Shown here: in pieces, positions 1 to 54,056 of the stretch
How positions within the stretch are numbered: the first letter of the stretch is position 1
Layout of the letters: every line of letters begins with the position of its first letter
Source: a virus
Direction: 5' to 3' (one strand)
Virus record (IMG/VR): IMGVR_UViG_3300027844_001132
Location: 1-54,056 of that record
Length of the DNA stretch: 54,056 nucleotides
Program-made: the position numbers and the translations under genes
The notes under the pieces: model-generated
The model's database searches: none
Told to the model about the DNA's origin: nothing
Seen by the model: only the letters and a program-made list of their open reading frames with translations

Positions 1-2
1 AA

Positions 3-218
3 ATAAAAGGAATCTTAAAAATTCCTACATCTGAATTAATAGATAGATGTAAGAGTCTTTCTGAGAAGAGGGAATATAATTATAAGGCCCTAGACAAATT
101 GCAACACATAGATATGGTTGATATGTTTCGTGAAGAGGGGTTAACTAAAAGCGACGCAGAAGTTTTGGAAATATTTAACAAAGATCAAGATAAGTATGTA
201 TTTGATATTCGGCGATAG
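3..218 (+). CDS. C-terminal end of an unknown protein (cut by window edge)
   Basis: An open frame runs from the window edge to TAG at 216-218, giving 71 residues. It is charged and helical in appearance (many Glu, Lys, Asp) and ends in DIRR. It overlaps the next gene by 23 bases, a spacing typical of this genome. I do not recognise the family, and the start lies outside the window. Confidence 0.6.
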   Translation: MKGILKIPTSELIDRCKSLSEKREYNYKALDKLQHIDMVDMFREEGLTKSDAEVLEIFNKDQDKYVFDIRR

Positions 219-975
219 TTATTGTGACTATGATGAAAACCCAGACTATAACTGGGATTTTGCTAACGGTGATCTGTGCTGGCAAAATCAATTAAAGAAA
301 CATGAAGCCATTGATGTTAATTCAAATGGCGGTCGAAGTACATACGTCTCATTACGCGAATTACAAGAGCGGGGTGTTAGGAATACCGCAAAATTTATAT
401 TTTTATTAACAGATAGAAATCGATTACCATTTCCTTTTCTTGATGAACCAATACATGCCGGTGCCGCAGAAGATATGTATAGAGCATATAAATCTGGAGA
501 AAATATAGATGATTTTTGTAGAAAGGGTGAATCTGGTGAAGGATATGAAATTGGAGGTAGTGTCTATAATAATATGGAAAAAGTTATAGGTGCATATGAT
601 ACCTTCAAACCTGAGATTAAAATGTGGGCTTTTTATACATGTTTATTTTTAAAATGGCACAACATGAAAACATTAGTATTAACAACTGAAAAAAATGTAT
701 TTAAAGATGTGCCGTATGATTGGTCAACTCTTAATGACTCAAACTTTAAAATCGTAGATACTCAATTACGTGAAGTATGTGGTAATGAATTTCATGATGG
801 AATTATTCGTCATGAAATTGAAAGCAAACGTAAGAATCATTTATCATATCCGAACCATGTAGTTTTGTATAATATTATTTCTAATTTCTTTTATGATACA
901 ACACTCTCAGAAGAATTTCATGAAAACTTATACCACGTAGAAGGAGAAGAAATAACGGAGTTTATATATGAGTAA
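196..975 (+). CDS. SGNH/GDSL-hydrolase-like protein
   Basis: This 259-residue protein starts with a beta-strand followed at once by GDSYCD, which matches block I (GDS) of SGNH/GDSL hydrolases. An asparagine-glycine segment (SNGGRS, about residue 43) could be block II. The same N-terminal GDSYCD recurs in the protein at 28488-29165, so the phage carries paralogues. The expected late DxxH block is not obvious; a possible HDG lies near residue 200. SGNH folds act as esterases, lipases or carbohydrate acetyl-esterases. The exact activity here is unknown. The ATG overlaps the upstream gene and the next start (968) overlaps its end. Confidence 0.5.
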   Translation: MYLIFGDSYCDYDENPDYNWDFANGDLCWQNQLKKHEAIDVNSNGGRSTYVSLRELQERGVRNTAKFIFLLTDRNRLPFPFLDEPIHAGAAEDMYRAYKSGENIDDFCRKGESGEGYEIGGSVYNNMEKVIGAYDTFKPEIKMWAFYTCLFLKWHNMKTLVLTTEKNVFKDVPYDWSTLNDSNFKIVDTQLREVCGNEFHDGIIRHEIESKRKNHLSYPNHVVLYNIISNFFYDTTLSEEFHENLYHVEGEEITEFIYE

Positions 976-1837
976 TTGGAATAATTTACAGGGACCCGCA
1001 AATGATAGCCCATCATGGCATAGATATGTGTTTGCTTCCAGATTAAGAAAATTTAGAGAATTATATCATTCTATAGAAGATGTAGACTTTCCTAAAAAGT
1101 ATCGAGTGATTTGCATGGTGAATCTGCCGAGAATAACTAGAGTATTAACTCTTAGAGAGTTAGCAGGTCAATCAGGATTTATATATTCATATAATAATAC
1201 AGAAATTCATACTATGGGAGAAAAGGGTAATACTACTGATGAGTCGTTTATGTCTTATTTGGATAGATTACAATCATATATATCTTGGAATTGGGTGAAA
1301 GACGGAAATGCTATAAAGTATAAGCAAAAGTGGGTAACACAGGTGGATTCGAATGAGACATTGTATGTTGATTTACCATGTGAATATAATATGAGTAATG
1401 GCGTATTCGATATGACTAAACGAATCACATTTCAGACACCGTTTACAGACGGTTTTGAAGACGATCCAGAAGCATTTCATGATTTCTTACCGGTACAGGA
1501 ATGGTTAGAGTCAGAGATAGATTTAGTTTGTGAAACACAACAAGTACGTCAATGGTATTTTAGTGAGAAAACGTGTAGGCCATTAGGACACTGTAAGCCA
1601 TTTCTTGTTATCGGAGGTGCTGGCTGGTATAAGATATTTGAAAAATTAGGGTTTAAATTATACGACGAATTATTTGATTATAGTTTTGATGAGATAGAGT
1701 CATTTAGATATAGACATGAAGCAATAATGACTCAGATAAAAGACATTCTGGATATGAATAAGAATATTCTTAATAAGAAACTACATAATATTCAAGACAA
1801 ATTAGAGTATAACAGAAGGCATTTATTGGAGATTTAA
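968..1837 (+). CDS. Unknown protein with a conserved phage motif in the C-terminal half
   Basis: The protein has 289 residues. Around residues 195-240 it contains SEKTCRPLGHCKPFLVIG and then a LGFKLYDELFDYSFD-like stretch. I recall a similar pattern (EKT-pl-kPF-v-G--g----lk-LGFk-f----D-syD) from uncharacterised marine T4-like phage proteins near glycan genes. The last 50 residues look coiled-coil. It starts 8 bases before the upstream stop and ends 1 base before the next ATG, so it is in an operon with both. A role in glycan transfer is only a guess. Confidence 0.55.
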   Translation: MSNWNNLQGPANDSPSWHRYVFASRLRKFRELYHSIEDVDFPKKYRVICMVNLPRITRVLTLRELAGQSGFIYSYNNTEIHTMGEKGNTTDESFMSYLDRLQSYISWNWVKDGNAIKYKQKWVTQVDSNETLYVDLPCEYNMSNGVFDMTKRITFQTPFTDGFEDDPEAFHDFLPVQEWLESEIDLVCETQQVRQWYFSEKTCRPLGHCKPFLVIGGAGWYKIFEKLGFKLYDELFDYSFDEIESFRYRHEAIMTQIKDILDMNKNILNKKLHNIQDKLEYNRRHLLEI

Positions 1838-1838
1838 T

Positions 1839-2270
1839 ATGGATGAAGAGAATAATAGAGAGAAGATGCTAAAAGACATGCGACATGCTATGGAAACTCA
1901 ATTTCGTTATAAGTTTTATAATACAACAGAGTTTCCATTTCTTCAAAGCATGGGAATAAGACATATTTTACAAGGATTTGAAGCTCCACCACAAATAGGA
2001 TATATCGGAATGTTACATCTTTGGTGGACATCGGAAGAATCTGGAATTGTATATACAAACCCCAGAACAATTGTAGCTAAAGGAACGTGGAAAAGTGAAT
2101 GGTTCGATAATCCAGAAGATGCAGTTGAAACAGCTCAGCAGATACAAGCTGAAAAATGCTATGACGAAGATAAGCTCATCGGAGCTCATATGAAGTACCA
2201 TGCGGAATTACAAACGAAAAATATAAAATCAATTAAAAAAGTGGAAGAAGACGATATAGTTTATAATTAA
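1839..2270 (+). CDS. Unknown 143-residue protein
   Basis: The ATG follows the previous stop after one base, so it is co-transcribed. The protein is mixed alpha/beta by eye, with an aromatic-rich centre (LHLWWTSEE) and a charged C-terminus. No catalytic motif or membrane segment is visible and the family is not recognised. Confidence 0.55.
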   Translation: MDEENNREKMLKDMRHAMETQFRYKFYNTTEFPFLQSMGIRHILQGFEAPPQIGYIGMLHLWWTSEESGIVYTNPRTIVAKGTWKSEWFDNPEDAVETAQQIQAEKCYDEDKLIGAHMKYHAELQTKNIKSIKKVEEDDIVYN

Positions 2271-2274
2271 GAAA

Positions 2275-2282
2275 TATAAATA
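2275..2282 (+). promoter_or_regulatory. T4-type late promoter motif TATAAATA
   Basis: An exact TATAAATA octamer, the T4 late promoter core read by gp55-gp33-loaded polymerase, lies 5 bases upstream of the SET gene start. That is very close to the ATG, so a transcript would have almost no leader. It could equally serve the genes further on. AT-richness makes chance matches possible. Confidence 0.35.
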
Positions 2283-2287
2283 ATAAT

Positions 2288-2584
2288 ATGTATAAACCAC
2301 TGCCCCACTATGTAACAATTAAAGAATCTTCAATATCTGGCTTAGGACTTTTCGCAACAGAGAAAATTGCGGCGCAAACAGTAATTGGAGTTACCCATCA
2401 CGCAAATGAAAGCTCTGAAAACGGATACATTAGAACTCCTCTAGGAGGATTTGGTAATCACTCTGATGATCCTAATTGTTTCAAACTTTTGATGGATCCT
2501 AAAACTTGGTGGATTGGTGCTTTAAGAGACATTGAATCTGGAGAAGAACTTACTTGGAGTTATTCATTATATAAATGTAATTAA
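2288..2584 (+). CDS. Minimal SET-domain protein (putative lysine methyltransferase)
   Basis: At 98 residues this is about the smallest possible SET domain. The N-terminal part (residues 12-26, SSISGLGLFATEKIA) matches the SET-N strand pattern SxxxGxGLFAxxxI. GNHSDDPNC (about 55-63) matches the SAM-binding NHSxxPN motif, and GEELTWSY (about 85-92) matches the catalytic GEELTxxY motif with its tyrosine. SET enzymes methylate protein lysines with SAM. No post-SET zinc cluster is present. The target could be a phage or host protein. The next functional gene is a SAM decarboxylase-like gene, so two SAM-using genes are adjacent. Confidence 0.8.
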   Translation: MYKPLPHYVTIKESSISGLGLFATEKIAAQTVIGVTHHANESSENGYIRTPLGGFGNHSDDPNCFKLLMDPKTWWIGALRDIESGEELTWSYSLYKCN

Positions 2585-2601
2585 TTTATTGGGGGCTCGG
2601 A

Positions 2602-2619
2602 GTGTCGTTCCGACGACAC
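2602..2619 (+). promoter_or_regulatory. GC-rich hairpin in the leader of the SpeD-like gene
   Basis: A perfect 7-bp stem GTGTCGT/ACGACAC closes a TCCG loop in the 65-base gap between the SET gene and the SpeD-like start. GC-rich flanks (GGGGGC and GCCCTC) could extend it. There is no T-run, so it is not a classical terminator. It lies about 30 bases before the start at 2650 and could modulate translation or protect the transcript. Confidence 0.4.
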
Positions 2620-2649
2620 GCCCTCAGCATTTATAACAGGAGAGAGAGG

Positions 2650-3069
2650 ATGCCTGAACATAAGCATTTGATTATTAGGGCTGAGGTGAATAACCCGATG
2701 ACGGGTGAAAAAGAAATTAAAAAATGGCTTCGAAATTTAGTAAACAAAATAGAGATGAAAATTATCAAGGGCCCATACGCTGCTTATGTGTCCAAGGAAG
2801 GTAATCGTGGTTTAACAGCAATAGTAATGATAGAAACAAGTCACATAGCAATACATATCTGGGATGAAACATCTCCGGCATTAGTGCAATGTGATGTATA
2901 TTCATGTGCAGAATTTTCTTCAAATGAAGTTCTAGTGGAATTTATGGAGATGGAACCCATTAAGATCGAGCACATGCTCTTGGATAGGGCAGTAGAGATT
3001 AAAACATTAACTCATTCGACTTCAGCTCATAAGTCGAGCCCAATTATTCAAGAGGAAATAAACGAATGA
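2650..3069 (+). CDS. speD: S-adenosylmethionine decarboxylase-like proenzyme (SpeD family)
   Basis: The start at 2650 is preferred over an in-frame ATG at 2602 because AGGAGAGAGAGG directly precedes it and 2602 lies inside the hairpin. The product has 139 residues, the size of prokaryotic class 1b SpeD. TSHIAIHIWDE aligns with the SpeD processing site ESHxxIHTWPE; the serine that becomes the pyruvoyl group and the following His are kept, but the usual preceding Glu is Thr. CDVYSC matches DVFTC, with the catalytic Cys. SpeD makes decarboxylated SAM for spermidine. Cyanophages are known to carry speD. The Glu-to-Thr change leaves some doubt about processing. Confidence 0.75.
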   Translation: MPEHKHLIIRAEVNNPMTGEKEIKKWLRNLVNKIEMKIIKGPYAAYVSKEGNRGLTAIVMIETSHIAIHIWDETSPALVQCDVYSCAEFSSNEVLVEFMEMEPIKIEHMLLDRAVEIKTLTHSTSAHKSSPIIQEEINE

Positions 3070-3293
3070 AATGGAAATTAATAGTAATAATAGTATTTGC
3101 AATAATAATAGGATCATCTTGTTCATCAAAGAGCAACAATTGGCCGGACGGAATGACACCTTTTTTTGCAGAGTGTGAAGGAACACAAAAGGTATATACA
3201 GATAGAGCCTGGGGAAAAAGAAAACAAAGTCCTTGTAGGAAAGGCGAGTGGAAATTTTACGATAGAGGCGAACCAACCTTAACAAATGATTAA
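3066..3293 (+). CDS. Small secreted protein, possible lipoprotein
   Basis: The 75-residue product has a lysine-containing N-terminus, a hydrophobic run (residues 5-15) and then GSSCSS, an imperfect lipobox because glycine sits at -3. The mature part carries two further cysteines (AECEG and SPCRKGEW). It overlaps the speD-like stop by 4 bases (ATGA). Its function is unknown. Confidence 0.5.
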   Translation: MKWKLIVIIVFAIIIGSSCSSKSNNWPDGMTPFFAECEGTQKVYTDRAWGKRKQSPCRKGEWKFYDRGEPTLTND

Positions 3294-3300
3294 AGGAAAC

Positions 3301-3471
3301 ATGGAAACTTGGAGCGTAATGGATATTAAAAATATGTCAACCTCAGAAATGAGGAGTTTACTCATTAAATTACAAGAAGAACTTAGATTTAGAGAAGGAA
3401 TTGGAGAAGAGTTAAGAATGCGTCAAGATCCTCAGCTTTTAGTTGAAGAAGACCCAGTGGTGGGAATTTGA
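3301..3471 (+). CDS. Small acidic coiled-coil protein
   Basis: The start at 3301 follows AAAGGAAAC; an in-frame ATG at 3286 overlaps the upstream stop and is less likely. The 56-residue product is dominated by an amphipathic helix (SEMRSLLIKLQEELRFREG). The family is unknown. Confidence 0.5.
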   Translation: METWSVMDIKNMSTSEMRSLLIKLQEELRFREGIGEELRMRQDPQLLVEEDPVVGI

Positions 3472-3614
3472 GTAAGAAAGTAGGTAAGAGAAAGCGAAAA
3501 GGTTGGCGGAAAAGAAGTCCTAAGTGTACTCTCTGTACTACTTACAGATGGTTGGGCAATACAAAAGAAAGAAGAAGGCATTCATATTATCGTCAAATGA
3601 ATGCAGAGGACTGA
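3468..3614 (+). CDS. Small basic protein with a CxxC pair, TTG start
   Basis: A TTG start overlaps the previous stop (TTGA) and opens a 48-residue frame. The product is strongly basic (MSKKVGKRKRKGWRKRSPK) followed by CTLCTTYRWLGN, a single CxxC knuckle, and another Arg-rich stretch. I recall small proteins of this pattern from marine T4-like phages, without known function. RNA or DNA binding is plausible from the charge. Confidence 0.5.
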   Translation: MSKKVGKRKRKGWRKRSPKCTLCTTYRWLGNTKERRRHSYYRQMNAED

Positions 3615-3663
3615 ATTATAATAAATAGTAATGATATAATATAAACTTTTTTAGAAGGAAACT

Positions 3664-5736
3664 ATGTCAGAAAATCTCCAAGAGAGACCCCCATTTTGCG
3701 ACACTCCCGGATTGTCCAAAGCTCCAGGGTCATTGGCTGCAAAGCAGTGCGGTGGAACAGATTCTATGGGTCAAGTGAAGCCTGATCGCCCTGACATAAG
3801 ATCCAAAGCTCTAACAGATACGGATGAGAAAAAGAAAAAGCTGCAGAAGCTAGGCCTTACAAGTCGTCCAAGTACCGAGGACTTTCAAAAATTTTTTAAT
3901 AAAGAAGCCAATTTGAATAATTATGTTAAAAAATATCAAATGAAAATGGGCAATAAAACTTCTACAGTAGACAAGGACGCATGGGTTGATGGCATCGGTG
4001 GACTGTCGAAAAAAGAAGCAAAAACTCTAAAACGTCAATTACAAGGACATACTAGAGAAGGCACAACAACCGTTCATAAGTTTAAGAAGGGTCAACCAGA
4101 TATTCAACTTGATCCACCTAGAGGCGGAAAGAAGTGGGGAAAGGGAGGAGTGAATGAAGACAGCAGAGACAAGTCAAAACCTGATCCTAAAGGTAGGAAG
4201 CATCCAGAAATTAAAAAAGATTCAGAGAAAGCAGTAGGACTCTTAAAGAAAAAGGGTATACCAGCAAAGTATGCTGTTTCGCAGTACTTTGGAGACAGAA
4301 TATATGTTCAAAGAGATATGGAAAAGAAAGCCAAAAAGATTATACCTAAAGATCTGCACCAATATGTTTTTGGTACAATAGATAATCCAGTACAAGCCGG
4401 CTTTCGGACAAATGAAGGTGTTGAGATTGATGAAGTTGATTCATCCGGCATAGATATGTATGATAATAAAAGAAAAGAATCAGAGATGAGGAAGAAGGCT
4501 AGAGAAACTCCTTCTTCTCCGGAAACTAAAAGAAAGCTTAAAATTGTAAGAGCTGGAGGAACTGTTAAACTTCCAGAAGGGCAAAAAGAAATGCAGTTCA
4601 TAAACAGTTTAAAAAGACCGCAGTATAGTATTAAAAATACAAAAACCGGTCAAAATTATAGTACAAGTAGATATCAGGATGATAAAAAATTAGATAAGAT
4701 TCGTAAAGGCGGTGGTGATCATAAACATGCTGCTCACTACAAGGATGGAAAAATGATAGATGAATCAGGCAGAACAATGAAGACTTTCGCTGAAGTTACA
4801 ACTGGTCTTTTAAAGCGCGCAGCGAAGCGAGCCGGTGATGAAGCCGAGACACAAAGAGACGCACAAGCTTGGGCTTTGAAGGTTCCTGGTAAAGGACACG
4901 CTTTTGGTGCTGCTGAAGCAGGTAAAAAGGCAGCAAAGAAAGAAAAACAAGCCGGAAAATTCAGTGCAGCCGTCGATGTTAGACAACGGGATACAGCTTT
5001 TAAAAAGGAAGATGTCATTGATGAAAAAGAAAGCGATTACGCTGACAAAATCGCTGCTTTTAAAAAGAAAGGTGGAAAAGTTGAAAAACAACCGGAAGGT
5101 CCAATTTCCAGAAGTTTGTTTAAAACCACAGTCGGAAGAGAAAAGCGGAGAAACCCAGGAAAGCAAGCTACCAGAGGTACTTTTTATGACGAAGTTGAGG
5201 TTAAAGAACTCGGACCAATCGGTGCGTTCGTTGCCAGAGCAGCAATAAAGCACGTAGCCAAGAAAGCAATAAAGAAAGCGACAGAAGATAAAGAAGATAA
5301 CGTCAACGAAGTTTCGAAAAAATTGTTACAACGCGCAGAGCAAGGAGCTAAAAAGAAAGCTGATGACCAAAGAGCTGTATCTAAAGTAGCCGCTTCAAGG
5401 GTTGGAGACACTAGTCAACCACCAGGACAAAATATTAAATCGAAACGTGCAGATTTCCAAGCAGCTAAGAAAGATTATCAAGCATTTAAATTCGGTGTAG
5501 CTGCTAAAAAGAAAGAAAGAGTTGATGAGAGTAATAAGCTCCAGGCTAACATGGCATTAGATGACGCTGGTATTAAAAGCTATTGGGAAGATGGTAAGCT
5601 ATGGGTAGATAAAAAAGATGTTGTAAAAGCTGAAAAGACCCTAACGAAGTCATTCAAAAAAGGCGGAGAACCACACATATATTATAAGGGTGGATTTCTT
5701 GGAGTGTGGAATAAGAAAAGGAAATTGACCGGATGA
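3664..5736 (+). CDS. Large Lys-rich probable head-interior protein
   Basis: This 690-residue protein is highly basic, low in hydrophobic residues and rich in Lys, Gly, Ala and Asp, so it is probably disordered or helical. The motif E(V)S/T--LLxRAxxxA occurs twice (residues about 376 and 543), and KQAGKFSAA follows the first copy. Both motifs also occur in the protein at 24464-25846. In T4-like phages such proteins are prohead-core or head-packaged proteins cut by the prohead protease. It starts a unit with two small genes bearing capsid-targeting-like N-termini. The assignment as a virion protein is inference. Confidence 0.5.
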   Translation: MSENLQERPPFCDTPGLSKAPGSLAAKQCGGTDSMGQVKPDRPDIRSKALTDTDEKKKKLQKLGLTSRPSTEDFQKFFNKEANLNNYVKKYQMKMGNKTSTVDKDAWVDGIGGLSKKEAKTLKRQLQGHTREGTTTVHKFKKGQPDIQLDPPRGGKKWGKGGVNEDSRDKSKPDPKGRKHPEIKKDSEKAVGLLKKKGIPAKYAVSQYFGDRIYVQRDMEKKAKKIIPKDLHQYVFGTIDNPVQAGFRTNEGVEIDEVDSSGIDMYDNKRKESEMRKKARETPSSPETKRKLKIVRAGGTVKLPEGQKEMQFINSLKRPQYSIKNTKTGQNYSTSRYQDDKKLDKIRKGGGDHKHAAHYKDGKMIDESGRTMKTFAEVTTGLLKRAAKRAGDEAETQRDAQAWALKVPGKGHAFGAAEAGKKAAKKEKQAGKFSAAVDVRQRDTAFKKEDVIDEKESDYADKIAAFKKKGGKVEKQPEGPISRSLFKTTVGREKRRNPGKQATRGTFYDEVEVKELGPIGAFVARAAIKHVAKKAIKKATEDKEDNVNEVSKKLLQRAEQGAKKKADDQRAVSKVAASRVGDTSQPPGQNIKSKRADFQAAKKDYQAFKFGVAAKKKERVDESNKLQANMALDDAGIKSYWEDGKLWVDKKDVVKAEKTLTKSFKKGGEPHIYYKGGFLGVWNKKRKLTG

Positions 5737-5981
5737 AAACATTTATAGAGCATGTGATCAACGTACAAGAATTACGCATGGATCGTGAACTTCAAACGAT
5801 TCTCAATGCACATGCTAAAGATTACAAAGCATTTAAAGATGGTAAAGAAGATTTATTAGATTTGCCAAAGTTATATGATGCATTAATGAATCACTGGCAG
5901 ACGGATATGCCATACGGAGTGATAAAAGCTCGCGATGGTGACCCTTATGAATGGATATCAAATAAATTAAACGCAATATGA
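5733..5981 (+). CDS. Small protein with a capsid-targeting-like N-terminus
   Basis: It overlaps the large basic gene by 4 bases. The 82-residue product begins MKTFIEHVINVQE, resembling the T4 internal-protein targeting peptide (MKTYQEFIAEA in T4 IPs), with a possible prohead-protease site VQE. The rest is a helical acidic domain. Packaging in the head is inferred from this N-terminus only. Confidence 0.5.
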   Translation: MKTFIEHVINVQELRMDRELQTILNAHAKDYKAFKDGKEDLLDLPKLYDALMNHWQTDMPYGVIKARDGDPYEWISNKLNAI

Positions 5982-6208
5982 AAACATTTAAAGAATTTAG
6001 AGACTTCTTCGAAGCTCACCCTACAGAAAAACTCTCAACTACATCATTTGCTGCTGCTGTAAGACCTTCGTATTCGGATACTCAAGAAAGCCCACCTATG
6101 CTAGCTCCAACAGATAAAGAGAAAGAGAAGCAAAAAGAAAAAAAGAAGCGAAAAGACAAGATCCTTAAAAAGAGTAGACGATACCTCCCCGACGAACCAA
6201 AAAAATAA
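5978..6208 (+). CDS. Small protein with capsid-targeting-like N-terminus and basic tail
   Basis: The ATG overlaps the previous stop. The 76-residue product begins MKTFKEFRDFFEA, close to the T4 capsid-targeting consensus, with a candidate cleavage after FFE. The C-terminal 30 residues are almost all Lys, Glu and Arg (KEKEKQKEKKKRKDK), suiting nucleic-acid contact inside a head. No enzymatic motif is seen. Confidence 0.5.
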   Translation: MKTFKEFRDFFEAHPTEKLSTTSFAAAVRPSYSDTQESPPMLAPTDKEKEKQKEKKKRKDKILKKSRRYLPDEPKK

Positions 6209-6223
6209 AGCATAAAATATATT

Positions 6224-6535
6224 ATGAAATGGGTAATAATTATATATCTTGCTATTTGGACAAATACTCCAGATGCGGTGAAACATACTCGACTTGAATT
6301 TCCTGCTACCGATTTCCAAGAATGTATAGACATCGCAGAACAGATTAATGACATAGCGAATAGAGGGCATAATAGTGATGTGTCTTTGCCGCGAGTGTCT
6401 TGGGTATATAATAATATGCTAGATGAAATAAAGGCCGAATGTGTCTTTGAAGAGCCGCCGCCACCGGCATCTAAGTGGCTGGAAAAGAAGAAAAGAGATA
6501 GGAATAAATTATCAAAACTAAAAATGCCTGAGTAA
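6224..6535 (+). CDS. Unknown protein with short hydrophobic N-terminus
   Basis: This 103-residue protein begins MKWVIIIYLAIWT, a short possible signal or anchor, followed by an alpha-helical region with two cysteines (QECIDI, AECVFEE) and a PPPP-containing basic tail. It may be an exported or membrane-attached protein. The family is not recognised. Confidence 0.45.
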   Translation: MKWVIIIYLAIWTNTPDAVKHTRLEFPATDFQECIDIAEQINDIANRGHNSDVSLPRVSWVYNNMLDEIKAECVFEEPPPPASKWLEKKKRDRNKLSKLKMPE

Positions 6536-6608
6536 TAATGCAGGTGAAATGTCTTTAACAATGCAGTTAAAGAAAAACAATATGAATATAATATAAGTGG
6601 AGAAAAAT

Positions 6609-6782
6609 ATGAGTGTATGGACTAAATTTACGTCGTGGCTTAATGGCTGGCCAGAGGACGGAAAAGACACACAAAGAGTACAACAAAAAGAAGTACAAAA
6701 AAAGACTACTAGCAAGCCGAAAGCTAAGAAAGCAGCAGGTCTAAAACCTAAAAAGAAGAAAAAAACAACAACTAAGAAATGA
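6609..6782 (+). CDS. Small protein with histone-like Lys/Ala/Pro tail
   Basis: The start at 6609 is supported by GGAG seven bases upstream; a GTG at 6597 in the same frame is less likely. The 57-residue product has a Trp-rich head (SVWTKFTSWLNGWPEDG) and a tail rich in Lys, Pro, Ala and Thr like histone H1 tails. Non-specific DNA binding or packaging is plausible but unproven. Confidence 0.5.
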   Translation: MSVWTKFTSWLNGWPEDGKDTQRVQQKEVQKKTTSKPKAKKAAGLKPKKKKKTTTKK

Positions 6783-6801
6783 AAGTCGAATTCGAACAAA
6801 A

Positions 6802-7713
6802 ATGGCCATCCCAATAATTGATTTCAGAAGTAAAACTTGCATAGAAGAAATGCACAGAGCATATACTACTTGTGGATTCGCTGTCTTCACCAATGTCTAT
6901 AATGAGTGGCTATCAGAATTCCAAGACTGGAAGCAACTTATGGAAGAGTTCTTCCAACTACCATTAGATGCGAAAAAGAAATACGCATATAGCGGAGTAA
7001 AAGGATCTGTAACGTGCCGCGCTGGCTGGGGAGAGATGGGTTATATTCAGAGTCGACCAGGTGATATGAAAGAGTCGTATAACTGGGTTGATCCAGTAAG
7101 GATGCAAGAGCAGTACTGGCCGACAGAGATTTCAGAGCTCAAATCGTTAGCTCAACAGATTCTTCAGATCTCTCAACAACTCTCTTATCAGTTTTTCGAC
7201 AAGTTTGAAAGCATGTTCAAACTCAAAAAAAAATATTTAGTAGATAAGCACGTAGACGGTTCCGCTACTATGCGAATGATTCACTATCCAGCTGTTGCGC
7301 CTAGAGTAGTCCGTGGTCCGCAAACCTATAGGGGCGGAGAACACACAGATTATGGTTCCATTACTCTACTCTGGCGATTCGACGATACGGGAGGACTTCA
7401 GGTTGAAGATAGAGAAACAGGAGAATGGATTGAAGCTCCCATAGTAGAAAACTCTATAGTATTGAATGTAGCAGACATGTTTCAAAGATGGTCTAATGAT
7501 ACGTTGAAATCAACCAATCATAGAGTCATTAATAGAGATCATACAAAATCTCGCTATACAATGCCTTATTTTGTTGATCCAGGTAGAGACGTATTGATCA
7601 AAAATTTTACAGAAGAACCAGATAAACACCTACCAATTTCTCCTACAGAATATTTGCAGGATAAGATACGTTTGAATCACGATGAAGCGAATTGGGAACA
7701 ACAGGTTAACTAA
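6802..7713 (+). CDS. 2-oxoglutarate/Fe(II) dioxygenase, isopenicillin-N-synthase type
   Basis: This is a 303-residue protein with the DIOX_N layout: PIIDF at residues 4-8, then a helical N-domain, then the double-stranded beta-helix. Metal ligands are H181 and D183 (GEHTDYGSITLL) and H240 (STNHRV). R251 (SRYTMPYF) is the 2-oxoglutarate anchor, and GGLQV precedes the middle strands. Such enzymes hydroxylate or desaturate small molecules, and the substrate cannot be predicted. A short out-of-frame ORF (6779-6817) overlaps its start and may couple translation. Marine T4-like phages often carry several 2OG oxygenases, and two more occur in this window. Confidence 0.85.
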   Translation: MAIPIIDFRSKTCIEEMHRAYTTCGFAVFTNVYNEWLSEFQDWKQLMEEFFQLPLDAKKKYAYSGVKGSVTCRAGWGEMGYIQSRPGDMKESYNWVDPVRMQEQYWPTEISELKSLAQQILQISQQLSYQFFDKFESMFKLKKKYLVDKHVDGSATMRMIHYPAVAPRVVRGPQTYRGGEHTDYGSITLLWRFDDTGGLQVEDRETGEWIEAPIVENSIVLNVADMFQRWSNDTLKSTNHRVINRDHTKSRYTMPYFVDPGRDVLIKNFTEEPDKHLPISPTEYLQDKIRLNHDEANWEQQVN

Positions 7714-7750
7714 TGATATGTAGTAGCTGCTTGGTATAAGAAAGTAGAAA

Positions 7751-7912
7751 ATGGAAAGAAAGAAGACAGAAGAAGATGAAAAGTACGAGAAGGAAACGCG
7801 AGAGTGTGGTTCTAAAATGATAGAGATTTCTCAAGAATGCAAGGACTATTGGCGGAGCAGATTTGAGACTGACTTTGACGATATCCACACTAATTTTCCT
7901 GTTGACATTTGA
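7751..7912 (+). CDS. Small charged protein
   Basis: A 53-residue frame runs from ATG to TGA with mostly Lys/Glu helix in the first half (MERKKTEEDEKYEKETRE) and two Cys. Its 3' end contains the -35 box of the next promoter. No strong ribosome site is visible. Moderately likely to be real because the gap would otherwise be empty. Confidence 0.4.
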   Translation: MERKKTEEDEKYEKETRECGSKMIEISQECKDYWRSRFETDFDDIHTNFPVDI

Positions 7913-7930
7913 ATCAAAATATACTATAAT
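7902..7930 (+). promoter_or_regulatory. Sigma70 promoter, consensus boxes
   Basis: TTGACA (7902-7907) and TATAAT (7925-7930) are separated by 17 bases, a perfect host-type promoter. It would start transcription about 20 bases before the GTG-start gene at 7960 and probably drives the small-gene cluster up to the glutamine synthetase leader. Confidence 0.85.
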
Positions 7931-7959
7931 ATAATTATAATAAAAATTAGAGAGTAAAA

Positions 7960-8178
7960 GTGGCTAAAGGAATTGAATCGCCTCTGCATCACCTGAAACC
8001 GGGTACGGAGGAATACAAGAAAGTAGAAGCCGAATTGATTAAACAGATCTGTGAGATTGATCTAGGCGACGAAAGCCGATTCGATAAGCCACCGAAGACC
8101 GATGAGATCCAACAGCGGAAAGCCCACCTTAAAAGATTAGAAAATTTACATAAAGAAGCACGCGGAATAAGACGATGA
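7960..8178 (+). CDS. Small helical protein, GTG start
   Basis: The GTG follows AGAGAGTAAAA, the purine-rich leader used across this genome. The 72-residue product is hydrophilic and helical with a Lys/Glu/Arg C-terminus. First gene behind the consensus promoter, so probably early. Function unknown. Confidence 0.55.
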   Translation: MAKGIESPLHHLKPGTEEYKKVEAELIKQICEIDLGDESRFDKPPKTDEIQQRKAHLKRLENLHKEARGIRR

Positions 8179-8342
8179 ATAGACTAGCACAACTCGTTTA
8201 CTATAAAGGACTGGTAGCAAAGATAGAAGAAGCCTGTAAGCGCAGGTACCTAAAACGTATTGATTATCTAGCGGGAGCAAACAATGATCTTATGGCTCAA
8301 CTAGAAGAATACGAGAGAATAGGGCAGGTGGAGAAGGTATGA
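8175..8342 (+). CDS. Small helical protein
   Basis: ATGA overlap with the upstream stop and again with the next gene. The 55-residue product (begins MNRLAQLVYYKG) is amphipathic and helical with no known motif. Position in a tight chain of overlapping small genes supports translation. Confidence 0.5.
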   Translation: MNRLAQLVYYKGLVAKIEEACKRRYLKRIDYLAGANNDLMAQLEEYERIGQVEKV

Positions 8343-8500
8343 TGATGTGGATAAGAATTAAAATTTTTTGGAATCTAATTAAGTTTACTATTGCCGCAGG
8401 TGTGAAGATGATAACAGACAGCATGAAAGAAGAAGCACAAACTTATAAAGAAGAAAGAGAACTTCAGAAGAAGATAAAGAAAAACGATGAAAAAGACTAG
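8339..8500 (+). CDS. Small membrane-anchored protein
   Basis: Three consecutive ATG codons (8339, 8342, 8345) share the frame, so the exact start is open. The 53-residue product has an N-terminal hydrophobic segment (WNLIKFTIAAGVKMI) and a Lys/Glu tail predicted to face the cytoplasm. It overlaps both neighbours. Confidence 0.5.
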   Translation: MMMWIRIKIFWNLIKFTIAAGVKMITDSMKEEAQTYKEERELQKKIKKNDEKD

Positions 8501-8570
8501 ACACGAGGGCGATGAATCAACCGTTTCGTTTTGGCTATATATGAAAGCTCTCTACAAGGACGAAGAGTGA
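8487..8570 (+). CDS. Tiny 27-residue ORF
   Basis: This frame runs MKKTRHEGDESTVSFWLY then MKALYKDEE. It overlaps the genes on either side in the pattern seen for real genes here. Short enough that it could be chance. Confidence 0.3.
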   Translation: MKKTRHEGDESTVSFWLYMKALYKDEE

Positions 8571-8656
8571 AGAAAATAATTTTAAATTTAATTATACTAA
8601 ACCTAGTACAAATACAAATAACATTAGTAACGATTCAGTTACTCTTGGTGTTATAA
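8567..8656 (+). CDS. Tiny hydrophobic peptide, GTG start
   Basis: GTGA overlaps the upstream stop and encodes 29 residues that are almost all Ile, Leu, Val, Asn, Gln and Thr, i.e. a single membrane span. It may be a small membrane toxin-like or regulatory peptide, or a spurious frame in AT-rich DNA. Confidence 0.3.
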   Translation: MKKIILNLIILNLVQIQITLVTIQLLLVL

Positions 8657-8871
8657 TAGAGGTCTTGACTAGCCACTTACCGAACCAGCAAGTCGACCAG
8701 CAACCTTCTCGCTCACCTTCGCGTGCGCACGGGCAATGCCAGACGGGACTTAGGCTTTAAGCGGATATTGTTGTGGAAGCAACAAAGGAGATAGGGGAGT
8801 GTAAAATAAGGCGCTTCGCTCCAACGTATCTCCTGTCAGGAACCTCTACTCACTATAGAAAGAGAACAAAA
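8657..8871 (+). promoter_or_regulatory. Structured leader of the glutamine synthetase gene
   Basis: The 215 bases before the chosen start are GC-rich compared with their surroundings and hold several possible stems: GGTC-TT-GACT pairing with AGTC-GACC (8661-8698 area), TTGTTG/CAACAA, and GGAGATA/TATCTCC around the last 60 bases. CGCTCACC followed by GACGG-ACTTAGG resembles the order of conserved blocks I recall for the glutamine-sensing glnA RNA (CGUUCACC, GACGGAAGUAGG), but bases differ and I cannot fold it confidently. ACTCACTATAGAAAGAG lies at 8847-8863. A cis-acting RNA is likely; a glutamine aptamer is a weak hypothesis. Confidence 0.4.
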
Positions 8872-9921
8872 ATGCATTTCGGGAGAGAGGAAGACGTGGC
8901 CACGCAGACACTACTAGAATACGTTTGGCTCGACGTAAACGACCAATTACGCAGTAAAATAAAGATTACAAGCATAGAGATTAATGACCTGAGAGACGTG
9001 CCGCTCTGGGGTTATGACGGATCGTCAACTGGTCAAGCACCTGGCGATGATTCAGATCGCAAACTAATTCCCGTCAAAATCTATCATAATCCATTTCATT
9101 TTAGTGGTTGGCTCGTCATGTGTTCAACCGAAAAGAGAGAGGCAATAACGTTTGTTGACTCCGATAGTTACTGGTTTGGATTCGAACAAGAATACTTCAT
9201 CACCAAACAATCGACGCAATTCGGACAGAAAGCAAAGCCCGTTGGCTGGCCTGAAGGTCTAGTTATTCCAGGACCTCAAGGACCATATTACTGCGGTGTG
9301 GGAGCAAGCAAAGTTGCTGGAAGAGATATAGTAACTGACCACATGGAAGCATGCATAGAAGCAGAGATCCCGATCACGGGTACGAACGCAGAAGTAGCTC
9401 TCGGTCAATGGGAATATCAGGTGTTCAGTAAAGGTGCAAAAAATGCTGGTGACGACCTCTGGATGTCACGATATCTGCTCGAGCGTATTGCAGAAGAACA
9501 TGATTGTGATATTAATAGAGAACCCAAACCCATCAAAGGAGACTGGAATGGTTCCGGCATGCATACAAATTTTAGTACAAGCGAGATGAGAAACAACTCA
9601 TCACACGAGGTCTATATGCAAGTCTTAGAGGCACTGAAAGAAAGACATGCCGAACACATAGCTGTATATGGCAAAGACAATGATCAACGAATGACAGGTA
9701 AGCATGAGACAGCATCAATAGACGAGTTTACTTATGGTGAGGGTAATAGAGGTGCTAGCGTAAGGATACCACCAGAGACAGTTGAATCAAACTATACAAC
9801 AGGTTACCTAGAAGATAGACGACCAGCAGGCAATGCTAATCCATATGACATAACAAAAGCTATAATAGAAACAATTACACCCACAAGAAAAATCAATGAT
9901 CAAGGAGTTGGAAATCATTAA
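8872..9921 (+). CDS. glnII: Glutamine synthetase, type II (eukaryote-like, GlnII)
   Basis: The 349-residue product makes glutamine from glutamate, ammonia and ATP. LEYVWLD near the N-terminus, WGYDGSSTGQAPG, FGFEQEY (Glu metal ligands), GPYYCGVGA, NAEVALGQWE, DWNGSGMHTN, TGKHETA and NRGASVRIP follow in the order of the short GSII enzymes (about 340-370 residues), not the about 470-residue bacterial GlnA. An upstream in-frame GTG at 8773 adds 33 residues lying in the structured leader, so the ATG at 8872 is preferred. It stands behind a long leader that may regulate it. It would raise nitrogen assimilation during infection. Confidence 0.9.
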   Translation: MHFGREEDVATQTLLEYVWLDVNDQLRSKIKITSIEINDLRDVPLWGYDGSSTGQAPGDDSDRKLIPVKIYHNPFHFSGWLVMCSTEKREAITFVDSDSYWFGFEQEYFITKQSTQFGQKAKPVGWPEGLVIPGPQGPYYCGVGASKVAGRDIVTDHMEACIEAEIPITGTNAEVALGQWEYQVFSKGAKNAGDDLWMSRYLLERIAEEHDCDINREPKPIKGDWNGSGMHTNFSTSEMRNNSSHEVYMQVLEALKERHAEHIAVYGKDNDQRMTGKHETASIDEFTYGEGNRGASVRIPPETVESNYTTGYLEDRRPAGNANPYDITKAIIETITPTRKINDQGVGNH

Positions 9922-9923
9922 TT

Positions 9924-10100
9924 ATGAAAGAAGATAAAAGAACGCGAACAGCACAATCTTTATATCCATGTACAATGTATCGCATAGTACTTAAAGAAGA
10001 AGTAGAATGGTTGAGAACTATGATCAAACCTGAAGAAACCGGACATATTCATACAACTATAAGAACATTAGAACATCGTATCAAAGAACTTGAAGAATAA
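9924..10100 (+). CDS. Small conserved phage protein, helical
   Basis: This 58-residue frame starts 2 bases after the glutamine synthetase stop. EEVEWLRTMIKPEETGHIHTT followed by a heptad C-terminus (LEHRIKELEE) matches a small protein type that I recall as common in marine T4-like phages. No function is known. Confidence 0.6.
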   Translation: MKEDKRTRTAQSLYPCTMYRIVLKEEVEWLRTMIKPEETGHIHTTIRTLEHRIKELEE

Positions 10101-10530
10101 TAACTATAAGATTCATTAAGAATCCATAGAGAGAGACCACCAATCATCGACTTTTCTTCGTTTTTTAGCCCTCTTTTGCCCTGTATCTCGTATATCATAC
10201 ATTACTCCTCATCCCGGGATCTCTTCTATCGAACAGGAATCTCGGATATGAGACCGATTAGAAACGGTAAATAAACGGGGTTAATGCGCTGTAGAAGCTG
10301 CATAAATGTTCTCAGAGAGTGGATATAAACGGCCTAGTCGGCAAAAATCCGAAAAATTTACAAAACAATTATAATTTTCTACTACCGGCATGACTACCGG
10401 CATTACCGGCATGACTACCGGCATGAAAACTATAGACTTTTCAGGCCCATATGAATAGTGATATACTGAATCAACAACTGCAGTAACGTGTCAGCTACGC
10501 TGTAGGTTTCTGTAAAAAAAGGAAAGTTTC
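10101..10530 (+). other. Non-coding stretch 1, no gene found
   Basis: No credible coding frame exists on either strand. GATTC/GAATC (10110-10125 area) forms a small hairpin directly after the upstream gene. AAACGG occurs three times between 10260 and 10345, and the iteron cluster at 10383-10424 follows. A possible phage-specific start motif CATAGAGAGAGA lies at 10125. It could hold small RNAs or a regulatory hub; nothing was recognised by family. Confidence 0.5.
10383..10424 (+). repeat. Four direct copies of TACCGGCAT (iterons)
   Basis: TACCGGCAT starts at 10383, 10395, 10404 and 10416, giving spacings of 12, 9 and 12 bases. Each contains the palindromic core CCGG. Short iterons next to a promoter region typically bind a regulator or initiator. 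They lie 167 bases upstream of the -10 start of the next promoter. Confidence 0.8.
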
Positions 10531-10540
10531 TTTGTCAATA

Positions 10541-10589
10541 ATATCAACGCACTCTAGGTAACTCATTGAGGTTGTTGCGAAAGAAAAAC
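10541..10589 (+). promoter_or_regulatory. Conserved promoter-upstream box (copy 1)
   Basis: ATATCAACG, GGTAACTCATTGAG (10557-10570) and TTGCGAAAGAAAAAC (10575-10589) lie 50, 34 and 16 bases before the -35 box. The same three blocks at the same distances precede the promoter at 18833, and the last block alone precedes the one at 12240. It is probably an operator or activator site shared by early promoters. Confidence 0.65.
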
Positions 10590-10590
10590 C

Positions 10591-10619
10591 GTGACATTTC
10601 TCTTAAATAGTAGTATAAT
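10591..10619 (+). promoter_or_regulatory. Sigma70 promoter
   Basis: GTGACA (10591-10596) and TATAAT (10614-10619) with 17-base spacing. It is followed by ATATAGAGAATAAAG, an initial transcribed sequence repeated after the promoters at 33681 and 36595. It drives 10649 and following genes. Confidence 0.8.
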
Positions 10620-10648
10620 ATATATAGAGAATAAAGAGAGAGGACATT

Positions 10649-10843
10649 ATGAGAAGATTGAGTGAAATAGATAAAAGCGATTTAGATTTGTGTCAACCAC
10701 ATCGTGATTTGGTTGGTGCTTATCACACGTTCGTCGATGAGAATTACGACGACATCGGCAGAATTAGCTTAGCAGAGAGTAAGGCTGGAGGAGGTCCGTT
10801 TCTGGATCTCGAAGGTTATCTGTATCATATGGATGAATTATAA
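10649..10843 (+). CDS. Small acidic early protein
   Basis: The ATG follows AGAGAGAGGACATT. The 64-residue product is acidic (many Asp, Glu), with no recognised motif. First gene behind a sigma70 promoter, which suggests an early host-takeover role, but this is inference. Confidence 0.6.
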   Translation: MRRLSEIDKSDLDLCQPHRDLVGAYHTFVDENYDDIGRISLAESKAGGGPFLDLEGYLYHMDEL

Positions 10844-10864
10844 TAACATATCATGAGAGAGATT

Positions 10865-11233
10865 ATGAGTATTGAAGTACACGTACAGTCAGCAATACGT
10901 GAAAATTATGGTGCCCACGCATGGGACGGAATAGGCGAGTGCCCGCAGATGTGGAAGAATAAGAGTGGAGATAACTACATTATCTCAAATGCTCCATCTA
11001 TAGAAGACGCTGTAGATTTCGTTTACAGTTACATTGTTAATCCCCCTAATGAATATTTCACCGAAGAAATTCTTGGTGGAACAGAAGTCACTGAATACTT
11101 TCAAACTGAAATTGAGTGTTATACTAATGGTGAGATTTCACCAGTTCGTGTAGACTGGACTTCTCGTTTTGAAAAATATCCAACTAAGGTGATTTCCGAT
11201 ATGACCGCTGAACGAAAGAGGCTATATGCATAA
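10865..11233 (+). CDS. Unknown early protein
   Basis: The start at 10865 is preferred to 10853 because GAGAGAGATT lies directly before it. The 122-residue product contains HAWDGIGECPQMWKNKSG and a mixed alpha/beta pattern. Family unknown. It overlaps the next gene by 8 bases. Confidence 0.55.
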   Translation: MSIEVHVQSAIRENYGAHAWDGIGECPQMWKNKSGDNYIISNAPSIEDAVDFVYSYIVNPPNEYFTEEILGGTEVTEYFQTEIECYTNGEISPVRVDWTSRFEKYPTKVISDMTAERKRLYA

Positions 11234-11474
11234 TCAACCCGTGGACGAAATGTGTGATTCGTGCAATGAATTTTCAGACCGAATATCAGGTCAACTAGAT
11301 CAGCTAGATACGCTCTTGGCGATTTGGCAAAACAGTGACCGTTCAGATACAACTCTCTATAATAGACTGCAAAAAACCATAGAGCATCTGAACGGGGCTG
11401 TAGACATATATGAACAGGACGTAGCAGAGTTCGAACTGCTGCAGTATATACATGATGGTGAACTGCTTAATTGA
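11226..11474 (+). CDS. Unknown acidic helical protein with an N-terminal CxxC
   Basis: The 82-residue product starts MHNQPVDEMCDSCNEF and continues as a long acidic helix (heptad-like leucines). A single CxxC could bind metal in a dimer. It ends the small early operon before the long non-coding region. Confidence 0.55.
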   Translation: MHNQPVDEMCDSCNEFSDRISGQLDQLDTLLAIWQNSDRSDTTLYNRLQKTIEHLNGAVDIYEQDVAEFELLQYIHDGELLN

Positions 11475-11870
11475 AGTTCATCTCAACAGGGGCTTCGCGC
11501 TTCCATCTCTCTCGCCGCCGGAGTCCCTGTCTCATTACTATAGAGAGAGCGTCTATATAAGAACTGTATAGCTAAGCACTTATCCGAGAGGTCCGACCAG
11601 AGCTCCTACGTAGCCGTTTCGGCGAGCAAGCGTGAACATGCATCCTACGGGGACAGTAGTTATAAGTGTTATGGAGGACAATGTGAACGTGGGATAAGCT
11701 CAGAGCTACGCAATAGAATTGTCCTCTGCTATATCGTATTAGATAGCGAGCAGAGTAGTCCTCCTGCTCATCATGATTGAAGCAGAGGATTCAGTGTCGT
11801 CAAACTAGTGTAGCATATCTGCAACGCACATGACGCGGCTAGGCAAGTGCTAGCTACAAGCTTAGTAGAG
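11475..11870 (+). ncRNA. Candidate large structured non-coding RNA region
   Basis: No coding frame is present but many exact stems can be drawn in series: ACAGGG/CCCTGT (11486-11491 with 11525-11530), AGCACTTAT/ATAAGTGTT (11575-11583 with 11662-11670, one G-U), GAGGACAAT/ATTGTCCTC (11674-11682 with 11718-11726), CTCTGCT/AGCAGAG (11724-11730 with 11749-11755), an 8-bp stem with one bulge at 11760-11788, and TGTAGC/GCTACA (11809-11814 with 11853-11858). GC content is above the genome average. This density of adjacent helices is unusual for spacer DNA. Whether it is one RNA or several, and its ends, cannot be told by eye. Confidence 0.5.
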
Positions 11871-11898
11871 GTATGAAACGGTCAACACACTCTGCTCG

Positions 11899-11985
11899 TT
11901 TCTATAGAGAGATAAAAGAACACAACCATTAATACTATAGAGAGATAGATGTACACAGCAGCTGTATACTATAGAGAGATAGATT
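11899..11985 (+). repeat. Repeats of CTATAGAGAGATA
   Basis: TTCTATAGAGAGATAAAAG (11899), ATACTATAGAGAGATAGATG (11932) and ATACTATAGAGAGATAGATT (11966) are near-identical, the last two 34 bases apart. Related sites ACTATAGAGAGA at 11537 and CACTATAGAAAGAGA at 8850 also lie in non-coding DNA. They may be RNA start or processing sites, or ribosome-site-bearing leaders of tiny ORFs. Confidence 0.6.
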
Positions 11986-12031
11986 GACCCCCCCACCTGC
12001 AATAGAGTGTACCGTAATCGTCATAACCCTA

Positions 12032-12080
12032 TAGGCTTAGGCACGAGGCTATAACCTTAACCTAAAACAAAATTTTTTTT
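12032..12080 (+). terminator. Possible Rho-independent terminator
   Basis: TAGGCTTAGG (12032-12041) pairs with CCTTAACCTA (12055-12064) at 8 of 10 positions, followed after an A-rich gap by eight T residues (12073-12080). The gap weakens it as a terminator. It would end transcripts from the non-coding RNA region. Confidence 0.35.
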
Positions 12081-12239
12081 CTAATGCTAATTAACCAAAC
12101 CTCCGCATTCGGGTCACCTTTCTCCACGGCATACAGTTAGCTAGAGAGAGTCTGGACAGGCCTTGGCGTTCCTGCTTCCCCGTTACCTGCAAAGGACAGA
12201 GTCTCGGAAAATTTTTTTTTCATTTGCGAAAGAAAAACA
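12081..12239 (+). other. Spacer between possible terminator and promoter
   Basis: This stretch has no coding frame. It contains a nine-T run (12212-12220) and ends with TTGCGAAAGAAAAAC (12224-12238), the proximal block of the conserved promoter-upstream box. GC-rich blocks at 12140-12195 may fold but no clear long stem was found. Confidence 0.4.
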
Positions 12240-12268
12240 TTGACATTTTGCCTAGAATGTATTATAAT
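12240..12268 (+). promoter_or_regulatory. Sigma70 promoter, consensus boxes
   Basis: TTGACA (12240-12245) and TATAAT (12263-12268) with 17-base spacing, 49 bases before the HTH gene start. The -35 is preceded by the shared block TTGCGAAAGAAAAAC at the same distance as in the other early promoters. Confidence 0.85.
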
Positions 12269-12317
12269 AATAGAATATTATTTAAACAATTAACCAACAT
12301 CTAAGAAAAGATATATT

Positions 12318-13136
12318 ATGGCTAAAGCGAAAACATACAACTATAAAGGCAAAACTCTTTCGATGAAAGAATTAGCAGAGATCTTCAATCTTTCGTATTG
12401 TAGAATGAGTAATCTAATGCATAAGTTTAATCACGATGCGGCCGCAATTGCTGCTGACAGATCGGCAGAGGGTGCGAAACGGTCCGGAAAGAATGCAAAG
12501 AAATTTGCTGTGGATACTGCAGGGATGACTAAGATGACCGTAGCAGAGATTGCAAAAGTAACAGGATTCTCTAATGCAGCGATTAGCGGTAAGATAAAGC
12601 GTGGCGTCTGTGGACTAGCATTGTTAAAGAGTAAGAAGAAAAAAGGAGTCGCAACGAAAAAAATTGCAGTTCGGATGCAGACAACAACACGGAGTGATAA
12701 GAACTTACTAAGTAGACAAGCACAAAGCGATGTTGGAGAAGCTAAAGACTGTAGAGATATGGATAGACATGAGATCAGAAATGCAGTAGAGGACTATCTA
12801 GCAGCCGGTGGAAAAATACAGAAACTTGTTGCGGATGGAAATATAGATGGACAGAGCTGGAAGGACCAAGCAAAGAAGTCTTGGAATAAAAGAACTACAC
12901 TTGCATCGAAGCAGAAGAAGGCCGCCGCTGCCGCCGCAAAGAAAAAGGAAACAGTCGTTGCAGAAAAGGGAAAGATGGATGTAAATGATTTCATAAAGGA
13001 ACTAGAGAGTGAGAGAGATCAAAGGAGAGCCTATGGAGAAGTCCTACACTTAGCTGGATCAGGATTAGCGGCCTCTCCTATTCTCGATACGGATTTAGAA
13101 GTTAGCTTGCCCGATTTAGAAGTTTCTAAGGTTTAG
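12318..13136 (+). CDS. Basic protein with two helix-turn-helix-like segments
   Basis: The 272-residue protein is strongly basic. Residues about 13-37 (LSMKELAEIFNLSYCRMSNL) and about 73-96 (MTVAEIAKVTGFSNAAISGK) both look like HTH units with the typical A-x3-G/N-x-S spacing. A Lys/Ala-rich linker (about 190-215) and an acidic C-terminus follow. It has its own consensus promoter and is flanked by structured non-coding DNA, which suits a regulator or nucleoid-type protein. DNA binding is inferred; target sites could be the promoter boxes or iterons nearby. Confidence 0.55.
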   Translation: MAKAKTYNYKGKTLSMKELAEIFNLSYCRMSNLMHKFNHDAAAIAADRSAEGAKRSGKNAKKFAVDTAGMTKMTVAEIAKVTGFSNAAISGKIKRGVCGLALLKSKKKKGVATKKIAVRMQTTTRSDKNLLSRQAQSDVGEAKDCRDMDRHEIRNAVEDYLAAGGKIQKLVADGNIDGQSWKDQAKKSWNKRTTLASKQKKAAAAAAKKKETVVAEKGKMDVNDFIKELESERDQRRAYGEVLHLAGSGLAASPILDTDLEVSLPDLEVSKV

Positions 13137-13156
13137 AGAAAGAGTGATGGGCCGAA

Positions 13157-13171
13157 GGGCGCTTCGCGCCC
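13157..13171 (+). terminator. Strong GC hairpin after the HTH gene
   Basis: GGGCGC/GCGCCC with a TTC loop, 20 bases after the stop codon. There is no T-run, so it may be a Rho-dependent end, an RNA-stability element or part of the following structured RNA. Confidence 0.45.
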
Positions 13172-13286
13172 TAGACCACTAATAAATAATAGCCTACGGC
13201 TAAACGAATAGAGAGGTATGGGTAAACTTATAGTGTGCGCGCTGCCGGCGAGTGGACTTCCGAGAGAAGATAAGATGATTTAAAAT

Positions 13287-13446
13287 TGTGGGGTAAACGA
13301 CCACCAAAGCCAGGTCCGGAGGGACGGACTCCTAATTCCTGAGAGTGAGTACGTGATCTACCTAGATGAAGTTAAGAGGTTCTATCAATAAGGCCCACCG
13401 TACGTGCAACGGGATGAGGATAGAATAGTCTAGGCTCTGCCCCACA
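13287..13446 (+). ncRNA. Candidate structured RNA directly upstream of tRNA-Asn
   Basis: TGTGGGG (13287-13293) and CCCCACA (13440-13446) form a 7-bp closing helix over 146 bases. Inside are GTCCG/CGGAC (13314-13318 with 13325-13329) and TTCTATC/GATAGAA (13380-13386 with 13419-13425). No gene fits the 13137-13455 gap. The helix ends 9 bases before the tRNA, so the two were probably co-transcribed and processed. I do not recognise an RNA family. Confidence 0.45.
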
Positions 13447-13455
13447 TGTTTTAAA

Positions 13456-13531
13456 TGCCCAGTAGCTCAGTTGGTAGAGCAAATGACTGTTAATCATTGG
13501 GTCGCTGGTTCGAGCCCGGCCTGGGCAGCCA
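13456..13531 (+). tRNA. tRNA-Asn(GUU)
   Basis: A standard 76-nt cloverleaf with encoded CCA. The acceptor TGCCCAG pairs with CTGGGCA, the anticodon stem AATGA/TCATT carries loop CTGTTAA (anticodon GTT), and the T loop is TTCGAGC. U1-A72 and discriminator G73 match bacterial tRNA-Asn. A second GUU tRNA of very different shape lies at 32531-32640. Confidence 0.95.
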
Positions 13532-13552
13532 CACCCCACCTAAATAGATTAT

Positions 13553-13699
13553 ATGGAAAATAAAATGATACTATTAACTTTTGAGAGAGAAGAATCTCCT
13601 GGTTATGTTTTTAAAAAATACTTTAAGCGTATGAAGGATTTGATTACTTTTACAGAAGAAAGACAACTTACAAAGTTTAAGATAAAAAGTGAAAACTGA
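13553..13699 (+). CDS. Small basic protein
   Basis: This 48-residue frame (MENKMILLTFEREESPGYVF...) overlaps the next frame by 11 bases. It is rich in Lys, Phe and Arg. The family is unknown. Confidence 0.45.
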   Translation: MENKMILLTFEREESPGYVFKKYFKRMKDLITFTEERQLTKFKIKSEN

Positions 13700-13964
13700 A
13701 ATGTACAAAATATCAGTAGAGAATAATTCTTGGGACTATGTTCAAGGAATAATAGAAGCAGAAATCAGTTCAGCTTTTAAAATAAGGGAGCCAATCACAA
13801 TGCCCACTAAAAAAGAAATAAAACAGAATATAAGAAAGACCGTAAAGCAACATCGAAAAGATATACTTAAAAAATATGAAGGGAAGCTATCCGGTCCGTA
13901 TGATCATTTAAAAGAAGGTGTAGATTATTTGGATGACATTCAAAGGAATAAGAAGAGGAAATAA
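13689..13964 (+). CDS. Unknown small basic protein
   Basis: Either the GTG at 13689 or the ATG at 13701 is the start; GTG gives 91 residues. The C-terminal half is a Lys-rich helix (KKEIKQNIRKTVKQHRKDI). It overlaps the following membrane protein by one base. Confidence 0.5.
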   Translation: MKTEMYKISVENNSWDYVQGIIEAEISSAFKIREPITMPTKKEIKQNIRKTVKQHRKDILKKYEGKLSGPYDHLKEGVDYLDDIQRNKKRK

Positions 13965-14143
13965 TGGAATTTTTTATTTGGATTACAATGGTTTATGTAG
14001 TAGGAACATATATGGGATATCGCATTGCTTGGCATATAGCAGTAGATAAGGTTGCTAATAGAACTTTAGAAATGCTTGAATCAGAGGGATATATAAAGAC
14101 TAAAAAAGTAGGTAATGAAACTGAATTCGTAAAGGTTAAATGA
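13964..14143 (+). CDS. Small membrane protein
   Basis: The 59-residue product has one N-terminal span (FFIWITMVYVVGTYMGYRIAW) and a polar tail ending TEFVKVK. I recall this pattern from small proteins in marine T4-like phages. It overlaps the PRPP synthetase start by 4 bases. Confidence 0.6.
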   Translation: MEFFIWITMVYVVGTYMGYRIAWHIAVDKVANRTLEMLESEGYIKTKKVGNETEFVKVK

Positions 14144-15108
14144 AACTGATTGCTGGAAATTCAAATAATAATTTAGCAGTATCCATTGCACAACATTGTG
14201 GTCAACATTTATGTGAAGTAGAACTTATTAAATTTGCAGACAATGAACTCTCATGTATGATTAAAGAGAATGTTCGTGGTGAGGATGTATTCATTATTCA
14301 GAGTATTAGTAATCCTGCTAATGATAATTTAATGGAATTATTGATTCTAATGGATGCTTGTAAGAGAGCATCAGCTGGTAGAATTACTGCAGTGATTCCT
14401 TATTTCGGTTATGCAAGACAAGATAGAAAGCCCGTTTCCAGAACACCTATAACGGCTAGGTTAGTGGCAAACATGTTAGAGACGGCAGGTGCTAATAGAA
14501 TAGTAACAATGGATTTACATGCTGGTCAGATACAAGGGTTCTTTGATATTCCAGTAGATGATTTAGGAGCCATGCCATTGTTTGTTAATGATTTAGAAAC
14601 CCATCCCAATCGAATGATAATAGCAAAGAATGGAGTTATAGTTTCTCCTGATGCAGGTGGTGTTGCCAGAGCAAGAAAGGTGGCTAAGAAGTTACAATTA
14701 GATATAGCGATCATCGATAAACGCAGAGAGCAGGCTAATCAAGTTGCTTCGATGAATGTTATTGGAAATGTGAATAAGAAAAAATGTATAATAGTAGATG
14801 ATATTGTAGATACTGGTAATACACTTATTAAAGCTGCCGAGGCATTAAAGAAAGAAGGTGCTATTGAAGTTATGGCTTATATTACTCATGGTGTATTAAG
14901 TGAGAATGGCGCACGTAAAATGGAAGAGTCTGAGGCTTTATCAACTTTAGTAATAACAGATACTATTCAGCAAGAGAGATTGAGACACAATTTCTCCGCA
15001 CCGACTGGAGGAAACAATAGCGTAGAGGTATTATCAATAGCACCCATGTTTGCAGAAGCAATTAGAAGAATTAATCATAATGAATCTATTTCTATTTTAT
15101 TTGAATGA
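14140..15108 (+). CDS. prs: Ribose-phosphate pyrophosphokinase (PRPP synthetase)
   Basis: The 322-residue product, the normal class I length, makes PRPP from ribose 5-phosphate and ATP for nucleotide synthesis. The catalytic flexible-loop region PYFGYARQDRK, MDLHAGQIQGFF and the PRPP loop VDDIVDTGNT are intact, in family order. It overlaps the upstream and downstream genes by 4 bases, so it is translated with the radical SAM gene. It would support phage nucleotide demand. Confidence 0.93.
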   Translation: MKLIAGNSNNNLAVSIAQHCGQHLCEVELIKFADNELSCMIKENVRGEDVFIIQSISNPANDNLMELLILMDACKRASAGRITAVIPYFGYARQDRKPVSRTPITARLVANMLETAGANRIVTMDLHAGQIQGFFDIPVDDLGAMPLFVNDLETHPNRMIIAKNGVIVSPDAGGVARARKVAKKLQLDIAIIDKRREQANQVASMNVIGNVNKKKCIIVDDIVDTGNTLIKAAEALKKEGAIEVMAYITHGVLSENGARKMEESEALSTLVITDTIQQERLRHNFSAPTGGNNSVEVLSIAPMFAEAIRRINHNESISILFE

Positions 15109-16484
15109 ATCCTAAAACACATCCGACATATTGTCATTATCCATTTCATGCCATGACTTTTAAGAAATGGTCTAAAGATGGGAGAGAGCCTACTAATGTA
15201 ACTCCTTGTTGCATGATGATGAATCCCGTTACTTCAGAAGAAGATGGTTCCGTTAAACATCATGAGTTAGGCCATGGATCTTTAAAAGGTTTAAGTCCAG
15301 AGGAAATATTTAATCATGAATCTTTTGAAAAACTTAGAAATGATTTATCTAATGGTATAAAGAATAAAGCATGTACCGTTTGTTGGAGGATGGAGGAAGA
15401 TGGTTTAGAATCATTTAGACAATGTTCCGATTCTTCTGATCCACCTCATCCCAATCAGGAAGGGTTGTTTGAGTTTGACATAACCCTTTCTAACCTGTGC
15501 AATTTAGCCTGTAGAATGTGTAATGTGGGTTCATCTCATCAATTGGGTAAAGACGTTGAGAAGATGAAAGCAAAGGGCCTACATAATTCCTTTATGAAAG
15601 CTAGTAATAATGCAATGCCTGATATAAAAGGTGTTATCTATGATAAAGATAATAACAGTGTTATTGATTGGTTATTGAATAATACACACAAGATAACAAT
15701 GTTAAAAGCTTCTGGAGGAGAACCATTTTATGATAGAAGAGTAGTTAAAGTATTAGAACGATATGTCGAAACGGAAGCAAGTAAAAATACAATTTTAAAG
15801 TTTCATACTAATGCTACACAGTTCACTCCCGAATTATCAAAAATATTAAATAATTTCAAAGAGCAAGGACATACGTTCAGTATAGACGGTACCCATGGAA
15901 CATATAATTATATCCGGCATAATTCTGATTGGAAAAAATTAAATGAAAGCTTAGATCATTATCTTAGTACATGTACTAATATTAAACATCAATATTTTAA
16001 TATGGTATTGTCATCTTTAAATATTTTAAATGTTGCTGATTATATAGAATGGATATGTAATAAATGTGCACACTATAAAATTCCTGATTGGTATATTCAT
16101 TTTTCAGAAATGTATCCAGATAATAGAGGAACATCAATTAGGAATATGCCAAAGGAATTATTAGAGATTGCTCTTGATCGGATTATAGATATTACTGAAT
16201 CCGGAATAGCTACTGTTGCACAATCTGATACTGTACATGCAACTATAAGAGGGAAAGAATATAAAAAGTGGTATAGATTTAATATTCATAATTTAGTTGG
16301 CCAAATACAAAATGCATTAAAAAATAATACCAGTGATGTTAAAAAAATGAAAACGGAAATAATTATTTTAGATGAAGTTAGGGATCAAAGTTATAAAGAC
16401 TACTTAGATCCTTTGTTAGTAGAAATGCTTAATGGGGAGGCTGAGCACGTGGCGAGCCCAACTGACTGTAAATCAGCCGTCTGA
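15105..16484 (+). CDS. Radical SAM protein with extra cysteine domains
   Basis: The 459-residue product contains NLCNLACRMCNV (about residue 131-142), the CX3CX2C site for the SAM-bound 4Fe-4S cluster, and later ASGGEPF, the GGE SAM-binding motif. Additional Cys pairs before the core (PCCMMM, KACTVCW) suggest a SPASM/twitch-like auxiliary cluster placed N-terminally. Similar proteins are frequent in marine phages; the substrate is unknown. The last 17 codons lie inside the tRNA-Tyr gene, so the protein terminus is read from tRNA sequence. It may be a late addition from a tRNA insertion. Confidence 0.8.
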   Translation: MNPKTHPTYCHYPFHAMTFKKWSKDGREPTNVTPCCMMMNPVTSEEDGSVKHHELGHGSLKGLSPEEIFNHESFEKLRNDLSNGIKNKACTVCWRMEEDGLESFRQCSDSSDPPHPNQEGLFEFDITLSNLCNLACRMCNVGSSHQLGKDVEKMKAKGLHNSFMKASNNAMPDIKGVIYDKDNNSVIDWLLNNTHKITMLKASGGEPFYDRRVVKVLERYVETEASKNTILKFHTNATQFTPELSKILNNFKEQGHTFSIDGTHGTYNYIRHNSDWKKLNESLDHYLSTCTNIKHQYFNMVLSSLNILNVADYIEWICNKCAHYKIPDWYIHFSEMYPDNRGTSIRNMPKELLEIALDRIIDITESGIATVAQSDTVHATIRGKEYKKWYRFNIHNLVGQIQNALKNNTSDVKKMKTEIIILDEVRDQSYKDYLDPLLVEMLNGEAEHVASPTDCKSAV

Positions 16485-16518
16485 GACTGTGAAGGTTCGA
16501 CTCCTTCTCTCCCCACCA
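16434..16518 (+). tRNA. tRNA-Tyr(GUA)
   Basis: An 85-nt type II tRNA with encoded CCA. The acceptor GGGGAGG pairs with TCTCCCC (one G-U), the anticodon stem CTGA/TCAG has loop CTGTAAA (anticodon GTA), a long variable arm follows as in bacterial tRNA-Tyr, and the T arm is GAAGG/CCTTC. Its first 51 bases are also coding sequence of the radical SAM gene on the same strand. Confidence 0.93.
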
Positions 16519-16533
16519 CAATAAGATAAAAAT

Positions 16534-16650
16534 ATGTATAGCTTTTTGTTTATGGTTTTGTTAGTAATATGGATGGCATCAGCTTGGGGTGATCCCGATT
16601 TGATTGATGCCCTTATCTATTATATTTCAGACGGATATTATAAAACCTAA
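16534..16650 (+). CDS. Small exported or membrane peptide
   Basis: The 38-residue frame begins with a hydrophobic run (MYSFLFMVLLVIWMASAWG) that resembles a signal peptide or anchor, followed by an acidic/aromatic tail. It ends 1 base before the ClpS start. Confidence 0.45.
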   Translation: MYSFLFMVLLVIWMASAWGDPDLIDALIYYISDGYYKT

Positions 16651-16651
16651 A

Positions 16652-16972
16652 ATGGACACAGGGGAACTGGACGACCAGGGAACGACGATAACGGAAAAGA
16701 AGCCGAAACAAAAGCTGAAACCTCCGAATAGATATCAAGTAGTTTTCCACAATGATAATTTTACCCCAATGGAATTTGTAGTATATCTACTACAAATGGT
16801 TTTTAATCATTCAGAGGCAGCAGCTGAATCAATAATGTTGAATGTTCATCAACAAGGAAAAGGTGTAGCAGGCATTTACTCATCTGAGATAGCAGAAACA
16901 AAAGTATATGAATCAATGATGCATGCAAAAGAAAATCAATTTCCTTTAATGGTAACATCGGAAGAAATATAA
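16652..16972 (+). CDS. clpS: ClpS-like N-end-rule adaptor
   Basis: The ATG at 16652 is preferred over one at 16604 inside the upstream gene; this gives 106 residues, the normal ClpS size. RYQVVFHNDNFTPMEFVV matches the ClpS core with the N-degron-binding Asn-Asp pair (residues about 34-35), followed by IMLNVHQQGKGVAGIYSSEI and AETKV. ClpS binds ClpA and hands over proteins with destabilising N-termini to ClpAP. The phage also encodes a ClpP-like protein at 23455. It likely redirects host proteolysis. Confidence 0.9.
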   Translation: MDTGELDDQGTTITEKKPKQKLKPPNRYQVVFHNDNFTPMEFVVYLLQMVFNHSEAAAESIMLNVHQQGKGVAGIYSSEIAETKVYESMMHAKENQFPLMVTSEEI

Positions 16973-17527
16973 ATGACTTTACGAACAGACATGGGGGATG
17001 ATCGCGTAATGCCCCTTATGCACGATATTGATGTTGATAAAATCCTTGAAGAGATAAAGGTTGTTGGTGAAGACTGGAAAACAGATGGTATATGTCAAAT
17101 TATGTTACAGGGAGTAGAAGGAAAAGAAAATGATTATTATTTTGGTTCCAGAGAGTTTAAGGAATTAGAAGGAGCAGGATATAAAGAAAAGGATTTTACT
17201 ATTGAATTATTTCCGGAAATGATCTATACTAATAGTTTACTTAAAGAATTAAAATTGCATCGTTCGCGATTAATGTTATTAAAACCTAAAGCATGCTTGT
17301 CATGGCATTTTGATCCCGGTATGAGAATTCACATTCCTTTAACTGGCGATATCAATAGTTTTCATCTTATAGAAAATATAGAAGGAAAAAGAGAAGTATA
17401 TCATATAGCTCCTGGTGAAGTTCATTTAATGAATACAGAAGTACATCACTCAGGGATTAATTTATCGAGAAAGGTTGATAGAATACATATTGTGGGATGT
17501 ATTGATGTAGATGATGAAAATTATTAA
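16973..17527 (+). CDS. Aspartyl/asparaginyl hydroxylase-like 2OG oxygenase
   Basis: It starts directly after the clpS stop. In the 184-residue product, LSWHFDPGMRIHIPLTG matches the HxD-containing strand of the Asp/Asn beta-hydroxylase family (H-x-D-x3-R-x-H-x-P-L), and VHHSGINLSRKVDRIHIV matches the second half with the distal His and a 2-oxoglutarate-binding Arg. It would hydroxylate a protein or small molecule; the substrate is unknown. It overlaps the next gene by 17 bases. Confidence 0.8.
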   Translation: MTLRTDMGDDRVMPLMHDIDVDKILEEIKVVGEDWKTDGICQIMLQGVEGKENDYYFGSREFKELEGAGYKEKDFTIELFPEMIYTNSLLKELKLHRSRLMLLKPKACLSWHFDPGMRIHIPLTGDINSFHLIENIEGKREVYHIAPGEVHLMNTEVHHSGINLSRKVDRIHIVGCIDVDDENY

Positions 17528-18221
17528 TAAATTTTGGACTCATAGGGGATTTGGTACTGGTTTTGGTGATATAATAAATCATTTATCATATGAATATCAA
17601 CAAGCCAAAGAATCGACTATTATAAAATGGCATTTACAACCACGCACACATAGACAAGTACAAAGAGTTATTAAACTTTTTAAACCTAATTCTTTAATTG
17701 AACATGAGTTCGGTGAGTTCATAGAAAGAAAAGAAGCTCCATATAGTCAACAGGACCATGAGTATTGGCCTGCTAAAATGTTACATAGTTCCTGCGATGA
17801 AAAGTTTTGCGCTATATGGTTATATACTAAACATCATTCACATTCACCCCATCATCAAGATAAAGTTGTAAGTCATTATATCTTACAGAGATTATTTAAA
17901 GATCTCAAAGAAGGGGGATATAAAATTGTTTTGATTCCTAGTTTCAAAACATCTGCTGGTAGAACATTATATGATATAGATTATGATTTTGAACAATATA
18001 GTTATTTGGTACAGTCTATATTAAAGAATTGTTCTTTTAGTATTTGCTCCGAAGGTGGTTTAGCTCATTTATCTAGATTAATGAAAGTTCCTACCATATG
18101 TTATTTTAATCAAACAATGCCGTGGAAAGGACATGATTTTGATCTTAGAGATTTTTGGACAGGTGATTTATATAGACCCTGCAATGATTTAACACAGATT
18201 AAAGAATGCTACATGTATTAA
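17511..18221 (+). CDS. Glycosyltransferase-like protein (GT9/GT-B type C-domain)
   Basis: In this 236-residue protein, residues about 175-205 read FSICSEGGLAHLSRLMKVPT, similar to the D-S-GGLAHLA-ALG-P donor-binding region of family 9 (heptosyltransferase-like) enzymes. The N-terminal part (GFGTGFGDIINHLSYE) fits a G-x-GD start of the first Rossmann half. The family usually acts on lipopolysaccharide. Start could be 17511 or 17514. Confidence 0.55.
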   Translation: MMKIINKFWTHRGFGTGFGDIINHLSYEYQQAKESTIIKWHLQPRTHRQVQRVIKLFKPNSLIEHEFGEFIERKEAPYSQQDHEYWPAKMLHSSCDEKFCAIWLYTKHHSHSPHHQDKVVSHYILQRLFKDLKEGGYKIVLIPSFKTSAGRTLYDIDYDFEQYSYLVQSILKNCSFSICSEGGLAHLSRLMKVPTICYFNQTMPWKGHDFDLRDFWTGDLYRPCNDLTQIKECYMY

Positions 18222-18739
18222 AGGGGTTTCTTGGTGAAGATTTATGTCAAAGTTTTACAACTTATGCGCTGAGAGAACGATTTGATAATTTTAAATCATA
18301 TGGAAAAGAACTTCCAGACACTCATGGTGTTTATAAAGATTCATTCGCAGAAGCTTGTTTATATAGTTTCCAGGATAGAGTACAAAAATATTTTAAAGAA
18401 GAGATTCATCCATCATATTCGTTCTATATTGTTTATGAGAACGGTCACAACTTACACAAACACATAGATACCGATGCTTGCGAAATTTCTATTACTATAC
18501 ATACAGGTCACCTTTACGGTGATAGCTATCAAGGGACTACTTGGCCTTTATATATCGACAATTCACCCATTCATTGCGATGTAGGGGATGCTTTACTCTA
18601 TGATCAAAAAGAAAAAAAGTATGAACATTGGCGAGAAACCTTTGAAGGCATCTATCAAATCCAGTTGCTTTTTCATTATATCACCGGATCTGTTGATAAA
18701 ATTCCGGTTCCTATTAAAAATTTAACCACAAACGTTTGA
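18206..18739 (+). CDS. 2OG-Fe(II) oxygenase, prolyl-hydroxylase-like
   Basis: The 177-residue product contains LHKHIDTDACEISITIHTG, giving the HxD metal pair, then WPLYID, GDALLYDQKE and YEHWRE, where the His is the likely third ligand. This is the P4H-type double-stranded beta-helix. It follows another 2OG enzyme one gene earlier. It ends the operon; a promoter follows. Confidence 0.7.
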   Translation: MLHVLKGFLGEDLCQSFTTYALRERFDNFKSYGKELPDTHGVYKDSFAEACLYSFQDRVQKYFKEEIHPSYSFYIVYENGHNLHKHIDTDACEISITIHTGHLYGDSYQGTTWPLYIDNSPIHCDVGDALLYDQKEKKYEHWRETFEGIYQIQLLFHYITGSVDKIPVPIKNLTTNV

Positions 18740-18782
18740 TCGCCCAATTATTTTCAATTATTTTCAATTTTGTTTACCAATG

Positions 18783-18831
18783 ATATCAACGAACTCTTGG
18801 TAACTTATTGAGATTATTGCGAAACAAAAAC
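18783..18831 (+). promoter_or_regulatory. Conserved promoter-upstream box (copy 2)
   Basis: ATATCAACG, GGTAACTTATTGAG (18799-18812) and TTGCGAAACAAAAAC (18817-18831) repeat the blocks at 10541-10589 at the same distances from the -35. AATTATTTTC occurs twice just upstream (18747-18770 area). Confidence 0.65.
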
Positions 18832-18832
18832 G

Positions 18833-18861
18833 TTGACATGTTGAGCTAGATATGTTATAAT
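18833..18861 (+). promoter_or_regulatory. Sigma70 promoter, consensus boxes
   Basis: TTGACA (18833-18838) and TATAAT (18856-18861) with 17-base spacing, followed by GTAGAGAATAAAA. It probably drives the long run of small genes from 18910 onward. Confidence 0.85.
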
Positions 18862-18909
18862 ATAAGTAGAGAATAAAATAATAACCTAAACAAGGAGAGA
18901 AATAAGCGG

Positions 18910-19089
18910 ATGAAAAAGAAAACAGCAACAATTGAAATTTTAGAAAAAGATGAAAAGGTTTTAGGATCTCGTACTAGAGGTGAATACATGGTACGAAGAT
19001 ATGAAGATGGGATCGAAATGAGTGGTGAATTTTTTTACACTCTTGCAGAAGCAGGAGGAGCAATAAGAGAATGGGAAGGAATAGTATGA
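18910..19089 (+). CDS. Small protein, first gene of early cluster
   Basis: The 59-residue frame follows GGAGAGAAATAAGCGG. It is charged and beta-rich in appearance (TATIEILEKDEKVLGSRT), with no known motif. The next ATG overlaps its stop. Confidence 0.55.
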   Translation: MKKKTATIEILEKDEKVLGSRTRGEYMVRRYEDGIEMSGEFFYTLAEAGGAIREWEGIV

Positions 19090-19172
19090 AAATGTGGATA
19101 GAAGAAATCGCAACAGCTATATTGTTATTTGGTATATTGTACCTTACAATAGTTGTTATGTTTACAATATAA
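19086..19172 (+). CDS. Tiny membrane peptide
   Basis: The 28-residue frame (begins MKMWIEEIATAILLFGILY) is a single membrane span with an acidic N-terminus. ATGA overlap with the upstream gene supports translation. Confidence 0.45.
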   Translation: MKMWIEEIATAILLFGILYLTIVVMFTI

Positions 19173-19191
19173 ATTATAGAGAGAGAATATC

Positions 19192-19623
19192 ATGAAAAAA
19201 ATAACCTTACTATTTTTATCAGCAGCACTTGGAGCGAGTGTCTTTGCTGCGACATTTAAAGTAGGTGATGAAGTAAAGCTTGGCGGAAAAGTCCTAGTAG
19301 TTGTAAGCCTGGATGATAATGGTGATCCACTATTTAAAACTAAAGCTGACTTAAAGCCGGAAAAGAAAGAACCCAGTTTCTTAGCGACTTTGGGTGCATG
19401 GGCATTTTCGTCCGAACCTGAAAGACATGACACAGACAATCCAGCCGATGATATAGCAGAGGATTTTCTTGCTTCCCTAAGGGCTACGTTGAAGAGACAA
19501 GGGAAAGAACCATGTGGACATTGTTATTCGATGATGGAACCAGGAGATCCTAGGATCCCCAAGGACCATTTCAATTATAGATCCCCGGAAGAAAAATGCA
19601 CCAGCTTGCTTGGATGTAAATAA
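19192..19623 (+). CDS. Secreted protein with signal peptide
   Basis: The ATG follows AGAGAGAGAATATC. The 143-residue product has a classical signal peptide (MKKITLLFLSAALGASVFA, likely cut before ATFKVG). A small beta-rich domain and a Cys-containing C-terminus (CGHCYS, CTSLLGC) follow, suggesting disulfides in the periplasm. Function unknown. Confidence 0.65.
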   Translation: MKKITLLFLSAALGASVFAATFKVGDEVKLGGKVLVVVSLDDNGDPLFKTKADLKPEKKEPSFLATLGAWAFSSEPERHDTDNPADDIAEDFLASLRATLKRQGKEPCGHCYSMMEPGDPRIPKDHFNYRSPEEKCTSLLGCK

Positions 19624-19624
19624 T

Positions 19625-19759
19625 ATGGAAAATGATAACCCCTTTAAACCTAATACTAGCAGAGTTGATAGATTGGAAAATCAAATATTAATACTCATGG
19701 AGAGAATTGCTATATTAGAAAGAGATTTAACATATCATATAAAAGAATGTCAAGTATGA
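19625..19759 (+). CDS. Small coiled-coil protein
   Basis: The 44-residue frame has a clear heptad pattern (VDRLENQILILMERIAILER). It overlaps the next start (ATGA at 19756). Confidence 0.5.
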   Translation: MENDNPFKPNTSRVDRLENQILILMERIAILERDLTYHIKECQV

Positions 19760-19929
19760 AACAACACGGAAAGCGCGCGCGCCAAGAAGGTGCAATCGAA
19801 CGAACAGAAGCATCTATTCTTGTATACGAAAAGAATCTAAAATCTAGTAAAGATGATGATGAGAAAAAACTATTAAAGAAAAAAATAGAAAGAGCACAAA
19901 CAACAATTAAAAATACAAAAATAATATGA
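19756..19929 (+). CDS. Small conserved phage protein (KRARQEGA type)
   Basis: The ATG at 19756 overlaps the upstream stop; another in-frame ATG is at 19747. MKQHGKRARQEGAIERTEA followed by a Lys/Asp helix resembles a small protein I recall from many marine T4-like phages. Function unknown. Confidence 0.6.
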   Translation: MKQHGKRARQEGAIERTEASILVYEKNLKSSKDDDEKKLLKKKIERAQTTIKNTKII

Positions 19930-20132
19930 GTAATTTAACCTATCTTTGGGGTGATGGAATGGTAGATAATATAGCAAGAAAGGTTGCGGAAGAACCTATG
20001 GAGGATATGCCGTCTTCCGAAGAAGAGTTTCAAGCAGATTTGGATGCACAGGATATGAGATATTATCATTACTGTCGTGAACAAGAAGAAATGTATAGTG
20101 ACCCAGTAATGAATTGGTCAGGATTGAGGTAA
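19926..20132 (+). CDS. Small acidic protein
   Basis: The 68-residue product is acidic (EEPMEDMPSSEEEFQADLDA) and Tyr-rich at the C-terminus. It overlaps the upstream stop by 4 bases. Confidence 0.5.
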   Translation: MSNLTYLWGDGMVDNIARKVAEEPMEDMPSSEEEFQADLDAQDMRYYHYCREQEEMYSDPVMNWSGLR

Positions 20133-20133
20133 T

Positions 20134-20229
20134 ATGGTTTATGATGTATTATATTTTTTGGGTGGTGTAGCAGCTTACCTTGGTTTTATCTTTATGATAG
20201 TAGCCTGGACTTGGATAGTTTTAAAATAG
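20134..20229 (+). CDS. Tiny membrane peptide
   Basis: The 31-residue frame is one hydrophobic span (LYFLGGVAAYLGFIFMIVAW). It starts 1 base after the upstream stop. Confidence 0.4.
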   Translation: MVYDVLYFLGGVAAYLGFIFMIVAWTWIVLK

Positions 20230-20232
20230 CTT

Positions 20233-20403
20233 ATGTTTAAATATATCTTTTTAGGATTTATATTAGGATACGGTTTTAGTTTTGTTAGCGCAGAGTGGTA
20301 TTATTTTGTTAATAGTAACTTTATAGATTTTTGTAGGTGGGTAGAGTTACCAGACTATCTTTGGGCGATGATGGACAAATATATTTTTTTCGGGGCATTA
20401 TGA
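20233..20403 (+). CDS. Small membrane protein
   Basis: The 56-residue product begins MFKYIFLGFILGYGFSFVSA, a signal-anchor, followed by an aromatic segment. It overlaps the next start (ATGA). Confidence 0.5.
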   Translation: MFKYIFLGFILGYGFSFVSAEWYYFVNSNFIDFCRWVELPDYLWAMMDKYIFFGAL

Positions 20404-20678
20404 TAAACGGTTGTGATTTATTAGGTGTAGAAAAACACGCAAGCTTATTTTGTCATAAAGTGGGTGAAGCGACCGGAGGCGTTGTTGAAGCTTTTAATCC
20501 GCCAATACTTTATCAAATGAATATGATCACCGGCGATCCAGAAGTTGTAATATATGCCGGAATGGCTTTAATGTGTACCACATGGCCTGTAGGTTTCGCT
20601 CATGTGTGTATCCCGATAGCTGCTGCACTTACTTATAATTGGTTTGAACAAGTATTTCATTTATGGGGTTTCATTTGA
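20400..20678 (+). CDS. Membrane-associated small protein
   Basis: The start at 20400 overlaps the upstream stop. The 92-residue product has a likely hydrophobic helix in its C-terminal half (GFAHVCIPIAAALTYNWF) and a possible second one (VVIYAGMALMCTTWPVG). No family recognised; a possible inner-membrane protein. Confidence 0.5.
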   Translation: MINGCDLLGVEKHASLFCHKVGEATGGVVEAFNPPILYQMNMITGDPEVVIYAGMALMCTTWPVGFAHVCIPIAAALTYNWFEQVFHLWGFI

Positions 20679-20947
20679 AAACCGCAACCATTCAAATTTT
20701 AAAAAGCAGTGGTAAAAAGAAATTTGGTAAACACAAATATGTAGTAACAGAATTTGATGAAGAATGTATTGGTATGAAAGAAGTTGCTAGCTCACTAATT
20801 TCTCCTAAAGAATATTCTGAGAGAAAGAAAACAAAAAGAGTATTCTTATATGATACCTCAGATGAAGCATCGAAACATGTGAAAGAATATTATGATATGG
20901 ATAGCAATAGTCATGACATGGAACCCAGTCATTTATACAATAGATAA
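20663..20947 (+). CDS. Unknown basic protein
   Basis: The start may be ATG 20663 or TTG 20675, the latter overlapping the previous stop. The product (about 90 residues) is Lys/Ser-rich with beta character (TATIQILKSSGKKKFGKH). Confidence 0.5.
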   Translation: MGFHLKTATIQILKSSGKKKFGKHKYVVTEFDEECIGMKEVASSLISPKEYSERKKTKRVFLYDTSDEASKHVKEYYDMDSNSHDMEPSHLYNR

Positions 20948-21185
20948 AGAATTTTCATCTGAAGTAGCTTGTTGGAACTACTACGATAATGGTGCGGGAG
21001 AAACTAAAATGCTCAATAACTACGGCATACAAGTTCTAGATCACCAAGACAATAAGCCGAACAAAGACTACATGAAAAAACATCGCCCAGCACACCGGAT
21101 ATACCCAACTAGAATGTATAAGAATTTCGGAGGATCTTTAGTCTGGTTAACCTGCGACATAAAAGGAAGAAACGAAGGACTATGA
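20913..21185 (+). CDS. Unknown small protein
   Basis: ATG 20913 gives 90 residues; ATG 20892 in the same frame would add 7. The protein ends with a beta-like segment (GGSLVWLTCDIKGRNEG). The overlap with the upstream frame is 35 bases. Confidence 0.45.
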   Translation: MTWNPVIYTIDKEFSSEVACWNYYDNGAGETKMLNNYGIQVLDHQDNKPNKDYMKKHRPAHRIYPTRMYKNFGGSLVWLTCDIKGRNEGL

Positions 21186-21460
21186 AAAACGGAGATGTTT
21201 TAGTATTAACACCTAGATCAAGGTATGGAAGAAATCTAGTTAAAAAAACTGGGAATATTGTTAAGGTTAAATATATACAACCAGGAAAGTTTTGCGTGGA
21301 ACATTGGAATCAAAGTTGTCGTTGGATCGATAATCAATACGATAAAGATTTTGATTGGCAATTTAAAGAGGTACGAGATAACTTTTTGGATCAAACAGAA
21401 GAATTGGAAATGAGAAGAGCCATAGGATATCCAATGGACCTTTTAGGGAAAAATTTATGA
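21182..21460 (+). CDS. Unknown small protein, possible SH3-like barrel
   Basis: In the 92-residue product the first half (GDVLVLTPRSRYGRNLVKKTG then IVKVKYIQPGKFCVEHW) alternates strands like a small barrel. The C-terminal half is helical. Both neighbours overlap by 4 bases. Confidence 0.5.
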   Translation: MKNGDVLVLTPRSRYGRNLVKKTGNIVKVKYIQPGKFCVEHWNQSCRWIDNQYDKDFDWQFKEVRDNFLDQTEELEMRRAIGYPMDLLGKNL

Positions 21461-21669
21461 AAGCAATATTAGAATTTGATTTACCAGAAGATGAAGAACT
21501 ATTTCAGGCGGCTGATAAAGGTATGGATTGGGCATTACTTGTTTGGCACATAGATCAATTTATCCAAAACAAGATCAAATATGAACAAGACAGAGAAGGA
21601 GTATTAGAACTTGTTCGGAAAGAACTAAATTTTCAGATGGAAGAAAAAGGATTAGTATACCCTCCATAA
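21457..21669 (+). CDS. Small conserved phage protein (FDLPED type)
   Basis: The 70-residue product reads ILEFDLPEDEELFQAADKG then WHIDQFIQNKIKY. I recall this fold (short beta hairpin plus helices) in small proteins of many tailed phages. Function unknown. Confidence 0.6.
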   Translation: MKAILEFDLPEDEELFQAADKGMDWALLVWHIDQFIQNKIKYEQDREGVLELVRKELNFQMEEKGLVYPP

Positions 21670-21679
21670 AAAATAAAAT

Positions 21680-22195
21680 ATGTTTGTGAGACTCGGAAAC
21701 CCAGCCAGAAAAAATAGGGCAGAAAAAATTGAAATACATGATTACGATACTTGGAACGTTGATGTGACACTTGCACATATTATTGTGCCGCTACTAAAGA
21801 GGCTCAAAGAAGTTAAGCAAGGCGCGCCCTTTGTAGAAAATGAAGATGTACCAAAGTTTCTTCGGGCAACAGAAGAAGAAATAAAAGAACATTGGGACGG
21901 TGGTGAATCTGATAAACATTATTTTATTCGTTGGGATTATGTAATGGATGAAATGATCCACGCGTTTCAATCTAAATTGGAAGATTGGGAAGACGAATTT
22001 GCGTCAGGAGAAAATGATGTCGATTTTAAAGAGATTCCTGATAAGAAAGATGACAACGGTGAGCCGCTGTTTGAAATGGTATATGGCCCAAATCATACTC
22101 GTGAATATGATGTAGAAGGTAGGGAAAAATATCAAACTCGGATAACTAAAGGATTTAAGTTGTTCGGAAAATATTATAACGGACTTTGGAATTAA
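21680..22195 (+). CDS. Conserved marine-phage hypothetical protein
   Basis: In this 171-residue protein, YDTWNVDVTLAHIIVPLLK is followed by VKQGAPFVENEDVPKFL and IRWDYVMDEMIHAFQSKLEDW. I recall this order of motifs from a conserved hypothetical of T4-like marine phages. Acidic; no catalytic signature. Function unknown. Confidence 0.65.
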   Translation: MFVRLGNPARKNRAEKIEIHDYDTWNVDVTLAHIIVPLLKRLKEVKQGAPFVENEDVPKFLRATEEEIKEHWDGGESDKHYFIRWDYVMDEMIHAFQSKLEDWEDEFASGENDVDFKEIPDKKDDNGEPLFEMVYGPNHTREYDVEGREKYQTRITKGFKLFGKYYNGLWN

Positions 22196-22471
22196 ATGGA
22201 ATACGATAGATTTAATCTAGAAGCAGAAATCATGAGAGTCTGGAATACGAAAGATGATCTGGAATCAATAACTAGTCGCATGATGGATGACCCAGACAAA
22301 ATGTCAGAAGATGATATTGCGAATGTTTTAATTGGATTAAGCGAATTACATGAAACAAGAATGAAAAAATTATGGAAGGTTTTTGAATCAATGGTGAGAG
22401 AAAAATCTTTTGTTATGAAAAAAGAATCTCTTGATTATAGGGGTGTACCATTGACAGAAGAGGATAAATGA
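22196..22471 (+). CDS. Conserved small acidic phage protein
   Basis: It starts directly after the previous stop. The 91-residue product is helical (FNLEAEIMRVWNTKDDLESI, then ALS-type helix with HETRMKKLWKVFE). It overlaps the next tiny frame by 4 bases. Confidence 0.6.
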   Translation: MEYDRFNLEAEIMRVWNTKDDLESITSRMMDDPDKMSEDDIANVLIGLSELHETRMKKLWKVFESMVREKSFVMKKESLDYRGVPLTEEDK

Positions 22472-22560
22472 TTGAAGTTTGGTTATGGAAGAATTTAATA
22501 TATATTCTATGGGTCAATGCTATCATACAACATTGGGGACAACCTCACGGGTTTCATTAG
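22468..22560 (+). CDS. Tiny membrane peptide
   Basis: ATGA overlap opens a 30-residue frame with a Trp-rich span (MIEVWLWKNLIYILWVNAII). Its frame lies over the start region of the lipoprotein below. Confidence 0.4.
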   Translation: MIEVWLWKNLIYILWVNAIIQHWGQPHGFH

Positions 22561-22709
22561 GCGCAGTGATTTTTTTGTTAATTACATCTTGTGCTTACCA
22601 TACAGAAATACCTTGTCCGTTTGGTTTAGCCATGAAACAGTTAGACGAAAAATGTGATTATATTCAGCACGGGAGTACAACGAAATGGATATTAAAAAAG
22701 AAAAAATAA
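22509..22709 (+). CDS. Putative lipoprotein
   Basis: The hydrophobic stretch LGAVIFLLITSC contains a good lipobox (ITSC), so the Cys is probably lipidated. The mature part is small with two more Cys. The start is uncertain: ATG 22509 is chosen, but TTG 22533 would give a more normal signal peptide length. Confidence 0.5.
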   Translation: MGQCYHTTLGTTSRVSLGAVIFLLITSCAYHTEIPCPFGLAMKQLDEKCDYIQHGSTTKWILKKKK

Positions 22710-22918
22710 CCGCAACTAGAATGCCTATGCAGGCACCGTTTAAACTAGTTGAAGAAAATGATGAAACTGAATATTGCGTTCGCTGTGGAACAGCTACTCG
22801 ATATAAGAAAACAGATAATGTAACTTTTAGAGCCGGCTACGTTGAAGGAGCAGGCCAACTTTGTTTTAAGTGTTCTCATCAACGAAAATTACATAGACAA
22901 GGAAGTTATGATATATAA
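22685..22918 (+). CDS. Small zinc-ribbon protein
   Basis: In the 77-residue product, YCVRCGTATRY and QLCFKCSHQ give two CxxC pairs about 30 residues apart, a typical zinc ribbon. It resembles small proteins of marine T4-like phages. DNA or RNA binding is possible. Confidence 0.6.
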   Translation: MDIKKEKITATRMPMQAPFKLVEENDETEYCVRCGTATRYKKTDNVTFRAGYVEGAGQLCFKCSHQRKLHRQGSYDI

Positions 22919-22921
22919 ATA
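22914..22921 (+). promoter_or_regulatory. T4-type late promoter motif TATAAATA
   Basis: An exact octamer 18 bases before the ATG of the next small gene. It overlaps the upstream stop codon. Could also be chance in AT-rich DNA. Confidence 0.35.
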
Positions 22922-22938
22922 CCTTTGTGAGAGAGAAA

Positions 22939-23103
22939 ATGAGTTTTAGAGAAATATGGAACGGTCCAAGTTTTTTAGAACGTGGAGATGCCGCTTACAG
23001 AATGAGGGCGAGAGATAACGCTGGTAAAAAAACAAAGAAAACTAATAAACATATTACCCACGAACATTTTAATAAAGAATGGGATAAAGATTTGTGGGAT
23101 TAA
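22939..23103 (+). CDS. Small basic protein
   Basis: The ATG follows GAGAGAGAAA. The 54-residue product (begins MSFREIWNGPSFLERGDAA) ends in a Trp-containing acidic tail. Family unknown. Confidence 0.5.
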   Translation: MSFREIWNGPSFLERGDAAYRMRARDNAGKKTKKTNKHITHEHFNKEWDKDLWD

Positions 23104-23119
23104 CATATAGGAGAAAATT

Positions 23120-23278
23120 ATGGCTTGTACAAACGAACATTGCGATTCACAAGACAATTGTAGCTGCGACCCATGTGAATGTTCGCCAACCGTTCAGTGT
23201 GGATGCACTGAATATTCCACAGTAGCAGAACGCGATAGTGAAAATGGACCATTGCCACCTTATCAAATTTTAAGGTAA
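23120..23278 (+). CDS. Metallothionein-like Cys-rich peptide
   Basis: The ATG follows AGGAGAAAATT. The 52-residue product has eight cysteines in its first 29 residues (3, 8, 14, 16, 19, 21, 27, 29), including three CxC pairs, plus His7. This is the spacing of small metallothioneins, which bind Zn or Cu through thiolate clusters. The C-terminal 20 residues carry no Cys. It could also be a structural zinc peptide. Metal binding has strong support from pattern but is not proven. Confidence 0.65.
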   Translation: MACTNEHCDSQDNCSCDPCECSPTVQCGCTEYSTVAERDSENGPLPPYQILR

Positions 23279-23281
23279 TCA

Positions 23282-23458
23282 ATTAAAGAAAAAAAGATTA
23301 TACCTCAGCTGCTATATAGAGATTATGAATTTGAAACTTTTTTAACAATTAGATATGATAATCATGGACAAGTAATAGGTCTGCACGATCCCAATCAAAA
23401 GAGAAGAACAAAGGGGGGGTGGACGACAACCTTTACGCGAGTTAGGAAAAGAAAATGA
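23282..23458 (+). CDS. Small basic protein lacking a standard start codon
   Basis: An open frame of 58 codons ends with TGA overlapping the clpP ATG, the coupling seen for real genes here. It has no ATG, GTG or TTG at its 5' end. An ATT at 23282 stands 6 bases after AAGG and is the best candidate. The frame is also the continuation of the metallothionein-like gene after its TAA. The product is basic (RTKGGWTTTFTRVRKRK at the end). Confidence 0.4.
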   Translation: MKEKKIIPQLLYRDYEFETFLTIRYDNHGQVIGLHDPNQKRRTKGGWTTTFTRVRKRK

Positions 23459-24042
23459 CAGATGAGGAAAAGGGGCAAAAGCCACAAAGTACAGAAGCAC
23501 CAGATGCAGAATTATTTCAAAAAGGGTTTCACATATTCATGGGTGAAGTCTCAATGGAAACAATGAGTCCAATAATTAATTGGATTATTGCAGCCAATTT
23601 TGTTAAAGAAAAACAACACAAAGAATTGACTTTGGGGATTTGTTCTCCTGGTGGTGATTTGAATGCATGTTTTGCTCTTCTAGATGTTATGATGGGTTCT
23701 AAAATTCCGATACGTACAATCGGAATGGGGATGATTGCATCGTGTGGTTTGTTGATGTTTATTACTGGAACCAGAGGTAAACGAATTCTTACACCAAATA
23801 CGTCGATTTTATCTCATCAATATACGTGGGGATCGTTTGGAAAAGAACATGAGTTGTTTGCGACAGTAAAAGAATTTGATTTAACTACAAAGCGGTTGTT
23901 GGCACATTACAAAAAATGTACTGGATTGTCTGAAAAGGTGATTCGTGAAAAGTTGCTTCCACCACATGATGTTTGGCTGGAAGCAGAACAAGCTAAGAAA
24001 TTGGGATTGTGTGATACAGTACAAGAGATGAAAATGTCATGA
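23455..24042 (+). CDS. clpP: ClpP-like serine protease
   Basis: The 195-residue product has the ClpP/crotonase fold motifs: CSPGGD (63-68, oxyanion), S96 in ASCG, H121 in LSHQ and D172 in HDVWLEAEQAKKLGL. All three catalytic residues fit. ClpP normally forms two heptameric rings with an AAA+ unfoldase. The phage form could assemble with host ClpA or ClpX, or process head proteins. The ClpS-like gene lies 6.5 kb upstream. The next gene overlaps by 4 bases. Confidence 0.88.
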   Translation: MTDEEKGQKPQSTEAPDAELFQKGFHIFMGEVSMETMSPIINWIIAANFVKEKQHKELTLGICSPGGDLNACFALLDVMMGSKIPIRTIGMGMIASCGLLMFITGTRGKRILTPNTSILSHQYTWGSFGKEHELFATVKEFDLTTKRLLAHYKKCTGLSEKVIREKLLPPHDVWLEAEQAKKLGLCDTVQEMKMS

Positions 24043-24401
24043 GATATGCTTTTGATATAGATGGTACTATTTGTACCAATCGTGAAGATGTTAGGAAAGA
24101 AAAGAAAGATGATACTTTAACGTATCTAGATATGAAACCATATCCGGATCGAATTCAAATAGTAAATAGTCTTTATGATCAAGGACATGAGATTGTATAT
24201 TGGTCTGGTAGAGGTGGCGATTCATATAAAAACGATCCACAATATTGGTATAATGATACAGAAAAACAATTACAGGAATGGGGCGCCAAGTTTCATTCTC
24301 TTGTTATAGGCGGCAAACCTTTCTTTGATATGTATATTTGTGATAAATCTTATAATTCGGAAGCATGGTTTCCCATAGCAGATAAAATTGTAGATTACTA
24401 A
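24039..24401 (+). CDS. HAD-superfamily phosphatase
   Basis: The 120-residue product starts MRYAFDIDGTIC, the DxDGT motif I with the nucleophilic Asp, then WSGRGG (motif II) and DMYICDKSYN (motif IV region). This is a small cap-less HAD enzyme of the type common in phages. Possible nucleotide or sugar phosphate substrate. Confidence 0.75.
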   Translation: MRYAFDIDGTICTNREDVRKEKKDDTLTYLDMKPYPDRIQIVNSLYDQGHEIVYWSGRGGDSYKNDPQYWYNDTEKQLQEWGAKFHSLVIGGKPFFDMYICDKSYNSEAWFPIADKIVDY

Positions 24402-24404
24402 ATG

Positions 24405-24424
24405 TATAAATATATCTATAAATA
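24405..24424 (+). promoter_or_regulatory. Tandem T4-type late promoter motifs
   Basis: TATAAATA occurs at 24405-24412 and again at 24417-24424, 40-50 bases before the probable prohead-core gene. Two exact copies in 20 bases before a putative structural gene make late transcription plausible. Confidence 0.6.
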
Positions 24425-24463
24425 ACCAGATTATAACTGACAAATATTTAACGGAGTGTAACA

Positions 24464-25846
24464 ATGTCGGAAGTAGAAGGAACAGAAGAATTAAATGATG
24501 AAAATACAGTGAAAGCTCCCGCGGAAGAATTGGTAGAGTTGATCCTTACCGGTGAGTTGCACGCGGCTAATGAGAAGTTTAATTCGATTATTGAAGATAA
24601 AGTAGTCGAAACTATTGAAGAAGAAAAGCATAAAATTTCTCAAACATTATTTGCTGAAGATGAAGAAGAAACCGATGAAGGAAAAATCCCACCTCAGTTT
24701 CTAAAAGGAAAAGATAAAGATGATGACGACGATGATTCAGATGACGATGATTCAGATGACGATGATTCGGATGATGATTCAGATGATGACGATGACGATG
24801 ACGATGATGACAAACCCAAAAAAGGTAAAGTTCCGCCTCAGTTTATGAAGAAAGAAGACATGAGTGCCTTTGACAAGGATGATGCATTCCAAAAAAGGCG
24901 CAAGGAAGCAGACAATGAAAGGCACAAAGAGGCCCAGTCCAAAGGTTATGATTCTTATATGCATATGCAGCAAGGTAAAAAATCCACGGTACAAAGAGTA
25001 AAGAATGCGGTTGGTTCATTAGTGAATAAAGCCACCGGTAACAAGAACGAAGGGGTCACTGGTGATCCAGAAGCGAATGAAAAAGCGTTAGCTAAAAATC
25101 GAGCAATGGCAAAGAAGTATGGTCAAGTTCGACAGGGTATTCCTCCTGAAAAAAAAACTGAAGCAGTAGAACCTGTCGATGAAATAAGTTCAGCAACTGC
25201 TGATAGGGCATCACAAAAAGCTTATAATGATATCCGCGATAATCCAAGCTCCCAGAAACCAACGCTAGGAACAACCAAAACAGCACAATCAGACGCTAAG
25301 CGAAAAAGACAAACTGACAAATTTGATGCCTATCGTGATAAAAAAGACTTTGACAAGAAGGGTAGCAAAAAAGGTGGTGCCGCAAAGGCTGCAGGTAAAA
25401 TGGGTCAGAAAAGCGATCAGCAGAGACATACCGACTGGCGCGATAACCCAGACGACCAGAACCAAGGTCACTATGTATCAAATTCCTTTGATCCAGGTGA
25501 AGCAAGTTCAAATGTAGAACTTCCTGAAGATTCTTTCGTTGCACAAGTAGCAGCACATTTAAGTGGGCAACGTAAAGGTGTTGTCACTGAACTTTCAACT
25601 GATCTTTTAAAGCGAGCCGCAAGTACAGCTCACAAAGATATGGAGAAACAAAAAGACTACCATGATTTGGCAGCGCATGACGGAGGAAGTACAGAAAGGG
25701 AAAAGTGGACGAAGAAGAGGGCAGAGAAGAGAGAGAAACAAGCCACAAAATTCAGTGCGGCAGCCGGCGAAAAGTCGCCCAAGCCCGAAAGCCAAGATTC
25801 CCGTGATAAGAGATTAAGAAAGACGAAGAGAGATATGTATTCTTAG
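24464..25846 (+). CDS. Prohead-core-like structural protein with an Asp-rich tract
   Basis: In this 460-residue protein, the N-terminal 60 residues (AEELVELILTGELHAANEKF ... KISQTLFAE) resemble the T4-like gp68-type prohead core pattern. An Asp/Ser tract (about residues 85-117) is flanked by two copies of GK(I/V)PPQF(L/M). The rest is Lys-rich and shares S/T-DLLKRAASTA and KREKQATKFSAA with the large protein at 3664-5736. Such proteins fill the prohead and are cleaved during maturation. Late promoter motifs precede it and a terminator follows. Confidence 0.55.
   Translation: MSEVEGTEELNDENTVKAPAEELVELILTGELHAANEKFNSIIEDKVVETIEEEKHKISQTLFAEDEEETDEGKIPPQFLKGKDKDDDDDDSDDDDSDDDDSDDDSDDDDDDDDDDKPKKGKVPPQFMKKEDMSAFDKDDAFQKRRKEADNERHKEAQSKGYDSYMHMQQGKKSTVQRVKNAVGSLVNKATGNKNEGVTGDPEANEKALAKNRAMAKKYGQVRQGIPPEKKTEAVEPVDEISSATADRASQKAYNDIRDNPSSQKPTLGTTKTAQSDAKRKRQTDKFDAYRDKKDFDKKGSKKGGAAKAAGKMGQKSDQQRHTDWRDNPDDQNQGHYVSNSFDPGEASSNVELPEDSFVAQVAAHLSGQRKGVVTELSTDLLKRAASTAHKDMEKQKDYHDLAAHDGGSTEREKWTKKRAEKREKQATKFSAAAGEKSPKPESQDSRDKRLRKTKRDMYS
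24718..24813 (+). repeat. GAT/GAC codon repeat (Asp-rich tract)
   Basis: A run of imperfect GATGACGATGATTCA-like units encodes the Asp/Ser stretch. It lies wholly inside the coding frame and probably changes length by slippage. Confidence 0.8.
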
Positions 25847-25872
25847 TAGCCAATTCATCAGGTTGACAGTAT

Positions 25873-25898
25873 AACCCGGACGGATATTGTCCGGGTTT
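25873..25898 (+). terminator. Rho-independent-type hairpin
   Basis: AACCCGGAC (25873-25881) and GTCCGGGTT (25889-25897) form a perfect 9-bp stem with a 7-base loop, followed by TATATA rather than a pure T-run. It lies 27 bases after the prohead-core-like gene and before the glutaredoxin gene. Confidence 0.8.
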
Positions 25899-25921
25899 AT
25901 ATATAAAAGAAGTATAAAATA

Positions 25922-26164
25922 ATGAATATAGAATTAAATAATGTTCTAGTGAGACATCAATCAGTTCCCGAATGTGATTGGTGTGATAAATCAAAAGACT
26001 TATTAGATCAAAAAGGTATTAAATATACAATTATAGATAGCGATAAAAAGTTTTTTTGGAATTTAATGCAAGTCACTCACAGTAAAAAAGTTCCCCAGAT
26101 AATTTTAAATGGAGAATTTGTCGGTGATTATAATGATCTAGTAGAACATTTTAACGGAACGTGA
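25922..26164 (+). CDS. Glutaredoxin
   Basis: The 80-residue product has the active site CDWC (residues about 18-21) and, later, KVPQIILNGEFVGDYNDL with the cis-Pro and GG/GD glutathione site. It would reduce disulfides, for example in ribonucleotide reductase. The next gene overlaps it by 4 bases. Confidence 0.88.
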   Translation: MNIELNNVLVRHQSVPECDWCDKSKDLLDQKGIKYTIIDSDKKFFWNLMQVTHSKKVPQIILNGEFVGDYNDLVEHFNGT

Positions 26165-26880
26165 TTTCAATCATATGTGGTCTCTTTAAAGGAACCGGAA
26201 GAGGCTTGCCTCATTCAGTAGACATTTATTCCCCTGAATGGGTAGATAAATTATATCGGGGGTTAAAAAGGAATATCACAATTGATTGGGAATTGTTTTG
26301 TTTAGTTGACGAAGATTATAATTTTAAAGAACCAATTAAACCAATCCCCTTCTTAGATCCAACTGTTCCAGGTTGGTCCCTCTTAGCAGAATTTTATAGA
26401 CCAGATATTACAACAAATCGTAGAATGACTATTGGTCTGGATACTATCATTTGTTCTAATATAGATGATATTCTTTCTTTCCCTTTAGATGTTGGTCTTG
26501 TCACAGATCCAATGTCCGGAATAGGAATAATAAAGAAAGATGAAGTATGTAATGCTATTAGTATTGTTAGTAATAAAACAGTAAATGATATCTGGAATGT
26601 TTGGACAAACCAAAAAGAATGGGTACTGAAAGAGTGTACTTTGCCGCCATGGAATACACCATCAGAATTAGCGATGATGAGGAAGTTATTTAATGCAGAT
26701 GGAAAAGTTCCCAGAATAGATATTGGATTCCCTGATAGAATTCATAGTTATAAAATGCATATAATGAAATCCCCGATACTTTTGAAAACTACAAGTATCG
26801 TATATTTTCATGGTATACCCAAAATACAACAACTTTATAATAAAAGTTTTAACATAGAATTATTAAAAAATTGGATATGA
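26161..26880 (+). CDS. Nucleotide-sugar glycosyltransferase-like protein
   Basis: A GTG start overlaps the glutaredoxin stop. The 239-residue product shows IGLDTIICSNIDDIL, the region that carries the donor-site Asp residues in GT-A/GT8-like folds, and ends with IVYFHGIPKIQQL, like the conserved HFHG-PKP of such enzymes. It starts a cluster of glycan-type genes. Substrate unknown. Confidence 0.6.
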   Translation: MISIICGLFKGTGRGLPHSVDIYSPEWVDKLYRGLKRNITIDWELFCLVDEDYNFKEPIKPIPFLDPTVPGWSLLAEFYRPDITTNRRMTIGLDTIICSNIDDILSFPLDVGLVTDPMSGIGIIKKDEVCNAISIVSNKTVNDIWNVWTNQKEWVLKECTLPPWNTPSELAMMRKLFNADGKVPRIDIGFPDRIHSYKMHIMKSPILLKTTSIVYFHGIPKIQQLYNKSFNIELLKNWI

Positions 26881-26904
26881 ACCCTTATATGTAAAAGGAA
26901 CGAA

Positions 26905-27531
26905 ATGAGTTTAAATGGATTTACACAACAATGGCATGATGATGGAGAGGGAAATAAGATACATGAATCAGCAGTAATAAATTGGGAAAGAGTTTCTATA
27001 GGTTCTGGTAATGAAATAGGGCCGGGAGTTTGTATTGGTACAGACGCACAACATCGAAATGAAGATTCTGTTGGAGAAATTATTATAGGTGATAATAATA
27101 TTATTAGAGAATATACAACAATAAATTTACCTACTAGATGGTCTAAAAAAACGATCATAGGAAATAATTGTTACTTAATGGTTCTTTCTCATGTAGGCCA
27201 TGATTGTGTTATAGAAGATGATGTTACTTTTACCAACAACGTAGTGTTGGGTGGTCATGTTTATATAATGAAAGGATGTCAATTAGGTTTTGGAACTGTT
27301 ATTCATCAATATCAAACTCTAGGTTCTTATTGTATGTTTGGAATGGGAACAATTATAACAAGTAAACAAACTGTTGTGCCAGGCGGATTATGGTATGGTA
27401 ATCCGGGAAAATTTTCTAAAAATAATATAATAGGTTTAAATAGAAATAAAGTTGATGAGATTATATTAAATAATGAATATCAAAGATATAGGGCAATTAA
27501 AAATGAAAGATCTAAATATAGATATGAATGA
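26905..27531 (+). CDS. LpxA-like left-handed beta-helix acyltransferase
   Basis: The 208-residue product has hexapeptide repeats through most of its length (IGSGNEIGPGVCIG, IIIGDNNIIREYTTI). SHVGHDCVIEDDVTF matches the LpxA active-site HVAHDC, with the catalytic His. LpxA adds a hydroxyacyl chain to UDP-GlcNAc in lipid A synthesis. A phage form may modify a surface glycan. The C-terminal extension is short and helical. Confidence 0.8.
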   Translation: MSLNGFTQQWHDDGEGNKIHESAVINWERVSIGSGNEIGPGVCIGTDAQHRNEDSVGEIIIGDNNIIREYTTINLPTRWSKKTIIGNNCYLMVLSHVGHDCVIEDDVTFTNNVVLGGHVYIMKGCQLGFGTVIHQYQTLGSYCMFGMGTIITSKQTVVPGGLWYGNPGKFSKNNIIGLNRNKVDEIILNNEYQRYRAIKNERSKYRYE

Positions 27532-27778
27532 CTCACTCCCGCTCGCAGAAGCTTTTATTTCTATTGTAGATGGTAAATTGTGTGTGGATAGAACTGTGTT
27601 CGAATTACATGAGCTTAGAGAAGTGAAACAATACTTTCAAGAAAATGGATATATATCATCTCAATTTTATCCACAAGGTGATGAAGATGTAGATAATCTT
27701 CATGCTATAATTGAAAAAATGGCAGAACTGTCTCCTGAATGTCATGACGATAATGTAGAAAGTTATTTTTTAAATTAA
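27503..27778 (+). CDS. Unknown small acidic protein
   Basis: In-frame ATGs at 27473, 27503 and 27524 are possible. 27524 (MNDSLPLAEA) is closest to the upstream stop, so the product has 84-101 residues. Acidic, with no recognised motif. Confidence 0.45.
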   Translation: MKDLNIDMNDSLPLAEAFISIVDGKLCVDRTVFELHELREVKQYFQENGYISSQFYPQGDEDVDNLHAIIEKMAELSPECHDDNVESYFLN

Positions 27779-28507
27779 ATGGAAATTTTTCTTAGCGGTC
27801 CAGGCGGCACAGTATCAACCTGGGAATTAACTGAAGCGGCTTATAATTATTGGAAAGATAAACCCAGAAAATTATTATTTGATTTTTCTTGGAACATACC
27901 CGACCTTAGAAGTGATAATGTTTTTGATGAAGAACATCCACCTAGAAATAAACTAGGTATACCCGACCAAGCATATTTTTTTAAACCTTTCGATGTAATA
28001 TGGCGAAATGAAGAAAGATGGATAAGAAGCGATCCTTTTAAAGGAAAAGGTTGGTGCATAGATGTTTGCGAATACGATAAATCAACGATTTATGTTGAAG
28101 AAGATAATGTAGTAACCCAATATCATCCAGATGAATTTCCTACTATAAGATTTGAGAAAATATATAAACCACCATCTGAATTATTCTATTCAGCAGTTTC
28201 TACAGAAATAGGTAATTGGCAACATAAGGTATATAATAAATCTGTACCGTTGCGCAAATTTAGATTACATATAATACATATTAATGATAAGAAATGGATC
28301 TTTGATCTTGCTCCACCTCAAAAAGAAAATTGGGATATGTATAGATGGACCAGAACTGATTGGTCTTATAGGCTCCATGTTAGAAATAAACCATTTGTTG
28401 ATGGTATGAGTTTATTTACAGGTATTGATTTATCATATGATATGAATACCGGAAACCACGAACAAGATAGCTCACACTTTAAAGTTCATGATACACGTAT
28501 TCGGTGA
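27779..28507 (+). CDS. Unknown 242-residue protein
   Basis: It begins MEIFLSGPGGTVSTWELTEA and is rich in Trp, Asp and Lys. It starts directly after the upstream stop and overlaps the next GDS gene by 20 bases. The context is a glycan cluster; function unknown. Confidence 0.5.
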   Translation: MEIFLSGPGGTVSTWELTEAAYNYWKDKPRKLLFDFSWNIPDLRSDNVFDEEHPPRNKLGIPDQAYFFKPFDVIWRNEERWIRSDPFKGKGWCIDVCEYDKSTIYVEEDNVVTQYHPDEFPTIRFEKIYKPPSELFYSAVSTEIGNWQHKVYNKSVPLRKFRLHIIHINDKKWIFDLAPPQKENWDMYRWTRTDWSYRLHVRNKPFVDGMSLFTGIDLSYDMNTGNHEQDSSHFKVHDTRIR

Positions 28508-29165
28508 TTCATATTGTGATCCTTGTAGCGGTCAATTAGATCAAAGTAAAAGATGGTATAATAATCTCGGGGAACCAACTTTTATTTACGGATTAGCTGG
28601 ATCAAGTATAGATTGGTCTTTAGATAATTTTATTAATGGCCATGCGGAAAGATCTGGTAAAATAATTTTTATAGAATCCATACCTCGCCGATTTCATTTT
28701 GAATTTTTAAAAACCCCAAGACATGATGCTGCTGTAATGTGGGGCCATGATTGGGAAAATGATAAATGGCTTTCTGAACCTGGTATGAAATATGTTCATA
28801 AACATAAGCAATTTGTTAAACACTTTCATAACAACTATAAAGATTATCATAAGGCAACAAAAGCAAGATGCGTTCTAAAAGCTTTGTCCGATCAATATGA
28901 AAAAGTATTATATTTTTCTACATCGCGCAATCGTAATAATTATGCAACCCTTGAAATACAAGCAATTGATAAATTCGAAATAGTCGATATAATATTGATG
29001 GATGCTTCCAGAGGTGAAATTATAAATGATTATGATCCTGAATTTAGAGACCAGAGATCAAATCATTTTTGCGAATCTAATCATGAAATATTATCAACAT
29101 ATATAAAGAGGAAGTTTAATAACGAAAGTGTTGAAGATATAATTTTTGAAAAGAATTTAATATGA
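28488..29165 (+). CDS. SGNH/GDSL-hydrolase-like protein
   Basis: The 225-residue product starts MIHVFGDSYCD, the same block I as the protein at 196-975. GLAGSSID (about residue 36) could be block II. A late SNHFCESNHE stretch could supply the catalytic His. It lies directly before the carbamoyltransferase (4-base overlap). A role in O-acylation or deacylation of a glycan is plausible. Confidence 0.5.
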   Translation: MIHVFGDSYCDPCSGQLDQSKRWYNNLGEPTFIYGLAGSSIDWSLDNFINGHAERSGKIIFIESIPRRFHFEFLKTPRHDAAVMWGHDWENDKWLSEPGMKYVHKHKQFVKHFHNNYKDYHKATKARCVLKALSDQYEKVLYFSTSRNRNNYATLEIQAIDKFEIVDIILMDASRGEIINDYDPEFRDQRSNHFCESNHEILSTYIKRKFNNESVEDIIFEKNLI

Positions 29166-30589
29166 TTTATTGGGGATTAACTTGTGGTTCACATGATGGT
29201 GCTCTAGCAGTATATCATGATGGAGATATAGTATTTGCAACTGATGCGGAAAGATTTTCCAGAAAGAAAAATGATCCAAATATTCCTAAGGAACTTCTTG
29301 ATTATGTTTTAGAAGAATATGGGGAACCATCCAAAGTTTATTTTTATGAAAATCCATTTGTAAAAACGTCGCGACGTTGGTATGCCGGACAAAAACCATT
29401 TTATAAACCACCAGAGTTTCCTTATAATCATAAACTGAAATATACTTCACATCATTTATCTCATGCAGCGTATGGTTATTATACTTCTCCCTTTGATAAT
29501 ACTATGGTTTTGGTTATTGATGCGATAGGAGAATGGGAGACATTGACCGTATGGAAAGCCAAAGGTAAAAAGTTAAAGAAGTTATGGAATTGGAAATATC
29601 CTAAATCTTTAGGTTTGATGTATTCAGCATTAACTCAATATGCTGGATGGAAACCTAATGAAGAAGAATATATTATGATGGGAGCCGCGGCCCGACAGAT
29701 GTATCCATATGAGCCAGTTTATAAAAGAATATTTGAACTCTGGAATAATGGAACGAACTGGCATAAAGGTTTACTCAAATTAGAAGAATGGACAAAAAGA
29801 CCAGAAGTTTATCCTGAAGATGTTCCTACTGCCGCCCAAGCGGTATATGAAGATATTTTTAGAGACATAATAAAAAGAGTTAGTATTCATAAATTAAATG
29901 AAACAGGTAATATAGTTTTTGTGGGAGGATGTGCTTTAAATGTTAGTGCCAATAGATTTTTATCAGATTATTTTTCTCGTATCCATATTCCATCTAATCC
30001 AGGTGACTCTGGTTCTGCTGTGGGATGCATTCTGGCAAGAACAAGAAACCACATTGATCCTTCTCCTTATCTTGGTTATGATATTCAAGGACCGTTTCCG
30101 TTTCAAGAAATAATAGATGAATTAATGATTAAAAGAGTGGTTGGAGTTGCCAATGGTAGATGTGAATTTGGGCCGAGAGCTTTAGGTAATAGAACTTTAT
30201 TTGGGGATCCAAGAGATCCTAAAATTAAAGATAAAATTAATGAAATAAAAGGTAGAGAACCTTTTAGACCTTTTGCACCAATGATATTAGAAGAAGATGT
30301 TTCAAAATATTTTAATGGAGGATTTTTTTCGCCGTATATGAGTTGTGCTCTTCAAGCAACGGAAGAATTTAAAATTAAATATCCAGGAGTTGTTCATTTA
30401 GATGGAACTTCTAGATTACAAGTAGTTACGCACGAGCCTCATAAAACGTTATTACAAATTTGGAAAGATATTACAAAATGTCCAGTATTATTAAATACGT
30501 CTTTAAATATTAAAGGAGAACCAATTGTCAACACCAAAGAAGATGCTAAAGCCTTCACTAAGAAAACGGGTGTCAACGTATATTCTTAA
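29162..30589 (+). CDS. Carbamoyltransferase, NodU/CmcH/TobZ family
   Basis: The 475-residue product begins WGLTCGSHDGALAVYHDG, the ASKHA-type first block. HHLSHAAYGYYTSPFD gives the metal-binding HxxxH, FVGGCALNVSANR the central block, GPRALGNRTLFGDPR the signature of the YrdC-like C-domain fold, and FRPFAPMI follows. It transfers carbamoyl groups to sugars or small molecules. It is shorter than the usual 550-600 residues. Its last 47 bases overlap a small ORF. Confidence 0.88.
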   Translation: MIYWGLTCGSHDGALAVYHDGDIVFATDAERFSRKKNDPNIPKELLDYVLEEYGEPSKVYFYENPFVKTSRRWYAGQKPFYKPPEFPYNHKLKYTSHHLSHAAYGYYTSPFDNTMVLVIDAIGEWETLTVWKAKGKKLKKLWNWKYPKSLGLMYSALTQYAGWKPNEEEYIMMGAAARQMYPYEPVYKRIFELWNNGTNWHKGLLKLEEWTKRPEVYPEDVPTAAQAVYEDIFRDIIKRVSIHKLNETGNIVFVGGCALNVSANRFLSDYFSRIHIPSNPGDSGSAVGCILARTRNHIDPSPYLGYDIQGPFPFQEIIDELMIKRVVGVANGRCEFGPRALGNRTLFGDPRDPKIKDKINEIKGREPFRPFAPMILEEDVSKYFNGGFFSPYMSCALQATEEFKIKYPGVVHLDGTSRLQVVTHEPHKTLLQIWKDITKCPVLLNTSLNIKGEPIVNTKEDAKAFTKKTGVNVYS

Positions 30590-30659
30590 ACATTATTTGA
30601 GAATTAAATATAAATTTGTTAAAGAAAAAGAAGATTTAGATCCATTTATATATGATTGA
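30543..30659 (+). CDS. Small basic protein overlapping the carbamoyltransferase
   Basis: A 38-residue frame (MLKPSLRKRVSTYILKHYL, ending DPFIYD) runs out of the 3' end of the carbamoyltransferase gene in another frame and overlaps the next gene start. I recall a similar EDxDPFIY tail in small phage proteins after carbamoyltransferase genes. Function unknown. Confidence 0.45.
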   Translation: MLKPSLRKRVSTYILKHYLRIKYKFVKEKEDLDPFIYD

Positions 30660-31131
30660 TTTACCGCATGTAATGATAGCGCCGAAGAATAAATTATCTG
30701 ATCCTTCAATATCAAACTTAAAAATTTTTGATGATAAAAGTTATGGATTTGATTATCAAGAACATTTAATCCGAAAGGTTTTTAATGAAGAGGGGCCCGA
30801 TATATATCTATTTTTAATATATGAAGATTATCAAAAGAGTGCCGGTTTTGAACGGACTAAAATATTTCCAAATGATTCAGCTGAAGGATATAAAACAGAA
30901 ACAACATGTTCTACAGATAATCTTAATAATACAAGGAAAAAAAAATATGGAAAGGGAACCGTTTTTAAAAATTGTCATTGGACTCCTTTTTTACAATTTT
31001 ATATTGATAATCAATTTTGGAAAATAGAATATGAAAAATATTTAAAGACTCTGGAACATTATAAAAAAGTATTTTATAGTTTTAGTTATTGTCATTTAGA
31101 AGATTATGAAAATTGGAATAATTGGTTGTAG
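30652..31131 (+). CDS. Unknown 159-residue protein
   Basis: It starts MIDLPHVMIAPKNKLSDPSI and has a C-terminal aromatic-rich region (KVFYSFSYCHLEDY). It overlaps the next GDS-like gene by 26 bases. No motif recognised. Confidence 0.5.
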   Translation: MIDLPHVMIAPKNKLSDPSISNLKIFDDKSYGFDYQEHLIRKVFNEEGPDIYLFLIYEDYQKSAGFERTKIFPNDSAEGYKTETTCSTDNLNNTRKKKYGKGTVFKNCHWTPFLQFYIDNQFWKIEYEKYLKTLEHYKKVFYSFSYCHLEDYENWNNWL

Positions 31132-32008
31132 TCATAGTTCCGGATTGTCCGAAGGAGGACTTTTAAAAAAATCCGGTGGTTTTAACGCTTGGAAGGGTTG
31201 GCCGAGAGAATTGGCTAAAGCTTATCCCCAACATGATGTTCATTTATTTGCATCTCCGGGAGGAGGTCAAAATAATATGGAGTCAGCTTTAAGAACATGT
31301 CTTATTGAAAACTTTGATGTTGTGCTTCTCCAATTTACAACGCAGCGACAATTATATCCAACACAATTGGATAGAGTTTCAAAAAAGTCTGATGGGACAC
31401 TTGATTCTTGGTACAATACTCAGCGAAGAGATAATTTTATTTTACAACAACAAAAAATAAGAGCTCTTTCCATAAAGAATTATGTAGTTGAACGCAAATG
31501 CGTTATGGTAGGCGGACATTGGGATGCTAGGAATCGAATAAAAGAATTAGGTATGGAACTTAATGCATATGAATTGCCTCAAGTCTTGTTAGATATATTC
31601 ATCGATAATGATTATTTTAATGAAATGGCGGAGACTTTTTATAATTGTAATGCGCTATATAAAAAATTATTTAAACATTTTTATTCTATGCTGTGGGTTC
31701 CGACCCATAGTCATGGGCCTACTAATAGTGATCAATCTGTAGTAGAGATAAAAGATAAAGTTCCTCTTTTTATGTCTGAGTTTTTAACAGGAAAAAATCT
31801 TAGAGATAAGGTTGACTGGTCTAAAACAATATACGATTGGCTAGTAGAGCATTGGACAACGTCTCTTAATGTGACTCCTTTAGAAGCGGGAAGGTTAGTG
31901 TATCATGAGTATAAAAAATATAAAGGGCATTTGGGAGAAGATGCTCAACGAGAAGTTTTATTTGAATATATTTTAGGAAACAAAGAATTGAAGGAAGCAT
32001 TAGGATAA
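31106..32008 (+). CDS. SGNH-like protein, divergent
   Basis: In this 300-residue protein, the N-terminus MKIGIIGCSHSSG resembles an SGNH block I with Cys-Ser-His instead of Gly-Asp-Ser. VVLLQFTTQRQ and, near residue 195-205, VPTHSHGPTN could hold later blocks. Third GDS-like protein in the window, in the same glycan cluster. Catalytic function is uncertain. Confidence 0.4.
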   Translation: MKIGIIGCSHSSGLSEGGLLKKSGGFNAWKGWPRELAKAYPQHDVHLFASPGGGQNNMESALRTCLIENFDVVLLQFTTQRQLYPTQLDRVSKKSDGTLDSWYNTQRRDNFILQQQKIRALSIKNYVVERKCVMVGGHWDARNRIKELGMELNAYELPQVLLDIFIDNDYFNEMAETFYNCNALYKKLFKHFYSMLWVPTHSHGPTNSDQSVVEIKDKVPLFMSEFLTGKNLRDKVDWSKTIYDWLVEHWTTSLNVTPLEAGRLVYHEYKKYKGHLGEDAQREVLFEYILGNKELKEALG

Positions 32009-32009
32009 A

Positions 32010-32504
32010 ATGAAAAAGAAAGATAGAAAACTTTATGATTCGTGGAAATATAAAAAAGGAAATTATATGGAATTTAATAATCCAGTTTTTCAGACCTTAC
32101 TGGGTCTTGTCATATTTTACATTGGCTTGAAAATGTTCACAGGTGGAATGAAATCAATGAGCCATTTAGAACAACTTGAATGGTTTCTAGGAAATCCTTA
32201 TTGGATGTTCTCGGGAGCAATTGTATGTACTCTTCTTTGGCAATCTTCATCACTTACTACAACTGCGGTTATTGGTCTTGTTGCTTCTGGCTCATTACCC
32301 TTACCGTCTGCAATCGCCGCTATATTAGGTGCAAATGTGGGAACAACAGGAACTATATGGATAGCAGGAATGTTAGTGAGCGATGGATTACCTACGGGCA
32401 TTACGCGGCAGGTAGCTCTTGTACATACAGGAGTAAATACTTTTATGGCAATTGCCTTACTTCCGTTTGTGCATCACATTTCGCGATATGTTTCTCGCTT
32501 TTAA
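32010..32504 (+). CDS. Half-size Na/Pi cotransporter-like membrane protein
   Basis: The start is 32010 or, more likely for a membrane protein, 32067. The product has WQSSSLTTTAVIGLVASG, the QSSS motif of Na/phosphate cotransporters, then ILGANVGTTGT. The full family has two such inverted repeats; only one is present, in about 160 residues with four possible spans. It could work as a dimer of halves, or interfere with a host transporter. It would bear on phosphate supply during infection. Confidence 0.75.
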   Translation: MKKKDRKLYDSWKYKKGNYMEFNNPVFQTLLGLVIFYIGLKMFTGGMKSMSHLEQLEWFLGNPYWMFSGAIVCTLLWQSSSLTTTAVIGLVASGSLPLPSAIAAILGANVGTTGTIWIAGMLVSDGLPTGITRQVALVHTGVNTFMAIALLPFVHHISRYVSRF

Positions 32505-32530
32505 AAATGATATAAATATATTTTTACAAT

Positions 32531-32640
32531 TGGCTCTGGGGGTTGGGTTCGAACCAACACATCTTTGATCTAGATTATACGATCAAACCAAAGATAATAC
32601 GCTAACAACGTACCGCGTCTTCCTGTTTCGCCACCCCAGA
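32531..32640 (-). tRNA. Unusual tRNA-Asn-like, GUU anticodon, type II body with 38-nt variable arm
   Basis: The 110-nt RNA folds with a perfect 7-bp acceptor (TCTGGGG/CCCCAGA), discriminator G and encoded CCA. The D arm has 3 GC pairs (GCG/CGC, loop AAACAGGAAGA) as in tRNA-Leu/Ser. The anticodon stem GTACG/CGTAT (one G-U) carries loop TTGTTAG, anticodon GTT, and the T arm is GTTGG/CCAAC. Between them lie 38 bases that form a long arm: TTTGATC/GATCAAA, or in another register ATCTTTG/CAAAGAT. U1-A72, G73 and GUU fit Asn identity, but a type II body is abnormal for Asn. It lies 18 bases after a synthetase-like gene on the same strand. Confidence 0.75.
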
Positions 32641-32658
32641 GTATCACGTATTATTATA

Positions 32659-33516
32659 TCAGAATTCGAATTTTACATTCAGGGCACTTATAAGTCTGGT
32701 AAGACCTATTCCACCACCATATCTTGGAAAAAATTTATGACTTAAGAATTCTTTCAATTCTTTTTCTACTCGCGCTTCGCCGAATAATTTAAATAATAAT
32801 TCAGCATATTCTCCATCGGAAATTGTATGAAACTGTTCTCTCATCTCTTCCGGATCAGCAGACCTTTCAGCGGAACCGATAGTTTCCATGCCACCCATAA
32901 TTACATCACATTTGTTAGCAAGATCACCTACTTTTTTCATATTCCAAAAGGGGGAAGTATGATAAGGAAATTGAGTTATAAATCCAACACCGGAAGGATG
33001 AGAATCAGATATCATTTGTTCGTGCTCATGATCTAATTCTTCACAATCAAATTCCTGACACCACATACCATAACTTTTTTCAGGAAATGGTTCGGCAACG
33101 CGATCAGGAGGTATGAAACCTAAGTGGTAAATTAAATCTCTTTCCATATTAAGTAAGTCCTGAAAGTCACCAGGTGCTTCAAACTCAAACATGGGAAATA
33201 TAACTTCATGTCTGCCTTCGACAGGATTCTGTTCTTGTCTATAAGATGTTGAAACACAGAATACACCTTTTAAATCCGGATTATTTAATAGCTCGTATTC
33301 CAACCACATTTGACCGGTTTGGGGTAAAGGCCATATGATGTCATTATAATTATATGTTGCGACAGTTGTAGGATCTTCGCAAGCAGCTAATATGGATAAT
33401 CTGTTTTGGGTGTGAACTTCGAGAAAACCACGGGAATGAAAAAAATTACGAAGACGGGTAACGGCATTGTCAAAATCTGCGGGTATAATTAAGCTAGTCA
33501 GTTTGTTCCTTTCCAA
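32659..33516 (-). CDS. AsnRS/AsnA-like class II synthetase core without anticodon domain
   Basis: The 285-residue product is a bare class II catalytic core. Motif 1 is in FDNAVTRLRNFFHSRGFLEV (residues 15-34). PLPQTGQMWLEYEL matches the LPQSPQL helix of AsnRS/AspRS. STSYRQE with GRHEVIFPMFEFE is motif 2 (R93), and GGGIGLTRLI is motif 3 (R274). ETIGSAERS mirrors EIIGGSQR of AsnRS. GGGIG with S/T-R also occurs in AsnA. So it may aminoacylate a tRNA or make asparagine. Listed start is TTG 33516; an ATG at 33526 with GGAGAG is out of frame by one base in a 7-T run. It is followed by the odd GUU tRNA. Confidence 0.8.
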   Translation of the reverse strand: MERNKLTSLIIPADFDNAVTRLRNFFHSRGFLEVHTQNRLSILAACEDPTTVATYNYNDIIWPLPQTGQMWLEYELLNNPDLKGVFCVSTSYRQEQNPVEGRHEVIFPMFEFEAPGDFQDLLNMERDLIYHLGFIPPDRVAEPFPEKSYGMWCQEFDCEELDHEHEQMISDSHPSGVGFITQFPYHTSPFWNMKKVGDLANKCDVIMGGMETIGSAERSADPEEMREQFHTISDGEYAELLFKLFGEARVEKELKEFLSHKFFPRYGGGIGLTRLISALNVKFEF

Positions 33517-33560
33517 AAAAATTCATTAAATATTCTCTCCAATTCAATTATTTATCAAAA

Positions 33561-33665
33561 AAGATTATCAACGATTTTAATGAGATACAGGTAACCGGTC
33601 GCAATCATTGATGATAAAAGATTATCAATAATTTCAATAAGGTACTAGTAACCTCTTGATATTAC
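33561..33665 (+). repeat. Two imperfect AAAAGATTATCAA repeats upstream of a promoter
   Basis: AAAAGATTATCAACGATTTTAAT (33559 area) and AAAAGATTATCAATAATTTCAAT (33617 area) recur 58 bases apart. Each is followed by a GGTA block (AGGTAACC, AAGGTACTAGTAACC). They resemble the ATATCAACG...GGTAACT boxes before other early promoters. The gap also separates the divergent synthetase gene from the promoter at 33681, so it could regulate both. Confidence 0.55.
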
Positions 33666-33680
33666 AAGAAATCAAATATG

Positions 33681-33709
33681 TTGACATGTTGCGCTATAAA
33701 TGGTATAAT
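33681..33709 (+). promoter_or_regulatory. Sigma70 promoter, consensus boxes
   Basis: TTGACA (33681-33686) and TATAAT (33704-33709), 17-base spacing. The 50 bases 33676-33725 recur at 36590-36639 with a single change. Drives 33764 and the VWA/zincin gene. Confidence 0.88.
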
Positions 33710-33763
33710 ATATATAGAGAATAAAGAAAGGGAATAATCCCATAACCAAATGAGAGAGAAATA

Positions 33764-34009
33764 ATGGCAGTCACAATCAAAAATACAAAAGCAACCAAAG
33801 AAATAAAGCACATGACTAAAAATCAGACGTATCAGGTATGGATGCGTACTTGGGATACCATGGAATATGTATCACCTTTATATCTGACGGCAGAAAGCTT
33901 TGATGATGCTTTTAACAAGATGGAGATCTTTAGAGATAAGTATCAGGTCAAATCATGTCTTGCAGAGGGAGATCATATAACTGAAGATCCTAGATTTAAC
34001 ATCGTATAA
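33764..34009 (+). CDS. Small protein before the VWA gene
   Basis: The ATG follows GAGAGAGAAATA. The 81-residue product is mixed alpha/beta (TYQVWMRTWDTMEYVSPLYL). Co-transcribed with the VWA gene 8 bases on. Function unknown. Confidence 0.55.
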   Translation: MAVTIKNTKATKEIKHMTKNQTYQVWMRTWDTMEYVSPLYLTAESFDDAFNKMEIFRDKYQVKSCLAEGDHITEDPRFNIV

Positions 34010-34016
34010 GAGGAAC

Positions 34017-36524
34017 ATGGCTGAATTAATAGAACAAAAAGGAATTTTAGCAAAACTCATGGCGTCAGAAAATATTACTGTGCGCCACGCTAAAGTTCCA
34101 ACCGCCGGATTCGACCCGAAAGGCAGAACATTAATTTTACCGATTCTCAAAGAGATGGAAGGTGAGGTTTATGACTTGTTTGTTTGTCACGAAGTCGGAC
34201 ACGCTTTAAATACACCAGCTAATGGTTGGCACAAGGTTATTGCAAAAGAAGGACCAAATTATAAAGGTTTTCTGAACGTTGTGGAAGATGCCAGGATCGA
34301 AAAATTAATCAAAAGAAAGTTTGCAGGTGCCGGAAAGGCGATGAGCAAGGGATATAAAGTCTTGGTACATGATAGAGATTTTTTCGGGCTCAAGCAATAC
34401 AATATAGATATCAATTCTGCCTCACTAATTGATAAACTCAATATTCATTTTAAAGGTGGTCCCTTGGAGAATGTTCAATTCACCGAAGCAGAGAAACCAT
34501 TTGTTGATAAGATGGCAGAACTTGAGACTTGGGAAGATGTTGAACAGCTGACCAAGGAACTTTGGGACTATGCAGAAGAAAACGAACAAGAACAACAAAC
34601 ACAGCCAGATGATTCTTTTATGGATCAATATTATCAAGAAGACGAAGATGAAGAAGATAGTGATGATGAAGAAGGTGATTACGAATTTAATGAAACAGAT
34701 TTTCAGGATCAGTCTAAAGAGGAAACAGAGAAAGATGATTGTGACAAGCCGGTAGATAAATGTGATAATGAAGGAACTGATGGAGATCAGGAAGAGGATC
34801 AAAAAGAAGAAGGTGATGGAGATCAAGAATCTTCTCAGTCTGAATCAGATGAAGAAAAAGAGGAAGAAGGAGAAAAGCTGGGTGCCGGAACAGCAGGAGG
34901 ATATGATAAGTGGTATAAAGATGATCCGTGGAAATGGAAACATGAACCGAAATCCTTAACCGATCAGAATTTTCGTGAACATGAGGATCAGCTAGTTCAT
35001 GAAGATGCACTAGATTTGAAATATTATAATTCACCAACAATTGATTTAAAAAGTGAAAATTTGATTATTAATTATAAAGAACTTTTAAAAAGAACTCAGG
35101 AGGCAATAGATGAACGCAGGAATTATTTGATAGAGACGAAGAGAGAAGCAGAAGCCGAAAGAGAAGAATCATTAGCATTTGGATATGCCCGCGAATATTT
35201 GAAATATATTGATAAAGAAAATAAACCAGTTGTTAATTATCTTGTTAAAGAATTTGAAATGAAAAAGAAAGCAGCTGAATATAAAAGGTCGATGACTGCA
35301 AACACAGGTGCCATATCTCTTTCAGATATTCATAAGTACAAATATTGTGATAATATTTTTAAGAAAATTACGATTGTTCCTGAAGGTAAGAGTCACGGAC
35401 TTTATTTTTTAATGGATTGGTCAGGTTCTATGAGTGATAAAATGATTCCAACTTTGAATCAATTATTTCAATTAATAGATTTCTGCAGGAAATGTAATAT
35501 CGCTCATGAGGCATATGCTTTTGTTGATTACAGTTTTGATGAAGAAGGAAAAGAAAAAGAAACTTTTGGGCATCCTTATAAAGAACAATTAGGCGATTTG
35601 GCAATAGGAGATAAATCTACTCAATTAATTGAAATATTTTCTAATAAAATGTCCAGTAGGGAATTTAAGTCTCAACGTGAAAATCTTCTTTTATCCATAC
35701 TTCGATGTGATAGAGATTTTGCAAATGCGTACTGGTTAGAAGAAAGAAAAAATAAAGTAATTTATAGAAATAAAATGACTGGTAGAAATACCAAAATTCC
35801 GAAAGATACAATCCCTTCTTTAATTTTTGACACTTGGGGGGTGGAAAAAGGATGTCGAACATCTTGGGAATGGAATTCAATAGCACGAGCGATTAATTTT
35901 CCGCTACATCGTCTTTGCGGAACTCCTTTGAATGATGCAATCATGATAAGTTCAGTAAATGTTAAAAGATTCCAAAGAGAAAATAATTTAGATATTGTTA
36001 ACACAATTATTCTTTCAGACGGAGAATCTAATTCATCTCATAAAACTTTCGTGACAAGAGAAGGTAGCGGAGATGAACTTTTTACAGAACGAATTGAAAC
36101 TCGTGATTCTAACATCAGGTTGGTTGATAAAGAAACAAAAAAAGTTTTTGAATGGACCGCCTGTCATGGATTTCGTCAAACAGAAAATTTTATAAATTAT
36201 TTTAAATATAAGACTGGTTCAAACGTTTTAGGATTTTTTCTTACAACTTCTTCTGATGATGCAGGACGCATGGTCGGTTGGAACCAATGGCAAGATAGAA
36301 AATCGGATTACAATCGAAACGGATACATGATCGTAGATGATCATGGATATGATGAACTTTATGTAATCAAACAACATGCCTCCGTTTTGATGGAGGATGA
36401 AATAAATATTGATACTAATAAAGTTAATTCAACAGCTTCTTTGACTAAGGCATTCAAAAAATTTCAGAAAGGAAAATTAGAAAAAAGGATAATGCTTCAA
36501 AGATTTGCGGAAATGGTTGCTTAA
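34017..36524 (+). CDS. Zincin-VWA protein, CobT-like
   Basis: In this 835-residue protein the N-terminus holds HEVGH (residues 58-62) and VEDARIE (89-95), a zinc-metallopeptidase-like pair. An acidic Asp/Glu/Ser/Gln region follows (about 190-290), as in CobT/ChlD linkers. A VWA domain starts near residue 460 with DWSGSM (about 467-472), the DxSxS MIDAS that binds Mg or Mn. IILSDGESN is a later VWA strand. It pairs with the AAA+ protein at 36721, as CobT with CobS or VWA proteins with MoxR. The cobalt chelation role is unlikely without the large CobN subunit. A remodelling or protease complex is more likely. Confidence 0.8.
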   Translation: MAELIEQKGILAKLMASENITVRHAKVPTAGFDPKGRTLILPILKEMEGEVYDLFVCHEVGHALNTPANGWHKVIAKEGPNYKGFLNVVEDARIEKLIKRKFAGAGKAMSKGYKVLVHDRDFFGLKQYNIDINSASLIDKLNIHFKGGPLENVQFTEAEKPFVDKMAELETWEDVEQLTKELWDYAEENEQEQQTQPDDSFMDQYYQEDEDEEDSDDEEGDYEFNETDFQDQSKEETEKDDCDKPVDKCDNEGTDGDQEEDQKEEGDGDQESSQSESDEEKEEEGEKLGAGTAGGYDKWYKDDPWKWKHEPKSLTDQNFREHEDQLVHEDALDLKYYNSPTIDLKSENLIINYKELLKRTQEAIDERRNYLIETKREAEAEREESLAFGYAREYLKYIDKENKPVVNYLVKEFEMKKKAAEYKRSMTANTGAISLSDIHKYKYCDNIFKKITIVPEGKSHGLYFLMDWSGSMSDKMIPTLNQLFQLIDFCRKCNIAHEAYAFVDYSFDEEGKEKETFGHPYKEQLGDLAIGDKSTQLIEIFSNKMSSREFKSQRENLLLSILRCDRDFANAYWLEERKNKVIYRNKMTGRNTKIPKDTIPSLIFDTWGVEKGCRTSWEWNSIARAINFPLHRLCGTPLNDAIMISSVNVKRFQRENNLDIVNTIILSDGESNSSHKTFVTREGSGDELFTERIETRDSNIRLVDKETKKVFEWTACHGFRQTENFINYFKYKTGSNVLGFFLTTSSDDAGRMVGWNQWQDRKSDYNRNGYMIVDDHGYDELYVIKQHASVLMEDEINIDTNKVNSTASLTKAFKKFQKGKLEKRIMLQRFAEMVA

Positions 36525-36594
36525 TGCAAGTTTGTTTTACAACAATTTCAACTGGTTATAAGGAACACATTGATATTATTGATAATCAAATATG

Positions 36595-36623
36595 TTGCCA
36601 TGTTGCGCTATAAATGGTATAAT
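36595..36623 (+). promoter_or_regulatory. Sigma70 promoter, near copy of 33681
   Basis: TTGCCA (36595-36600) and TATAAT (36618-36623) with 17-base spacing. Upstream, TTGATATTATTGATAATCAAATATG resembles the 33681 upstream DNA. Drives the AAA+ gene. Confidence 0.85.
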
Positions 36624-36639
36624 ATATATAGAGAATAAA

Positions 36640-36720
36640 AAAAGACCAGCGACAACTGCTGAAGCGAAGAGTTGGGTGGGATGGCGGTAAACAAACAATA
36701 ATAATAACGAGAGAGGTTAT
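36640..36720 (+). promoter_or_regulatory. Structured leader of the AAA+ gene
   Basis: About 80 bases of untranslated leader contain CAACT/AGTTG around GCTGAAGCGAAG and a G-rich block, followed by GAGAGAGGTTAT before the ATG. A small structure is possible; no known riboswitch is recognised. Confidence 0.35.
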
Positions 36721-37899
36721 ATGATGAATAAGGAAGAATTAGTAGAAACTTGGAAATCCAAGCACGGTGTACAAACGATTTTAGATCGTTCACAAGTAAA
36801 TGTAGTAGCTGATGAAAGTGGTAATCCAGAACCAAATCAGAATTTTCTGGGAAAACTTAGAGTAGGTCGAAATCAGTTTTCAATTGCAAATTATGGAAAG
36901 AACATGACAGCTCCTGTAGCAAAATGGGGAGATAAATATCGCAAACCGAAAGCGCTTAAAGATGTGAAGATCGTCCAGCACGATACCACAATCAAGAAAG
37001 TAGATGAAAACATCTCTTTCGTTCCAGAAAAAGATCCCAATTATATTAAAGCAGGATATTACAAAGAACTAGTTCAGATATTTAAATCTGGAATGTTCGT
37101 GCCTTCTTTTATTACCGGCTTGTCCGGAATGGGTAAAACCAAGGAAGTTTTTGAAGCCGCGGCTAGTACAAAGCGCGAATTAATTCGTGTCAATATTACA
37201 ATTGAAACAGATGAAGATGACCTTCTCGGTCATTATATTTTAAAAGACGGGGAAACCATCTGGGAAGACGGGCCAGTTATTGTCGCAATGGAAAGAGGCG
37301 CACTGCTTCTTCTTGATGAAATTGATCTTGCATCTAATAAGATTATGTGTCTCCAACCTGTACTTGAAGGCGGAAGTATTTTCTTGAAAAAGATTAATCG
37401 TCTTGTAAAGCCTGAAGCTGGATTCAACATTGTCGCAACTGCCAATACAAAAGGTAAGGGTAATGACGATGGCCGGTTTATCGGAGCCAACATTCTTAAT
37501 GAAGCTTTTCTTGATCGTTTTCCAATTACATTCGAACAAGATTATCCCCCTACCGCCGTTGAAAAGAAAATTGTTTCTAGAATTCTTAAAAACCACGGTG
37601 TTGTAGATTCAGACTTTGTTAATCATCTTTGTCAGTGGACAGATGTTATCCGCCGGACCTTTGCTGACGGGGGAATAGATGAAATTATTTCTACTCGTCG
37701 TTTGATAAACATTGTTACTTCTTATATGATATTTCAAAATAAAGAAAAAGCGATCGAATTTTCGATCAACCGGTTTGATGATGATACCAAAACAGGATTT
37801 ATGGATCTCTGGACTAAAGTAGACCCTAATGCAGTTCCTGATGAACCTGAAGCATCTGGTGAAGGTGAATCAGAAGCGTCGGGAGATATGCCATATTGA
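36721..37899 (+). CDS. cobS: AAA+ ATPase, MoxR/CobS type
   Basis: The 392-residue product has Walker A GLSGMGKT (about residues 137-144) and Walker B LLLLDEID (about 197-204). ATANTKGKG is the sensor-1 region with Asn, and LDRFP follows as the Arg-finger area. The order matches CobS and MoxR-type ATPases, which remodel partner VWA proteins. T4-like cyanophages carry cobS. Here the partner is the VWA protein at 34017, with the same promoter sequence. The N-terminal 100 residues are phage-specific. In a phage it more likely acts as a remodelling motor than in B12 synthesis. Confidence 0.85.
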   Translation: MMNKEELVETWKSKHGVQTILDRSQVNVVADESGNPEPNQNFLGKLRVGRNQFSIANYGKNMTAPVAKWGDKYRKPKALKDVKIVQHDTTIKKVDENISFVPEKDPNYIKAGYYKELVQIFKSGMFVPSFITGLSGMGKTKEVFEAAASTKRELIRVNITIETDEDDLLGHYILKDGETIWEDGPVIVAMERGALLLLDEIDLASNKIMCLQPVLEGGSIFLKKINRLVKPEAGFNIVATANTKGKGNDDGRFIGANILNEAFLDRFPITFEQDYPPTAVEKKIVSRILKNHGVVDSDFVNHLCQWTDVIRRTFADGGIDEIISTRRLINIVTSYMIFQNKEKAIEFSINRFDDDTKTGFMDLWTKVDPNAVPDEPEASGEGESEASGDMPY

Positions 37900-37942
37900 T
37901 TGTCTACATAACCATTATTCACAAAATAAAATAATTTAATCC

Positions 37943-37971
37943 TTGACATTATTTACATTATCAGCTATAAT
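37943..37971 (+). promoter_or_regulatory. Sigma70 promoter, consensus boxes
   Basis: TTGACA (37943-37948) and TATAAT (37966-37971) with 17-base spacing, 54 bases before the glycosyltransferase-type gene. It would also supply gp45 to RegA and beyond. Confidence 0.85.
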
Positions 37972-38024
37972 TATTAAATAGTTGATAATGTTTTTTGTAT
38001 TTTGTTAATGATGAGAAAAAGGAA

Positions 38025-39026
38025 ATGATGCAAATTGAAGTACCTATAGCAGATTTAAGAAAGAAAAAAATATTTGTTGCTACACCAATGTATGCGGGCA
38101 TGTGTAGTGGAATGTATACAAAAGCTTGTTGCGACTTAGCAACCACCGCTACCAAATATCAAATAGATTTAAAGTTCTTTTATCTTTTTAACGAATCCCT
38201 AATTACAAGAGCGCGAAATTATTGTGTCGATGAATTTTTGAGATCAGATTATACTCATCTCATGTTCATTGATGCAGATATTTGTTTCGATCCGAATTAT
38301 GTTTTAACATTAGCTGCTCTATGTGATGAAACTAAACCAATTGTTGGAGGAATATATCCTAAGAAGTGTATTGCTTGGGAAAAAGTTCGTAATGCTGTTG
38401 ATAAAGGTTTAGCTGATGATAATCCTATGCTTCTTGAAAAGTTTACAGGAGATTTTGTTTTCAATCCAACTGGTGGAACTCAAACAATATCTTTATCTGA
38501 GCCAGTTGAAGCATTAGAAATAGGAACAGGATTTATGATGATACGTAGAGAAGCGTTAGATGAATTCGCAAAAGCTTATCCTAAATTTCGATATAAACCC
38601 GATCATAATCGATCAGACCATTTCGATGGTTCCAGATATATTCATGCTTTTTTTGATACCATTATTGATAATGATCAATGGATGGGCGAAGGAAATTCTG
38701 AAAACTCAGATCGTTATCTATCTGAAGATTATATGTTCTGTCAATTAGCACATAAAATTGGAATTAAAACCTTTCTATGTCCTTGGATGAAATTACAACA
38801 TATTGGAACATATGTGTTTAATGGTAATCTTCCTGATATGGGAGCCTTAGAATACGCAGCCCATGGATATGATACTGAAAGTCGACCTTTTCTTGAGGAC
38901 CGAAAAAAGAAATTAGAATCAAAAGGAATGAGCAGAAAAGACAGAAGAGCTCTTGCCAAAGAAAAACGGAAGGATTCTAAAAAGAAGGACAAACCTGATC
39001 ATACGGAGAGTCCTAATCACCTATAG
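38025..39026 (+). CDS. GT-A type glycosyltransferase-like protein
   Basis: Start 38025 (or the adjacent 38028) follows AAAAAGG. The product has 333 residues. It begins KKKIFVATPMYAGMCSGMY, then LFNESLITRARNY, HLMFIDADICFDP (DxD-like metal site) and GGIYPKKC. This is the GT-A-like fold common in T4-like marine phages. The C-terminus is highly basic. Substrate unknown. It precedes the replication genes, in the same operon. Confidence 0.75.
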   Translation: MMQIEVPIADLRKKKIFVATPMYAGMCSGMYTKACCDLATTATKYQIDLKFFYLFNESLITRARNYCVDEFLRSDYTHLMFIDADICFDPNYVLTLAALCDETKPIVGGIYPKKCIAWEKVRNAVDKGLADDNPMLLEKFTGDFVFNPTGGTQTISLSEPVEALEIGTGFMMIRREALDEFAKAYPKFRYKPDHNRSDHFDGSRYIHAFFDTIIDNDQWMGEGNSENSDRYLSEDYMFCQLAHKIGIKTFLCPWMKLQHIGTYVFNGNLPDMGALEYAAHGYDTESRPFLEDRKKKLESKGMSRKDRRALAKEKRKDSKKKDKPDHTESPNHL

Positions 39027-39034
39027 GAAATATA

Positions 39035-39721
39035 ATGATTATACATAATGATACTATTGAAACATTAAAAAACTTCGCTGAGATTAATCAGAGCTTGATT
39101 ATTGAAGCAGGAGATACGATAAAGACAGTTAGTGAACAAACAAACGTTTTAGCAAAGGCTAAACTTGGTCAAAGCTTTCCTCAGGATTTTGCTATATATG
39201 ATTTGAATAAATTTTTAGGAGTTCTTTCATTATTTGCAGAACCTCAATTTGATTTCAGTGAAAAATCAATAAAAATACAATCAAGTGTTGACGCTAATAA
39301 TTTCGTCGCAGGTGATTCCGTAGCTGAATATCAATTTGCAAATATGAGTTTATTTGAAAACGAGAGAAAGATCCTAGCAAAAGATATAAATTTACCGTCT
39401 GAAGAAGCTGTTTTTAGATTAGAAGAAAAATATCTTAGTTCCATAATGAGAGCAGCAGCGGTAATGAGTCTCCCAGAAATTGCAGTTGTAGCAAATGACG
39501 GGAAACTTAAAATACAAGCAATAGAAGCTAAAACATCTATTGATAGTTATGCAGTTGAATTAGGAGTTTCAACTTCTAATTTCAAAATGATTTTTAAAAT
39601 AGAAAATCTTAAACTTATGAGGGGGTCTTATGATGTTAAGATATCAGACAAAGGATTAGGGCATTTTAAAAATATAGATCGAGATCTAGAATATTGGATT
39701 GCAACTGAACAAACATCTTGA
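39035..39721 (+). CDS. 45: DNA polymerase sliding clamp, gp45-like
   Basis: The 228-residue product matches the T4 gp45 size. It has a two-domain beta-alpha repeat layout: LIIEAGDTIKTVSEQTNVLAK at the N-terminus, AIYDLNKFLGVLSLF and, in the second half, SSIMRAAAVMSLPEIAV. It forms the trimeric ring for polymerase processivity and in T4 also activates late transcription. Its place directly before gp44 and gp62 is the T4 order. Confidence 0.9.
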   Translation: MIIHNDTIETLKNFAEINQSLIIEAGDTIKTVSEQTNVLAKAKLGQSFPQDFAIYDLNKFLGVLSLFAEPQFDFSEKSIKIQSSVDANNFVAGDSVAEYQFANMSLFENERKILAKDINLPSEEAVFRLEEKYLSSIMRAAAVMSLPEIAVVANDGKLKIQAIEAKTSIDSYAVELGVSTSNFKMIFKIENLKLMRGSYDVKISDKGLGHFKNIDRDLEYWIATEQTS

Positions 39722-39725
39722 AATT

Positions 39726-40664
39726 ATGACAAAAAATATATTATGGGTTGAAGCTTATAGGCCTCAAACAGTATCGGAATGTATTCTACCAGATCATTTG
39801 AAAGAACCGTTTGAATCTTATGTGACTACAGGCAATATACCAAATCTTCTTTTATGCGGTGGTCCCGGCATGGGTAAAACCACAATTGCGAAAGCAATGT
39901 GTAAAGAGATTGGCTTAGACTATTTGGTTATTAATGGTTCTCAAGAATCCGGTATTGATTTATTAAGAGTTAAGTTAGAAAATTATTGTAGTAGCGTTTC
40001 TTTAATTGGTGGTCGTAAAGTCGTTATTATAGATGAAGCTGATTATTTAAATCCTCAATCTACTCAGCCCGCAATGAGAGGATTTATTGAAAGATTTGCA
40101 GATAACTGTAGTTTCATTTTTACTTGTAATTATCTTAATAGAATTATCGATCCTATTCATTCTCGATGTTCGGTAGTTGAATTTAAGGTAGATAAAAAAG
40201 AATCTCCTAAAATAGCACAGCAGTTATTAGATAGGATTAAAGTAATTCTTAATGAAAATAATGTAAAGTTCAACGAAAAGGTTATTGTTGAACTTATTAT
40301 GAAATATTATCCTGATTTTAGAAGAACTCTAAATGAATTACAACGATATAGCACCAGCGGAAGTATTGATAGCGGTATCCTTAGTTTACTTTCCGATTCT
40401 GATTTTAACGCTCTTATTAATGCATTAAAGGAAAAGAACTTTACAAAGGTTCGTAAATGGGTTGTTGATACAAGTCATACAGATGCTAGAACAGTATATA
40501 GAAAGTTATATGATAATTTGCATGACCATTTGACGCCAGCAGGATTACCACCAATAATTCTTTTATTGGCAGATTATCAATATAAGAGTGCATTCGCTGC
40601 CGATCAAGACATAAATCTTACAGCATGTTTAATTGAGATCATGATAGAAGGCCAATGGCAATAA
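39726..40664 (+). CDS. 44: Clamp loader large subunit, gp44-like AAA+ ATPase
   Basis: Start 39726 is preferred over 39699 because it leaves the gp45 stop clear and starts MTKNILWVEAYRPQTVSE, the family N-terminus. The product has 312 residues. Walker A is GGPGMGKT (about 45-52), Walker B VVIIDEAD, and the SRC motif is HSRCSVVEF. It loads gp45 on DNA with gp62. The overlap with gp62 is 10 bases. Confidence 0.93.
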   Translation: MTKNILWVEAYRPQTVSECILPDHLKEPFESYVTTGNIPNLLLCGGPGMGKTTIAKAMCKEIGLDYLVINGSQESGIDLLRVKLENYCSSVSLIGGRKVVIIDEADYLNPQSTQPAMRGFIERFADNCSFIFTCNYLNRIIDPIHSRCSVVEFKVDKKESPKIAQQLLDRIKVILNENNVKFNEKVIVELIMKYYPDFRRTLNELQRYSTSGSIDSGILSLLSDSDFNALINALKEKNFTKVRKWVVDTSHTDARTVYRKLYDNLHDHLTPAGLPPIILLLADYQYKSAFAADQDINLTACLIEIMIEGQWQ

Positions 40665-41080
40665 ATCCGTTTGATTTTGTAAATGATATTAATTATAAGA
40701 AAAAAGATATACTAAGTGACGACTATGATAATCAATTAGAAGGACAATATAAAGCGTTTCTGGTAAATCGATCTTTAAGCTTTAATTTCGATACTATCCT
40801 TCAAGCCAATGAAATGAATACCAGAACTCATCTGGATAATAAACTTCAATACCACTATTTGCTAAATATTATCAGACCCAAGAATAGATTTGGTCGATGG
40901 TTGAAAGCTGAGAAGTATGAAGCCATAGATTTAATTGTTGAATATTATGGATACAGCCTTCAAAAAGCAAGAGAGGTTGTAGATATCTTCAGTGATGAGG
41001 ATCTGAATACTCTTAGGCAAGAATTATTTACAGGTGGTTTGAAGGAGAACAATGAGCGCAGAGATAGATTCTCTCGTTGA
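40655..41080 (+). CDS. 62: Clamp loader small subunit, gp62-like
   Basis: The 141-residue product starts MAINPFDFVNDINYKKKDI and lies between gp44 and regA as in T4. The family is poorly conserved; length and synteny carry the call. It overlaps regA by 29 bases. Confidence 0.8.
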   Translation: MAINPFDFVNDINYKKKDILSDDYDNQLEGQYKAFLVNRSLSFNFDTILQANEMNTRTHLDNKLQYHYLLNIIRPKNRFGRWLKAEKYEAIDLIVEYYGYSLQKAREVVDIFSDEDLNTLRQELFTGGLKENNERRDRFSR

Positions 41081-41480
41081 AATTAAGTTAAAGCAACCCG
41101 ACGATTTTTTAAAAGTAAAAGAAACATTAACGAGAATAGGTGTAGCATCTAAGAAGGATAAGACTTTATATCAATCTTGTCATATTCTTCATAAGCAAGC
41201 TAGATATTATATTGTACATTTTAAAGAATTGTTTATGTTGGACGGTAAACCTTCCAATTTTTCGGATAATGACGCCGCGAGGCGAAATACAATAGTAAAT
41301 TTATTAGCCGAATGGGATCTGGTACAAAAAGTTAATAATGATGAAATCGATGAAGATAACATAGTTCCAATTAATCAATTAAAGATTATATCTTTTAAGA
41401 AAAAAGATGAATGGGAACTAGTTGCGAAATATAATATAGGTAATAAAAAAAATGACGACACTAAGTCTGAAAGCTCATAA
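41052..41480 (+). CDS. regA: RegA translational repressor
   Basis: The 142-residue product contains QPDDFLKVKETLTRIGVA, LYQSCHILHKQARYYIVHFKE and ISFKKKDEWELVAKYNIGN, nearly the T4 RegA sequence throughout. RegA binds ribosome-site regions of early mRNAs and blocks translation. It lies after gp62 as in T4. The C-terminus is extended by about 10 residues. It overlaps dut by 29 bases. Confidence 0.93.
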   Translation: MSAEIDSLVEIKLKQPDDFLKVKETLTRIGVASKKDKTLYQSCHILHKQARYYIVHFKELFMLDGKPSNFSDNDAARRNTIVNLLAEWDLVQKVNNDEIDEDNIVPINQLKIISFKKKDEWELVAKYNIGNKKNDDTKSESS

Positions 41481-41961
41481 ATTATATCCCGACGTAACCC
41501 TTCCAACATTTTCAACACGAGGCTCCGCATGTTTTGATATACATGCATATTATACTCCTGAAATAGGATGTAAATTTTGGAATGACGATAGGAAAAAATT
41601 TATTGAAAGACATGATAAGAATATAGTAATACATCCTTTTCAAAGAGTCCTAGTTCCTACAGGGATAATTTTAGATATTCCATCGGGATATTCAGTAAGA
41701 ATACATCCAAGATCTGGTACAGCGATTAAACAAGGTATGAGTTTTATTAATTGTGAAGGAGTGATCGATTTTGATTATATCGATCCGCTAATGATTCCTG
41801 TAATAAACTTATCAGACGTTCAATCAATTGTTATAAATAACAATGATAGAATTGCTCAGGGCGAACTTGTGAGATTACAACAATATAATATTGAAGAAAT
41901 TAGCTCACCTCCTAAACAAAAAACCAGCCGAACAGGTGGTTTTGGGAGTACTGGCAAATGA
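41452..41961 (+). CDS. dut: dUTPase
   Basis: The 169-residue product contains all five motifs of the trimeric enzyme: GSACFDIHA (I), PRSGTAIKQG (II), NCEGVIDFDYIDP (III), NNDRIAQGEL (IV) and SRTGGFGSTG (V). It hydrolyses dUTP to keep uracil from DNA. Overlap with regA suggests coupled translation. Confidence 0.93.
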   Translation: MTTLSLKAHKLYPDVTLPTFSTRGSACFDIHAYYTPEIGCKFWNDDRKKFIERHDKNIVIHPFQRVLVPTGIILDIPSGYSVRIHPRSGTAIKQGMSFINCEGVIDFDYIDPLMIPVINLSDVQSIVINNNDRIAQGELVRLQQYNIEEISSPPKQKTSRTGGFGSTGK

Positions 41962-42152
41962 GTAAATTTAAAGTTTTAGGGCACAGTTACGACTTAGAAG
42001 TATACGAAGAAGTTTTAACTGATCCCGAAAAAGGTACTATTGAATTCGACGAGGTCGGAGTGTATAGTGCCAATTCCATATTATATTTAATATGGATAGT
42101 GCTCAAACACAGATTTGGGCATTTAATAGCCGGAGAAGGTTGGAGAGATTAA
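41958..42152 (+). CDS. Small protein with a hydrophobic centre
   Basis: The 64-residue product contains ANSILYLIWIVLKHRFG, a possible membrane or core helix. It overlaps the dut stop by 4 bases. Function unknown. Confidence 0.5.
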   Translation: MSKFKVLGHSYDLEVYEEVLTDPEKGTIEFDEVGVYSANSILYLIWIVLKHRFGHLIAGEGWRD

Positions 42153-42244
42153 TTCTTGACCTTTTCTTTTCATATCATTAGGAATTGCTTGCGTAAGGGT
42201 TCTTAATGTTTTACTAAACGTCTTTGCTTAAAGAAGGAGGACAT
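42153..42244 (+). promoter_or_regulatory. Leader of the Hsp20 gene
   Basis: TCTTT/AAAGA (42221-42225 with 42230-42234) forms a small hairpin just before the strong ribosome site AAGGAGG (42234-42240). TTGCTT twice and CCTTTTC could pair with the ribosome site. A ROSE-like RNA thermometer is possible but not shown. Confidence 0.3.
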
Positions 42245-42688
42245 ATGTTAACGACTAACGCACTTTCTGTATTCCCCACCCACAAACAATTTGAACAAGC
42301 ATTAGGATTATCCGTTGGATTTGAAACAATGTTTGATAGACTTTTCGAGTGTAATCAACAAAACCAATCTTCTGGTTATCCACCTTATAACTTGAAAAGA
42401 GATGGAGAACACTATATAATAGAGTTAGCAGTTGCAGGACTCAGCGAAAAAGATATTATGGTGCATGTTGAGGATCGGGTATTAACTGTCAGCAGTGAAA
42501 CAGAGAAAACCGATGAATCTTATATTCATCAAGGTATTGCTAAGCGCTCATTTAAAAGATCTTGGACTTTAACTGATGATATGATAGTTAACGACGCGGT
42601 TATGACCAGTGGAATGTTAATTATCACCTTAGAAAGAATTGTTCCTGAGGATAAGAAATCTAGACGGATCCCAATTGTAACTAAATAA
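42245..42688 (+). CDS. Small heat-shock protein, Hsp20/alpha-crystallin type
   Basis: ATG 42245 follows AAGGAGGACAT, so it is chosen over 42224. The 147-residue product has the alpha-crystallin domain: YNLKRDGEHYIIELAVAGL and ERSFKRSWTL-like KRSFKRSWTLTDD, then GMLIITLER. It is like IbpA. It holds unfolded proteins. Hsp20 is a known T4-like cyanophage gene. Confidence 0.9.
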   Translation: MLTTNALSVFPTHKQFEQALGLSVGFETMFDRLFECNQQNQSSGYPPYNLKRDGEHYIIELAVAGLSEKDIMVHVEDRVLTVSSETEKTDESYIHQGIAKRSFKRSWTLTDDMIVNDAVMTSGMLIITLERIVPEDKKSRRIPIVTK

Positions 42689-42721
42689 TTTATTTTTCGT
42701 AAATTATACAGGAGGGGGCGT

Positions 42722-42729
42722 TATAAATA
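42722..42729 (+). promoter_or_regulatory. T4-type late promoter motif TATAAATA
   Basis: An exact octamer 49 bases before the GTG start of the peptidase, consistent with late expression of a lysis gene. Confidence 0.5.
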
Positions 42730-42777
42730 TGTTATATAGAAATGTGGTCATAACAAACCCTCTTTTAGGATTATACA

Positions 42778-43275
42778 GTGATAGATTTATTAAATACAGA
42801 TGAAGATATTAGAGTAGCACAAAATTTTACTCTTCCCGAACTTGTGAAAAGTTCAACGGCGGCTAGATTGGGAATATCCAATATGCCTGATACCGCACAA
42901 ATTTTAGTTAACCTTACTAACGTTGCAAATCATATTTTACAACCGGTAAGAAATGAAGTTGGACCACTTCGAGTTAATAGTGGTTATAGAGGATTGGCTC
43001 TGAATAAGGCAGTCGGCGGATCTAAAACTAGTCAACATTGTTGGGGAGAAGCAGCTGATTTTGAAAGTTCCAGAATAGGTAATTATAAATTAGCGTGCTG
43101 GATTAAAGAAAATTTAGAATTTGATCAATTAATTTTAGAATTTTATACTCAAGGTCAACCTAGTAGCGGATGGGTCCACTGCTCTTTTAAAACAAATGGT
43201 CAGAATCGCGGAAAAATTAATACAGCTCTGAGAGTAAAAGGAAAAACAGTATATAAAAATGGGCTGATTCAATGA
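42778..43275 (+). CDS. M15-family peptidase, endolysin-like
   Basis: GTG start with AGGA seven bases upstream. The 165-residue product has SGYRG (about residue 68), SQHCWGEAADFE with zinc ligands H87 and D94, and GWVHCSF with H134. This is the LAS/M15 pattern of D-Ala-D-Ala carboxypeptidase-like endolysins. A late promoter motif precedes it. It would cut peptidoglycan peptides at lysis. It could also be a structural lysozyme-like component. Confidence 0.85.
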   Translation: MIDLLNTDEDIRVAQNFTLPELVKSSTAARLGISNMPDTAQILVNLTNVANHILQPVRNEVGPLRVNSGYRGLALNKAVGGSKTSQHCWGEAADFESSRIGNYKLACWIKENLEFDQLILEFYTQGQPSSGWVHCSFKTNGQNRGKINTALRVKGKTVYKNGLIQ

Positions 43276-43436
43276 ACCGATTATTAATATTTCCTCTTTT
43301 GGTATATCTCCAATTTCTATATTTAATTGGGGCATATAAGACTAAAAGAAGTTGGGTTGATGATCATATATTATGGTGTTATAAGAAATTAAAATCTTAT
43401 GGACACAAAGTGGAATATAATTATTTTGATAAATGA
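43272..43436 (+). CDS. Small membrane protein
   Basis: The 54-residue frame (MNRLLIFPLLVYLQFLYLIG and a polar tail) overlaps both the peptidase stop and the gp43 start. Between an endolysin and the polymerase, a spanin or holin-like role is possible but not shown. Confidence 0.5.
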   Translation: MNRLLIFPLLVYLQFLYLIGAYKTKRSWVDDHILWCYKKLKSYGHKVEYNYFDK

Positions 43437-45937
43437 AATTTTATACAAACGTACACCAAATCGGTGATCATGTTTTAGTTAGGGGTTATGAAAACGGCCA
43501 ACGTTTTGATGATCGCATTGAATATCACCCCACAGTTTTTATTCCTTCCAACGAAAAATCAAAATATTCAACTATTGATGGAAAATCATTATCTCCTATT
43601 AAGCCCGGTACAATTAAAGAAACAAGAGAATTTATTCGAAAATATGATGGAGTAGAAAATTTTCAGATTTATGGAATGACTGCTTGGAGATATAATTATA
43701 TTTACGAAGAGTTTCCCAAAGACAAAGGTATTGATTATGATTTTTCACAACTCATAGTTGCGAGTATTGATATTGAGGTTGGTTCAGAACATGGTTTTCC
43801 GGATCCAATTTCTGCCTCAGAAGAAATACAAGCAGTTACTGTTGGAGCAAAAGGAAAATATTTTGTATTTGGATGTGGTGAATATAATAATACTAATCCA
43901 GATGTTGAATATTTTCACTGCGCCGATGAAAATCATTTAGTTCAAGAATTTCTTTCTTTTTGGGAAAAGTTGGCACCTGATATTATTACAGGGTGGAATA
44001 TTCAAGGCTTTGATATCCCATATTTAGTTAATAGGATTTCTAGATTATTTGATAAAAAGAATGTTAAGAGATTATCTCCATGGAGAATAGTTAATGAAAG
44101 AACAACAAATTTTAGAGGCAGAGAAACAATCTTTCATGATCTCATCGGCATTGCTGTTATTGATTATATTGATGTTTATAGAAGGAATTCTCCTCCAGCG
44201 GAAAGTTATAGGTTAGATTATATTGCTTCTATTGAATTAGGAGAAAGAAAATTATCGTTTGAGGAATATGGAAATCTTTATACATTATATAAAGAAAATT
44301 TTCAGCTGTTTATCGATTATAATATTAAAGATGCGCAGCTCGTAGAACGATTAGAGGAAAAGAAAAAATTGATAGAAATGGTGGTTGCTTTGGCATATGA
44401 AGCAAAGGTAAACTATCAAGACACATTTGGAATGGTGATGATGTGGGAAGTTATTCTTGCGAATGATTTAATGAATAGAAATATAATAGTTCCACCCAAG
44501 AAAGATAATATAAAAAATGCCGCATATGTTGGAGCATATGTAAAAGAAGTACAAGCGGGCCTACATAATTGGGTTGTCAGCTTTGATTTAAATAGTCTAT
44601 ATCCTCATTTAATTATGCAATACAATGTTAGCCCTGATACTATTTTAACGGGCGTTACAGAGACATGTCGGGTTGATTCTTTATTAAATAAGCAAGTTGA
44701 TTTAAACAAATATTATGATAAAGATATTATCATTGCTCCTAACGGACAAGGGTTCAAAAAAGATGAACAAGGATTCTTACCAAGAATAATGCAGGAAAAA
44801 TATGATAATAGAGTTATCTTTAAAAAGAAGGAAATCGCGGCTAAGAAAAAATTAGAAAAAGAAAAAGATCCAATCGAGATAGAAAAATTAAAAAAGGAAG
44901 CAGATTCATTTGGTAATAAACAAACCGCTATGAAATTAATGCTTAATAGTGTTTACGGTGCTTTTGGAAATCCGTATTTTAGATTTTTTGATTTGAGAAT
45001 ATCAGAAGCTATTACATTGGGAGGACAGCTCAGTATTCGCTGGGCAGAAACTGTGGTCAATAATTATCTCAACAAAATTTTAGAAACAGAAGAGGTTGAT
45101 TATGTATTGGCATCAGACACTGATTCCCTCTATATTACATTAGATGCATTAGTTCAAAAAGTATTTCCTGAAAATCCGGATACAACTAAAGTAATAAATT
45201 TTTTAGATAAAGTATGTGAGGAAAAACTTCAAGGAGTAATTGATAGCGGATATTCAGAACTTGCAAGCTATATGAATGCTTACGGTCAGAAGATGTTTAT
45301 GAAAAGAGAGTGTATTGCTGATAAAGGTATTTGGACGGGAAAGAAACATTATATTCTTAATGTTCATGATAACGAAGGAGTTAGATATGCGAACCCACGA
45401 ATCAAGGTTATGGGAATTGAATCTGTCAAATCATCAACTCCCACATCTTGTAGAGATAAATTAAAAAAGTCTTTTGATATTATCATCAATCACGATGAAG
45501 AAGCTATACAGAAGTTCATTGCAGATTTTAGAGAACAGTTCGAAAAAGAACCTATTGAAAATATTGCATTCCCCAGATCAGTTAAGGGAATTGAAAAATA
45601 TAATGGTGGTACAAAATTGTATGCTAAAGGAACACCCGTTCATGTAAAAGCAACACGCTTGTATAATCATTTTCTGAAACAAAATAAATTGCAAAATAAG
45701 TATCCTCTTATTCAAGAGGGGGAAAAGATTAAATTTATTTATTTGAAACAGCCTAATCCTATTAGAGATGGTGTCATAGCCATGATGGAAGGCTTGCCTG
45801 AAGAGTTCGGGCTTCATGATTATATTGATTATGATAAACAATTTGAAAAGTCTTTTAGGGGACCCTTGAATGAAATATTAAAAGTCATTGGATGGTCTCC
45901 TGAAAAAACAAGTTCTCTAGAAGCTTTTTTAGTATAG
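43433..45937 (+). CDS. 43: DNA polymerase, family B, gp43-like
   Basis: The 834-residue product, close to T4 gp43 (898), has exonuclease site DIEVGSE (about 113), WNIQGFDIPYL (Exo II), polymerase motif A SFDLNSLYPHLI (about 382), motif B KLMLNSVYGAFGN and motif C ASDTDSLYI. It ends with a short motif (SSLEAFLV) like the clamp-binding peptide of T4 polymerase. It is the phage replicase. Confidence 0.95.
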   Translation: MKFYTNVHQIGDHVLVRGYENGQRFDDRIEYHPTVFIPSNEKSKYSTIDGKSLSPIKPGTIKETREFIRKYDGVENFQIYGMTAWRYNYIYEEFPKDKGIDYDFSQLIVASIDIEVGSEHGFPDPISASEEIQAVTVGAKGKYFVFGCGEYNNTNPDVEYFHCADENHLVQEFLSFWEKLAPDIITGWNIQGFDIPYLVNRISRLFDKKNVKRLSPWRIVNERTTNFRGRETIFHDLIGIAVIDYIDVYRRNSPPAESYRLDYIASIELGERKLSFEEYGNLYTLYKENFQLFIDYNIKDAQLVERLEEKKKLIEMVVALAYEAKVNYQDTFGMVMMWEVILANDLMNRNIIVPPKKDNIKNAAYVGAYVKEVQAGLHNWVVSFDLNSLYPHLIMQYNVSPDTILTGVTETCRVDSLLNKQVDLNKYYDKDIIIAPNGQGFKKDEQGFLPRIMQEKYDNRVIFKKKEIAAKKKLEKEKDPIEIEKLKKEADSFGNKQTAMKLMLNSVYGAFGNPYFRFFDLRISEAITLGGQLSIRWAETVVNNYLNKILETEEVDYVLASDTDSLYITLDALVQKVFPENPDTTKVINFLDKVCEEKLQGVIDSGYSELASYMNAYGQKMFMKRECIADKGIWTGKKHYILNVHDNEGVRYANPRIKVMGIESVKSSTPTSCRDKLKKSFDIIINHDEEAIQKFIADFREQFEKEPIENIAFPRSVKGIEKYNGGTKLYAKGTPVHVKATRLYNHFLKQNKLQNKYPLIQEGEKIKFIYLKQPNPIRDGVIAMMEGLPEEFGLHDYIDYDKQFEKSFRGPLNEILKVIGWSPEKTSSLEAFLV

Positions 45938-46044
45938 AGAATTTGATAAATATGCATAGTAAGGTAGTTCGGAATGAGCTGAGTTACCAGAAATTATGTT
46001 TAACCGTGGTGAGAGAATAATATAAAATAAAAGGAGAACAATAT

Positions 46045-46266
46045 ATGGTAGATAAAGTACTTGGATGGATTCGTTCCATCACTGAACTTGGTTTAGCAGT
46101 TATTGCTCTTGGCGTAGTTCTTCAGATTATTTTTGGTGCAGCTTTACCGTTTATCGGAATTGATATCGTGGGTTCTGTTGTAGCACTTGTAAAACAATTA
46201 GGACAAGAAGGTTTTGTCGGTTTAATTGCGATATGGGTACTCTGGGGAATTTATTCCAAGTCATAA
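46045..46266 (+). CDS. Small two-span membrane protein
   Basis: The ATG follows AAAAGGAGAACAATAT. The 73-residue product has two hydrophobic segments (ELGLAVIALGVVLQIIFG and GLIAIWVLWGIY) joined by GIDIVGSVVALVKQLGQEG. I recall a widely conserved small membrane protein of marine T4-like phages of this form. A holin-like role is not shown. Confidence 0.6.
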   Translation: MVDKVLGWIRSITELGLAVIALGVVLQIIFGAALPFIGIDIVGSVVALVKQLGQEGFVGLIAIWVLWGIYSKS

Positions 46267-46275
46267 CTAGAAATT

Positions 46276-46361
46276 GTGGCGCATCGGCAGACTTGGGTTA
46301 AACCCCGAGGCGTAGCCATCCTGCTGTCCCTGCTTCGGCGTTGGGCTTAGGTGTGCGCCAC
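46276..46361 (+). ncRNA. Structured small RNA between a membrane gene and uvsX
   Basis: GTGGCGCA (46276-46283) and TGCGCCAC (46354-46361) form a perfect 8-bp closing stem. Inside are GGGTTAAACCC (46304 area), GGC/GCC around GTA, and CCCTGC-TTCG-GCGTTGGG with a stable UUCG-type loop. GC content is high in an AT-rich genome, no ORF fits, and a strong terminator follows 10 bases on. This is most likely a stable small RNA or a transcribed regulatory domain. I recognise no family. Confidence 0.7.
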
Positions 46362-46370
46362 TTTGCATGC

Positions 46371-46404
46371 AAAAGGGGGAGCCGAATATTGCCCCCCTTT
46401 TTTT
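46371..46404 (+). terminator. Rho-independent terminator
   Basis: AAAAGGGGG (46371-46379) pairs with CCCCCTTTT, followed by a run of seven T. It ends the small RNA and separates it from uvsX, 33 bases before the uvsX ATG. Confidence 0.9.
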
Positions 46405-46436
46405 GAAAAATATAATGATTAATTGAAAAAGGTTTT

Positions 46437-47507
46437 ATGAGTGATTATTTTGGAGAAATGCTACAAGTAGCTAATAATGAATATGGCGCAGTAGTAAGTG
46501 ATGGTGTTGAAGCAGGCGATGTAGAAAGTTTTATTGATACCGGATCGTATATTTTAAATGCTCAATTGTCTGGTAGCATCTATGGTGGATTACCATCTAA
46601 TAAAATTACAGCATTTGCCGGAGAAAGTTCAACAGGCAAAACTTTTTTCGTTTTAGGTTGTGTCAGACAATTTCTCGTAGATAATCCTACTGGTGGAGTT
46701 ATATATTTTGAAAGTGAATCTGCCATAACCAAAGATATGATAGAATCAAGAGGAATCGATTCTAAACGAATGATTATCCTACCTGTTGCTACGGTTCAAG
46801 AATTCAGAACACAAGCAACTAAAATTCTAGAAAAACATTTAGAAGAACCCATCAAGTCTCGTCCGCCAATGATGATATGTTTAGATTCATTAGGTAATCT
46901 TTCTACTACTAAAGAAATGGAAGATGTTAGTGACGGTAAAGAGACCAGGGATATGACCAGAGCACAAATGGTTAAAGGCACATTTAGGGTTTTAACTTTA
47001 TTAGGTGGTAAAGCTAAAGTACCTCTTGTTGTTACTAATCACACATACGATCAAATAGGAACATTATTTCCTCAAAAAATTATGGGTGGAGGAACAGGCT
47101 TACATTATGCCGCATCTAGTATCGTATTTCTATCTAAAAAGAAAGAAAAGGATGGTACTGAAGTAATTGGTAATATAGTTCATTGTAGAACTTATAAATC
47201 TAGGCTCACAAAAGAACATAAAATGGTAGATGTTCTTCTTACCTTTAAAGAAGGATTGAATAGATATTATGGATTAGCAGAATTAGCAGAGAAGTATGGA
47301 ATCTTTAAAAAAGTTTCTACCAGATTAGAAATGCCTGATGGAGAAAAGGTTTTTCTAAAAACCATGCTTAAAAATCCTACCAAGTATTTTACTAAAGAAA
47401 TTTTAGACAAGTTAGACGTTGCAGCTGGGAAAGAATTTTTATATGGTGAAATGGAAATAGAAGAATTGGCTGTAGAAGAAGAATCAGCACCCAAAGAGGC
47501 AAGATAG
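46437..47507 (+). CDS. uvsX: UvsX recombinase (RecA family)
   Basis: The 356-residue product has Walker A GESSTGKT (about 61-68), YFESES and the Walker B-like [10 protein letters not shown], then a TNHTY-containing loop. It lies before gp41 as in T4. It coats single-stranded DNA and drives recombination-dependent replication. The C-terminus is acidic. Confidence 0.93.
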
Positions 47508-47517
47508 GAGTATACAT

Positions 47518-47844
47518 ATGTGTCCTATATGCTGGATTAGTGGTTTTATTGCCGTACTATTTGGCGGCAGTTTTGTCGCCACCGTTAACCATCCTATAAG
47601 TTGGATTATAGGAGGATTTGTTGTTGCTTATGGCCTTTATAAATTTTATGATGGTTATAAACGTGGTAAATCAATGGAAGAAGACACAAAAGCCAAAAAT
47701 AGAAAAACAATTTATAGATTTGTCCAAGGGATTGTTATCGGAAGTTTTGTTACCGGAGTACTTTTTTACAAATACACGGCGGACGAACATCAACGAATGC
47801 ATGATTTGTTAGATCAACATGGAATAGAACAACATGTCGACTGA
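47518..47844 (+). CDS. Small membrane protein with three possible spans
   Basis: The 108-residue product starts MCPICWISGFIAVLFGG and contains ISWIIGGFVVAYGLYKFYDG and FVQGIVIGSFVTGVLFYKY. The N-terminal CPxCW is unusual. It lies between uvsX and gp41, where T4 has a small head-assembly gene (40). Function unknown. Confidence 0.55.
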   Translation: MCPICWISGFIAVLFGGSFVATVNHPISWIIGGFVVAYGLYKFYDGYKRGKSMEEDTKAKNRKTIYRFVQGIVIGSFVTGVLFYKYTADEHQRMHDLLDQHGIEQHVD

Positions 47845-48043
47845 TAATATGATAATAGAGAAAGTTAAAGTAGTGGAATTAACGTTTGAAGATGGAACAA
47901 AAAAAATATGTCGAGGGGGAGAAGCTGCTGTGGAAAGAGCCTGGGGAACTTATCCAATAGTATCTGCTAGGTGGACTGGCGAAGAAGAAACAATGCAATG
48001 GATTCCTCTAGAAGATAATCGAACAGAGATAACGGGCTGGTAA
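47834..48043 (+). CDS. Small acidic protein
   Basis: The 69-residue product (begins MSTDNMIIEKVKVVELTFED) looks like a small beta domain. It overlaps the membrane protein gene by 11 bases. Family unknown. Confidence 0.5.
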   Translation: MSTDNMIIEKVKVVELTFEDGTKKICRGGEAAVERAWGTYPIVSARWTGEEETMQWIPLEDNRTEITGW

Positions 48044-48048
48044 AAAGA

Positions 48049-48444
48049 ATGAATGAATTAACAAAAAAAGATTACGATAGAATTAATAGTTATTTTAATT
48101 TAGTTCCTCATCCGGAACATATCGAAGATGTTTCTCAAATGTGTGTTGAATTAAACACGGGCCCTTTTAAAGGAACTGTTATAAAATATGGTAAGTTTCA
48201 AGTTGCTCCACCGGATGAAATGGGAGAAAGTAATGCGAAATATGAATACGATGTTATTCTTGTTCCACCAGAATTACAGGGAGTAGAACATTCTGATGAA
48301 GAAGGTGTAGAATTTGAATATATGATTGGAGAAATTTTAGTTAAATTATTATGGGACAGATATAAAGAAGAGAGTGAAAAGGAAGGAGTAAAAACAAATG
48401 ATGCCACGGATAGAACAGCTGATACTATCACATTTAATACATAA
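48049..48444 (+). CDS. Unknown acidic protein before gp41
   Basis: The 131-residue product contains EYDVILVPPELQGVEHSDEE and a helical C-terminus. It overlaps gp41 by 47 bases. Function unknown. Confidence 0.55.
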   Translation: MNELTKKDYDRINSYFNLVPHPEHIEDVSQMCVELNTGPFKGTVIKYGKFQVAPPDEMGESNAKYEYDVILVPPELQGVEHSDEEGVEFEYMIGEILVKLLWDRYKEESEKEGVKTNDATDRTADTITFNT

Positions 48445-49807
48445 TGAAAATTTTACGAGGAAAGTTGTTCCTTACGTAAAATCTGAATATTTTGAAGATC
48501 CTCCGGAAAAAATAGTTTTCAAATTAATTCAAGAATATATTTTAAAGCATAATGACCTACCAACCAAACAAAGTTTATTAATAGATTTAGATCAATTAGA
48601 TGGTATACATGAATCAGAATATACTAAATCTAGTGAAATAATTAATACTTTAGAAAAGCCTAGTGATTCTAAAGACATCACACCCTGGCTTTTAGAACAA
48701 TCAGAAACATTTTGTCAAGATAAAGCAATATATAATGCTGTAGTGAATGCTATCGCAATTCTTGAAGGTAATGAAAAGACTCATTTATCTAAAGGAGCAA
48801 TTCCCACCGTTTTATCAGAAGCTTTAGCTGTTTCTTTTGATCCTCATGTAGGACACGATTTTATTGACGACGCGGACAAAAGATTTGATTTTTATCATAG
48901 AGTAGAAGAAAAACTTGAATTCGATCTCGAGTTGTTTAATAAAATTACAAAAGGGGGTTTACCTAAGAAGACTTTAAATATTTGTTTAGCAGGAACTGGA
49001 GTTGGTAAATCTTTATTCATGTGTCATCAAGCCGCTAGTTGTCTTTCTATTAATAAAAATGTTCTTTACATCACCATGGAGATGGCGGAAGAAAGGATCG
49101 CTGAAAGAATTGATGCGAATCTTTTAGATATTCCTATGAGTCAATTAGAAGAAATTCCTAGAGATATGTATAAAAAGAAAATAGATAAACTCAAAGGAAA
49201 AACCAATGGTAAAATAATTATTAAAGAATATCCTACTGCATCTGCCGGCGCAATGCATTTTAAAAATTTATTAGGTGAATTAAACTTGAAACGTAATTTT
49301 GTTCCCGATATAATATTCATAGATTATTTAAACATTTGTACATCTTCTAGAATAAAGGCAGGAGCCAATGTTAATTCATACACATATATTAAATCTATTG
49401 CTGAAGAATTAAGGGGCTTAGCTGTAGAATATAATGTTCCGATTATGTCTGCAACACAAACAACCAGATCAGGGTTTACAAGTACAGATATTGGTTTAGA
49501 AGATACATCTGAGAGTTTTGGTTTACCAGCAACCGCTGACTTTATGTTCGCACTTATATCTTCTGAAGAAATGGAAGAATTAAATCAAATGCTTGTAAAA
49601 CAATTGAAAAACAGATATAATGATCCTACATCTTATAGAAAGTTTATTATTGGAGTAGATAGAAGTAAAATGAGACTTTATGATGTCGACCAAAAAGCTC
49701 AAGAAGATATATCGGACAGCGGACAAGATGATGAACCATTGTTTGATATCTCCACCGATAATAGACACAGAAATAAAGCTGATTTCGGGAATTTTCAATA
49801 TGAATGA
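48398..49807 (+). CDS. 41: Replicative DNA helicase, gp41-like (DnaB family)
   Basis: The 469-residue product (T4 gp41 475) has the N-terminal hairpin domain starting IEQLILSHLIHNENF, Walker A AGTGVGKS, YITMEMAEERIAERIDAN, DIIFIDYLNIC (Walker B) and ESFGLPATADFMFALI near the end. All correspond to T4 gp41. It unwinds the replication fork as a hexamer with the primase. It overlaps the next gene slightly. Confidence 0.94.
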   Translation: MMPRIEQLILSHLIHNENFTRKVVPYVKSEYFEDPPEKIVFKLIQEYILKHNDLPTKQSLLIDLDQLDGIHESEYTKSSEIINTLEKPSDSKDITPWLLEQSETFCQDKAIYNAVVNAIAILEGNEKTHLSKGAIPTVLSEALAVSFDPHVGHDFIDDADKRFDFYHRVEEKLEFDLELFNKITKGGLPKKTLNICLAGTGVGKSLFMCHQAASCLSINKNVLYITMEMAEERIAERIDANLLDIPMSQLEEIPRDMYKKKIDKLKGKTNGKIIIKEYPTASAGAMHFKNLLGELNLKRNFVPDIIFIDYLNICTSSRIKAGANVNSYTYIKSIAEELRGLAVEYNVPIMSATQTTRSGFTSTDIGLEDTSESFGLPATADFMFALISSEEMEELNQMLVKQLKNRYNDPTSYRKFIIGVDRSKMRLYDVDQKAQEDISDSGQDDEPLFDISTDNRHRNKADFGNFQYE

Positions 49808-50435
49808 TGCCGCCACTCCAAATGGATTAGAATTTATTAAAGATTCATTAGGATGTATAGATTTAGCTTTTAAAGAATTTGAAAATTCATATAATACAAA
49901 AACAAATCGTTATATTAAGCTTTGGCATGAATGTGCTAATAGAACGGAAGAAATATTAGAAGATGAACTAGGATTTTCTTGCTATGTTAATATACGAAAA
50001 GATTTGGGTCATGCTTTATATGAAATGACTTTCGATGGAGCTGCTAATGTTCCCGAAGAACATTTTTCAGAATCAGAATTAGAAATAACAATTAATTTAT
50101 CACCAGAATTATATACACAGCAATTATTTGTGCCAGAATCTGCTTGGGAAAAATATAGACAACAATTTACTCTCACCTACATTCATGAATTAACACATTC
50201 TTTACAATTTGATGATCAACAAACCGCGCAACCCGCATATGATGATTATTTTTCAAACCCATTTGAAATAGATGCGTATAGTTCTGAACTCGCCTTTGAT
50301 ATGTATCTCCACGATAAGCCAAAAACAAGTTGTGAAGCTTTTATGAGATATTCTACAATAAAAGAACAAAATATTTTTAAACAATTCATACATCTTACCG
50401 AAAAGAAATATGAGTATCTTAAAAACAATAAATAA
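49800..50435 (+). CDS. Zinc metallopeptidase-like protein (HELTH)
   Basis: ATG 49800 is chosen; longer forms would overlap gp41 by over 100 bases. The 211-residue product contains YIHELTHSLQ (about 146-155), the HExxH zincin site, and NPFEIDAYSSELA 30 residues later, which can supply the third ligand. The fold is unknown. In a phage it could process a virion protein or damage host proteins. Confidence 0.65.
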   Translation: MNDAATPNGLEFIKDSLGCIDLAFKEFENSYNTKTNRYIKLWHECANRTEEILEDELGFSCYVNIRKDLGHALYEMTFDGAANVPEEHFSESELEITINLSPELYTQQLFVPESAWEKYRQQFTLTYIHELTHSLQFDDQQTAQPAYDDYFSNPFEIDAYSSELAFDMYLHDKPKTSCEAFMRYSTIKEQNIFKQFIHLTEKKYEYLKNNK

Positions 50436-50463
50436 GATTATACTACTATTTTGAAGGGAAAAC

Positions 50464-50706
50464 ATGGAAAAAATTCAAGACCTGCATGAAGCAGTTAAGG
50501 AAGTTCTAGAGGAAGCTGCTATAAGTAAATTGGCAGTGAAAAGTATGGAAGAAGTTGCTTCGCGTGCAAATAGAATAGCGAGATGGGCTCGTAATGCTGC
50601 TGAAATGGATTCAGCTGATGCTAAGTCGGTTAAAGCCCTAGCTAAAGATATTCAGAAGACTATGGATAAATGGGCAAAAGGTTCCTGGGAGGGGAAATCA
50701 CTTTGA
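50464..50706 (+). CDS. Small helical protein
   Basis: The ATG follows GAAGGGAAAAC. The 80-residue product is a helical Ala/Glu/Lys protein with VASRANRIARWARNAAEM. It is followed by a broken capsid-targeting-like fragment. Possibly a virion protein. Confidence 0.5.
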   Translation: MEKIQDLHEAVKEVLEEAAISKLAVKSMEEVASRANRIARWARNAAEMDSADAKSVKALAKDIQKTMDKWAKGSWEGKSL

Positions 50707-50729
50707 AAACATATAAATCTTTTCACTGA
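50703..50729 (+). pseudogene. Degenerate copy of a capsid-targeting start
   Basis: TTGAAAACATATAAATCTTTTCACTGA encodes (M)KTYKSFH then stop. It nearly repeats the start of the next gene 34 bases later (GAAAACATATAAAAATTTTATGACTGAA). It looks like the relic of a duplicated N-terminal segment. Confidence 0.5.
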
Positions 50730-50739
50730 AAAAATTAAT

Positions 50740-52269
50740 ATGAAAACATATAAAAATTTTATGACTGAATCTGCCGAACATATAATAGAGCTTCTTCTGG
50801 AAAAAGATCTAAGAAATCTTAATGCTCCAGAACTGGCTCCTCTTTTGAGAATTTTAAAGCAATCTCCTCAGGCGACTATTGATAGAGCATACGAAGCAGT
50901 ATTTGTTCCCAATATGGAAGCGAGAATCAGTCAATTATTTGATAATAGGGGCATGACAACAGGTAAAGTAGAAGTGGCTAAAGAAGCTCTGATGTCAAAA
51001 ATTATTAAAATAAATGCAAAAGTAGAAGAAAAGTTAGATTTTATAAACAAATTAATAGGCGGAAAATTAGTTGATGCGAAAGCTATAGTAACTAAAGCTC
51101 TAGAAGGCGAAACTAATATTGGTAGCAAAGAATATATTATAGATTCTAATCCTATAATTAATAATTCAGCGTTTTATAATTGGTTTGTTAATTGGGAACC
51201 CCAAATAGATAAAAGAAATATGGGTGGCGGTGAGATTTTTTTAATTTTAAACCATCCTAGTGGGCGTAAAGGTAAAGATGGAAAAGGTGATGTTTGGTTT
51301 GAAGGTGGAGTCGCCGGCACACCAGGTGTTATCGAATTAAAAAAAGGCGGTAAAGATTTAGAATCGGATGATCCAGAAGCAAAAAAGGGCAGTGGTGCAG
51401 CATTTGGTAAAAAAGATGGATTCAGAGATGGAAAGAAAGTCTTTGATGACTTTTGGAAAAAAACAACGCGTTCCAAAAAAGTTCCCGATAATGTTGGATT
51501 GGGAGTAGTTGATTCATCTAGGGGCGGTGGAGTTATAAAGAAAGAAAAATTTTCAGCGGCAATGAATGAAGCATCAATAAGGTTGCACGAATATGGCGCC
51601 TCTGTTACTCAAATTGCGGATATGTGGAAAAAAGTGTGTACTGCATGCCAAGGAATGGATGGTGGAATTAAATTTGATGATGCTATTTACATAGAAGGTA
51701 ATATGTGCGTGACAGAGCCTAATACGTTTATGCATATTTGGGTTGCGAACGGTATGAATGCATATGCAAAGAAAGAAAATCATGATATTATTTTATATTA
51801 TAATCCAATAAACTTAAAAGCATATGCATTTAAAACTGGCATAGATTATCTTAATGTTGCCGGCAAGGTTAAGATTGATTATGACTGGGCTTTAAATTGG
51901 AAAGAAGGCGGTTATGGAAATTTTGTACCAAGATTAAAAGTAGAAAAATTTGAACCGGCAAAATTGGTTAAAGGGGAATCAGGATACGGTGATATCCTGG
52001 GCGATGTATTCGCGAATGCTTTAACAGCCGATAGGTATGATCCCAAAGGTGCAGAGAAAAAATATAAGAAAGCAACAGATAAGAATACATCTTTAAAAGA
52101 TACTATAAATTCCTATTTGAGAGATAAAGCTCCGGAAGACGGCAAACTGAGAACATTTTCTGATTTTACGAATTGGAAGAGGCTCAAATTACCCAATATT
52201 ATATCAGGAAAACCAAACGCAGGTAATCGCTCAGAACTATCAGTTGCAATTAAGAAGCACTTATCATGA
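50740..52269 (+). CDS. Probable head-packaged protein with capsid-targeting-like N-terminus
   Basis: The 509-residue product starts MKTYKNFMTESAE, similar to the T4 internal-protein targeting sequence. A helical N-domain (to about 130) is followed by a Gly/Lys-rich middle (GDVWFEGGVAGTPGVIELKK, about 187-206) and a compact C-domain. The D-x(n)-E-x-K of the middle resembles PD-(D/E)XK nucleases but is weak. Function unknown; head location is inferred. Confidence 0.5.
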   Translation: MKTYKNFMTESAEHIIELLLEKDLRNLNAPELAPLLRILKQSPQATIDRAYEAVFVPNMEARISQLFDNRGMTTGKVEVAKEALMSKIIKINAKVEEKLDFINKLIGGKLVDAKAIVTKALEGETNIGSKEYIIDSNPIINNSAFYNWFVNWEPQIDKRNMGGGEIFLILNHPSGRKGKDGKGDVWFEGGVAGTPGVIELKKGGKDLESDDPEAKKGSGAAFGKKDGFRDGKKVFDDFWKKTTRSKKVPDNVGLGVVDSSRGGGVIKKEKFSAAMNEASIRLHEYGASVTQIADMWKKVCTACQGMDGGIKFDDAIYIEGNMCVTEPNTFMHIWVANGMNAYAKKENHDIILYYNPINLKAYAFKTGIDYLNVAGKVKIDYDWALNWKEGGYGNFVPRLKVEKFEPAKLVKGESGYGDILGDVFANALTADRYDPKGAEKKYKKATDKNTSLKDTINSYLRDKAPEDGKLRTFSDFTNWKRLKLPNIISGKPNAGNRSELSVAIKKHLS

Positions 52270-53498
52270 AATCTTATAAACAGTTTCTCGTAGAAGCATC
52301 GGGTAAGAATCTTCATATGGAACATCTCGAAGACGAGGTGTTGAATGGAGGAGTTAATGGTACTAGAGGTGCTATTAATTTTCTGAGATCGCTAAGAGAT
52401 ATGTTAGCAGGAAATAATAAAGAAGCAGTTAATGTTACAGTTAAATGGGATGGCGCTCCGGCGGCGGTAGCAGGAATTCATCCTAATGGAAAATTTTTCG
52501 TTGATTATAAATCAATGAGGAAACCTTGCTTTACACAATCAGATGTAGATGAACATTTTGGTGGCGGACCTTTACATCCAAAAATGTCTGCTCTTTTAGA
52601 ACATTTGCCCAAATTAAATATACCAGGAAATATATTTCACGGAGATGTTCTTTGGACAGATAATAAAGATAAAAAAATTAAAACAATTGATAAAGAAAAG
52701 TATGTTACTTTTACTCCTAACACTATAACATATGCTGTACCATTAAATACTGAATTAGCTAAAAAAATTATTACTGCCAAAGTCGGGATTGTTTTTCATA
52801 CAACATATAAAACAGCCGGTGCGGATGATTTAAATGATCTTAAAGCAGAGTTTGGAGCAGATATAAATTTATGGTCTTCTCATAGGGATGTTTGGGCCGT
52901 AAATGCAGATTTTACCGATTTAAGTGGATCTGCAACATTTACTCAAGCAGATACCACCAAAGTAACCGGAATGCTTTCTGAATTAGGAAAAGATTTTAAT
53001 AAAATTAATGGAAGATTTTTAGATAATATATCAAAAGATAATATTATTAGAACGCACATTAAAACATTCATGAACACAAAAGTTAGAGAAGGTGAATTTG
53101 TTGATAACTATAAAAGATCGGCAAAAGATTGTGTTAAGTGGATTGAGAATAAAATGCAGAACGAAGTTGGGAAGTTAAAGTCTGAAAGAGGTAGGCAAAG
53201 AAAACAAATGACTGTTGATGGATATATGAAAACTTTAAATGGTTCCATGGATCAAATAGAGATCATATTTCGATTAATATCATTAATAAATAATATCAAA
53301 CTTTTTATAGTTGAAAAATTAGAAGAAGTAAAAGGAATAACAAATACTTTTATAAAAACCCCTTCAGGGTATAGAGTAACTAAACCAGAAGGTTTTGTTG
53401 CTATAGATACTTTTGATAATCAAAAAGGTTTAAAATTAGTTAACAGGATGGAATTTAGTAGAATAAATTTCACCGCAGAAAAGGAGTGGGACCAATGA
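52266..53498 (+). CDS. DUF6267-type protein with nucleotidyltransferase-like motifs
   Basis: The 410-residue product starts MKSYKQFLVEASG, another capsid-targeting-like N-terminus. VTVKWDGAPAAV contains KxDG (K60), the nucleotidylated Lys motif of DNA/RNA ligases and capping enzymes. HGDVLW (125-130), EGFVAID (375-381) and KGLKLVNR (387-394) are in the order of ligase motifs III, IV and V. I recall it as DUF6267 in T4-like marine phages. Ligase-like chemistry is inferred from motifs. It overlaps its neighbours by 4 bases on both sides. Confidence 0.6.
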   Translation: MKSYKQFLVEASGKNLHMEHLEDEVLNGGVNGTRGAINFLRSLRDMLAGNNKEAVNVTVKWDGAPAAVAGIHPNGKFFVDYKSMRKPCFTQSDVDEHFGGGPLHPKMSALLEHLPKLNIPGNIFHGDVLWTDNKDKKIKTIDKEKYVTFTPNTITYAVPLNTELAKKIITAKVGIVFHTTYKTAGADDLNDLKAEFGADINLWSSHRDVWAVNADFTDLSGSATFTQADTTKVTGMLSELGKDFNKINGRFLDNISKDNIIRTHIKTFMNTKVREGEFVDNYKRSAKDCVKWIENKMQNEVGKLKSERGRQRKQMTVDGYMKTLNGSMDQIEIIFRLISLINNIKLFIVEKLEEVKGITNTFIKTPSGYRVTKPEGFVAIDTFDNQKGLKLVNRMEFSRINFTAEKEWDQ

Positions 53499-53752
53499 GA
53501 CCCATTTTTACAAAAGAAACTGAAGCATTGAAAGAAGGTTCTCAATGGTCAGTAAAAATAACAGACGCTTTGAGAGAATGTATCGAGGCTGCACCGGCGA
53601 GGCCCAAAAATAAATTAGCCCAGATTTATGAAGAGTATATGGAAAAATTTGGCAGGGGACACAAACTGGGAAGAGTTCCTCCAATGCTAAAAGATATGCT
53701 TAATGCAATAGAAGAAGGATCGGACGCAAGAGTAGATCGCGAAAACTGGTAA
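53495..53752 (+). CDS. Small helical protein
   Basis: ATG 53495 overlaps the upstream stop and follows GGAGTGGGACCA; GTG 53486 is also possible. The 85-residue product is helical with a Pro/Lys-rich centre. Unknown function. Confidence 0.5.
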   Translation: MRPIFTKETEALKEGSQWSVKITDALRECIEAAPARPKNKLAQIYEEYMEKFGRGHKLGRVPPMLKDMLNAIEEGSDARVDRENW

Positions 53753-53788
53753 TTCGATTTTTAAATTATAAATTAGGAGAAGAATATA

Positions 53789-54037
53789 ATGGCTGATAAA
53801 CATAATTATTTCGGAGAGAGCCCTTTCTCAAACGATGATTATACCGATCTAGCAAATTCTGTAAAAAGAATTGTAGATAAAAAGTCTAAAGGGTTTAAAT
53901 ATACTAAGGAACAAATTCGGGATATGTCAGAACAGAACGCAAATAAATCTGTTCAAAATACCTACATGTCAATGGTTCAAAAAGAAGCGGAACACAAAAT
54001 TGTAAGACCCGGAGAAGAGGATAAAGAGGATAAATGA
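53789..54037 (+). CDS. Small acidic/basic helical protein
   Basis: The ATG follows TTAGGAGAAGAATATA. The 82-residue product starts MADKHNYFGESPFSNDDYTD and ends in EEDKEDK. It overlaps the next start by 4 bases. Unknown. Confidence 0.5.
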   Translation: MADKHNYFGESPFSNDDYTDLANSVKRIVDKKSKGFKYTKEQIRDMSEQNANKSVQNTYMSMVQKEAEHKIVRPGEEDKEDK

Positions 54038-54056
54038 CAACATTCATCGAATTACG
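54034..54056 (+). CDS. 5' end of a gene cut by the window edge
   Basis: ATG 54034 overlaps the previous stop; only MTTFIEL is visible, resembling the start of the capsid-targeting-like genes (MKTFIEH). Confidence 0.35.

Follow-up and report, generated by a model that had tools for sequence, protein, structure and literature searches.

What is encoded by the gene-free stretch at positions 11475-11870 of the marine viral DNA analysed here, a single stretch of 54,056 nucleotides which we call the window? Read from its letters alone, it had been taken for a non-coding region of consecutive perfect stems, richer in GC than the nearby genes and possibly a large structured phage RNA. No plus-strand ORF of at least 40 aa lies between 11474, where an 82-aa ORF ends, and 12318, where a 272-aa ORF starts, which bears out the non-coding character of the region. 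The stems are also there: P1 has 12 bp, P2 and P3 have 9 bp each, the long-range P4 has 10 bp, P5 has 4+5 bp and P7 has 6 bp. GC content is 0.46-0.50 across 11400-11899 vs approximately 0.31-0.44 in the genes immediately upstream, as had been noticed, although the downstream gene is comparable in places. The proposed limits, on the other hand, cut the structured region short at both ends, since the full element spans approximately 11,335-12,080 (Table 1). We regard a structured RNA at this locus as very likely.

Folding energy alone does not prove such a structure. When the whole region was folded, a check proposed together with the sequence-only reading, the plus strand reached -125.9 kcal/mol vs -118.5 kcal/mol for shuffled sequences, which is only slightly below the shuffles (z -1.2, 12 of 100 shuffles being equally good), and the minus strand was no better than its shuffles (z +0.7). 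Several members of the family likewise fold weakly as single sequences (z -0.7 to -3.8). With scores as weak as these, folding energy was rejected as proof, and it is conservation and compensatory changes that decide.

Relatives sharing the locus were found through the 272-aa protein, whose gene lies 3' of the element in all four phages: the viral contigs L002, L003 and L008 show an identical gene order. Over 10.8 kb another contig, L001, matches the window with 99.98% identity and is therefore practically the same virus. In the gap, L002 and L003 share about 80% identity with the window, near-perfect blocks being interrupted by hypervariable loops. L008 is highly diverged and its automatic alignment breaks down in places; its stems were located by eye and then checked. 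Covariation across these relatives, the other proposed check, supports a large structured phage RNA, as stems are preserved by double changes. P1, which is CAGGGGCUUCG/CGGAGUCCCUG in the window, is CAGGUGCAACG/CGUUGCACCUG in L008 with pairing kept. P3 changes from GAGGACAAU/AUUGUCCUC in the window to GAGGAUAAU/AUUAUCCUC in L003 and UGAGCUGAG/CUCAGCUCA in L008, P4 from CGAGCAGAG/CUCUGCUCG to GGAGCAGGA/UCCUGCUCC in L008, and in P2 and P7 both sides are altered in relatives while the pairing is retained. The outer stems P1, P4 and P7 still pair in L008 through compensatory changes. Counts of double changes in P3 and P4 across the four phages depend on the alignment register and are inflated; by eye, with the shared GAG or GAGCAG aligned, there are about three to four in each.

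Table 1. Features of the element and its upstream region, in window coordinates.
Feature	Position	Strand	Observation
Candidate sigma-70-like promoter, GTGACA-17-TATAAT	10591..10619	+	consensus match, 11/12 positions
82-aa ORF	11226..11474	+	kept in L002, L003 and L008; second half overlaps the structured element
Stem P0, 10 bp, within the 82-aa ORF	11339..11395	+	two positions changed on both sides, four phages
Hairpin P1, 12 bp, loop UUCCAUCUCUCUCGCC	11486..11530	+	three double changes
Candidate pseudoknot, CUCUCUC (11507-11513) with GAGAGAG (11543-11549)	11507..11549	+	7 bp possible in 4/4
Core RNA, three-way junction	11566..11734	+	covariance model R1, fold, pair counts
Core stem P2	11575..11670	+	double changes in 5/8 pairs, ten members
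Core stem P3	11674..11726	+	double changes in 4/9 pairs, ten members
P3 apical loop RAUAAGCUCAGAG, 13 nt	11693..11705	+	columns invariant or nearly so, ten aligned members
Long-range stem P4, enclosing P5-P7	11747..11898	+	10 bp kept in all four phages
Hairpin P5, loop with palindrome AUCAUGAU	11759..11789	+	one double change among window, L002 and L003
Hairpin P7, 27 nt, loop palindrome GCUAGC (11849-11854)	11839..11865	+	two double changes
Three CTATAGAGAGATA repeats	11902..11981	+	number and sequence differ among relatives
Conserved 3' segment, CCCCCCACCUGnAAUA ... CCCUAUAGGCUUAG ... AAAAUUUUUUUU	11989..12080	+	kept in all four phages

The candidate promoter at 10591, whose module recurs elsewhere in the genome, would serve the operon leading into the RNA. 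Promoter-like modules of the type TTGACAT-17-TATAAT are dispersed in the window (10560-10650, 12205-12300, 18790-18870, 33680-33740 and 36505-36650), several of them with ATATATAGAGAATAAA next. A promoter inside the 82-aa ORF (11335) was also considered and rejected; its -35 hexamer, judged by eye, is not conserved, and its use would exclude half of stem P0 from the RNA. In the second half of this ORF synonymous codons are kept, in comparison with L008, at 0.63-0.66 vs 0.37-0.44 in the neighbouring 126-aa ORF (p 0.008-0.03), while among the close members the difference between the two ORFs is not significant. All four T4-like members (the window, L002, L003 and L008) have the same UC-rich loop in P1. 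Evidence for the putative pseudoknot of this loop with GAGAGAG is weak, the sequence being repetitive.

The core of the element, approximately 150 nt, is laid out in the window as a closing stem UAUAGC/GCUAUA, UAA, P2, UUAUG, P3 and UGCUA, and the P3 loop is its most conserved part. Scanning the pattern of this loop, GRATAAGCTCAGAGCTA, against viral contigs gave 18 stretches, most of which, judged by their flanks, are not chance matches. L116, L117/L119, L120/L129, L121, L126, L127 and L128 share the arrangement AUAGC-UAA-P2-UUAUG-P3-UGCUA, slightly varied, and their stems covary. A DNA pattern, ACCTG...CCTATAGGCTTAG, was also tried on viral contigs, and its new matches were dismissed as chance from their context. 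The covariance model R1 was built from ten members with L008 left out. The window, which has the closing stem AUAGC/GCUAU and all the other parts of the layout, scores 139 bits as a training member. R1 recovered the held-out L008 where synteny predicts it, at 4236-4371 (49.7 bits; E 2.9e-9 in 0.75 Mb). Outside the training members, the only other matches in the 0.75-Mb set were L013, nearly identical to L008 at the match, and a hairpin standing alone in L103 (E 5e-6); L122 and L125 have hairpin matches similar to that of L103. L008 has no P3 loop sequence and its closing stem is poorly kept, which means that the loop is not universal.

Double changes occur in 11 of the 32 predicted pairs of the ten-member core alignment. 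Paired cells amount to 97.5% vs 89.5% in shuffled and 30-48% in slid alignments, and the covariation score is 0.340 vs 0.171 shuffled (reached by none of 500) and 0.08-0.10 slid. Folding energy of the alignment is -27.8 vs -5.6 +/- 2.6 for shuffled columns, and weaker, -19.1, on the minus strand. All these controls ignore kinship, and the structure is taken from the same alignment. Because L116, L126, L127 and L128 are close relatives, as are the window, L002 and L003, the core is represented by about five independent lineages, in addition to L008. Two G-U pairs (columns 110-164 and 128-144) are fixed in all ten members, which indicates an RNA of the plus strand.

The positions of the core relatives agree with the proximity to phage tRNAs to which the earlier reading had pointed, since in other phages the stand-alone cores adjoin tRNAs. 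In L121 a tRNA (Tyr by anticodon) precedes the core by 3 nt and in L116, L126, L127 and L128 one (Asp by sequence) follows it at a distance of 4-8 nt, while in the lineage of the window the nearest tRNA, a tRNA-Asn, is 1.6 kb away. Among the proteins of the window virus are a DNA polymerase, clamp loader, UvsX-like recombinase and helicase of T4 type; Gp2.5 and a T7-type RNA polymerase are encoded in L121, and L120 has a primase together with a Sak4-like protein. Judged by these genes the carriers are unrelated, with T4-like, T7-like and Sak4/primase phage backgrounds. The presence of the core beside tRNA genes in unrelated ocean viruses looks like the mark of an undescribed RNA family common to different viruses.

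Isolated hairpins with the RAUAAGCUCAGAG loop were observed in L103 (232-280), L122 (approximately 1070-1130) and L125 (approximately 230-290). Their stem is different yet paired, and in L125 it is followed by a U-run, like a terminator. That the loop is kept on a different paired stem argues for its contact with a conserved partner. A shorter RNA, AAAGACC-UAA-GCAUUCU ... AGAAUGU-UAUG ... GGUCUUU with a U-run, is situated at 724-990 of L103 and 1-235 of L125; it shares the layout closing stem-UAA-P2-UUAUG and is perhaps a distant relative of the core.

In the outer domains 3' of the core, three members have GCUAGC as the palindrome of the P7 loop; L008, in which no counterpart of P5 was recognised, has CCCGGG. 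Besides the three repeats listed in Table 1, a further CTATAGAGAGA copy is found at 11538. The 3' segment, ending with AAAAUUUUUUUU at about 12,080, is likely the RNA 3' end; a simple scan scored no terminator in 11989..12080. The perfect promoter of the 272-aa gene, at 12240, comes after this presumed end.

Neither GOLLD nor ROOL had been recognised from the letters, and this held: Rfam cmscan of the window region and relatives, at gathering as well as permissive thresholds, found neither these nor another family. At the gathering threshold only tRNA was reported in the window and the relatives searched, and permissive thresholds added chance matches. A blastn search with four cores, the L103 RNA and a second RNA of the window (described below) against 50,697 phage records gave no convincing match, and R1, run with filters off against the T4 tRNA region, gave 2.2 bits at best (E 1.3, not significant). 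The loop pattern had 31 matches in the genome collection, in unrelated contexts, where bacterial loci yielded R1 fragments only (E 0.12 or worse). A radical-SAM protein scan of the same collection found no relative, and phage C48C1 has a relative of the 126-aa protein but not the core. GOLLD, a large structured RNA of phages that is often situated near tRNAs, consists of one part that is conserved and one that is less so, and ROOL is a large phage RNA often near tRNA islands and without known protein partner (PMC12286853). Like GOLLD, the element is large, structured and near tRNA genes and combines a conserved core with a more variable rest; it differs in that Rfam searches relaxed to E 5-10 still gave no match, and in that its conserved core is only about 150 nt and exists alone. 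It resembles ROOL as a large phage RNA near tRNAs, but again there is no Rfam match and the conserved part is far smaller. T4 RNAC (139 nt) and RNAD (119 nt), annotated small stable RNAs of a size like that of the core, adjoin tRNA-Arg in the T4 tRNA cluster, which is comparable with the 3-8 nt between cores and tRNAs in L116, L121, L126, L127 and L128. Their predicted folds, however, are different, and R1 revealed no homologous sequence or structure. Biological roles of RNAC and RNAD are unknown (PMC3014915). From the lack of match to the Rfam GOLLD and ROOL models or to RNAC/RNAD, together with tRNA adjacency, the element is best read as an apparently undescribed RNA family of a known kind, the structured phage RNAs near tRNA genes.

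Taken together, the explanation that we favour, and hold to be reasonably probable, is a phage structured ncRNA whose core is shared beside tRNAs, enlarged in the T4-like lineage, released and trans-acting. Its secondary structure, conservation, spread among phages and tRNA adjacency are seen in the sequences; that it is expressed and processed, acts in trans and may dimerise we infer. Position of the core beside tRNAs suggests that it would be released by the enzymes which trim tRNA and mRNA precursors; release from precursors followed by action in trans, a set-up resembling that of the T4 tRNA-cluster RNAs, is somewhat better than an even prospect. The core would then present its nearly invariant 13-nt P3 loop to a conserved partner. 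In the T4-like lineage it would have grown at its two ends to approximately 600-750 nt, by the P1 hairpin with the UC-rich loop, which possibly pairs with the downstream GAGAGA, on one side and by the long-range P4 enclosing palindromic loops, which could let two copies kiss, on the other. Weak single-sequence folding, the small number of independent core lineages, the missing P3 loop and poorly kept closing stem in L008 and the distance of the tRNA in the window all speak against this explanation, and so does the search for an antisense partner of the P3 loop, which was negative for E. coli rRNA and for three tRNAs. The conserved loops gave no compelling antisense site in E. coli rRNA and tRNAs in 20 comparisons, the best being 8 nt between the 3' segment and a tRNA, which 3 of 100 shuffles equalled, and 9 nt between P2 and 16S (4 of 100).

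A different emphasis would make the whole element a self-associating ornate RNA like GOLLD and ROOL, with the palindromic loops of P7 and P5 kissing to form a dimer or a larger RNA-only particle. In OLE and GOLLD, changes from one palindrome to another have been used to argue for symmetric contacts between molecules (cryo-EM of GOLLD, ROOL and OLE, PMC12286853), and the replacement of GCUAGC by CCCGGG in P7 is such a change; size and tRNA proximity are also alike. Two palindrome states are suggestive rather than proof, the P5 palindrome has no recognised counterpart in L008 and the minimal core members do not have palindromic domains, and self-association may thus be entertained as a minority possibility. 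It returns in a bolder form of the favoured explanation, which we put forward with some reserve as rather unlikely: a portable RNA gene, horizontally shared by T4-like, T7-like and other marine phages, whose nearly invariant 13-nt loop would engage a conserved host component and which here would have become an ornate RNA that self-associates through palindromic kissing loops. The element could also be an antisense regulator, its P1 UC-rich loop pairing with GAGAGAG before phage start codons and restrained by GAGAGA copies in the same RNA. GAGAGAG occurs 3-9 nt before ATG eight times in the window vs none in the reversed control, is enriched in L002 and L003 too, and lies in the ribosome-binding zone of 6 of 87 ORFs vs a mean of about one at random positions; the P1 loop, moreover, is the same in all four phages. 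The motif, however, is also present in the related contigs L102, L103 and L104 (fragments), where no hairpin like P1 was seen; being purine-rich and placed ahead of start codons, it may be nothing more than a ribosome-binding site; and regulation of this kind would be confined to the T4-like lineage and leave the core unexplained. We consider it unlikely.

Location at the end of the operon with the candidate promoter at 10591, overlap with the 82-aa ORF and the 272-aa gene following in all four phages could alternatively point to a cis-acting mRNA element, for instance one that stabilises the 3' end or serves that gene as a riboswitch-like leader. The gene, however, has its own promoter past the presumed RNA 3' end, and in other phages the core is situated among tRNAs and different genes, which makes cis action improbable. 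Inverted repeats and movement between phages would be expected as well of an origin, packaging or recombination site acting as DNA, but the fixed G-U pairs in all core members and the better fold of the plus strand indicate RNA, and long single-stranded segments are conserved on one strand; this explanation is very hard to maintain.

To our knowledge no settled function exists for the structured RNAs near phage tRNA genes, such as T4 RNAC/RNAD, GOLLD and ROOL. The favoured explanation offers a sharper experimental handle, as the core is much alike across unrelated phage types and its loop is nearly invariant: the minimal (approximately 150 nt) and enlarged (approximately 600-750 nt) forms can be compared, and the loop can be mutated or used as bait. 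The family also suggests a route from a small phage RNA to a large ornate one.

Several other observations were made in the window. GAGAGAG a few bases before start codons (e.g. at 10636, 19179, 33752 and 36709) is strongly strand-biased in the window and related contigs and may represent an unusual signal for ribosome binding or regulation. The 272-aa protein (12318-13136) has two helix-turn-helix-like segments and a short stretch like the SutA RNA-polymerase-binding domain (E 2.7e-5, below the Pfam cut-off). An 82-84-aa ORF of L002 and L003, which has a longer form in L008, seems to be interrupted in the window at approximately 13200-13290. Just upstream of tRNA-Asn, at 13283-13447, lies a second conserved non-coding RNA, GUGGGGUAAACGAC ... 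CUCUGCCCCAC, present in L002, L003 and L008 and possibly in L103 (2330-2535). It has no Rfam match and is probably structured, with double changes in 5 of 29 predicted pairs and no net covariation support. On the minus strand, 32659-33516 encodes a protein like class II aminoacyl-tRNA synthetases of the D/K/N type (PF00152, E 9e-18), and this synthetase-like protein and tRNA-Asn are thus found in the same phage.
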